Assembly: GCA_902570545.1 (NCBI GenBank)
Contig: CACFYO010000007.1
Location: 1-37,116, forward strand
DNA length: 37,116 bases
DNA from: an uncultured Pelagibacteraceae bacterium
GTDB taxonomy: Bacteria; Pseudomonadota; Alphaproteobacteria; Pelagibacterales; Pelagibacteraceae
Direction of reading: 5' to 3'
Shown: positions 1 through 37,116 of the stretch, in pieces
Layout: each line of letters begins with the position of its first letter
Numbering within the stretch: position 1 is the first letter of the stretch
Made by a program: the position numbers and the translations under genes
Notes under the pieces: model-generated
Seen by the model: the letters and a program-made list of their open reading frames with translations, nothing else
Databases searched by the model: none
Told to the model about the DNA's origin: nothing

Positions 1-132
1 AGAAATTCCAATTGTTAAAATTAAAAATAATGAAATAATTAAGAAACTACCTTCTCTTAAGTATTCTATCCCGGATAGAAAAATACATAAATTAAAAAAA
101 ATTAAAGAGTGGTAAAAATTAATTTTGATCAT
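1..132 (-). CDS. blh: Beta-carotene 15,15'-dioxygenase Blh, N-terminal fragment
   Basis: Blh is the membrane enzyme that cleaves beta-carotene into two retinals, the chromophore of proteorhodopsin. Only the first 44 codons lie in the window; the gene continues past base 1. The reading frame opens with ATG at 132-130 and has no stop. The visible part is strongly hydrophobic, with a membrane segment near residues 9-18 and another near 30-44 ending in LILTIGIS, which fits the N-terminus of the Brp/Blh family just before its conserved GxxHG region. The start lies 5 bases beyond the stop codon that crtY would use after correction of its frameshift, so it looks like the last gene of crtI-crtB-crtY-blh. 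The identification rests on a short segment plus operon context, so it is probable rather than proven. Confidence 0.7.
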   Translation of the reverse strand, partial: MIKINFYHSLIFFNLCIFLSGIEYLREGSFLIISLFLILTIGIS

Positions 133-195
133 TTAATTTAAAAAAGTGCTTTTATAAAAATCCATTTAGGCATTTTTAATATTATTGATAAATCT

Positions 196-1203
196 TCAAA
201 AAAAATTGCTTCTATTAGACAAAAATTTTATAACGGTATTAGATTTATTATTAAACATCCTAAAAAATATATTCGGCATTTTGCTTGGATTATTTTTAAG
301 AACTTTTAAAAAAACATTATCAAGAAATTGATATTTCTTTTTGATTTGAAAAGTTTTCAATTTACTAATGTTTTCGATATTTTCTCTTATGTATTTACTT
401 TGTTCTTGAATATTTAGAAAAGTATAACCAGTACTTAATCTTGTCATACCACCTGCTGTGCCAATATTAATTTTATTTTTTAATTGGTCAATTGTTGGAT
501 AAAAAAGAGGTATTGCACCCACTTCTTTATATGTAATCTTATAATCTTTTATTTTAAGATTATTCTCAATATATTCTTTAATTTGATGATCATAATCTTT
601 TTGGGAGTCGTCATTCATTTCTGATAACCAAGTTGTTTCAACCAATGCTGTCCTTTTTGAATATGGAAGTGTATAAAAAAAGTGAACACTTCTTCTCTGC
701 TCGCAATCAAAATCCATCAGATTCATCATTTCTTCATCAAAAAATTCCTTTTTTGTTTCTATTTCTACCCCACAAAAATGCTGCCATAGACCATTGTTTT
801 GATTATTTAAATTTGGAACACTATTAAATACTAAAGAGTTATCAAAATTTATATTTTGATCATTTTTGTGAAATGAAATATTTTTATTCTCTTTTAATCT
901 ATTGTTTATCTTCTTATAAAATAGCCCACTATCAATACTTTGATATGGATAATTATTGCACTCTAGATGTTTAGTTTTGTTTGGCACATTTACTGAAAAA
1001 TGTTTCCAATTTTTTTTTACACAATCTTCAAAATTATGTGGGAATGTCTTCCAAAAAGACCAAGTTTTATCTTTTTTATATTCATTTCTCGGTTCAATAA
1101 TAGCTAATGTTTTATTTTTTAACTTATTATTTGTCTCTAATTCATATGCCAAAGATAACCCTGCGCAACCTCCACCAATTATTACAATATCAAAATCTTT
1201 CAT
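196..1203 (-). CDS. crtY: Lycopene beta-cyclase CrtY, with probable 3' frameshift
   Basis: Converts lycopene to beta-carotene, the substrate of Blh. The 335-residue reading starts with a dinucleotide-binding motif (VIIGGGCAGLSLAYELE, glycines at 10-15) and contains the cyclase-type FFYTLPYS segment. The frame ends at a TGA directly after a run of eight A on the plus strand (198-205). With seven A the frame continues for 19 residues, EDLSIILKM then PKWIFIKALF, and stops at 138-140, five bases before blh. That corrected product would be 354 residues. The start overlaps the end of crtB by 14 bases, which indicates translational coupling. Family and operon assignment are secure. Whether the frameshift is real, a sequencing or assembly error, or bypassed by slippage on the T-run of the mRNA cannot be decided from the sequence. 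Confidence 0.9.
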   Translation of the reverse strand: MKDFDIVIIGGGCAGLSLAYELETNNKLKNKTLAIIEPRNEYKKDKTWSFWKTFPHNFEDCVKKNWKHFSVNVPNKTKHLECNNYPYQSIDSGLFYKKINNRLKENKNISFHKNDQNINFDNSLVFNSVPNLNNQNNGLWQHFCGVEIETKKEFFDEEMMNLMDFDCEQRRSVHFFYTLPYSKRTALVETTWLSEMNDDSQKDYDHQIKEYIENNLKIKDYKITYKEVGAIPLFYPTIDQLKNKINIGTAGGMTRLSTGYTFLNIQEQSKYIRENIENISKLKTFQIKKKYQFLDNVFLKVLKNNPSKMPNIFFRMFNNKSNTVIKFLSNRSNFF

Positions 1204-2041
1204 TTAAATTTATTTCTTCACTAATTAATTCGTGTTCTTTATCTCTAAGGTGATTATGTTTTTTAATCAATGATAGTTTTATTAGGTCAAATATAGATAA
1301 TATTGTTTGTAATATCTTACCACTTTTGGTAACAAAAATTTTACCTGATTTATTATAATTCTGAATAGTTTGTTTGTTAATAATATTTCTTCCAATTTGT
1401 CTATAAACTCTTCTTGCAACTAAAATTGAAAATCTAAGAGTTACTGGAATATCTTTTATTGATGAAAAGCTACTATCATAAAATAAATCTGCAGTAGCCA
1501 ATGTTTCTTTTATGGTTTCAAAATTATGTTTTATATAAAACCTTTTATTTTTAGAATCCTCTATCACATCTCTAGAAATATTTGTTAGTTGCATAGCTAT
1601 TCCCAAATCTATAGCTGATTTAAGAGAATTAGAGCTAGTGACATTTAAAATTTTTGCCATCATTAATCCAACAGTTCCTGCTACTCTATATGAATAAATT
1701 AATAATTCCTTTTTTGAATTTAATCTTATTTCATTTTGAATGTCAGACTCTACACCATCGAATAAGTCTTCTACAATTTTGGTTGAAATATTATATTCAT
1801 CTATTAATACCCAAATATTTTTTATTATTGGATTCTGAAATTCTTTATTAATAAAATTATTTTTGAAGTTTAAAAATCTTCTTAATTTAACATCAATTGT
1901 ACCTTCATCGTCTGCTATATTGTCTAAAGTTCTACAAAAATCGTATAAATTAGAACATTTCAAATAAGTTTTCTTTGGAAGAAAAAAACCAGCCCAGTTA
2001 AATGATTTTGCGTAAATTGATAGAAAACTCTTTTTCTCCAT
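1190..2041 (-). CDS. crtB: Phytoene synthase CrtB
   Basis: Condenses two geranylgeranyl diphosphates into phytoene, the first committed carotenoid step. Both aspartate-rich metal-binding motifs of the squalene/phytoene synthase family are present: DNIAD at residues 40-44 and DVIED at 158-162 within QLTNISRDVIED. The AGTVG segment sits at 121-125. The length of 283 residues is in the normal range. Its start codon shares one base with the crtI stop (TAATG), and its 3' end overlaps crtY by 14 bases, so crtI, crtB and crtY are almost certainly one transcript. No crtE (geranylgeranyl diphosphate synthase) is in the window, so the precursor must come from a gene elsewhere. Confidence 0.95.
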   Translation of the reverse strand: MEKKSFLSIYAKSFNWAGFFLPKKTYLKCSNLYDFCRTLDNIADDEGTIDVKLRRFLNFKNNFINKEFQNPIIKNIWVLIDEYNISTKIVEDLFDGVESDIQNEIRLNSKKELLIYSYRVAGTVGLMMAKILNVTSSNSLKSAIDLGIAMQLTNISRDVIEDSKNKRFYIKHNFETIKETLATADLFYDSSFSSIKDIPVTLRFSILVARRVYRQIGRNIINKQTIQNYNKSGKIFVTKSGKILQTILSIFDLIKLSLIKKHNHLRDKEHELISEEINLNERF

Positions 2042-3498
2042 TACAAAATTTTGTCTAAGACTTTTGCTGAAGATAATACTCCTGGTACACCTGCTCCAGG
2101 ATGGGTGCCTGCTCCAACGAAATACAAACCATCAAAAATCTCTGATTTATTATGAAATCTAAAATAAGCTGATTGGGTAAATTTTGGTTGAATAGAAAAA
2201 CCTGAGCCATATTTTGTATTTAACTCTTTCTCAAAATAGTCTGGAGTTAAATAAAAATCCTCAACAATATTTTCGCTTAGATTGGGCAGTAAACTTTCTT
2301 CCATTTTTTTAATAACTAATTTTTTCATTTTATCTCCCTCAATAGACCAATCTATACCAGATTGGTTATTAGGAACTGGCACCAACACATAAAAACAATC
2401 ATGATTATCAGGCGCCATAGATTTGTCAGTAGCTGTTGGTCTATGTAAATAGTAACTAATATCGTCATTTAATTTTTTATTGTTAAAAATGTCATCTAAG
2501 TGTTCCTTGTACTTATCTCCGAATTTGATGGTATGATGTTCAACATCGTTGTAAACTTTTTTAGTTCCAAAGTAATACACAAACAAACCCATTGAGTATT
2601 CCATTCGTTTCATTTTCCAATTAAAAATAGAATTACTACCATTTGTGTTTGCTAATTTTGAGTAAACTGCAGGTGGATCAGCGTTGCAAATGACATTATC
2701 TGCCTCTATTTTGTCTCCGTTGCTTAGTTCAACGCCAGTTATTTTATTTTTATTTGATAAGATTTTATTTACTTCGCATCCTTTTAATATTTTTATATGT
2801 TCTTCATTCATTAGTTTTTCCATACCATTTATTATTTGACCAGTACCCCCCATTGAATAATGAATCCCCCATTTTTTTTCTAAATATAAAATTAATCCAT
2901 ATATTGATGTTGTTGTAAAAGGATTACCACCTACCAATAATGGATGCATACTAAGTAATCTTCTTAATTTTTCATTTTCTATGTAAGATGAAACTAAACC
3001 ATAAACAGATTTATAACTCTTTAGATTGAACAAAGAGGGTATTTGCTTTAACATAAATGAGGGTTTATCAAATGGTACATCTGATAATTCAGTAAATCCT
3101 TTATCGAAAATTTTTTTTGTAAAATTTACTAAATTTTTATAACCCTCAGTATCTTTTTCATTGATCTTTTTAATTTGATCAATCATCTCTTGTTCATTAC
3201 CTGAGTAGTCGAATTTGAAACCATCCTCAAAAACAAATTGATACCAGGTTTTGAGAGATCTAATTTTTAAATAATCTTTTGAGTTTTTATTAAAAAGCTG
3301 GAATAATTCATCAATCAAGTAAGGCGCTGTTATAACAGTTGGACCACCGTCAAATGTAAATCCATTTTTTCTAAAAACTCTTGCTCTTCCACCTAAATCT
3401 TTATGTTTTTCAATCAGAGTTACATTATGACCCTTAGCCTTTAATCTCAATGCTGCAGCCATACCCCCAAAACCTGATCCTATTACTACCGAATTCAT
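2041..3498 (-). CDS. crtI: Phytoene desaturase CrtI
   Basis: FAD-dependent desaturase that converts phytoene to lycopene. The N-terminus has the Rossmann motif GSGFGG at residues 7-12, followed by the family signature LGGRARVFRKNGFTFDGGPT. The C-terminus has the bacterial CrtI signature GLYFVGAGTHPGAGVPGVL. The length of 485 residues is typical. It is the first carotenoid gene after atpF on the same strand, separated by 44 A/T-rich bases (3499-3542). I see no convincing terminator or strong promoter in that gap, so read-through from the ATP synthase operon is possible. It overlaps crtB by one base. Confidence 0.96.
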   Translation of the reverse strand: MNSVVIGSGFGGMAAALRLKAKGHNVTLIEKHKDLGGRARVFRKNGFTFDGGPTVITAPYLIDELFQLFNKNSKDYLKIRSLKTWYQFVFEDGFKFDYSGNEQEMIDQIKKINEKDTEGYKNLVNFTKKIFDKGFTELSDVPFDKPSFMLKQIPSLFNLKSYKSVYGLVSSYIENEKLRRLLSMHPLLVGGNPFTTTSIYGLILYLEKKWGIHYSMGGTGQIINGMEKLMNEEHIKILKGCEVNKILSNKNKITGVELSNGDKIEADNVICNADPPAVYSKLANTNGSNSIFNWKMKRMEYSMGLFVYYFGTKKVYNDVEHHTIKFGDKYKEHLDDIFNNKKLNDDISYYLHRPTATDKSMAPDNHDCFYVLVPVPNNQSGIDWSIEGDKMKKLVIKKMEESLLPNLSENIVEDFYLTPDYFEKELNTKYGSGFSIQPKFTQSAYFRFHNKSEIFDGLYFVGAGTHPGAGVPGVLSSAKVLDKIL

Positions 3499-3542
3499 AA
3501 TTTGGATTTTATATTATTTTAAGAAAATGTAACGTAATTAAG

Positions 3543-4037
3543 TTATGAATTAATTTTTTTTAATTCAGTCTTTGCTTCTTCAAGATTTTTTTCAAACAGA
3601 TTATCTAATTTAGATTTATCAACTGTAGTTGTTATGATTTTTTTCACTGACTCCAGTGCAATTTTGACAGAAGTATCTTTGATTTCTTTAATTGCTCCCT
3701 CTTTCATCTGATTAATTTTTGTTTGTGTTAAATTCTTCTTTATTTCAGAAGATTTATGAAATTTTTCATTCATACTTATAACAAGTTGTTCAGATTCAGT
3801 TTTAGCTTGATCAAGGATCTCTTTTGACTCTCCTTCAACAGAATTAAGTTTAGCCTGAGCTTCATCTAATAGTTTTTTCGATTCAACTCTTAACTTTTCA
3901 CTTTCATCAATTTCTGTTTTGATATCTCCTATCATTTTTGTAAGGAGATTATTTATATTCTGAGGTATTTTAAAATATACCAATAGACCTATAAAAATGA
4001 AAAAGGATATTGCTACCCAAAAAGTTGCATCAAACAT
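3543..4037 (-). CDS. atpF: F0F1 ATP synthase subunit b
   Basis: One of the two peripheral-stalk subunits linking the F0 membrane sector to F1. The 164-residue protein has an N-terminal membrane helix (about residues 5-24) followed by a long charged coiled coil rich in Glu, Lys and Ala. That layout is the b-subunit layout. It is paired with a second b-type gene immediately upstream (b'), the arrangement usual in alphaproteobacteria and cyanobacteria. Its start overlaps the end of the b' gene by 8 bases. F1 genes are not in the window, consistent with separate F0 and F1 operons in this group. Confidence 0.93.
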   Translation of the reverse strand: MFDATFWVAISFFIFIGLLVYFKIPQNINNLLTKMIGDIKTEIDESEKLRVESKKLLDEAQAKLNSVEGESKEILDQAKTESEQLVISMNEKFHKSSEIKKNLTQTKINQMKEGAIKEIKDTSVKIALESVKKIITTTVDKSKLDNLFEKNLEEAKTELKKINS

Positions 4038-4617
4038 CTTTTCTCTCTTTGTTTATTTTTGATTGTTCATCTACAATTGCTGCTATGCTGCTGTTGTTTA
4101 CTTCTTCACCAATTAGTTCTTTGATTAACTCAGCTGATGTTTCAGCTGCTATTTTATTTATTTTTTCTCCTGATTTATTCTTTAGATCGGACAATTCCTT
4201 CTCTACTTCACTTATTTCTTCATCAAGATTTTTCTCTAATGCAGCTCTTTTTTTATTGATATCATTTAAAATCTTTTCTCTAGCCTCATTAAAGTAACTT
4301 TTAGCTTTAAGCTTACTATCTAAAATAATCTTTTCATATTCGTCTATTTTTTTTTGACTTTCTTCTTTTTGTTTATCTGCTGTCTCAATATTTTCAAGTA
4401 TTTGTGATTTTCTAGTTTCTAAGTTATCGCTAATCTTGGGCAATATAACTTTAGTCAAAACAATAAAAAGTATTCCAAACGTGATGATAAGCCAGAAGAT
4501 TTGAGAAATCCAAAACTCTGGATTAAGTTGAGGCATACCACCACTTTCAGCGGCAAATACTGTATTAAAACATGCAAAGCATGTAACGAATAATAAAATA
4601 ACTATTTTTTTTAACAT
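4030..4617 (-). CDS. atpF': F0F1 ATP synthase subunit b' (second stalk subunit)
   Basis: Second, divergent peripheral-stalk b-type subunit that pairs with b to form a heterodimer. The 195-residue sequence has an extra hydrophobic N-terminal segment (about residues 4-22, ending FAAESGG, signal-peptide-like), then the membrane anchor (about 36-58), then a long charged helix. It contains the b'-type stretch PQLNPEFWISQIFWLI. It lies 3 bases downstream of the c-subunit gene and overlaps atpF by 8 bases. The alternative name atpG is used in some genomes; b' is assigned from the order c-b'-b and the N-terminal extension. Confidence 0.9.
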   Translation of the reverse strand: MLKKIVILLFVTCFACFNTVFAAESGGMPQLNPEFWISQIFWLIITFGILFIVLTKVILPKISDNLETRKSQILENIETADKQKEESQKKIDEYEKIILDSKLKAKSYFNEAREKILNDINKKRAALEKNLDEEISEVEKELSDLKNKSGEKINKIAAETSAELIKELIGEEVNNSSIAAIVDEQSKINKERKDV

Positions 4618-4620
4618 TAA

Positions 4621-4848
4621 CTAAAATGCAAATAAAATAATCAACGCAACTACTAGTCCAAACAATCCTGTTGCTTCAGCTAAAGCAAATCCTAATAACA
4701 AGTTAGGGAATTGTTTTTGAGCTGCAGATGGATTTCTCATAGCACCAGATAAGTAATTACCAAAGATAATTCCTATACCAACTCCCGCACCTGCTAGTGC
4801 AATAGCTGCTAATCCTGCTCCTATCATTTTTGCTGCTTCTAATTCCAT
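4621..4848 (-). CDS. atpE: F0F1 ATP synthase subunit c
   Basis: Proteolipid of the rotating c-ring that carries protons across the membrane. The 75 residues form a two-helix hairpin. The polar loop is RNP at 38-40, and the ion-binding carboxylate is Glu58 in GFALAEATGLFG. Glycine-rich packing (AGAGVGIGIIFG) occupies helix 1. It is preceded by the clearest Shine-Dalgarno sequence noticed in the window, which suits a subunit needed in many copies per complex. It lies 17 bases after atpB and 3 bases before the b' gene. Confidence 0.97.
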   Translation of the reverse strand: MELEAAKMIGAGLAAIALAGAGVGIGIIFGNYLSGAMRNPSAAQKQFPNLLLGFALAEATGLFGLVVALIILFAF

Positions 4849-4852
4849 TTTT

Positions 4853-4858
4853 CCTCCT
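4853..4858 (-). promoter_or_regulatory. Strong ribosome binding site of atpE
   Basis: On the minus strand the bases read AGGAGG within an A-rich stretch, four bases before the atpE ATG. This matches the anti-Shine-Dalgarno complement over six bases. Most other genes here begin by overlap with the preceding gene or in A/T-rich leaders without such a match. It probably raises c-subunit synthesis relative to the one-copy a subunit. Confidence 0.8.
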
Positions 4859-4865
4859 TTTTTTA

Positions 4866-5600
4866 TTAATGGTGTAGATTTAATGCATCATTTAAATAAA
4901 TGCATGTTAAAATTGCAAATACATATGCTTGAAGAAAAGCAACTAGTATCTCTAAACCTGTAAGTGCAACCGAAAAACTAAGTGGAAGCCATCCACCTAC
5001 AATTCCTAAGCTTATAACAAAGCCTCCAAATACCTTCATCATTGTGTGACCAGCCATCATATTAGCAAATAATCTTACTGATAAACTAATTGGTCTACTT
5101 AAATACGAAATAATCTCAATAACTACAATTAATGGAAGCAGAACCATTGGAACTCCACTTGGGACAAACAATTTTAAATATCCCAATCCATGTTTCATAA
5201 ATCCAATAATTGTAACTCCAATGAAAATAAATGCTGCCAATACAAATGTAACTATAATATGGCTAGTGACTGTAAATGCGTAAGGTATCATTCCAAACAT
5301 GTTACAAAAAAGTACAAACATAAAAAGTGAGAAAATAAATGAAAAGTACGGTTTTGCTTGTGATCCTGCTGTGTCACTAATCATTTTGGCTACAAAGGAA
5401 TAACTTAATTCTGATAATAATTGTAATTTATCAGGTATTAGGGTTTTTTTCTTTGCCCCTAGGTTAAAAATTATCAAAATGGCTAAAGAACTAATAACCA
5501 TAAATAAACTTGCATTAGTGAAAGAAATATCGACTGAGCCTAATTTAATTTCCGGACCAATTCGATAAACATTGAATTGGTACATTGGATTTGATGCCAT
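4866..5600 (-). CDS. atpB: F0F1 ATP synthase subunit a
   Basis: Stator channel subunit that gates proton access to the c-ring. The 244-residue protein is polytopic. It carries the essential arginine in the motif SVRLFANMMAGH and the conserved C-terminal segment LEILVAFLQAYVFAILTCIYL. It starts MASNPMYQF, with a short leader 9 bases downstream of atpI, and precedes atpE by 17 bases. Gene order I-a-c-b'-b matches the alphaproteobacterial F0 operon. Confidence 0.97.
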   Translation of the reverse strand: MASNPMYQFNVYRIGPEIKLGSVDISFTNASLFMVISSLAILIIFNLGAKKKTLIPDKLQLLSELSYSFVAKMISDTAGSQAKPYFSFIFSLFMFVLFCNMFGMIPYAFTVTSHIIVTFVLAAFIFIGVTIIGFMKHGLGYLKLFVPSGVPMVLLPLIVVIEIISYLSRPISLSVRLFANMMAGHTMMKVFGGFVISLGIVGGWLPLSFSVALTGLEILVAFLQAYVFAILTCIYLNDALNLHH

Positions 5601-5609
5601 TATATTCTC

Positions 5610-5888
5610 TTATTTATTTTGCATTTTTTTTGCTGATTTAATTACATTCATTATTCCTGCAATTACTCCTACAAAAAAAAAAATTAAAATTAACCATGGC
5701 TTAGTACCAAACCAATTGTCTAAAATAAACCCAATAATTGTCCCAACAGCTACTGAAGCAACTAATTCAGTGCTCATTTTAAAAGCGTGACCCATCCCTG
5801 ATGTTGATGGCTCTTTATTTTCAGAATATTTTGATTTTGCTTTATTTTTTGCACTTTTAAGGCGAGTTTTAAAATCTTCTTCTCCCAT
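5610..5888 (-). CDS. atpI: ATP synthase protein I (AtpI family)
   Basis: Small membrane protein encoded at the head of F0 operons, thought to help c-ring assembly or cation handling. The 92 residues comprise a charged cytoplasmic N-terminus (about 1-35) and two hydrophobic segments (about 41-58 and 66-85). They contain the family-type glycine-rich stretch VAVGTIIGFILDNWFGTKPW. It begins 4 bases downstream of smc and ends 9 bases before atpB. Low sequence conservation makes the name partly dependent on position in the operon. Confidence 0.88.
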   Translation of the reverse strand: MGEEDFKTRLKSAKNKAKSKYSENKEPSTSGMGHAFKMSTELVASVAVGTIIGFILDNWFGTKPWLILIFFFVGVIAGIMNVIKSAKKMQNK

Positions 5889-5892
5889 TAGC

Positions 5893-8466
5893 TTAAGCTA
5901 CCATGCTCTCAGCTTTTTGAAGGTCAACAGCAACTAGTTGACTAATTCCTTTCTCTGGCATGGTGACCCCATATAATCTATCCATTTTTGACATAGTTAA
6001 TGCATGGTGGGTCACTATTATAAATCTTGTAGAAGTAATCTTTGTGAGTTCATTTAATAGATTACAAAATCTTGTTACATTTGCATCGTCTAGTGGTGCA
6101 TCGACTTCGTCTAGAACGCAAATAGGAGATGGGTTAGTGAGAAATACTGCAAATATAAGTGATAATGCTGTCAAAGCTTGTTCACCACCAGAAAGTAAAG
6201 TAATTGACTGCAGTCTTTTTCCTGGAGGACTGACCAGCATTTCTAAACCAGCATCTAGCGGGTCATCAGAGTCCACGAGTTCTAATTTTGCGCTTCCTCC
6301 ATTAAACAATTTCGTGTACACCTCATTAAATTTTCTACTCACTCTTTCAAAAGCATCTAACAATCTTTCTCGACCTTTTTGATTAAGTTCTGTTATGCTT
6401 TCCTTTAATTTTAATATTGCTGTAACAAGATCTTGTCTATCTTGTTCCATTTTTTTTATTTCAGTTTTATATTTTTCAGTTTCATCATCTGCTCTTAAGT
6501 TAACAGATCCAAGTTTTTCTCTTTCTCTCTTTTTTTCATCTAGTAATTCTTCTTGAGTGACCAAGTCAGGAAATTCAGCATCTTTTTCAAGATTAGAATA
6601 ATTAAGTATATTGCCTTCCTCAACATTCAAATCTGTCATAACTCTTTCTAAAAGATCATTTCTCCTTTTATTTAAACCTTCAATTGTAGCTCCTGAGCTA
6701 GCTTTCTTCTCTCTTATTTCTATTGAACTTTCTTTTGTATTATTTAACTGAACTCTAATTTCTGTAATATTATTATCAATTTTTTCAACTAAAATTTCAT
6801 TTTCATTTTTTTCATTTTCTGAAATCCTTAAGTTTTCAGAAATTTTCCCTTTTTTTTCTGCTTGAGATTGAGGTTGTTTTTCTAGAACATTCAATTTTTC
6901 TACAAGTTTATTTTTTCTGGCATTAAGTTCATTTACCATTTTTTCAGAATTAGTTAAAAGATTTTGCCAGCTTTCAAATTCTTGATCAATTATATTAATT
7001 CTCTCTTTTCTTTTGACAGACTCATTTTTTATGTTTTGGTTCTTACTATAAGTTTCAGCATAATCGTCCTGTAATTTTTTTATTTGATCACTTTTTGATG
7101 TTAGAGTTGAAATGACATCATCATTCTCAACTTCTTTAACTTTCATAGTTAAATAGGACAAGTTAATTATACATTCATCTAAAATTTTTATTGTCTGATG
7201 ATTTCTATTTTCTGAAATTAATTTTTTAACTTCTTCAATTTGACTTTTTATGTTGCTAATAATTTCATTATTTTTTTGCAGAGATTCAGCACTGAACCCC
7301 TCTAATAATGCATCCATTCTATCTTGTTCACTTTTTAATTTTGATTTTGAGTTTTCCAGGTCTTGATTGGAAAGTTTTTCTGTTTCATAATATTTAGAGT
7401 CTGTATCAATTAAGATATTTCTTTCCTCTTTTAATCTTTTTTCGTTAGAATTTGCATCAATTACTATGCTTTTTTCTCTATCTATGTCTTCATCTATAAC
7501 TTTTATAGAGCTTTTTATTGTATCTATTTCCTCATTTATTCTTGTACTTTCCTCATCTAAAGCTTTCAGCTCAAGGTTTAATCTCTGAATCTTAGACAAA
7601 TTTTCTATATTTTTTTGTCTTATTGGCTCTACTCTTTCAAGTTCATTTTTAATTTTAGTTTCTAATTCTTCAATTTGTTTATTAAATTCTTCTACTTTCA
7701 CATCTGCCTCATTATTTACTTCATTTTCTAAAGTGATTTCTTTATCAATTTCTAGAAGTCTTAAATAATAAAGCCCTGCCTCAACTTTTTTTATTTCCTC
7801 TGAAATTAATTTATACTTTGCCGCTTCCTCAGCTTGTTTTTCTAAATTTGCTAATTGTTTTTCTTGTTGTCTTCTAAGTTCATCGGCTCTCTTTAAATTA
7901 TTTTCTGCTGCTCCTAATCTAATTTCTGCTTCATGTCTTCTAACATGCAAACCAGCTATTCCAGCAGCTTCTTCAAGTATAGCTCTTCTATCAGATGGTT
8001 TTGCTGTAACTAATGCACCAATTCTGCCTTGACTTATTAGCGATGGCGAATGAGCCCCTGTAGATAGATCTGCAAAAAACATTTGTGCATCTTTTGCTCT
8101 AACTTCTTTGTTGTTTATGTAAAACTTTGATCCTTTATCTTTTTCAATCTTTCTTCGAATTTCTATTTCTTCTAGATCATTGTATTGGTGCGGTCCATTT
8201 TTGTTATCATTGTTTAAACTTAAAACTACTTCAGCAATATTTTTTGAGGGTTTATTTGATGTGCCTGAAAATATAACATCTTCCATCCCAGACCCTCTCA
8301 TACTTTTTGCCGAAGTCTCTCCCATACACCATCTAAGAGATTCAACTATGTTTGACTTGCCACAACCGTTAGGCCCGACAATTCCTGTAAGGCCTTTTTC
8401 AATTAAAAAGTTAGTTTTCTCTGCAAAAGACTTAAAGCCATTTAATTGGATTTTTTTAAACTCCAT
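5893..8466 (-). CDS. smc: Chromosome segregation ATPase SMC, unusually short
   Basis: Structural-maintenance-of-chromosomes ATPase that organises and segregates the chromosome. Both halves of the head are complete. Walker A is GPNGCGKSN at about 31-39, and the Q-loop region is SLISQGRIGALV near 142-153. The ABC signature LSGGEQ is at 758-763, and Walker B is CVLDEVDAPLDD near 783-794. Two long charged coiled-coil stretches lie between. The length of 857 residues is far below the roughly 1150 typical of bacterial SMC, and no glycine-rich hinge domain is visible in the middle. The only interruption of the coil is a short segment near 420-455. The frame is open throughout with intact ends, so this looks like an evolved reduction rather than decay. 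Confidence 0.9.
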   Translation of the reverse strand: MEFKKIQLNGFKSFAEKTNFLIEKGLTGIVGPNGCGKSNIVESLRWCMGETSAKSMRGSGMEDVIFSGTSNKPSKNIAEVVLSLNNDNKNGPHQYNDLEEIEIRRKIEKDKGSKFYINNKEVRAKDAQMFFADLSTGAHSPSLISQGRIGALVTAKPSDRRAILEEAAGIAGLHVRRHEAEIRLGAAENNLKRADELRRQQEKQLANLEKQAEEAAKYKLISEEIKKVEAGLYYLRLLEIDKEITLENEVNNEADVKVEEFNKQIEELETKIKNELERVEPIRQKNIENLSKIQRLNLELKALDEESTRINEEIDTIKSSIKVIDEDIDREKSIVIDANSNEKRLKEERNILIDTDSKYYETEKLSNQDLENSKSKLKSEQDRMDALLEGFSAESLQKNNEIISNIKSQIEEVKKLISENRNHQTIKILDECIINLSYLTMKVKEVENDDVISTLTSKSDQIKKLQDDYAETYSKNQNIKNESVKRKERINIIDQEFESWQNLLTNSEKMVNELNARKNKLVEKLNVLEKQPQSQAEKKGKISENLRISENEKNENEILVEKIDNNITEIRVQLNNTKESSIEIREKKASSGATIEGLNKRRNDLLERVMTDLNVEEGNILNYSNLEKDAEFPDLVTQEELLDEKKREREKLGSVNLRADDETEKYKTEIKKMEQDRQDLVTAILKLKESITELNQKGRERLLDAFERVSRKFNEVYTKLFNGGSAKLELVDSDDPLDAGLEMLVSPPGKRLQSITLLSGGEQALTALSLIFAVFLTNPSPICVLDEVDAPLDDANVTRFCNLLNELTKITSTRFIIVTHHALTMSKMDRLYGVTMPEKGISQLVAVDLQKAESMVA

Positions 8467-8474
8467 TCAATGAC

Positions 8475-9056
8475 TTATATCAGTTTTTCTATATATTTTT
8501 TTAATTTTTTATAGTTGGATGTATTTTCGAACTTTTCACCATTGATTATAAGTGTTGGTGTTGCCTCTATTTTGTAGTTTTTAGCTCCGTTGATTCGGTC
8601 TTCTAAAATAAAATCTTCAATTTTTGAGTCTGCTATACATTTATCAAAATCTAATTTAAAATTTGATTCTTGAATTACCTTCTTTAAGTTTCTGTTGAGA
8701 TCTTCAATAGTGCTTCCTCTTACCCAGCTACTTTGATTTTTATATAAATGATGAAGTATTTCTGAATTTCCATCATTCTTACAATGAGCTATTTTTGATG
8801 CATTAAATGCAGCCATGTCTAATGGAAAATTTCTAAATTCGATTAAAATTAAACCTTTATCTATGAAATCAGTTTTTAAGCTAGGATAAACATTTTTATG
8901 GAAATCTGCACAATGACTACATGTTAAAGATTCAAAAACTATAAGTTTTACTTTTGCATCTACATCACCTTCTGTGATCGATTTAATATTTGCTTTAGCA
9001 TTATGTATTACAAAAAATAATGAAATTATAATTGTTTGTATTAGTATTTTTTTCAT
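8475..9056 (-). CDS. DsbA-like periplasmic thiol:disulfide protein
   Basis: Predicted exported thioredoxin-fold protein of the DSBA/Thioredoxin_4 type. A signal peptide covers about residues 1-22 (basic MKK, hydrophobic core, then AKA). The redox motif CSHC is at 46-49 in SLTCSHCADFH, and the cis-proline motif ATPTLIING lies near the C-terminus. The length of 193 residues suits this family. It probably oxidises or isomerises disulfides of exported proteins. The order dciA-like, DsbA-like, smc downstream of a divergent mutY is a recurring alphaproteobacterial neighbourhood. Its start overlaps the preceding stop by four bases (ATGA). Confidence 0.88.
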   Translation of the reverse strand: MKKILIQTIIISLFFVIHNAKANIKSITEGDVDAKVKLIVFESLTCSHCADFHKNVYPSLKTDFIDKGLILIEFRNFPLDMAAFNASKIAHCKNDGNSEILHHLYKNQSSWVRGSTIEDLNRNLKKVIQESNFKLDFDKCIADSKIEDFILEDRINGAKNYKIEATPTLIINGEKFENTSNYKKLKKYIEKLI

Positions 9057-9532
9057 CTTGATTTAAATATTTTATTTAATTCTAACAAAGATATTTTAAT
9101 TTTATCATTCTTAATATTAGTTATCTGCTTAATATTTTTGCTTTTTGTCGCATTATTTATTTTATCTTCTTTAATTTTTTCAAACTCACCTTCAAAGGTC
9201 TTTAATTTTATATCATCAACTACATTATAACCAAAAAATATATTCATTTTTTTTATTATTTCTTTTTTAGAGTATTCAAGATCTACTTCATTTCCTCTTT
9301 TGACCATTATGTTTAAACAGCTTCCATTTAATTTAGAATTTTTAAATGATCTTGGATAGGATACATTAAATAATTCTTTGCCAACAAGAAATTTCCAATT
9401 ATCCAAAGTATTTGAATAAATTTGACCTTTTTTATTCAATATTCTTTTTGCTTCTTGGGGCAAAGTATCTTTAAAAGATCTTAGTCCTTGAACAGATTTA
9501 GTTCTCTGCTTAGTATTATATTTAAAATTCAT
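9053..9532 (-). CDS. DciA-like protein (DUF721)
   Basis: Small basic protein of the DUF721 family, related to DciA, which assists loading of the replicative helicase DnaB in bacteria lacking DnaC. The chosen start (ATG at 9532-9530) gives 159 residues beginning MNFKYNTKQRTKSVQGLRSF. An in-frame upstream ATG at 9625 would add 31 residues lying antisense inside mutY and is disfavoured. The N-terminal half carries the family-like stretch ILNKKGQIYSNTLDNWKFLVG. The C-terminal half is lysine-rich and poorly conserved. Its start codon abuts the divergent mutY start codon. Helicase-loading function is by family analogy only. Confidence 0.75.
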   Translation of the reverse strand: MNFKYNTKQRTKSVQGLRSFKDTLPQEAKRILNKKGQIYSNTLDNWKFLVGKELFNVSYPRSFKNSKLNGSCLNIMVKRGNEVDLEYSKKEIIKKMNIFFGYNVVDDIKLKTFEGEFEKIKEDKINNATKSKNIKQITNIKNDKIKISLLELNKIFKSR

Positions 9533-10519
9533 ATGACAAGTCATAACATACCAAATAAAATTTTGAATTGGTACGATAATAATAAAAGAGACCTTCCTTG
9601 GCGAAAAAAAGTCTCTAGAACTCAAAAAGAATATTTTACGCTAGTCAGTGAATTTATGTTGCAGCAAACACAAGTGAAGACTGTAATACCATATTTTGAA
9701 AATTTTATTTCTAAAATCCCAGATTTAAAAAGTTTATCAAGAGTTAGAGATGCTAAATTGATGAAATGTTGGGAAGGATTAGGGTATTATTCAAGAGCCA
9801 GAAATCTTAAAAAATCAGCAAAACAAATTATAAATGAATTTAAGGGCCAGCTTCCAAAAAATGAGGACGATTTAAAATCACTACCTGGAATAGGGGATTA
9901 TACATCTAATGCAATTATGGCAATTGCATTCAATAAAAAAATAATTCCTTTAGATGGAAATGTTGAAAGAATTTTAAAAAGAGTATTTTATTTAAAAAAA
10001 GAAAAAGAAATTTCTAAAGAAAATTTACACCAAAAAAAAATTTTTTTTGGAGAAACAATTAGAGCTAGTGATTATGCTCAAGCTATAATGGAAATAGGTG
10101 CATTAATCTGTAAACCATCCAACCCACTTTGTTATAAATGTCCTATCTCAACAAATTGCAAATCCTTTAAAAAAAATGACTTTGAAATAATTAAAATAAA
10201 TAAATTTAATAAACAAAAGTTTTTTGAAGCAAATATTTTTCAAAATAAGCAGAATAATTACTATCTTTTAAAAAACAGAAAATTTAACTTTTTAAAAGAT
10301 ATGCCTATATTCCCCATGAATGAGATACCTAAGACAAAATTTAAAAATCATTTAGGAAAAAGGATCAATATAAAAATGTCAAATATGGATATGAGAATTG
10401 CAATTAATATGAAAAATAATTTACCAGAAAAGAGTGGTGGATTTTTTATTAATGTTAAAGATTTAAGCAATTGGACTTTACCTTCGTTTACAAAGAAAAT
10501 ACTTAATACTATCAAATAA
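9533..10519 (+). CDS. mutY: A/G-specific adenine glycosylase MutY
   Basis: Removes adenine mispaired with 8-oxoguanine in base excision repair. Starting at ATG 9533, the 328-residue protein has catalytic Glu40 in SEFMLQQTQV, the helix-hairpin-helix LPGIGDYT (117-124) and catalytic Asp141 in PLDGNVERIL. It has the four 4Fe-4S cysteines C193, C200, C203 and C209 in the expected C-x6-C-x2-C-x5-C pattern. The C-terminal NUDIX-like recognition domain is present but short. A longer start at 9488 would run antisense into dciA and is disfavoured. It diverges from dciA with no intervening base, and the next gene follows 4 bases later. Confidence 0.96.
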   Translation: MTSHNIPNKILNWYDNNKRDLPWRKKVSRTQKEYFTLVSEFMLQQTQVKTVIPYFENFISKIPDLKSLSRVRDAKLMKCWEGLGYYSRARNLKKSAKQIINEFKGQLPKNEDDLKSLPGIGDYTSNAIMAIAFNKKIIPLDGNVERILKRVFYLKKEKEISKENLHQKKIFFGETIRASDYAQAIMEIGALICKPSNPLCYKCPISTNCKSFKKNDFEIIKINKFNKQKFFEANIFQNKQNNYYLLKNRKFNFLKDMPIFPMNEIPKTKFKNHLGKRINIKMSNMDMRIAINMKNNLPEKSGGFFINVKDLSNWTLPSFTKKILNTIK

Positions 10520-10523
10520 ATTA

Positions 10524-11654
10524 ATGAAAAAAATTGCGATTATTGGTGGAGGGATATCAGGCTTATATTTTGCAAATCTTTTAAATAATGAAAAAGATTT
10601 TGAATATAAGATATTTGAAAAAAAAGATAATTATAATTTCCTTGAAGGTTATGGAATTCAATTATCAGTAAATAGTATAAAATTATTAAATAGCATAGGA
10701 TTTAAAAATCTACCTGCATCTGAAGTTAGCTTTCCGTCAAATGTGAATTTCATACAAGCAAATAATTCCAAAAAAATTTGCGATATAGACCTTACACAAT
10801 TTAATGATTCATTAAATCGATACACTACCTTAAAAAGATCAACATTATTAAAATTCTTATTTCAAAACATCCCACAAGAAAAAATAAAATTTAATTCAAA
10901 TATAACAAAAGTAGATAATTCTAATGGCATCAGAATTTCTTTTGAAGATAATAAAAATGAAGAATTCGATTACTTAATTATTTCGGACGGTATTTTTTCA
11001 AAAACGAGGTCACTAATTTTTAATGAAAGCATATATCCAAAATATAATCTTAATGTTGCACTGCGAGGTAAATTAAATGGCGATTATGGTAGTGATATTT
11101 CAATATATATGGGATCAAATAGTCACTATGTGATCTACCCAGTAAATCAAAATAATGAGTACAATTTTGTAGCTATTATAAAAAAAAAATTATCCTCAGA
11201 TGAATTGCAAAATCATGATTTATTCAAATCTGAAGAATTTTTAGCATCGTTAGTATCGGGTTTACAAAAAACATCGCAAATAAGCTCAAAAAATTTAAGT
11301 GAATTGAAATCATTTCCTGTTCACGTTAGCAGCGAATTTCCAAGTCTAAATAAAAAAAATATATTTTTGTCAGGCGATGCTTTATTTACATTCCCTCCAT
11401 CATTTGCTCAAGGAGCTTCCCAAAGTATTGAAACTGCAAACGATATATTTAAAAGTATTTTGAGTGGTACAAATGAATTCTATCAAGAAAGAATTCGTAG
11501 TATTTCTTCTATAAATAATAAATCAAAATTAAACCATTTTACATTTCACTTATCAAATCCCATCAATATTTTTATTAGAAATAAAATTTTGAAATATCTT
11601 TCAAAAAATAAAAAATTTCTTGAAAATTATTTGGGTAAAATTTACAGAGCTTAA
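10524..11654 (+). CDS. FAD-dependent aromatic-type monooxygenase
   Basis: Flavin monooxygenase of the PHBH/UbiH-like fold, predicted to hydroxylate a substrate that cannot be named from sequence. The dinucleotide-binding motif IIGGGISGLYFANLL is at about residues 6-20. The DG motif appears in DYLIISDGIFSKTRS, and the FAD/ribityl-binding GD motif in FLSGDALFTFPPSFAQGASQSI. The length of 376 residues is normal. It follows mutY by 4 bases and is probably co-transcribed with it. A ubiquinone-ring hydroxylase is one candidate, and a salicylate-hydroxylase or zeaxanthin-epoxidase-like enzyme another. Its stop overlaps the convergent ccrM stop in a shared TTAA. Confidence 0.85.
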   Translation: MKKIAIIGGGISGLYFANLLNNEKDFEYKIFEKKDNYNFLEGYGIQLSVNSIKLLNSIGFKNLPASEVSFPSNVNFIQANNSKKICDIDLTQFNDSLNRYTTLKRSTLLKFLFQNIPQEKIKFNSNITKVDNSNGIRISFEDNKNEEFDYLIISDGIFSKTRSLIFNESIYPKYNLNVALRGKLNGDYGSDISIYMGSNSHYVIYPVNQNNEYNFVAIIKKKLSSDELQNHDLFKSEEFLASLVSGLQKTSQISSKNLSELKSFPVHVSSEFPSLNKKNIFLSGDALFTFPPSFAQGASQSIETANDIFKSILSGTNEFYQERIRSISSINNKSKLNHFTFHLSNPINIFIRNKILKYLSKNKKFLENYLGKIYRA

Positions 11655-12724
11655 TTTGCAGGCCTTAATCTTTGTCTCAAATCATCAATTGGCTTTAAAG
11701 AATTTCCAGATTTATAATGCCAAAATGTCCACCCGTTACAACTTTCTGCACCAATAATTTTTGCTGCAACTTTATGGATTGAACCCTCTGATTGTTGATA
11801 TTTGATACTTCCATCCACCATAATTTTAGCATTTACTTTTTTCTTTTGATCATAAATTTCTGTTCCGGGTTTAATAAAGCCCATTTCAACTAATGATCCA
11901 AAAGGAATTCTTGGTTTTGATCTATTATTTTGAAGTGTATCTAGATATTCATCTTTTATAATATCTGTATTGTTTAATCTTTTTCTTGTAGCATTAAAAT
12001 AATTTTTTTCCTTTTCAATTCCAAAATATTTTCTACCTAATTTTTTAGAAACAACAGCCGTGGTACCTGATCCCAAAAATGGATCTAAAATAAAATCATT
12101 TTTATTTGATGAGGCTAATATTATTCTATGGAGTAACGCTTCTGGTTTTTGAGTAGAATGGACCTTTTTTCCATTGTTTTTTAATCTTTCTTTGCCATTA
12201 CAGATTGGAATGTTCCATGTAGATCTCATTTGAAGGTCATCATTCAAGCATTTTAATGACTGATAATTGAAAGTGTATTTCGACCCTTCACTTTTTGATG
12301 CCCAAATAAGTGTTTCATGTGCGTTAGTAAACCTTGTTCCCCTAAAATTTGGCATTGGATTATTTTTATTCCAAATTACATCGTTTAGTATCCAAAAACC
12401 TAAATTTTGGATTGTAGCACCCACTCTAAAAATATTGTGATAACTACCTATTACCCAAATCGATCCATTCTTTTTTAAAATTCTTTTACATTCCTTTAAC
12501 CAATCAAAAGTAAATTCATCATAACTTTTAAAACTTTCAAATTGATCCCATTTATCGTCTACAGCATCTACTTTAGATGTATCCGGTCTACTTAATTCTT
12601 TTTTTAATTGAAGGTTGTAAGGGGGATCAGCAAAAATAAGATCAAAAGTTTCATCAGGAATTTTTTTTAATTCCTCTAAACTATCTCCATTAATAATTTT
12701 GTTTTTTAAAGTTTGATTACTCAT
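11651..12724 (-). CDS. ccrM: Cell-cycle DNA adenine methyltransferase CcrM (GANTC)
   Basis: Solitary N6-adenine methyltransferase of the alphaproteobacterial CcrM family, which methylates GANTC and links transcription to replication. The catalytic motif DPPYN is at 33-37, and the AdoMet-binding motif LDPFLGSGTTAVVSKKLGRK follows later in a beta-class order. The C-terminal region, with GWTFWHYKSG close to the end, resembles the RAMA-type domain present in CcrM but missing in simple restriction-modification methylases. No restriction endonuclease is adjacent. The length of 357 residues matches CcrM. Its upstream region carries four GANTC sites, suggesting autoregulation by methylation. Confidence 0.95.
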   Translation of the reverse strand: MSNQTLKNKIINGDSLEELKKIPDETFDLIFADPPYNLQLKKELSRPDTSKVDAVDDKWDQFESFKSYDEFTFDWLKECKRILKKNGSIWVIGSYHNIFRVGATIQNLGFWILNDVIWNKNNPMPNFRGTRFTNAHETLIWASKSEGSKYTFNYQSLKCLNDDLQMRSTWNIPICNGKERLKNNGKKVHSTQKPEALLHRIILASSNKNDFILDPFLGSGTTAVVSKKLGRKYFGIEKEKNYFNATRKRLNNTDIIKDEYLDTLQNNRSKPRIPFGSLVEMGFIKPGTEIYDQKKKVNAKIMVDGSIKYQQSEGSIHKVAAKIIGAESCNGWTFWHYKSGNSLKPIDDLRQRLRPAN

Positions 12725-12740
12725 TTTTTAATTATTAATT

Positions 12741-12820
12741 AGACTCCAGAGTAGAGTCTCCGTCAACCTGAGATTGAATTATTTTGAGTCTACTTGTTGC
12801 TATTTTTTTCTGTGACTCAA
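12741..12820 (-). promoter_or_regulatory. GANTC cluster upstream of ccrM
   Basis: Four GANTC sites lie within 77 bases at 12742-12746, 12754-12758, 12786-12790 and 12814-12818. The first two form an inverted repeat AGACTC-N7-GAGTCT (12741-12759). The last two form TTGAGTC-N23-GACTCAA (12784-12820). Part of the second repeat lies in the 3' end of rnhB. In Caulobacter the ccrM promoter also contains GANTC sites whose methylation affects expression, so methylation-sensitive control of ccrM is a reasonable inference. Exact promoter elements were not assigned. Confidence 0.6.
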
Positions 12821-13378
12821 TATGTTGTGTATTGGATTGAATGTTTTTCGATGAAATCTAGTTACTCCATATTTTCTAATAGCATTAATGTGATCTCTTG
12901 TTCCATAACCAGCATTTAAATCCCATTTATATTTTTTAAAACTTTCTGACATTTTGAGCATCAGTTTATCCCTTGAAACTTTTGCAATTATTGATGCTGC
13001 TGATATTTCTTTAATTTTTTCGTCTCCTTTAATTATTGTTTTAATAAGATAATTACTTAATTCTGGTGATTTATTCCCGTCAATAAGTACTAAATTAGGT
13101 TTAACTTTTAGTTTTTTTATAGCTCTTTTCATGGCTAATAGACTAGCACTTAAAATATTTAGTTTTTCTATTTCCTTAACCGAGGCAGATCCTATTGCCC
13201 AATTAGAATTTTTTTTTATAAATTTTGCTAATTTTTCTCTCTCAATCTTAGTTAACTTCTTTGAATCTTTGATCTCTTTCTTTCTAATATTTTTTTTAAG
13301 AATAACAGCTGCAGCATAGACTGGACCAATTAAACTTCCTCTACCAACTTCATCAACTCCAGCTATAATTTTTCTCAT
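12800..13378 (-). CDS. rnhB: Ribonuclease HII
   Basis: Removes RNA, including single misincorporated ribonucleotides, from RNA-DNA hybrids. The N-terminal active-site signature GVDEVGRGSLIGPVYAAAVIL includes Asp9 and Glu10. A further acidic residue follows in VLIDGNKSPE, and the family motif ISAASIIAKVSRDKLM is intact. The length of 192 residues is typical. Its start codon overlaps by one base the stop of a 44-codon gene (TAATG), so the two are probably translated together. Its 3' end contains one of the GANTC sites that appear to belong to the ccrM control region. Confidence 0.96.
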   Translation of the reverse strand: MRKIIAGVDEVGRGSLIGPVYAAAVILKKNIRKKEIKDSKKLTKIEREKLAKFIKKNSNWAIGSASVKEIEKLNILSASLLAMKRAIKKLKVKPNLVLIDGNKSPELSNYLIKTIIKGDEKIKEISAASIIAKVSRDKLMLKMSESFKKYKWDLNAGYGTRDHINAIRKYGVTRFHRKTFNPIHNILSHRKK

Positions 13379-13512
13379 TAAGTAATAAAAAAATGATATA
13401 AAAGTACTCCAATTATCAAACCTTTAATAAAAGTAATCCATAATAATCCATAATTTGAAAGATTAAGTTTTTCTCTCCACCAATTTATATATTTTTTATG
13501 TATTTCTATCAT
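13378..13512 (-). CDS. Small membrane protein of unknown function (44 aa)
   Basis: A short frame runs from ATG at 13512-13510 to TAA at 13380-13378 and fits exactly between the glycosylase gene (7-base gap) and rnhB (one-base TAATG overlap). The product begins MIEIHKKYINWWREKLNLS, which is basic and rich in Trp. It then has one hydrophobic helix from about residue 21 to 43 (GLLWITFIKGLIIGVLLYHFF). I do not recognise the family. The tight packing and the charge pattern, a positive cytoplasmic side followed by a membrane anchor, argue that it is a real gene. It may be a single-pass inner-membrane protein. Confidence 0.7.
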   Translation of the reverse strand: MIEIHKKYINWWREKLNLSNYGLLWITFIKGLIIGVLLYHFFIT

Positions 13513-13519
13513 CGTAAAA

Positions 13520-14224
13520 TTAGGCTGATATTCTTAATTCATCAATTTTCTTCCTGATTTGTTTTAAATCAGCCCAAGAATATTTTTTTTGTTCAGCTTG
13601 CCTTAATAAATATGCTGGGTGAAATGTGATCATTGTCAAGTATGTTTTATTACGAATGATTAAATCTTTCCAAACACCTCTTTCTTTTGAAATTTTTATC
13701 TTAGATCCAAAAAGTGATTCCATAGCTGTACTACCCATCAGAATTAAAATTTTAGGATCAATAATTGAAATATGTTTTCGAAGAAAATTCGAATATCTAT
13801 TAATTTCTGAAGGTTCAGGCTTTCTGTTATTTGGTGGTCGATAGTTCACTACATTAGTAATATAAATATTATTTCTTTTTATTTGAATAGCCTCTAACAT
13901 TTTATTCAATAATACCCCAGCGTCTCCCACAAATGGCTTCCCTTGCTCGTCTTCTTTTTGGCCTGGACCTTCACCGATTATCATAATCTTACTTTCGCAG
14001 TTCCCATCAGCAAATACTAGTTGCGTAGCATTATTCTTCAGTTCACAATTATCTATATTTTCGATTTCATTCTTTAATTCTAAAAGAAGTTTTTTTTTAT
14101 CTTCTAGCTGTGGTTTAGTTTTAAGTCTGTTAATTGGTTTATCGTTAAATATATATTCAATTTCATTTGAGTTAAGATTTTCAAGGTTTAATATGTCATT
14201 TTGATTTTTGAGATTTAAAGTCAT
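13520..14224 (-). CDS. Uracil-DNA glycosylase, family 4 type
   Basis: Removes uracil from DNA. The chosen start at 14224 gives 234 residues. It has the family-4 motifs GEGPGQKEDEQGKPFVGDAG (84-103), ITNVVNYRPPNNRKP and TFHPAYLL near the C-terminus. A start at 14317 would add 31 residues lying antisense inside the TPR gene and is disfavoured. Only two cysteines remain (C60 and C76); the usual four cysteines of the 4Fe-4S cluster are not present, so the cluster is probably absent. It diverges from the TPR gene with a 10-base gap and is followed by the small membrane protein gene and rnhB. Confidence 0.9.
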   Translation of the reverse strand: MTLNLKNQNDILNLENLNSNEIEYIFNDKPINRLKTKPQLEDKKKLLLELKNEIENIDNCELKNNATQLVFADGNCESKIMIIGEGPGQKEDEQGKPFVGDAGVLLNKMLEAIQIKRNNIYITNVVNYRPPNNRKPEPSEINRYSNFLRKHISIIDPKILILMGSTAMESLFGSKIKISKERGVWKDLIIRNKTYLTMITFHPAYLLRQAEQKKYSWADLKQIRKKIDELRISA

Positions 14225-14234
14225 AAATTTAAAT

Positions 14235-15908
14235 ATGAAAATTTTATTAGTAATTTTATCATTTTTAGCACTGCAGACCAGCACATATTCAAGTACTTCT
14301 GAAAACAATAAATTCAATCAAAAGTATCTCTCTAATTATTTTTCTGCTTTAGTTTCATCAGGTAATCAAAAAAATGAGGCAGCACTTGATTATTTTAATT
14401 CATCTAAATTTCTTATCCAAAAACATGATAATTTTTTAAAAAAGTATGTATTTTCACTAGTTTTAAATGGACAAGTTAAAAAAGGAATAGATCAAATAAA
14501 AATTTCAAAAAATGATATTAATTCAAATACCTTTGAGCTTAACCTTCTCCTTTTAGTTGATAGCTTTAAGAAAAAAGATTTTAAACAAGCCAATAAAAGA
14601 ATCAAAGAATTTCAAATGGACAAAGATGATGGAACTTACGAATACGTAATTTATAAAATTTTAAAAGATTTTAATTATCTGTTTATTAAAAAAGAGGCTA
14701 TTGAAGATAATAAATATGGATCATTAAGTTTAATTTCAACTGCTTTTCAGAATTGTTATTTAAACTCACAAAAAACAAATTCATATTTTGAAAGGTTGTT
14801 AAATAGTTCTGATGGAGATTATTCGAGATATATGTATTTTTATTTTGCAAATCTCATTGAGAATAAAGAACTTAAAAAAGTAAATGAAGTATCAAAAAGA
14901 ATTGAACCTTTAGGAGATAGTATATTATTACATCAAATCAAAGATTGGATTGATAATGAAGATTATAAAAAATTTAAAACTCATTTCTCTTGTAAAAATG
15001 AAAATGATATTTTGGCTGAGATTTTTTATTTGGTATCTAATTTATTTTCCACGCAAAATATTTTTGATCAGTCAAATTTTTATTTAAAAATATCAGAATA
15101 CTTAAATCCTAAATTTTATTTCAATCGGACTTTGCTTGCTGAAAATTATTACTTAAATAAGAATAATTACCAAGCTAATAAAATTTTAGAAGATTTCAAA
15201 AAAAAAGATAAATTATACTTTTGGTATAAAACAAAAAAGATTGGGAGAATACTATCTGAAGATAATTCAGAAGAAGAAGCTGCAATTTACATTAAGAAGC
15301 ATTTCAATTCTATAAAGTCTCCAACTTTAAAAATTCTTTATGACTATGCAAACATTAATAAAGGTTTTGAAAATTATGAAATTGCTATCGAATATTACAC
15401 CGAATTAATGAAAAAGATTGAAAAGAATTCTTATGCACTCTCTCGGATTCTTTACAGAAGAGGTAGCAGCTATGAAAGGATGGGAAATTATGAAAAAGCG
15501 GACAAAGATATGTTGGAGAGTTTAAAAATATATCCAAATGAACCATATACTATGAATTATCTTGCTTATAGTTGGCTAGAGAGAAACCACAAAATAGATG
15601 AAGCAATAGAAATGATACAGTCAGCCTACAAACAAAAAGAGGACGATCCGTATATAACAGATTCTGTTGGTTGGGGATATTATTTGATAGGTGATTATAT
15701 CAATGCTGAAAAATATTTAAAAAGAGCCTTGCAGCTTATGCCAGACGATCCAATTGTTAACGATCATTATGGTGATGTTCTTTGGAAACTAAATAAAAAA
15801 CTACAAGCAAATTATTATTGGCGGGCTGTTTTAGAGCTTGAGGAAACGGAAGATAAAATGAAATCAAAAATAAAATCAAAGTTATTAGAGGGTTTAAAAA
15901 AATCATAA
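14235..15908 (+). CDS. Exported tetratricopeptide repeat protein
   Basis: A 557-residue protein predicted to be exported: residues 1-19 (MKILLVILSFLALQTSTYS) form a signal peptide. The N-terminal two thirds are helical and divergent. The C-terminal part, from about residue 395 on, has clear TPR units with the usual spacing of Gly, Tyr, Ala and Pro, such as RGSSYERMGNYEKADKDMLE and GYYLIGDYINAEKYLKRALQ. It is likely a periplasmic or outer-membrane scaffold. It lies 3 bases before ispE, an arrangement seen in other alphaproteobacteria. A start at 14208 would place nine residues before the signal peptide and overlap the divergent gene, so 14235 is preferred. Confidence 0.88.
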   Translation: MKILLVILSFLALQTSTYSSTSENNKFNQKYLSNYFSALVSSGNQKNEAALDYFNSSKFLIQKHDNFLKKYVFSLVLNGQVKKGIDQIKISKNDINSNTFELNLLLLVDSFKKKDFKQANKRIKEFQMDKDDGTYEYVIYKILKDFNYLFIKKEAIEDNKYGSLSLISTAFQNCYLNSQKTNSYFERLLNSSDGDYSRYMYFYFANLIENKELKKVNEVSKRIEPLGDSILLHQIKDWIDNEDYKKFKTHFSCKNENDILAEIFYLVSNLFSTQNIFDQSNFYLKISEYLNPKFYFNRTLLAENYYLNKNNYQANKILEDFKKKDKLYFWYKTKKIGRILSEDNSEEEAAIYIKKHFNSIKSPTLKILYDYANINKGFENYEIAIEYYTELMKKIEKNSYALSRILYRRGSSYERMGNYEKADKDMLESLKIYPNEPYTMNYLAYSWLERNHKIDEAIEMIQSAYKQKEDDPYITDSVGWGYYLIGDYINAEKYLKRALQLMPDDPIVNDHYGDVLWKLNKKLQANYYWRAVLELEETEDKMKSKIKSKLLEGLKKS

Positions 15909-15911
15909 TTA

Positions 15912-16760
15912 ATGAGATTTGAAAAGATTAAGTCACACGCAAAAGTTAATTTATCTCTCAACGTGCTAGGAAAACGAAAATCAAAACTTCATGATTTAGA
16001 AACTCTAGTTGCTTTTGTCGACTTACATGATCAAATTTTTATAAAAAGAACAAATAATAAAAATCACATAGTAAAATTTTCAGGAGATTTCTCTTATAAA
16101 GTGCCAAAAATAAATACCGTTAGTAATTTGCTAAATATTCTCGATAAAAAAAAAAAATTAAAAAATAATAAATATTCAATTTTAATAAAAAAAAATATTC
16201 CCCAAGAAGCTGGACTTGGTGGAGGCTCAATGAACGCGGCCTCTTTAATTAATTACTTTGAAAAAAAAAATAAAATTAATTTAACGTTAAAAGAGAGATA
16301 TGATTTATGTTCAAAAATAGGGTCGGATGTAATCTTAGGTATTGATCAAAAAAATTTAATTATTTCTTATAAAAAAAAAACTACAAAAATTAAAAAAAAT
16401 TTGAAAATTTTTACTTTAATGGTTAAGCCAAATTTTGGCTGTTCGACAAAAAGTATTTTTAACCGAGTTAGACATTACTCAAAACCACAATTATCAAAAA
16501 TAAGGTCAAAAAATATTGACTTTAATTTAATGTCAAAGTTAAAAAATGATTTAGAGATCATATCTACAAAAAAATATCCTAGACTTCAGAAACTTAGAGA
16601 TTATTTTTTAAATATTGATAAAAATTCATATGTAAGAATGACAGGATCTGGTTCAACAATCGTTGGGTATTTTAAGTCCAAAAAAGCCGCACTAAACGCA
16701 AAGAAATTATTAAGAAAAAATTATAAAAACTATTGGTGTAATTTATCAAAAACTATATAA
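15912..16760 (+). CDS. ispE: 4-diphosphocytidyl-2-C-methyl-D-erythritol kinase
   Basis: GHMP kinase of the non-mevalonate (MEP) isoprenoid pathway, which supplies precursors for carotenoids and quinones. The substrate-binding start SHAKVNLSLNVLGKR and the ATP-binding motif PQEAGLGGGSMNAASLI are present. The C-terminal GHMP motif RMTGSGSTIVGYF is also present. The length of 282 residues is typical. It follows the TPR gene by 3 bases. The sequence is extremely lysine-rich, in line with the base composition. No hairpin terminator is visible between its stop and the tRNA 32 bases on, only a run of nine T at 16764-16772. Confidence 0.95.
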   Translation: MRFEKIKSHAKVNLSLNVLGKRKSKLHDLETLVAFVDLHDQIFIKRTNNKNHIVKFSGDFSYKVPKINTVSNLLNILDKKKKLKNNKYSILIKKNIPQEAGLGGGSMNAASLINYFEKKNKINLTLKERYDLCSKIGSDVILGIDQKNLIISYKKKTTKIKKNLKIFTLMVKPNFGCSTKSIFNRVRHYSKPQLSKIRSKNIDFNLMSKLKNDLEIISTKKYPRLQKLRDYFLNIDKNSYVRMTGSGSTIVGYFKSKKAALNAKKLLRKNYKNYWCNLSKTI

Positions 16761-16792
16761 AGCTTTTTTTTTGTGATATATGAAATTAATTT

Positions 16793-16866
16793 TGGGGTGT
16801 AGCCAAGTGGTAAGGCAGCGGTTTTTGGTACCGCCATCCTAGGTTCGAATCCTAGCACCCCAGCCA
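16793..16866 (+). tRNA. trnQ(UUG): tRNA-Gln (anticodon UUG)
   Basis: A complete cloverleaf of 74 bases. The acceptor stem TGGGGTG pairs with CACCCCA, followed by the discriminator G and an encoded CCA end. The D arm is GCC/GGC. The anticodon stem GCGGT/ACCGC encloses the loop TTTTGGT with anticodon TTG. The T arm is CCTAG-GTTCGAAT-CTAGC-like, with the universal GTTCGAA. It starts 32 bases after ispE and ends 3 bases before the CCA-adding enzyme gene. It should read CAA, and CAG by wobble. Confidence 0.97.
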
Positions 16867-16869
16867 CTT

Positions 16870-18144
16870 ATGTATAATTTTTTTAGAAAAATCTTTAAAA
16901 CAAACAAAAAACCTACACCAAAAGATAGATCTTTTTTAAGCATATATAATAACACAGAAGTTTCAAAACTTTTTGAAGTGATATCAAATTTTAATAGTAC
17001 AAGTGAACTTAGATATGTAGGCGGATGTGTTAGAAAAATTTTAAATCAGGAAGATGTCGACGATATTGATCTAGCTGTAAATCTAAATCCAAATCAAATT
17101 AAAGAGTGTTTGCAATCAAAAAGTATTAAATTCTTTGAAACTGGCATAAAACATGGGACTATCACTGCAAATATAGGTCAAAAAAATTTTGAGATTACAT
17201 CACTAAGAGAAGATGTGGATACCGACGGAAGACATGCAAAAGTTAAATATACAACAGACTGGTTAAAAGACTCATCAAGAAGAGATTTCACTATTAATTC
17301 TATTTATGCGGATAAAGATGGCAATTTGTTTGATCCCAATGGAGGCGTCAAACATTTAAAAGAGGGTAGGGTAATATTTATAGGTAATGCAGATAAAAGA
17401 ATTCAGGAAGATTATTTAAGAATTTTGAGATATATTAGATTCTTTATAAGTTATAGTAATCACGCCCATAATTCATCAGTTAAAAAATCAATCAAGCAAA
17501 ACATTGCTGGTGTAGCTAATCTTTCAAAAGAAAGGTTAATGAGCGAATTAAAAAAAATTATTTTATCTAAAAATTTTTTACAATTATCAAAAGACTCTTT
17601 TTCACTAGAAATTTTAACAACGATTTTTCCTCAGCTTGTTAATCTTAATAATTTAGAAAAAATGAATGACTACTCAAAAAATATATTTTACAAAAAAAAA
17701 TTTATTTTTTTAATTTCTTACTTAATTATAGATGAAACTGATAATGCCAATTATTTCTTATTTAAGTATAATTTATCAAATGAAGATAAAAAAAGATTAA
17801 AGTTTCTTATTGAAAATCATGAATTATTTTCTGAAAAAGATTACTTTAATAAGAAAAATCTTCAAAGAATTTTTTATTTTTATAATAAATCATATGTTAT
17901 TGATTTATTAGATTTAAAAATTTTTAACTCTAAGACAGCACCCAAAAAAATAATTGAATTAAAAAAATATTTTGAACAGTTTGAGAAACCTATTTTTCCA
18001 TTAAAAGCCCAGGATTTACTTGAAAAATATAAATTAAAAGAAGGTAAAGAATTGGGACAAAAAATTAGATTACTAGAGGAAATATGGTTAAATAATAGCT
18101 TTAAAATAAGTAATAAGGAAATTGATAATGTATTTGGAAATTAA
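16870..18144 (+). CDS. cca: tRNA nucleotidyltransferase (CCA-adding) / poly(A) polymerase family
   Basis: Class II nucleotidyltransferase that adds or repairs the 3' CCA of tRNAs. The active-site region is [10 protein letters not shown] followed by DDIDLAVNL with the two catalytic aspartates. Next come [20 protein letters not shown] and [12 protein letters not shown], and then the nucleotide-recognition motif [13 protein letters not shown]. The length of 424 residues suits the alphaproteobacterial form. A start at 16870 leaves only 3 bases after the tRNA end, so the start may depend on processing of a joint transcript. Its stop shares a TTAA with the convergent greA stop. Confidence 0.93.
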
Positions 18145-18617
18145 ATATATTTAACGTCTTTTATTTCAAAATTTTTTACACCTGCAGGAGTTTTAATTTC
18201 AACTAAATCACCCTTCTTTTTACCAATCAGACCCATACCTATTGGGGATTTAAAATATATTAGTTTTTCTTTTAAATCTGCCTCATCTTTTCCAACAATT
18301 TTATATTTAACACTTTCATCAGTATCTAAATTTTGTAGCATTATTGTTGAACCAAATATAACTTTTCCATCGTTATCTAATTTAGAAACATCAATAACAT
18401 TTGCTCTAGCAATTATATCCTCAACTTCTTGAACTCTTCCCTCATTATGAGATTGTTGTTCTTTTGCAGCATGATATTCGGCATTTTCTTTAAGATCTCC
18501 ATGTGATCTTGCTTCAGCAATGGCTGCAACTATCTCTGGTCTTTTTTTCTCTTTTAAGAAAATTAATTCTTCTTTTAATTTTTCCAAACCTCTAACTGTA
18601 ATTGGTTCTTTTTCCAT
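18141..18617 (-). CDS. greA: Transcription elongation factor GreA
   Basis: Rescues backtracked RNA polymerase by stimulating transcript cleavage. The 158 residues match the family in length. The N-terminal coiled coil contains the tip region [21 protein letters not shown] with the acidic residues needed for cleavage. The C-terminal domain includes [13 protein letters not shown] and ends [23 protein letters not shown]. It follows hemF by 3 bases and is convergent with cca, overlapping by the four-base TTAA. Confidence 0.97.
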
Positions 18618-18620
18618 AAT

Positions 18621-19448
18621 TTATTTCCATTTTGCAACAGGTGGTAATGACATTAAAATAGCTTCAACATTACCATTTGTTTGTAAACCAAACTTTGTAC
18701 CTCTATCATAAAGTAAGTTAAATTCAACATATCGACCTCTTTTTTCCAATTGAATTACTCTTTGTTTATTTGACCATTTTTTTTTATATTTTTTCAATAT
18801 AATTTCTCTAAAAATATTTTTAAAACTTATTCCTACTTCTCTTACAAAGCTAAAATCTTTTTCCCAATTTCCTTTTTTATAATCAAAAAAAATTCCCCCT
18901 ATACCTCTTGGTTCTTTCCTATGTGGCAAGTAAAAATATTCATCACACCATTTTTTATACTTTTTATAAAAATTTTTATTATGTTTGTCACAAGATTTCT
19001 TTAATTCATTATGAAACCATTTTTCTAAACTTTTATCTTTCAGGCAAGGGGTAACATCCATCCCTCCACCAAACCATCCATGAGAAGTATAAATATATCT
19101 AGTGTTAAAATGCATTGCAGGAACATGGGGATTTTTCATATGCATTACTACCGATATACCTGCCGCCCAAAAGTTTGGATTTTTATCTCCCCCAGGAATT
19201 CTCTTTCTAAATTCTTTTGAAAATTTTCCATAAACTTCAGAAAAATTTACACCCACTTTTTCAAAAATTTTTCCATTTTCCAATATTCTAAATTGGCCCC
19301 CACCTTCATTTGAGTTTTTACCTCTTTCCCAATTTTTAATTTTGAAGATATTTTTTTTCGCTTCTAATTCCTCAATTTCATGACAAATTACTTCTTGCAA
19401 AGTCTTAAACCAATTTCTAGCTAATTTTTTTTTAATCGTTTGATCCAT
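18621..19448 (-). CDS. hemF: Oxygen-dependent coproporphyrinogen III oxidase
   Basis: Converts coproporphyrinogen III to protoporphyrinogen IX with O2 in haem synthesis. The family motifs are clear: GGGQFRILENGKIFEKVGVN, AAGISVVMHMKNPHVPAMHFN, WFGGGMDVTPCL and RGIGGIFFDY. The C-terminal RGRYVEFNLLYDRGTKFGL is followed by RTNG-like LQTNGNVEAILMSLPP. The length of 275 residues is slightly short but complete. It supplies haem for the bc1 cytochromes encoded just across the divergent gap. Its start overlaps the end of trmL by 17 bases. Confidence 0.97.
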   Translation of the reverse strand: MDQTIKKKLARNWFKTLQEVICHEIEELEAKKNIFKIKNWERGKNSNEGGGQFRILENGKIFEKVGVNFSEVYGKFSKEFRKRIPGGDKNPNFWAAGISVVMHMKNPHVPAMHFNTRYIYTSHGWFGGGMDVTPCLKDKSLEKWFHNELKKSCDKHNKNFYKKYKKWCDEYFYLPHRKEPRGIGGIFFDYKKGNWEKDFSFVREVGISFKNIFREIILKKYKKKWSNKQRVIQLEKRGRYVEFNLLYDRGTKFGLQTNGNVEAILMSLPPVAKWK

Positions 19449-19893
19449 AGGTATTTGATTGTCTTATATTTTCTGACAATACTATTGCAACTGATGATGC
19501 GAGGTTCAAGGATCTTTTTTTTTCAATCATTGGTATTTTTATCCTATTCTCTAGCCTTTTATGAACCTCATCTGGAACACCAGCACTTTCTCTTCCAAAT
19601 AGTAATGTGTCATTATATCTAAATTTAAATTCAGTATAAATTTTACTGGCTTTAGTGGTCATCAAAACTACTCTATCATTCTTTTTTGCTTCAAAAAATT
19701 CATCTGAACTTTTGTAAATCTTCATCAATTTTTCATCTAGGTAGTCCATCACAACTCTTTTAAAGCGCTTATCATTTAGTAAAAATCCACAAGGTTCTAT
19801 AATCTCAAGAACAGCCCCAAGGCAAGAACAAGTTCGTGCTATCGCAGCAGTATTTTGTGGTATATCAGGCTCGTAAAGTGCTATTTTAGGCAT
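19432..19893 (-). CDS. trmL: tRNA (cytidine/uridine-2'-O-)-methyltransferase TrmL
   Basis: SPOUT-class methyltransferase that modifies the wobble base ribose of tRNA-Leu. The 153-residue reading starts MPKIALYEPDIPQNTAAIARTC, the usual family start. The knot region has LLFGRESAGVPDEVHKRL and IPMIEKKRSLNLASSVAIVL. In-frame upstream starts at 19917 and 19926 would add 8 or 11 polar residues; 19893 is preferred because it matches the conserved N-terminus. It is the first gene of trmL-hemF-greA and diverges from petA. Confidence 0.92.
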   Translation of the reverse strand: MPKIALYEPDIPQNTAAIARTCSCLGAVLEIIEPCGFLLNDKRFKRVVMDYLDEKLMKIYKSSDEFFEAKKNDRVVLMTTKASKIYTEFKFRYNDTLLFGRESAGVPDEVHKRLENRIKIPMIEKKRSLNLASSVAIVLSENIRQSNTYGSND

Positions 19894-19948
19894 CGATTTA
19901 GTTTTTTTGTGTGTCATTGTTACCATAGAAAAATAACGTTTTTCTTCA

Positions 19949-19964
19949 TATATGAAATCATATA
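19949..19964. promoter_or_regulatory. Inverted repeat in the trmL-petA divergent gap
   Basis: A TATATGA-AA-TCATATA inverted repeat with perfect 7-base arms lies 26 bases before the petA start. It could be an operator or overlap a -10 element for petA. In DNA this rich in A and T, chance symmetry is possible. No known regulator box was matched. The rest of the 97-base gap (19894-19990) shows nothing else definite. Confidence 0.35.
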
Positions 19965-19990
19965 TTAAGAAAAAATTAAAATAATAATAA

Positions 19991-20509
19991 ATGTCAGATT
20001 CAGAAAAAAAAAAACCAAATAGACGAGATTTTATAGTGACCGCAACAACTGCAGCAGGTGCAGTAGGAGTGGGCGCGGTTGTTTGGCCATTAGTTGATCA
20101 AATGAACCCAGACGCTTCTGTAAAGGCATTAGCGAGCACAGAAGTTGATATAAGTGCAGTAGAACCTGGTCAATCAATAACCGTTTTGTGGAGAGGCAAA
20201 CCAGTTTTTATAAAAAGAAGAACTCAAGATGAAATTGATAGTGCAAGAGCTGTAGATTTAAGTGAATTAAAACATCCTGAAAAAGATGAGGATAGAGCAA
20301 AAAATCCAGAATGGCTTGTAATGTTAGGAGTATGCACTCACCTCGGATGTGTACCTTTAAATGATAAAGGAGATTATGGGGCATGGTTTTGTCCATGTCA
20401 TGGTTCACACTACGACACATCTGGAAGAATTAGAAAAGGACCGGCGCCTACAAATATGGAAGTGCCAAAATACGAATTTGTAAATAGTAACACTATTAAA
20501 ATTGGATAG
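19991..20509 (+). CDS. petA: Ubiquinol-cytochrome c reductase Rieske iron-sulfur subunit
   Basis: Iron-sulfur subunit of the bc1 complex; takes electrons from ubiquinol. A twin-arginine signal-anchor is seen at the start, with RR at residues 11-12 in [10 protein letters not shown] followed by a hydrophobic span to about 34. The Rieske cluster motifs are CTHLGC at 115-120 and CPCHGSH at 134-140. The length of 172 residues is typical for alphaproteobacteria. It is the first gene of petABC, followed by petB after 8 bases. The gap upstream holds an inverted repeat that could carry control signals. Confidence 0.98.
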
Positions 20510-20517
20510 AAAATTTA

Positions 20518-21786
20518 ATGAGCGATCACGAATACACACCTAAATCAAAAGTTGGAAAATGGTTTAATGATAGACTTCCATTACTAACACTTGCAAACCA
20601 TTTAACAGATTATCCTACTCCCAAAAATTTAAATTACTGGTGGACATTTGGTGGAATTCTTACTTTTTGCTTAATCACTCAAATAATTACCGGTATTGTT
20701 TTGGGTATGCATTATGTAGCGCATGCTGATTTAGCTTTTCAAAGCGTAGAACACATAATGAGAGACGTAAATTACGGTTGGTTAATAAGATATGTTCATG
20801 CAAACGGTGCATCAATGTTTTTCTTAGCTGTTTATATCCATATCTTTAGGTCCTTGTATTACGGCTCATATAAATCACCAAGAGAAGTTATTTGGATTAT
20901 AGGTATGTTGATTTATTTCCTTATGATGGCAACTGCATTTATGGGGTACGTTCTTCCTTGGGGACAGATGAGTTTTTGGGGTGCAACAGTAATTACAAAC
21001 TTATTTAGTGCCATTCCTTTAGTAGGTGAGAGTATAACGAATTGGCTTTGGGGAGGTTACTCAGTTGATAATCCAACTTTAACAAGATTTTTTAGTTTAC
21101 ACTATTTGTTTCCTTTTTTAATTTTAGGATTAGTTGTTCTTCATATTTGGGCATTACATGTTCCTGGAAACAATAACCCTATTGGAATAGATATAAAAAA
21201 ACCATCTAAAGATACTGTCCCATTTCATCCGTATATAGTGATTAAAGATGCATTCGCACTTTTGATATTTTTATTAATATTTGCTTTCTTTGTATTCTTT
21301 TCACCAAATATTTTGGGTCATGCGGACAACTATATTGAGGCAAACCCATTAGTTACACCTGCTCACATTGTGCCTGAATGGTACTTATTACCATTTTATG
21401 CAATCTTAAGATCAGTCCCTGATAAACTGCTTGGGGTAATTGCAATGTTTGCTGCAATATTTGTATTAGTGATTTTACCTTGGTTAGATACTTCAAAAGT
21501 TAGATCAACTGTTTTTAGACCTATATATAAACAGTTCTATTGGTTTTTAGTTGCTGATGTATTAATACTTGGTTATGTGGGAGCAATGCCAGCAGAGGGC
21601 TTGTACTTATTGATAGCAAGAGTGGCAACAGCCTATTACTTTGCACACTTTTTAATAATTTTACCTTTCTTAGGTATGAAGGAAAAAACTACCCCATTAC
21701 CTCTAAGTATAACCGATCCAGTATTGGGCGGATCCGCTGATATGGCGATGGCTAGAAATAATTCAGATTTTAAAGAGAAACTGTGA
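20518..21786 (+). CDS. petB: Ubiquinol-cytochrome c reductase cytochrome b
   Basis: Di-haem membrane subunit of the bc1 complex, containing the quinol oxidation and quinone reduction sites. The 422-residue protein is polytopic. It has histidine-bearing haem helices (including [19 protein letters not shown] and [20 protein letters not shown]). The cd-helix segment [19 protein letters not shown] and the Qo motif PEWYLLPFY are also present. It is a full-length, unsplit cytochrome b. Its stop overlaps the petC start by four bases. Confidence 0.98.
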
Positions 21787-22568
21787 AAATCTTTTTAAAA
21801 TTAACTTTCTTATTTGTTATAATTTCATCATTAATTTTACCTAGAGCAAATGCTGCTGGCGAACAGCAAGAATTATTAAAAGTTGATTGGTCTTTTAAGA
21901 GCTTCTTTGGTAAATTCGATAGAGCTTCATTACAAAGAGGATATCAAGTTTACGCAGAGGTTTGTGCCTCGTGCCATTCACTTAAACATTTAAGTTATAG
22001 AAATCTTGCAGAAAAAGGTGGACCAGAGTTTACAGAGCTTGAGGCTAAAGCAATTGCCTCAAATTTTGAGGTAACAGACGGACCAAATAGTGATGGAGAG
22101 ATGTTTGAAAGGCCAGCTAAATTATCTGATAAATTTGTAATGCCATATGCAAATGTCCAGGAAGCTATTGCTGCTAACGGTGGGGCTTATCCTCCAGACA
22201 TGTCAGTACTTGTTAAAGCTAGAAGTGGTGGAGCAAATTATATTTATTCTGTTTTAATGGGCTATGATGAGCCACCAGCTGGTATGGAACTGGATGATGG
22301 TGTTTATTACAACAAATATATGTATGGTAACAAAATTAAAATGTCGTCTCCTCTTGAAGATGACATTGTAGAGTATTCAGATGGAACAAAGGCAACAGTA
22401 GATCAAATGGCTAAGGATGTTACAACTTTTTTACAGTGGACTGCAGAGCCTCACTTAGAAATAAGACACAAACTAGGTTTTAGAGTAATAATATATTTAT
22501 CTGTTTTAACAGTTTTAGTTTATTTCAGTATGAAAAAGATATGGTCACGTATTGAAACGAAAGTTTAA
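21783..22568 (+). CDS. petC: Ubiquinol-cytochrome c reductase cytochrome c1
   Basis: Membrane-anchored c-type cytochrome that passes electrons from Rieske to soluble cytochrome c. A signal peptide ends near ANA (residues 22-24). The haem-binding motif CASCH is at 61-65, followed by [10 protein letters not shown]. The likely axial methionine lies in the region after [17 protein letters not shown] or nearby. A C-terminal anchor helix lies at about 235-253. The length of 261 residues is normal. It overlaps petB by four bases, and its last codons overlap the convergent ychF by 24 bases. Confidence 0.98.
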
Positions 22569-23621
22569 AATATCTCCGTCTTTAACAACATAATCTTTAC
22601 CTTCTAATCTCATTTTTCCCGCTTCCTTAGACTTTAGCCAACCTTGGTTACTTAAAAAATCTTCATAAGAAATTGTTTCAGCTCTGATAAATCCTTTTTC
22701 AAAGTCAGAATGAATTTCTCCTGCAGCATTTGGTGCCGTAGACTCTTTTGTAATAGTCCAAGCTCTCGTCTCCTCTGGTCCAGATGTAAAAAAAGTTTGT
22801 AAGGATAAAAGTTCGTATCCTTTTCTTATTAATGAATTAAGTCCTGTCTCTGACATATTGATCATTTTCATATAATTTTTTTTTTCAATTTCATCCTCTA
22901 ATTGGTTTATCTGATTTTCTATATCTGCAGAAATTACCAATGTGTTTTTTTCATCAAATTTTTTTATAAATTCCTCAGTATATTTATTACCTAACTTAAT
23001 ACTCTCCTCATCTACATTGCACACGTATAGCTTTGGTTTAGTACTAAGAAGTCCGCTACTTTTTAAAAGTTTTACATCAAATTCATTTGTGATCAGTGTT
23101 AAATCTCCATCCTCATCGATTATCCTTTGGGTTGCCTGAAGTAATTTAAGCTCTTCAATATTAACATTTTTTTTATTCTTTTTATCAAGTCTCTTTTGGA
23201 TTGATTCTAAATCAGCTAACTTCATTTCGGTTTCTATAATCTCCAAATCTCTCACAGGATCAACGGTTGTATTAACATTTTGAATGTCATCCGAGTCAAA
23301 ACATCTGATCATATGAATAATGGCATCAACTTCTCTGATATGGGATAAGAATTTATTACCTAATCCCTCCCCTTTAGAGGCTCCTTTAACAAGACCTGCG
23401 ATATCAACGAATGAGATTGTAGTGTTAATTTTTTTTTTTGAAATCGAAATTTCAGCCAGTTTATCAAGTCTTTCATCTGGAACTGCTACAATGCCAATAT
23501 TTGGATCAATTGTGCAAAAGGGAAAATTTTCTGCAAGTGCTTTATTAGAGTTTGTTAAAGCGTTAAACAGAGTAGATTTTCCAACATTTGGCAATCCAAC
23601 GATACCACATTTAAAACCCAT
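22545..23621 (-). CDS. ychF: Redox-regulated ATPase/GTPase YchF
   Basis: Obg-family P-loop NTPase (OLA1 relative) that binds ribosomes and prefers ATP. The P-loop GLPNVGKSTLFNAL is at about residues 8-21, followed by FVDIAGLVKGASKGEGLGN (G3). The TGS-like C-terminus ends [15 protein letters not shown]. The length of 358 residues is slightly below the usual 363. It directly follows pth with no spare bases, in the conserved order rplY-pth-ychF. It ends inside the 3' end of the convergent petC. Confidence 0.97.
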   Translation of the reverse strand: MGFKCGIVGLPNVGKSTLFNALTNSNKALAENFPFCTIDPNIGIVAVPDERLDKLAEISISKKKINTTISFVDIAGLVKGASKGEGLGNKFLSHIREVDAIIHMIRCFDSDDIQNVNTTVDPVRDLEIIETEMKLADLESIQKRLDKKNKKNVNIEELKLLQATQRIIDEDGDLTLITNEFDVKLLKSSGLLSTKPKLYVCNVDEESIKLGNKYTEEFIKKFDEKNTLVISADIENQINQLEDEIEKKNYMKMINMSETGLNSLIRKGYELLSLQTFFTSGPEETRAWTITKESTAPNAAGEIHSDFEKGFIRAETISYEDFLSNQGWLKSKEAGKMRLEGKDYVVKDGDILNFRFNT

Positions 23622-24182
23622 TTAATTGTTGTTAACAGTACTAGAAAACAAATCTAATTTTTTATCAATCAATATAGTTAAAGACTCAATTATATTACTT
23701 GTTATTGAGTCTAAATGAACTTGTTCATCCTCATTAAAATCGTTTAGCACATAATCAGAGACAGAAATTTTATTATCTGGCTTTCCAATGCCAATACGAA
23801 CTCTCGAATATTCCTTGCCTATAAATTTATCAATTGATGCTATTCCATTATGACCTGCACTTGATCCACCAAACTTTGCTTTAATTTTTCCAAATTCAAT
23901 ATCTAGATCATCATGAAATACAATCACATCTTCTACATCTATTTTGAAGTATTCAAGAAGCTCTCTAATACAAATTCCTGAATTATTCATAAATGTGAGA
24001 GGTTTAATTGCATATATTTTCTTATCACCAATAGTTCCAGTAGTTAATAATCCCTTAAACTTTGGTTTTTGCTTAGACAATCCAAATTTTTGATTAATTG
24101 CATCCACAATTTTAAAACCAATGTTATGTCTATTATTTTGACTATTAGGAGTCGGATTCCCTAAACCAACAAGTAACAACAT
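23622..24182 (-). CDS. pth: Peptidyl-tRNA hydrolase
   Basis: Frees tRNAs from prematurely released peptidyl-tRNA. The active-site regions are present: LVGLGNPTPNSQNNRHNIGF (catalytic His in RHN), PLTFMNNSG, VFHDDLDIEFGKIKAKFGGS and HNGIASID. The length of 186 residues is typical. It lies 36 bases after rplY and immediately before ychF, the common proteobacterial arrangement. Confidence 0.97.
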   Translation of the reverse strand: MLLLVGLGNPTPNSQNNRHNIGFKIVDAINQKFGLSKQKPKFKGLLTTGTIGDKKIYAIKPLTFMNNSGICIRELLEYFKIDVEDVIVFHDDLDIEFGKIKAKFGGSSAGHNGIASIDKFIGKEYSRVRIGIGKPDNKISVSDYVLNDFNEDEQVHLDSITSNIIESLTILIDKKLDLFSSTVNNN

Positions 24183-24218
24183 ATCAAATTAAATCTGGAA
24201 AAAAAATTTCACTATTTA

Positions 24219-24935
24219 TTATTTTTTATCTGATGAAGATTTTTCTTCTTCTTTACCTTTTTCACCCTCAGCCTTATCACCATCAGTTGAAGTTTTATCA
24301 CCACCTTCAGCAGCTGCCTCTGCTCCTTCGCTAGCTTCACCTTCTGCTGCCTCTGCTGGTTTTTCTGGCTCTTTAACTACAGTAGGTGCCGCAACTGTAG
24401 CAATCACAAAGTCTCTCCCTTGTATCGTAGGGGTTACATTTTCAGGTAAATTAATTGAAGAAATTTTTATACTTGTACCAATATCTAAACCTTCTAAATC
24501 TACAACTAGCTCAGTTGGAATATTTTCTGCTGGACATCTTAGCTCTACCTTACGTCTAACTATATTTAGTACACCTCCACGTTTAAGTCCTGGTGATAGC
24601 TCATTGTTTATAAATTTCACAGGTATTTCTAAAATAATTTTTCCACCTTTAACAATTCTCATTAAGTCAAAATGAATAGGCTCATCAGTGACAGTGTCAA
24701 AAGCAATATTTCTTGTTAAAACTTTTTGTTCTTTTCCATCTAAATTTATAGAAATTACATTAGATAAAAAATTTTCTTTATTTATTAAATTTTTTAACTC
24801 TTTAGTTGTAATCGAGATTTTTTCATTTGGCTGTTCTCCACCATAAACTATACCTGGAACATTACCTTTACTTCTTAGTTCGTTTACTTGGCCTTTAGTT
24901 TTCGTTTCTCTAATTGTAGCTTGTATTGTGCTCAT
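24219..24935 (-). CDS. rplY: 50S ribosomal protein L25/CTC family
   Basis: Binds 5S rRNA in the large ribosomal subunit. The N-terminal L25 domain (about 1-90) includes GKVNELRSKG-like GQVNELRSKGNVPGIVYGG. The C-terminal CTC/TL5 domain (about 95-185) includes VKGGKIILEIPVKFIN and GVLNIVRRKVELRCP. The final 50 or so residues are a low-complexity tail of Ala, Glu, Gly, Asp, Ser and Lys starting after PTVVKEPEKPAEAAE. The tail carries most of the local GC-rich sequence. The length of 238 residues reflects that tail. Confidence 0.96.
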   Translation of the reverse strand: MSTIQATIRETKTKGQVNELRSKGNVPGIVYGGEQPNEKISITTKELKNLINKENFLSNVISINLDGKEQKVLTRNIAFDTVTDEPIHFDLMRIVKGGKIILEIPVKFINNELSPGLKRGGVLNIVRRKVELRCPAENIPTELVVDLEGLDIGTSIKISSINLPENVTPTIQGRDFVIATVAAPTVVKEPEKPAEAAEGEASEGAEAAAEGGDKTSTDGDKAEGEKGKEEEKSSSDKK

Positions 24936-24977
24936 AAAAAGCTGGTTTTTAACCGAAGTTTGCTTATTTTACAAGTT

Positions 24978-25910
24978 TTATTTAAATAGATCTGAAACAG
25001 ATGTTGAATTAGAAATCCTTTTAATAGCTTCAGCCAACAATATTGATATTGATAATACTTCAATATTTCTTACTTTTTTAAATTTGTCTGAACTGTCTAT
25101 ACTATCTGTAATAACTAAATTTTTAATTTTTGAATTCTTTATCTTTTTAACTGCATCACCGCTAAAAACACCATGAGTTGCATATACATGAACTTCTTTT
25201 GCACCTCGTTTTAATAAAGCATCCGCCGCATTAACAATTGTTCCTCCAGAATCAATTATATCATCAGTTAAAATACAAATTTTGTTTTTAACATTTCCAA
25301 TAACATTCATAACTTGTGACTTTCCAGGACTAGGTCTCCTTTTGTCAACTATTGCTAAACCGACATCTAATTTTTTTCCTAAAGCTCTTGCTCTTTCAAC
25401 ACCTCCAACGTCAGGTGCAACACAAATAATATTATTATTTTTAATTTTCCTTTTAATATGCTTTGCAAATATTGGGGTAGCAAAAAGGTTATCAACTGGG
25501 ATATCAAAAAAGCCTTGAATTTGTCCTGCGTGTAAATCCACTGTCACTACTCTGTCAGCTCCTGCATTTGTAATTAAGTTGGAGACTAATTTTGCAGAAA
25601 TAGAAGTTCTTGGTACAACCTTACGATCTTGTCTTGCATACCCAAAATATGGAATTACTGCAGTGATATTTTTTGCTGATGATCTCTTAAGTGCATCTAT
25701 ACAAAGAAGCAACTCCATTAAATTATCATTTGCAGGTGAGGACACTGATTGGATTATAAAAATACTATTACCTCGTATATTTTCATTAATTTCAATGTAG
25801 ATCTCACCATCTGCAAATTTTCTAATACTGGTATTTACTAATTTATTTTTTAGATTTTTTGAAATTTTATTACTTAGCTGTTTATTGCTATTTCCAGTGA
25901 GAATCTTCAT
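24978..25910 (-). CDS. prs: Ribose-phosphate pyrophosphokinase
   Basis: Makes PRPP from ribose 5-phosphate and ATP for nucleotide, histidine and tryptophan synthesis. Motifs seen are [18 protein letters not shown], the ATP-loop [21 protein letters not shown], the metal-binding [12 protein letters not shown] and the PRPP loop [17 protein letters not shown]. The length of 310 residues is standard. It lies 42 bases upstream of rplY and 14 bases after pgeF on the same strand. A weak GGTT/AACC stem in the 24936-24977 gap is too short to call a terminator. Confidence 0.98.
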
Positions 25911-25924
25911 TTTTTGAGATCAAT

Positions 25925-26677
25925 CTATTTAATCATAATTACAGAAATATTTCTACCATAATCATTTAATTTATTCTTAATTGATCTTCTAGCACTGAAA
26001 AAGTTGTTACTTAATAAATATGTATCTTTTTTGATAATTTCTATGTTTTTAACCCCAAATTTCACAAGTTGTTCTTTAATATAACCTGTTAAACTGAAAT
26101 ATATTTTATTTCTTTTGGTTTTAAAAAATTTTCTATTAGATTTTTCTTGTTTGATAAATTTATCCAAGAAATCATTTCTTACCTCATAGTTATTTTTTCC
26201 TATACAAGGTCCAATTACAACTATTAAATCATTAAAATTACTACCACTCGACTTAAATTTTCTTAATGTAGTGGATACTATTTTTTTGTATGCTCCCTTC
26301 CATCCTGCATGTAGGGCACTAATTAAATTTTTAACTGGGTCATATATAAACACAGGAGCGCAATCAGCTGTCAAAATTCCTAAAGCTATACCTTTCTTAT
26401 TTGTTACTAATGAGTCACCTTCTAATTTTTTCTTAGGGATTTTGCTTATTTTATAAACATTATTACTATGAATTTGATCTAATAATACAAGATTATCTTT
26501 ATTACAGCCAATTTTTTCGCAAACTATTTCTATATTTTTCTCAACATCTCTAATTCTATCATAAGATCCTAGACCACAATTTAAACCTTTATAAATACCT
26601 TTTGAAACACCTCCAAAACGATTAAAAAAACCATGTCTTATAGTCTTAAATTTAGAAAGTTTTATTGATTTAAACAT
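25925..26677 (-). CDS. pgeF: Multicopper polyphenol oxidase / purine nucleoside phosphorylase family (PgeF/YfiH)
   Basis: DUF152-family enzyme linked to peptidoglycan editing and purine nucleoside cleavage. The metal-site motifs are present: LDQIHSNNVY, LTADCAPVFIYDP, ISALHAGWKGAYKKIV and VVIGPCIGKNNYEV. These supply the conserved His and Cys. The length of 250 residues is normal. It shares one base with the end of the upstream midA-like gene (TAATG) and precedes prs by 14 bases. The exact physiological substrate is not settled in the family. Confidence 0.92.
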   Translation of the reverse strand: MFKSIKLSKFKTIRHGFFNRFGGVSKGIYKGLNCGLGSYDRIRDVEKNIEIVCEKIGCNKDNLVLLDQIHSNNVYKISKIPKKKLEGDSLVTNKKGIALGILTADCAPVFIYDPVKNLISALHAGWKGAYKKIVSTTLRKFKSSGSNFNDLIVVIGPCIGKNNYEVRNDFLDKFIKQEKSNRKFFKTKRNKIYFSLTGYIKEQLVKFGVKNIEIIKKDTYLLSNNFFSARRSIKNKLNDYGRNISVIMIK

Positions 26678-27759
26678 TATTCAAAACCAAAAAAATTATT
26701 ATTTTTATTTTTGTATCCAAAAATTACCTTAAAGAGGCTACCCATTTGTTTTTCTTCTAGTAGCCGAGATAAAGTTTCTTTCATATATATCTGTTCTTTA
26801 TTAGTTTTTTTTTTCTGTAAAATCTGTGCTCTTTCAATTATGCCCATTCTTTCTAGAAAAAACCTTTGTGTGACTACTTTTTTTACTTTAAGATTATTTT
26901 TAAGAAAGTACTCTTTTAATAAATTAAAATTTACTAGTGAGGTTATATCTGCTTTACCTAGATTTTTTAACATTTTCTCAGATGAAATTTTTTTATTATC
27001 CATCACTGCCTGAATAGTATTTAAGTTATTACTGTTCAAATAACCGTAATCTATAAGTAAAATACCACCAGAAAGTTTATTGATTTTCTTTATTATTGGA
27101 TTTAGCTCTATTAATCCTTTTTTAGGAAATTCAATAAATTTAAGTTTTTTTAATGTCCCAAAAGTCATTATTTGTGCAATATCTTTTTTATTACCCCTTG
27201 TAAACTTTTCAATAATATCAATATTGTCTTTCACTGAATAACATTTTTCAAATAACTCATTATTTATATTTGAAAACTGTTTAATTGGTATTGCATCAAA
27301 AAACTCGTTACCAAAAAAAATAACTGGTCCTTTTTTTATTGAGTTAAAGTTTTTGATCCATTTAATTCGTTTATTATCTATATTTTGCTTTTGTAATTTT
27401 TTTAAAAATAAACTTTTCTCATATAAGTAAATTTTTATAGCTACATTTAACTCTGGAAACTTTTTCAAAGTACTAATTATAACTTTAGTTAAACTTCCAT
27501 CTCCTGGTCCAAGTTCTACAAAATTAAATACTTTAGGTTTACCCATTTTTTCCCAGGCAGAAATCAACCATATGCCTATAATTTCTGAAAATAGATTTGA
27601 AATAGTAGGGGAGGTTATAAAATCTCCATTTTTGCCAAACGGATCTTTCCTAGAATAGTAACCTATCTCAGGTTCATATAGAATTTTTTCAATAAAATCA
27701 TCAACAGGTAGAGGTTTTTTTGATGTAATTTTAAATTTTTTGAGATTTGGTTTCATCAT
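26677..27759 (-). CDS. SAM-dependent methyltransferase, MidA/NDUFAF7 family (DUF185)
   Basis: Class I methyltransferase whose mitochondrial relative methylates a complex I subunit. Family motifs include YEPEIGYYSRKDPFGKNGDFITSP (start of domain), the AdoMet site FVELGPGDGSLTKVI, FGNEFFDAIPIKQF and LLIDYGYL. The length of 360 residues is typical. It begins inside the last 29 bases of lgt, and adjacent ATG codons at 27759 and 27756 leave the exact start open. The order lgt, midA-like, pgeF is conserved in alphaproteobacteria. A role in respiratory complex I assembly is inferred by homology. Confidence 0.92.
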   Translation of the reverse strand: MMKPNLKKFKITSKKPLPVDDFIEKILYEPEIGYYSRKDPFGKNGDFITSPTISNLFSEIIGIWLISAWEKMGKPKVFNFVELGPGDGSLTKVIISTLKKFPELNVAIKIYLYEKSLFLKKLQKQNIDNKRIKWIKNFNSIKKGPVIFFGNEFFDAIPIKQFSNINNELFEKCYSVKDNIDIIEKFTRGNKKDIAQIMTFGTLKKLKFIEFPKKGLIELNPIIKKINKLSGGILLIDYGYLNSNNLNTIQAVMDNKKISSEKMLKNLGKADITSLVNFNLLKEYFLKNNLKVKKVVTQRFFLERMGIIERAQILQKKKTNKEQIYMKETLSRLLEEKQMGSLFKVIFGYKNKNNNFFGFE

Positions 27760-28516
27760 TTCTTTTAAAATAAATTAAAAATCCAATTAAAATCATTATG
27801 GTACTTAGAAACATTCCCATACTGACATGTCCAAATAAATATCCAATTTGTATATCTGGCTCTCTAAAAATTTCAGAGGTAATTCTAAAACATCCATAAA
27901 GTATTAAGAACATGAATGAGCAGGTTCCAATTTTATAATTTTTATTAAAAAAAATTAAATTCATTATAATAAATAAAATAATACCTTCTAAAAATGCTTC
28001 ATATAATTGAGAAGGGTGTCTTAATTTATCATCGTAGTCTGGAAAAAAAACTCCCCAATCAGAATTTGTAACTTTTCCAACTAATTCTCCATTAATAAAA
28101 TTTGAAATCCTACCAAATAAAATACCTATTGGTGCTGCAATAGATACTAAATCTAAAAAAATAAAAATATCTTTCTTATTCTTTTTCGAAAATAAATAAG
28201 TAGCAATAATTATACCTATTAAACCACCATGAAATGACATGCCGCCGTTCCATATCATAAAAATTTCAATTGGATTATTTAAAAAGTAAGAAAAATTATA
28301 AAAAATTACATATCCTAGCCTTCCTCCAATAATAATTCCTATGATTAAATATGAGATATAATCTTCAAATAATTTTGAAATTAAATTGTCCTTAATAAGT
28401 ATCTTTTTACAATATAACCAACCAAAAATAATCCCAAAAATATATGCTAGTGAATACCACCTGACACTTAAGGAGAATATTTCAAAAGCTACTGGGTCAA
28501 AATTATTAGTAAACAT
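27731..28516 (-). CDS. lgt: Prolipoprotein diacylglyceryl transferase
   Basis: Attaches diacylglycerol to the lipobox cysteine of lipoproteins in the inner membrane. The 261-residue polytopic protein has the signature GGRLGYVIFYN, NGGMSFHGGLIG, the Lgt signature GRISNFINGELVG, and RHPSQLYEAFLEG. It heads the minus-strand run lgt-midA-pgeF-prs-rplY-pth-ychF and diverges from ubiK across 50 A/T-only-looking bases (28517-28566). That gap must hold both promoters; no clear element can be named. Confidence 0.97.
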   Translation of the reverse strand: MFTNNFDPVAFEIFSLSVRWYSLAYIFGIIFGWLYCKKILIKDNLISKLFEDYISYLIIGIIIGGRLGYVIFYNFSYFLNNPIEIFMIWNGGMSFHGGLIGIIIATYLFSKKNKKDIFIFLDLVSIAAPIGILFGRISNFINGELVGKVTNSDWGVFFPDYDDKLRHPSQLYEAFLEGIILFIIMNLIFFNKNYKIGTCSFMFLILYGCFRITSEIFREPDIQIGYLFGHVSMGMFLSTIMILIGFLIYFKRNDETKSQKI

Positions 28517-28566
28517 TTGTAAATTTTATTATAAGTTATTAAATATAATTCTAGTAAATAATTATT

Positions 28567-28809
28567 ATGTCAAAATCAAGATTCGTATTCGATAAATTTG
28601 CAAAACTAATTGAACAAGGTCTGATTAATTATAAAGATGTATCTGATGAAGTAATTTCAATACTAAAATCAAAGCGAGATGAAATTATATTTAAAATGAA
28701 ACTAGCAAGTAAAGAAGAAGTAGATATTTTGAATAAGAGAATTAGCAATCTTGAAAAAAAATTAGAAGAAAAAAAGAAAAGAAAAAAAACTAGTAAGGTA
28801 AAGAAATAG
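28567..28809 (+). CDS. ubiK: Ubiquinone biosynthesis accessory factor UbiK (BMFP)
   Basis: Small coiled-coil protein that supports ubiquinone biosynthesis enzymes at the membrane. The 80 residues begin with an amphipathic helix (RFVFDKFAKLIEQGL). A C-terminal coiled coil follows, with the family-type MKLASKEEVDILNKRISNLEKKLEE, and then a lysine-rich tail. The length matches the YqiC/BMFP family. Its last 20 bases overlap the convergent histidine kinase gene. Confidence 0.85.
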   Translation: MSKSRFVFDKFAKLIEQGLINYKDVSDEVISILKSKRDEIIFKMKLASKEEVDILNKRISNLEKKLEEKKKRKKTSKVKK

Positions 28810-30106
28810 TTACTTTCAAACCACCTAATTTTGACTTATTAAAGTTAATATCTCCACCATGAGACTTTATAATATCAGATGATATAGACAATCCTAACCC
28901 AACACTTGATTTTGACTCAGATCTACTTTTATCAATTTTGTAGAATGGTTTGGTAATATTTTGAAATTCTGATTTTTTAATTCCAGGGCCGTCATCATCA
29001 ATTGATATGAGAATAGTTGAATTTTTTTTTTCCAAATTTACTGATATTTTTTCTGCATACTTAATTGAATTATCTATTAAATTATTAATACACCTCGTGA
29101 TTAAATTTCTTCTTCCATTGAAATATATGTTTTTTTTTATTTTTTTATGAATATTTTCATTTTCATACTTAAGAATAATTTCATCCAAAAGTTCTGAGAT
29201 ATTAAAAGTTTCGGTTTTATCTTTAGCGCCTGTACTTGCAAACTGAAGGTATTCATTTAGCATTTTTTCCATTTCATCAACATCCTTTGATATTTTTTCT
29301 GAAAGATCTTTGTCCTTAATAACAGCAAGTTGTAGTTTAATTCTTGTAAGAGGTGTTCTTAAATCATGACTTATTCCGGATAGCATTTCAGATCTTTGAT
29401 TTAAATGTCTTAGAATTCTTTTTCTCATCTTTTCAAATTCCAGACCTGCTTTTCTTATTTCCAAAGCTCCTGATGGCCTAAATTCCTCAACATCTTCACC
29501 TCTGCCAAACCTCTCCGATGCTTGAGCTAATTTTGTTATAGGTCTAGTTTGATTTTTTAAGAAAATCATCGCTACTGCTATCATCAAAATTGCGGGAACA
29601 GTTATCCAAAAAGCAAATATTCTAATAGAGGATGCTTGTATTCTTTCTTTTGGAAAAAAAATTTGCAAAACTCCATCTCTAAATTTTATTCTTAAATCTA
29701 CAACTTCCTTGTATGAAATTGTATTAAACCAATGTTGGCCAATTTTAGGTTTCAATTCTCTTCTTAAAGTCCTATCCATAGGACTAAACCATCTTTCAAC
29801 TTTTATATCTGGTAATTTTTCATTTTCTAAAAACCTTACTGAAAAGCTAAAATTTTTATTGTAAAGGTCGGTAACTATTTTTTTATTATATTCATTTTCA
29901 TTGTCATAAATGTCAATAATAGTGACTATTTCACTCACTAAAGCTTTTGTTAAGCCTTTATTAGTTTTAATCCATAAACTATCAAAAAAAACTAAAGAGA
30001 TTGTAATTTGTAAAATTAATATAGGGACAGCAACAATTAGTAATCCTCGATAAAATAATCTTTTAGGTAATATGCTCTTTAAAATTCTATTCAATCCAAA
30101 GAACAT
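28790..30106 (-). CDS. Sensor histidine kinase (EnvZ-like)
   Basis: Membrane sensor kinase of a two-component system. The 438 residues carry a membrane helix (about 20-42), a periplasmic domain (about 43-160), a second helix (162-184) and a HAMP linker (about 185-240). The phospho-accepting His247 lies in GISHDLRTPL. The ATP-binding N box is NLIDNSIKYA, the G1 box DDGPGI and the G2 box VGLGLSIS. Its start overlaps the response regulator by 20 bases, so they form a cognate pair. The signal is unknown. The gene ends inside the convergent ubiK. Confidence 0.94.
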   Translation of the reverse strand: MFFGLNRILKSILPKRLFYRGLLIVAVPILILQITISLVFFDSLWIKTNKGLTKALVSEIVTIIDIYDNENEYNKKIVTDLYNKNFSFSVRFLENEKLPDIKVERWFSPMDRTLRRELKPKIGQHWFNTISYKEVVDLRIKFRDGVLQIFFPKERIQASSIRIFAFWITVPAILMIAVAMIFLKNQTRPITKLAQASERFGRGEDVEEFRPSGALEIRKAGLEFEKMRKRILRHLNQRSEMLSGISHDLRTPLTRIKLQLAVIKDKDLSEKISKDVDEMEKMLNEYLQFASTGAKDKTETFNISELLDEIILKYENENIHKKIKKNIYFNGRRNLITRCINNLIDNSIKYAEKISVNLEKKNSTILISIDDDGPGIKKSEFQNITKPFYKIDKSRSESKSSVGLGLSISSDIIKSHGGDINFNKSKLGGLKVTISLPY

Positions 30107-30764
30107 AACCTTCTCCTCTTATGGTTTGCAAGTACTTAGGACTTTTTGGAGTTTCTTCAATTTTTTTTCTTAATCTAGTAATAATAACATCTATTGATCT
30201 TTCTTTATTTAGATCTATTAAACTTGCAATTTCATCTCTTTTATAGATTTTGCCAGGAGAATTTATCATTTTTTCTAAAATTAGTTTTTCGGTGTTGTTT
30301 ATTTTTTGTCTTTGGTCATCTTTAAAGATAAAAAGCTTATTTAGGTCTATTTTTATATTGCCAAATTCAATAACTCTTTTTATTTCTAATGATTTAGTTT
30401 TATTTAAAATATTATTTATTCTTAAAATTAATTCTTTTGGTTCAAAGGGTTTTGTTAAATAATCATCTGCACCTACTTCAAGTCCTTCGATTCTTTCTGA
30501 TGGTTCTCCTTTGGCCGTAAGTAATAAAATTGGCGTATCAATTTTTTTTTTATAATCTTGAGTAAATTCTAGTCCAGTTTTTCCTGGCATCATTATATCT
30601 AGCACTATTAAGTCAAATTTGATAACTTTAGTCTTTTCAAATGCATCATTTGAATCTTTGGCAGTTGAGACAAGATAATTATTTTGATTTAAATACTCTT
30701 TTACTAGATCTCTAATTCTATCATCATCATCTACAATTAATATATGTGCTTTAAATTTTTTCAT
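30087..30764 (-). CDS. OmpR-family response regulator
   Basis: DNA-binding partner of the adjacent kinase. The receiver domain (about 7-120) has the acidic pocket VDDDD at 11-15, phospho-acceptor Asp56 in VLDIMMPGKTG and Lys85 in LLTAKG. The C-terminal winged helix contains RSIDVIITRLRKKIEE and ends RGEGYVLWIE. The start MKKFKAHILIVDDD at 30764 is chosen over 30791, whose nine extra residues lie inside the marR gene. The order MarR-type regulator then OmpR-type regulator resembles petP-petR of Rhodobacter, which controls petABC there. That link is an inference. Confidence 0.93.
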   Translation of the reverse strand: MKKFKAHILIVDDDDRIRDLVKEYLNQNNYLVSTAKDSNDAFEKTKVIKFDLIVLDIMMPGKTGLEFTQDYKKKIDTPILLLTAKGEPSERIEGLEVGADDYLTKPFEPKELILRINNILNKTKSLEIKRVIEFGNIKIDLNKLFIFKDDQRQKINNTEKLILEKMINSPGKIYKRDEIASLIDLNKERSIDVIITRLRKKIEETPKSPKYLQTIRGEGYVLWIE

Positions 30765-31194
30765 TAATAATTTTTTTAAGTACTTTATCAAAACTTATAA
30801 CATCGTTAGATTCAGAACTTAAAAATGCATCATAAATTCTTTTTTTTTGAGCAGAAAAAATTTCATCAAATATTCTTTCTCCTTCGTCAGTTAAATATAC
30901 ATGTTTAACTCTTGTATCTATTTCGTCTCTTTTAAATTTTATAGCCTTTATCTTTACCAAATCATTAAGAACTCTATTTAAACTTTGTTTCGTAACCTTA
31001 AGCTTTCTTAATAAGCTTGAAATAGTTATGCCTTCATACAAAGATATAAGGTGAATTACTTTATTGTGAGCAGTTCCTAAAGCATGTTTATCTAAAACCT
31101 TTTTAGCATCAGCGACAGTTTCTCTATATCCATTGAATATTTTTTCGATATATTCTTTTAATTGATGATCTTTTAGATATAAAAGTTTTTTCAT
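30751..31194 (-). CDS. MarR-family transcriptional regulator (PetP-like position)
   Basis: Winged-helix regulator of 147 residues. The recognition region reads YEGITISSLLRKLKVTKQSLNRVLNDLVKIKAIKFKRDEID with the wing HVYLTDEGERIFDEI, which is the MarR layout. It overlaps the response regulator gene by 14 bases and so is co-translated with it. It diverges from ilvE across 61 bases containing overlapping promoters, where it could bind and control both genes. The same pairing of a MarR protein with an OmpR-type regulator is known as petP-petR in Rhodobacter. Confidence 0.9.
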   Translation of the reverse strand: MKKLLYLKDHQLKEYIEKIFNGYRETVADAKKVLDKHALGTAHNKVIHLISLYEGITISSLLRKLKVTKQSLNRVLNDLVKIKAIKFKRDEIDTRVKHVYLTDEGERIFDEIFSAQKKRIYDAFLSSESNDVISFDKVLKKIINEKI

Positions 31195-31208
31195 AATGGT
31201 AAGTTATA

Positions 31209-31237
31209 TTGACATATTATATATACAAAGATATTTT
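31209..31237 (+). promoter_or_regulatory. Predicted ilvE promoter
   Basis: TTGACA at 31209-31214, a 17-base spacer, and TATTTT at 31232-31237. The -35 box is a perfect sigma-70 consensus match, and the -10 box is a moderate match. The likely start of transcription lies about 10-15 bases before the ilvE ATG, giving a short leader. The assignment is by pattern only. Confidence 0.6.
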
Positions 31238-31244
31238 TTCTAAA
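31216..31244 (-). promoter_or_regulatory. Predicted marR-operon promoter
   Basis: On the minus strand the bases read TTTAGA (31244-31239), a 17-base spacer, then TATAAT (31221-31216). The -10 box is a perfect consensus match; the -35 box matches four of six. It is interleaved with the ilvE promoter on the opposite strand, so the two promoters should exclude each other or be controlled together. Confidence 0.5.
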
Positions 31245-31255
31245 AAATAAATCAA

Positions 31256-32137
31256 ATGATACCTTACGATAAAAGAGATGGAAAAATCTGGTACAATGGT
31301 GATCTTGTTGAGTGGCAGGATGCAAAGCTGCATGTCATCAGTCATGGACTACACTATGCTAGCTTAGTTTTTGAAGGGCTAAGAGTTTATGATGGTGAGA
31401 TCTTTAAATTAGAAGATCACACAGATAGACTTTATCACTCAGCTAAAAGAATGGATATTACAATTCCTTACACAAAAGATGAAATTAACAAAGCTTGCAA
31501 TCAAATAATTAAAATACAAAATGTTCAGAATGGTTACGTAAGACCTTTTGCTTGGAGAGGAAGTGAGATGATGGGTGTCTCAGCTCAAAAAACAAAAATT
31601 AATGTTGCAATCGCTACCTGGGAGTGGGGTGACTATTTCGACCCCAAGTTGAAAACTGAAGGAATTAAACTAAATATTTCTAATTGGCGAAGACCAGCGC
31701 CAAATACTATTCCATGGGATAGTAAAGCAGCAGGTTTATACATGATTTGCACACTATCTAAGCATGAAGCAGAGAGACAAGGATTTAGCGAGTCTTTAAT
31801 GTTAGATCATGAGGATAATGTAGCTGAGTCAACAAGTGCAAATATATTTTTTAAAGATAAAAATGGCGAGCTTCATACTCCAATTCCTGATTCTTTTTTA
31901 AATGGAATTACAAGACAAACTGTAATTGAATTAGCTAAATCAAAAAATATTAAAGTTCATGAAAGAAAAATAAAACCTGACGAATTAACAACTTTTGAAG
32001 GTTGTTTTTTAACTGGTACAGCCGCAGAAATTACACCAATATCACAAATTGCAGAAAATAATTACAAAGTTTGCGATGTTATCTTAGACTTATTGTCCAG
32101 CTATGGAAAACTAGTGAGAAAAAAGAAAGCTGCTTAA
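31256..32137 (+). CDS. ilvE: Branched-chain amino acid aminotransferase
   Basis: PLP enzyme (fold type IV) that performs the last step of leucine, isoleucine and valine synthesis. Motifs include HYASLVFEGLRVYDG, the region with the probable PLP lysine PWDSKAAGLYM, EHEAER-like SKHEAERQGF, AESTSANIFF, LNGITRQTVIELA and LTGTAAEITPIS. The length of 293 residues is typical. It is a single gene with its own predicted promoter, divergent from the marR operon. Its stop shares a TTAA with the convergent pgsA stop. Confidence 0.96.
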   Translation: MIPYDKRDGKIWYNGDLVEWQDAKLHVISHGLHYASLVFEGLRVYDGEIFKLEDHTDRLYHSAKRMDITIPYTKDEINKACNQIIKIQNVQNGYVRPFAWRGSEMMGVSAQKTKINVAIATWEWGDYFDPKLKTEGIKLNISNWRRPAPNTIPWDSKAAGLYMICTLSKHEAERQGFSESLMLDHEDNVAESTSANIFFKDKNGELHTPIPDSFLNGITRQTVIELAKSKNIKVHERKIKPDELTTFEGCFLTGTAAEITPISQIAENNYKVCDVILDLLSSYGKLVRKKKAA

Positions 32138-32718
32138 TCTTTATTGTCTTCAGATATAGCATGGTCAATTCCTTTTCTTAAGTATTCATATCCAGTATAT
32201 AAAGTAAGAAAAGCAGATAGCCATAATAAAATTATACCAATGGTTTGAGCATTATAGTCCTGAAAATTAATAATTTTATTTCCTGTTTCACCAGTTAGCA
32301 AAATAGAAATTGAAAACATTTGGAGAAAAGTCTTTACCTTTGCTAAACTTGAAACAGGAAGTTTAACTCTACCTTTTGCTAAAAATTCTCTTAAGCCAGA
32401 AATTAATATTTCTCTTGTAAGTATTATTATCGCAGCTATCACCTCATAGTTTTTAATAGTCCCATCCATAACAAGCAATATTAGAGCAGTTGCAACTATA
32501 ATTTTATCAGCAATAGGATCTAATAACTCGCCAAGTTTAGATTCCTCTTTGTACATTCTTGCTAAAAGTCCATCTAAGAAATCAGTAAATGAGGCAATTA
32601 CGAACAATGCAAAAGGAATTATATCTCCATAAAAACCAGGTAAATAAAAAGTAAATACAAATATTGGAACAATTATTATTCTACCAATTGTTAAATAATT
32701 TGGAATTTTGATTTTCAT
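32134..32718 (-). CDS. pgsA: CDP-diacylglycerol--glycerol-3-phosphate 3-phosphatidyltransferase
   Basis: Makes phosphatidylglycerol phosphate for membrane lipid synthesis. The CDP-alcohol phosphotransferase motif is complete: DG at 49-50, AR at 53-54, Gly63, Asp67 and Asp71 in [10 protein letters not shown]. Several membrane segments are visible. The length of 194 residues is normal. It overlaps uvrC by four bases (ATGA), the uvrC-pgsA order seen in many proteobacteria, and is convergent with ilvE. Confidence 0.96.
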
Positions 32719-34550
32719 TCGTGAAAGAAATTATATATCTTTTTAGCAACTTTTTCTTCAACTCCTTCAACTGTTTTGATCTCATCCAAGCTAGCTGATT
32801 CAACAGCTCTTGCTGAACCAAAGTGATTTAAAAGAGCTCTTTTTCTTATAGATCCAATTCCATCAATTTGATCAAGTAAAGACTTACTAATACCCTTTTT
32901 CCTCTTAGCTCTATGAGAGCTTATTGCAAATCTATGGGACTCATCTCTCAATCTTTGTAAGAAAAAAAGAGTAGGGTCATTCTTTTCAAATTTAAACTCT
33001 TTACCATTATGAAAAAAGGTTTCATTACCACTATTTCTAAATTTACCTTTTGCAATTGCGATCATTGGAATATCATGTAAACCTAATTCATTAAGTGTTT
33101 CTCTAGCTACTGAGTATTGTCCTTTCCCTCCATCAACGATTACTAGGTCTGGCATTGTTAAATAATTATCTTTTTCTTGAACAGCTCTTTTAAATCTTCT
33201 ATTTAAAACTTCTCGCATCATTCCATAATCATCTTGTTCATTCTTTTTAATCTTAATATTAAATTTTCTATATCTTTTTTTTATAAAACCTTCCTCTCCA
33301 TATGTAATTAGCGCGCCTACACTATTAGTTCCCTGAATATGACTATTGTCGTAAACCTCAACTAAATTAATATTATTTTCTAAATCAAATTTTTTAGAAA
33401 CATTATCAAAAAGTTCTTTATTATTTTGGCTCTCATAAATTTTCCTATTTAAACTATCTTTTGCATTTTTGAGTGCTTGATTTATAACTTTTAGTTTAGA
33501 TCCTTTTTTTGCTACTGAAATATTTATTTCTTTATTCTCCTTTTGTGAAAGTGTTTTTTCAATTAAAACTTTTTCTTTAATATCTTCACTTAAGATAATT
33601 GAGCTTGGTACACTTTTGTTTTCATAGAATTGTGATACGAAAGAATTAAGAATTTCTTTTATGTTATCATCTGGATCATGTTTTGGAAAAAAGGCTTGGT
33701 TTCCCCAGTTTTGTTTTGATCTGTAGAAAAAAACTTGTATGCAAGTTTTTCCAGACTCTTTGTAGCCAGCTATAACATCTGCTTCTACTAAATTCGCTTC
33801 ATTAATTCTTTGTGATGACTGAATAATATTTAAAGACTTTATTCTATCTCTTAATATCGCAGCTTTTTCAAAATCTAAATCAGAACTTGCTTTTTCCATC
33901 TGACCTGACAAATTCTTTTGTATCTTTCTTGATTTACCAGATACGAATTCAATTGCACTATCTACTGATAGTTTATAATCATTTTTTTCAATATAACCAA
34001 CGCAAGGTCCAGAACATCTCTTAATTTGATAAAGTATACAGGGTCTTTCTCTTTTTTTAAATACAGTATCGTCACAAACTCTTAGTTGAAAAATTTTCTG
34101 GATCATTTTGATTGTCCAGTTTGCAGAACCAGCAGAGGCAAAAGGTCCAAAATAAAAGCCCTCTTTAGTTTTTTTTCCTCTATGACGTCTAATCTGAGGC
34201 CAATTATCTTCAATACCAATAAAAATGAATGGAAACGATTTGTCGTCTCTTAAAAGTATATTGAATTTAGGTTTATATTTTTTTATTAAGTTTGCCTCTA
34301 GGAGAAGTGCTTCACTCTCATTTGAAGTACTTGTGATTTCAATTTTCCTTGTTTGAGATAGCATTCTCTCAGTTCTAATAATATGATTTTTCTCTGAAAC
34401 ATAACTCTTTAATCTGTTGGGTAAATTTTTTGCTTTACCAACATAAAGTATTACGTTTTTTTCATTTAACATCCTGTATACACCAGGAAGTTTGGGTATA
34501 AGTGGTAGCTCTTTTTTAATTGCTTCTTTACCTATTTCAGAACTTATCAT
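32715..34550 (-). CDS. uvrC: Excinuclease ABC subunit C
   Basis: Makes both incisions in nucleotide excision repair. The GIY-YIG nuclease domain is N-terminal ([29 protein letters not shown]). The UVR motif that contacts UvrB is [19 protein letters not shown]. The RNase H-like second nuclease contains [19 protein letters not shown] and VIVDGGKGQ. The C-terminal helix-hairpin-helix is [18 protein letters not shown]. The length of 611 residues is normal. It overlaps folB by 14 bases upstream and pgsA by 4 downstream. Its partner uvrB lies four genes upstream in the same run. Confidence 0.98.
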
Positions 34551-34962
34551 GACTTCTTTTTTTTGAAATTTGAATACCTACTGAAGAACAATCTTTCATA
34601 ATTTCTAATTTCTCAATTTGAAGGCTTATTTTATCAATTCTTTTATCTTTAAATAGTTCATCGAATACATCTTCCGCTAATGTTTCAAGAAAATTATAGT
34701 GTTTATATTTAACAAGTTTTTTTATCAATCTTACAATTTTTGAATAATTTACTATTGATTTTATATCCCTATCATTTGAAGGTTTTTTATTTTCGTAGTT
34801 TACTTCTAAATTAAATTTAACTTTTTGGGGAGCCTCTTTTTCAAAATCAAAATATCCAAGTTTCAAATTTAAAATAAGTTCTTTAATAAGTACTTTTTTT
34901 TCGTAATTGAAAAGTTTTTTATTTTTATCGATCTTAACAATTTTTAAATTATTTCTTTTCAT
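34537..34962 (-). CDS. folB: Dihydroneopterin aldolase family protein
   Basis: Folate-pathway aldolase converting dihydroneopterin to 6-hydroxymethyl-dihydropterin. The family features [21 protein letters not shown] and [11 protein letters not shown] (the conserved Glu before LAE) are visible, and the C-terminus resembles the active-site end SSVGIQI. At 141 residues it is about 20 longer than usual, owing to a lysine- and asparagine-rich N-terminus. A later start is possible but no better ATG is in place. It overlaps the hydrolase gene by 4 bases and uvrC by 14. The sequence is diverged, so FolX-type epimerase activity cannot be excluded. Confidence 0.82.
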
Positions 34963-35879
34963 ATTCTAGACTCTATATATTCTAATATAACTGGATTGTA
35001 ATATTGAAAACAGGTTGCCTGATCCATACTATGTCCATCTTTAACTTTAAATTTATCTGATTTTTGTTTCCCTAATTTAAAACATTTTTTTCCATCAATT
35101 GTGTAATCTTTAGATATCACGACTCTTTTCATGCCATCAATTTGATCCAACCAATCAGAAGTCAATCCTTCAAAAGGATCTTTTGGATGAGTAAAAGCCA
35201 ATAATGGAACTTTTAAATTATTTAATATTTCATCATTATACTGTTCCCTTAATTCGTATTGTGCAGGTTTCTTTTCTTTAAATTTTGCCAAACCTACATC
35301 TACTCCTAATTTTGCTACCTTATACTTCTTGCTTAGTCTATCAAAGCACGCTTGCATATAGGCTATTCCTCCTCCAGCTTTATCAGGATGTCTTGAAAAG
35401 AATAGTAGTGTTGTTAATCCACCGCAAGAATGTCCAGTGACAAATATTTGTTTTCTAGGAACACCAAGAGAAACGAGTTTTTCTATCAACTGTAAATTTT
35501 GTTCTACTCTTTTATCTAATTTTGACTTGCCCTCATATGGTTTTTTTGAAAACCACCACTTTTTTCCCATGTCACCTGCAATTTTATGAGCACACAAATT
35601 ATAAAGCATGATTTTTTTTCCATTTATTTCTTCGTCTATTAATGAAACACGGTTTCTAATTTGATCAATAGATGTACAAAAGTTTTGTTTTCCATCAAAA
35701 TTACTTTGACCATGATTATTGATTAAAATTATCTTATTATCTGGATCTTCAATTGTAGATAATTTTGTTACTTTAAATTTTTTTGATAAAAATCCGTCTT
35801 TCTTAATGTTATGACTGTCTGCTAATGACGAAGATATTGTCAGAATAAATACTGATAAAAATAAACATAAACTTTTCAT
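34959..35879 (-). CDS. Exported alpha/beta hydrolase of unknown substrate
   Basis: Predicted secreted serine hydrolase. A signal peptide covers about residues 1-21 (MKSLCLFLSVFILTISSSLADS). The nucleophile elbow GHSCGG follows QIFVTGHSCGGLTTLL. A probable acid is in THPKDPFEG and a probable catalytic His in KDGHSMDQA, in the order expected for the fold. The mature part has six cysteines, which may form disulfides in the periplasm. The chosen start 35879 gives 306 residues; 35912 would place 11 residues ahead of the signal peptide. It overlaps both neighbours by four bases, although those are cytosolic pterin enzymes. I cannot name the substrate. Confidence 0.8.
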   Translation of the reverse strand: MKSLCLFLSVFILTISSSLADSHNIKKDGFLSKKFKVTKLSTIEDPDNKIILINNHGQSNFDGKQNFCTSIDQIRNRVSLIDEEINGKKIMLYNLCAHKIAGDMGKKWWFSKKPYEGKSKLDKRVEQNLQLIEKLVSLGVPRKQIFVTGHSCGGLTTLLFFSRHPDKAGGGIAYMQACFDRLSKKYKVAKLGVDVGLAKFKEKKPAQYELREQYNDEILNNLKVPLLAFTHPKDPFEGLTSDWLDQIDGMKRVVISKDYTIDGKKCFKLGKQKSDKFKVKDGHSMDQATCFQYYNPVILEYIESRI

Positions 35880-36631
35880 TCTTTCCCCCCCATTATATCT
35901 GGAGTTTGCCAATTTAAGCTTTGTCCACTATCAATAGCTAAGACTTGTCCTGTAATAGATATATTTTTTATAAAAAAATCAACTGCATTGCATACTTGGT
36001 CAACGTCTACTTGTCTCTTTAGAGGTGTAGCCATGTATTGTTTTTTAAAATGCTTTTCACTTTGTCTCTTATTTTTAATTGTAGGACCAGGTGCAATTCC
36101 ATTAACTCTTATATTTGGTGCTAAGCTCATTGCACTAGTCTTGGTTAAAGTATAAAGACCTGTTTTACTGATAGTATAAGAAAAAAAGTATGGTGTTAGT
36201 TTAAATACTCTTTGATCAATTATATTAATAATATTGTTATTTTTTGCTCTAATATTTTTAGCAAATTCTTTAGATAGAAGAGCAGGTGTTCTTAAATTAG
36301 TTCTTAAGTGATACCCCCAACTATCAGTTGTAAAATTCTCTAATTTATCGTTTTCAAAAAGTGATGCATTATTTATCAGACAGTCAAAATATTTAAGTTT
36401 ATTTTTTGCAAACTTAATAATTTTATTAACATCTTTTTCTATACTTAGATCCCCTTTGACTAAATAAACTTTTGTACCATTTTGCGATAGTTCTTTTTTA
36501 AGATTTTCTGCCTTTATTTTCGATTTATTAAAATGAATAACAATTTCTATTCCTTTGCCAGAGAGTTTTCTAGCTATAGCAGCTCCAATTCTTGTAGCTC
36601 CACCTGTAATAATTATTTTATTTGCTTCCAT
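35876..36631 (-). CDS. Short-chain dehydrogenase, pteridine reductase/FolM-like
   Basis: NAD(P)-dependent SDR of 251 residues. The cofactor loop GGATRIGAAIARKLSGKG has the arginine seen in NADPH-preferring pteridine reductases, and LINNASLFENDKL is the NNAG-type motif. The catalytic Tyr and Lys are in YTISKTGLYTLTKTSAMSLA, followed by VNGIAPGPT. A role in reducing dihydropterin or dihydrofolate (FolM-like) is inferred from this motif pattern and from folB two genes downstream. Other SDR functions are possible. Its start overlaps uvrB by 19 bases, and its end overlaps the hydrolase by 4. Confidence 0.82.
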   Translation of the reverse strand: MEANKIIITGGATRIGAAIARKLSGKGIEIVIHFNKSKIKAENLKKELSQNGTKVYLVKGDLSIEKDVNKIIKFAKNKLKYFDCLINNASLFENDKLENFTTDSWGYHLRTNLRTPALLSKEFAKNIRAKNNNIINIIDQRVFKLTPYFFSYTISKTGLYTLTKTSAMSLAPNIRVNGIAPGPTIKNKRQSEKHFKKQYMATPLKRQVDVDQVCNAVDFFIKNISITGQVLAIDSGQSLNWQTPDIMGGKE

Positions 36632-37116
36632 TTTTTCTTACCTTTTTGAGCTCTTGTACCTGGCATGCCCATGGTAGATCTTCCTTTTGGATAGATTTTA
36701 TTTTTCAAATTGTATTGTTTTACTTTTGGGTTAAGTGTAACCTCTAGTTCAGTACTTTCAAGTTTTCTAATTTCATCTCTTATTTTGGCCGCTTCCTCAA
36801 ATTCAAGGTTTGTAGCTGACTCTTTCATTTTCCTGTTAAGTGCTTTGATATGTTTCTTTAAATTACCACCAACATTTGCTCCTGTACCAATTGTAACATA
36901 ATCTTTTTCATAGACGCTTTCTAGTACATCGCTAATCTCTTTTTTAACAGTAGAAGCGCTAATTTTATTTTTTTTATTGTATTCAATTTGAATATTTCTT
37001 CTTCTTTTAGTTTCTTTTATTGCCTTTTTTATACTTTTGGTCTCTTTGTCAGCATACAAAATAACTTTACCATCTAAGTTTCTAGCTGCTCTCCCTATTG
37101 TTTGAATTAAGGATGT
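36613..37116 (-). CDS. uvrB: Excinuclease ABC subunit B, C-terminal fragment
   Basis: DNA damage-recognising helicase-like subunit of nucleotide excision repair. The window holds the last 167 residues; the frame is open to base 37116. It begins in helicase motif VI (TSLIQTIGRAARN followed by LDGKVILYADK). It continues through KAIKETKRRRNIQIEYN and reaches the UvrC-binding UVR motif LEFEEAAKIRDEIRKLE. It ends with a basic tail (GTRAQKGKKKWKQIK). It leads a chain of overlapping genes that ends with uvrC-pgsA. Confidence 0.97.
   Translation of the reverse strand, partial: TSLIQTIGRAARNLDGKVILYADKETKSIKKAIKETKRRRNIQIEYNKKNKISASTVKKEISDVLESVYEKDYVTIGTGANVGGNLKKHIKALNRKMKESATNLEFEEAAKIRDEIRKLESTELEVTLNPKVKQYNLKNKIYPKGRSTMGMPGTRAQKGKKKWKQIK

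Follow-up and report, generated by a model that had tools for sequence, protein, structure and literature searches.

A probable methylation-marked sigma70 promoter ahead of ccrM in SAR11 bacteria, at a locus listed as the bablM RNA

What do the GANTC sites standing just upstream of the GANTC methylase gene in SAR11 bacteria do? The question was raised by a 37,116-base stretch of DNA from an uncultured Pelagibacteraceae bacterium (contig CACFYO010000007.1), which is called the window below. From its letters alone, it had been proposed that four GANTC sites, arranged in two inverted repeats, could switch ccrM expression through their methylation (the sequence-only reading). All four sites were present, at 12742-12746, 12754-12758, 12786-12790 and 12814-12818. 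Both repeats, AGACTC-N7-GAGTCT and TTGAGTC-N23-GACTCAA, were found in the window, and a CcrM-type methylase gene was located beside them at 11651-12724 on the minus strand, with the sites on its upstream side. Only three of the four sites were intergenic, and that at 12814-12818 fell in the last codons of rnhB. The best NCBIfam match of the ccrM product was DnaMtaseCcrMCaul, with 577.7 bits over residues 7-352 of 357, which did not reach the model's own cut-off of 830; the Pfam domains N6_N4_Mtase and RAMA were also matched. The features are listed below, with offsets counted on the minus strand from the first T of TTGAC (12766 = 0) and the ccrM ATG at 42.

11651-12724, minus strand: ccrM, identified by profile matches and read as the target of the promoter
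12721-12790, minus strand: match to Rfam RF01784 (bablM), interpreted here as promoter DNA; score 51.3 bits (cut-off 38)
12725-12731, minus strand: predicted transcript start (near 12731) with a very short leader before the ATG, placed by the position of the -10 element
12738-12743, minus strand: proposed -10 element TCTAAT, offsets 23-28; 17-base spacer, conserved bases
12742-12746, unstranded: GANTC site 2, offset 20; shares two bases with the start of the -10 box
12754-12758, unstranded: GANTC site 1, offset 8, within the spacer
12762-12766, minus strand: -35 element TTGAC; 66 of 67 sequences have it with a GANTC at offset 20
12772-12778, minus strand: TTCAATC upstream of the -35 element, corresponding to the left arm of stem 1 in bablM; column conservation between 0.98 and 1.00 across 56 unique sequences
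12786-12790, unstranded: GANTC site 3, offset -24; present in 43 of 61 unique sequences
12800-13378, minus strand: rnhB, upstream of ccrM
12814-12818, unstranded: GANTC site 4, in the final codons of rnhB; TTG AGT C retained by 30 of the 55 rnhB tails that could be read

The crowding of the sites was evaluated against chance. The expected rate of one GANTC per 360 bases that had been quoted for this DNA agreed with the dinucleotide expectation, but the actual count was lower: the 37116 bases held 60 sites against 102 expected from dinucleotide shuffles, so GANTC is depleted in the window. A four-site cluster this tight occurred in 1.3% of trials with 60 randomly placed sites and in 9.3% with 102. 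The cluster described earlier as strong is thus real, but taken alone it is only moderately improbable (P 0.013 to 0.09). The complete related chromosome G013 (1.34 Mb, of which 5000 bases were masked) had a single place, inside a coding frame, where an 80-base span contained four GANTC starts. GANTC was also depleted in G013 overall (1642 observed against 3711 expected), with a density of 1.84 per kb between frames and 1.20 within them according to a simple frame caller. The cluster by itself is suggestive and not conclusive. Since it lies only modestly beyond chance, conservation across relatives becomes the deciding evidence.

Among near relatives the GANTC sites were kept. The arrangement TTGAC-N15-GANTC was retained in all sequences but one (L055) of a set of 67, which comprised the window, 46 sequences of an 80-locus set and 20 same-genus genomes. 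The locus and genome sets overlap in part, and counts of unique sequences were therefore used where made. In 50 unique sequences, site 1 started at offset 8 in 25 and at offset 9 in 21 and was absent in 4, while the distance from TTGAC to site 2 stayed constant. The bases left free by selecting for TTGAC-N15-GANTC were also nearly invariant in 56 unique longer sequences (G22 1.00, T25 1.00, A26 1.00, A27 0.98, T28 1.00). The two inverted repeats did not hold up as a functional unit, because several relatives retained GANTC without the dyad. GAATC stood opposite GAGTC in some of them, and functional dyads were rejected on this ground. The third site was GAGTC rather than GACTC in L028, L029, L032 and L033. 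The combination of TTGAC and a GANTC pair occurred in 0 of 7 genomes from other genera of the window's own SAR11 family. In two of these seven, G118 and G171 (loci L147 and L148), which belong to one SAR11 genus, TTGAC and TCTATT were retained before ccrM and both promoter GANTC sites were gone. If the promoter reading is right, these two genomes represent a natural loss of methylation control. As judged from these sequences, a methylation-marked ccrM promoter is not universal, even in SAR11.

The site inside rnhB could be examined against its coding frame. Among 61 unique rnhB tails, 6 were unreadable and 55 were scored. In the 30 tails with TTG AGT C, the next residue varied (Leu 17, Pro 7, His 6), yet its codon started with C in 30 of 30. 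The leucine codons at this place were CTN in 17 of 17, although CTN is the minority usage (0.30 in G013). The C-starting codons, kept despite the change of residue, and the CTN bias point to selection on the DNA at site 4 within rnhB, with the caution that related sequences were compared.

The conserved positions before ccrM have the form of a sigma70-type promoter. TTGAC and TCTAAT, both conserved, were separated by a normal spacer of 17 bases, with one GANTC between them and a second overlapping the -10 box. The predicted start is near offset 35, about 7 bases ahead of the ccrM ATG. A consensus promoter scan of 12640-12900 returned no promoter. The scan demands A at position 2 of the -10 element, and it missed the putative promoter because the -11 base of the proposed box is C, which is unusual for a -10 element. 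Of the four sites, only site 3 fitted the extended GcrA motif YGAKTCK, and promoter sites 1 and 2 did not. No CtrA box (TTAA-N6/7-TTAA) was present near 12725-12820, the closest matches being at 10801 and 14661. In near relatives, TTCAATC and the following GGTTGA (12761-12778) formed a near-invariant imperfect dyad that overlapped the -35 element; it was exact in 41 of 50 unique sequences, with AGTTGA in 8 and ACAATC in 1. From its conservation, this dyad is a possible site for some regulator.

The same geometry was then followed across the Alphaproteobacteria. From 100 upstream regions, one was too short and was dropped, which left 40 from Pelagibacterales and 59 from other Alphaproteobacteria. 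TTGAC plus a GANTC pair was found in 30 of the 40 and in 21 of the 59 (38 lacked it), whereas the frequencies in simulated sequence of the same dinucleotide make-up were 0.0005 and 0.0003, respectively. All 20 same-genus genomes had site 2 at offset 20. In all 13 genomes from another SAR11 family it was one base closer, at offset 19, and this was also its position in 28 of the 59 other Alphaproteobacteria, the remaining 31 having none at offset 19. As a control, seven other palindromic pentamers reached at most 7 of these 59 at any offset from 5 to 40, against 28 for GANTC. The offset-19 class was drawn from 113 upstream regions (34 loci and 79 genome regions), and 56 of them contained TTGAC-N14-GANTC. 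The base after the site was A in 56 of 56, and T stood at offset 28 in 52 of 56. After removal of identical 32-base stretches, A followed the site in 47 of 47 and T was found at -7 in 43 of them. Two bases are most important in a sigma70 -10 box, A at -11 and T at -7, so the last C of GANTC would sit at -12. The proposed TCTAAT of the window coincides in position with the CANNNT box seen in the offset-19 class.

The pattern was also specific at the level of whole genomes. TTGAC-N3-GANTC-N6/7-GANTC gave 17 matches in 16 of 26 genomes, and the reversed pattern gave 0. Nine of the 17 were just ahead of a ccrM profile match, one was ahead of a ccrM found by tblastn, six were on bablM matches, and one was coding. 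With the looser spacings N3-5 and N4-7, the whole G013 chromosome contained a single match, at ccrM. A second TTGAC-plus-pair match in G017 was rejected as a promoter, as it sits within a coding frame. In the passages, titles and abstracts searched, no description of the fixed -35/GANTC/GANTC/-10 geometry was found. The ccrM promoters of L066, L073, L085, L087 and L088, which are presumably from Sphingomonadales, carried a DnaA-box-like TGTGGATAA 4 bases past the second GANTC site; in L085, TGTGGATAA comes after the one remaining site.

It may still be asked whether the GANTC sites are incidental, or are kept for replication or methylation bookkeeping while the promoter is regulated otherwise. 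G118 and G171, which keep the promoter without the methylation sites, would suit such an explanation, as would the modest cluster statistics of the single window. However, GANTC is depleted in G013 and yet fixed at this place in near relatives and beyond, and we consider incidental sites very improbable.

A different explanation is given by Rfam, in which this stretch is a structured RNA, and the bablM RNA could then act on ccrM post-transcriptionally as a leader or a small RNA. The family goes back to 2009, when Pelagibacter was searched for structured RNAs (PMC2704228); in that work bablM was placed between rnhB and a DNA methylase and ranked among the less well-supported motifs, a grading that counts against the RNA. 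Neither GANTC nor ccrM occurs in the main text of that paper. By score the window is a member of the family, being above the cut-off of the covariance model. The second hairpin of the window folded well, with a z of -3.25, and the whole match had a z of -2.16. The proportion of paired cells was 94.9 percent in subgroup A and 89.2 percent in subgroup B, far above slid versions, and in subgroup B the pairing and the covariation score were equalled by only 2 of 500 shuffles. Moreover, one pair was altered on both sides in 4 of the 15 sequences of subgroup B.

Such pairing, however, arises anyway from two palindromic GANTC sites. Any two of them pair at four of five positions, and hence only the middle base tests the hairpin. 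The middle bases, the sole free ones within the sites, were unpaired in 27 of 46 unique sequences of near relatives, and the Rfam consensus itself leaves the middle base unpaired in both arms. In the other Alphaproteobacteria and the other SAR11 family, they paired in 17 of 43 sequences, which does not exceed the shuffled level (mean 14.5, p 0.19). The structure scored had 13 pairs, among them the middle one and a sixth in stem 1; none of these pairs changed on both sides in subgroup A (21 sequences), and 1 of 13 did so in subgroup B (15 sequences). Compensatory change thus gave the bablM pairs no general support, and the single covarying pair of subgroup B favours RNA. The hairpin energies were uneven, with a mean of -8.0 kcal/mol in 19 sequences and -3.8 kcal/mol in 14 sequences of subgroup B. 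Furthermore, the match spans both the -35 and the -10 elements, so a transcript from the proposed promoter would contain almost none of the matched stretch. Of the 50 genomes taken at order level, the covariance model matched 19, every one from a single genus, whereas the promoter geometry reaches well past that genus. An RNA hairpin was rejected as the main reading because of the near-nil covariation (apart from that one pair), the unpaired middles and the uneven energies. A functional bablM RNA is accordingly held to be improbable, and on sequence grounds the Rfam listing of the stretch as a folded RNA is probably a mistake. The conserved bases and the stretch are the same as those of RF01784, but they are here taken as double-stranded promoter DNA.

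The most fitting description of the stretch is probably that of a methylation-marked sigma70 promoter for ccrM, likely served by GcrA, and not that of an RNA or a functional pair of inverted repeats. GcrA is described as a sigma2-binding activator of m6A promoters (PMC7403470). In a family search it was found in 21 of 26 SAR11 relatives, and the same search in 14 control genomes gave 2 matches, one in Caulobacter (expected) and one in Sulfolobus (unexpected). The relatives therefore encode GcrA; its DNA-binding and sigma-binding domains were aligned for one SAR11 protein (L095), which matched those of the Caulobacter structures 7ye1, 5yiu and 5yix. From these relatives we infer that GcrA is also encoded by the window's own organism. 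The 200 bases upstream of gcrA itself contained GANTC in only 2 of 10 loci. In cultured Pelagibacter NP1, most GANTC is reported as fully methylated, with lower levels near the origin during growth (PMC9516812). As the sites are conserved, lie in a likely promoter and belong to a motif known to be methylated in Pelagibacter, methylation control of ccrM, which had been proposed at the outset, is plausible. That early interpretation was sound in its conserved sites, two of which lie in the apparent ccrM promoter; it went astray over the inverted repeats and overlooked the -35 and -10 elements, bablM and the GcrA of the relatives.

We consider it fairly likely, from sequence comparison, that the stretch is a ccrM promoter containing CcrM's own targets, the methylation state of which is read by GcrA together with sigma70. 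Promoter activity, GcrA binding and activation rather than repression by methylation are what we infer within this mechanism. The sigma70 RNA polymerase would recognise TTGAC and TCTAAT across the 17-base spacer, and CcrM would methylate both promoter sites, the GANTC in the spacer and that overlapping the -10 box. GcrA, the sigma70 partner that reads methylated GANTC, would be recruited to the ccrM promoter and would help the weak -10 box, with C in place of A at -11, to open. The output of CcrM would thus depend on and track the methylation of its own promoter, and it would shift once the replication fork leaves the sites half-methylated. Several results weigh against this mechanism: the empty consensus scan and the C at -11, the misfit of both promoter sites to YGAKTCK, the absence of the arrangement from many other Alphaproteobacteria and from other genera of the same SAR11 family, the Sulfolobus match in the GcrA search, and the small number of Pelagibacter genes assigned to GcrA.

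The comparison with Caulobacter is favourable in part. As in SAR11, the GcrA-dependent methylated sigma70 promoters of Caulobacter have GANTC within the -35/-10 region, and the system operates with both GcrA and CcrM, which the SAR11 relatives encode. Unlike those promoters, the SAR11 ccrM promoter has two sites whose positions are fixed, and the second touches or overlaps the -10 box; neither fits YGAKTCK. A Brevundimonas study reported no preference of the YGAKTCK type, apart from a weak tendency towards C ahead of the site (PMC7987155). The ccrM promoter of Caulobacter is alike in its gene and in having GANTC near the promoter, but it is CtrA-activated (PMC2877005), whereas the SAR11 promoter has no nearby TTAA-N6/7-TTAA, and Pelagibacter, unlike Caulobacter, is reported to lack CtrA (PMC2877005, PMC7987155). 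On the basis of 13 Alphaproteobacteria, ccrM was suggested as a core GcrA target, with GcrA control of ccrM reported as lost in the Caulobacterales and very few conserved Pelagibacter genes assigned a high probability of GcrA control (PMC7987155).

The direction of the control may also be the reverse. Full methylation could shut ccrM off directly or via another protein, without GcrA, as has been proposed for Caulobacter ccrM. With site 2 overlapping the -10 box, m6A there could directly interfere with sigma. Caulobacter ccrM is stated to be most probably methylation-regulated (PMC3973325), methylation shuts down CcrM in a published model (PMC2217572), and CcrM represses gcrA in Agrobacterium (PMC11514494). 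On the other hand, the relatives encode GcrA, for which activation of methylated promoters is described (PMC7403470), and Caulobacter starts with GANTC between -10 and -35 become active between 40 and 60 minutes into the cycle (PMC4287350). Repression is therefore regarded as unlikely, though less so than a bablM RNA, and activation through GcrA is tentatively preferred.

A second Rfam family from the same 2009 paper, SAR11_0636 (RF01827), was present in 25 of 50 genomes with 27 matches, an example being L230:104-194, which corresponds to about 220104-220194 of G013. All 27 loci contained three GANTC sites, spaced by 12 bases (26 loci) or 11 bases (1 locus) and then by 11 bases. The GANTC centres were again unpaired in the Rfam hairpin, and a DnaA-box-like TGTGGATA or TGTGGAAA was within 75 bases in 26 of 27 loci. 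RF01827 is, judging from these features, probably a DNA element beside a umuD-like gene. A role as the replication origin was rejected because G013 reaches its GC-skew minimum at about 1.29 Mb, whereas the element is at 0.22 Mb.

A wider proposal can be made tentatively, with slightly more doubt than belief. An ancestral alphaproteobacterial ccrM promoter with locked GANTC positions would turn CcrM into a self-reading switch, one that persists in SAR11 in the absence of CtrA, and bablM and SAR11_0636 would be methylation-site DNA mistaken for RNAs because adjacent palindromic GANTC sites mimic hairpins. SAR11 are among the most abundant marine bacteria. If the proposal is true, a self-methylated ccrM promoter would be a simple link from replication to expression for Pelagibacter, reportedly without CtrA; a public RNA family would need correcting, and close pairs of palindromic methylation sites would have to be viewed with caution, as they can pass for RNA hairpins.

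Two other loci in G013 carried groups of GANTC sites. Three were upstream of mraZ, but they were not generally kept in correctly oriented upstream regions, and mraZ-ftsZ was rejected as a second conserved target. Three more were within 89 bases at 487166-487255 (L243), between frames that presumably encode clpP-like and clpX-like proteins, the names being assigned by eye from the translation.
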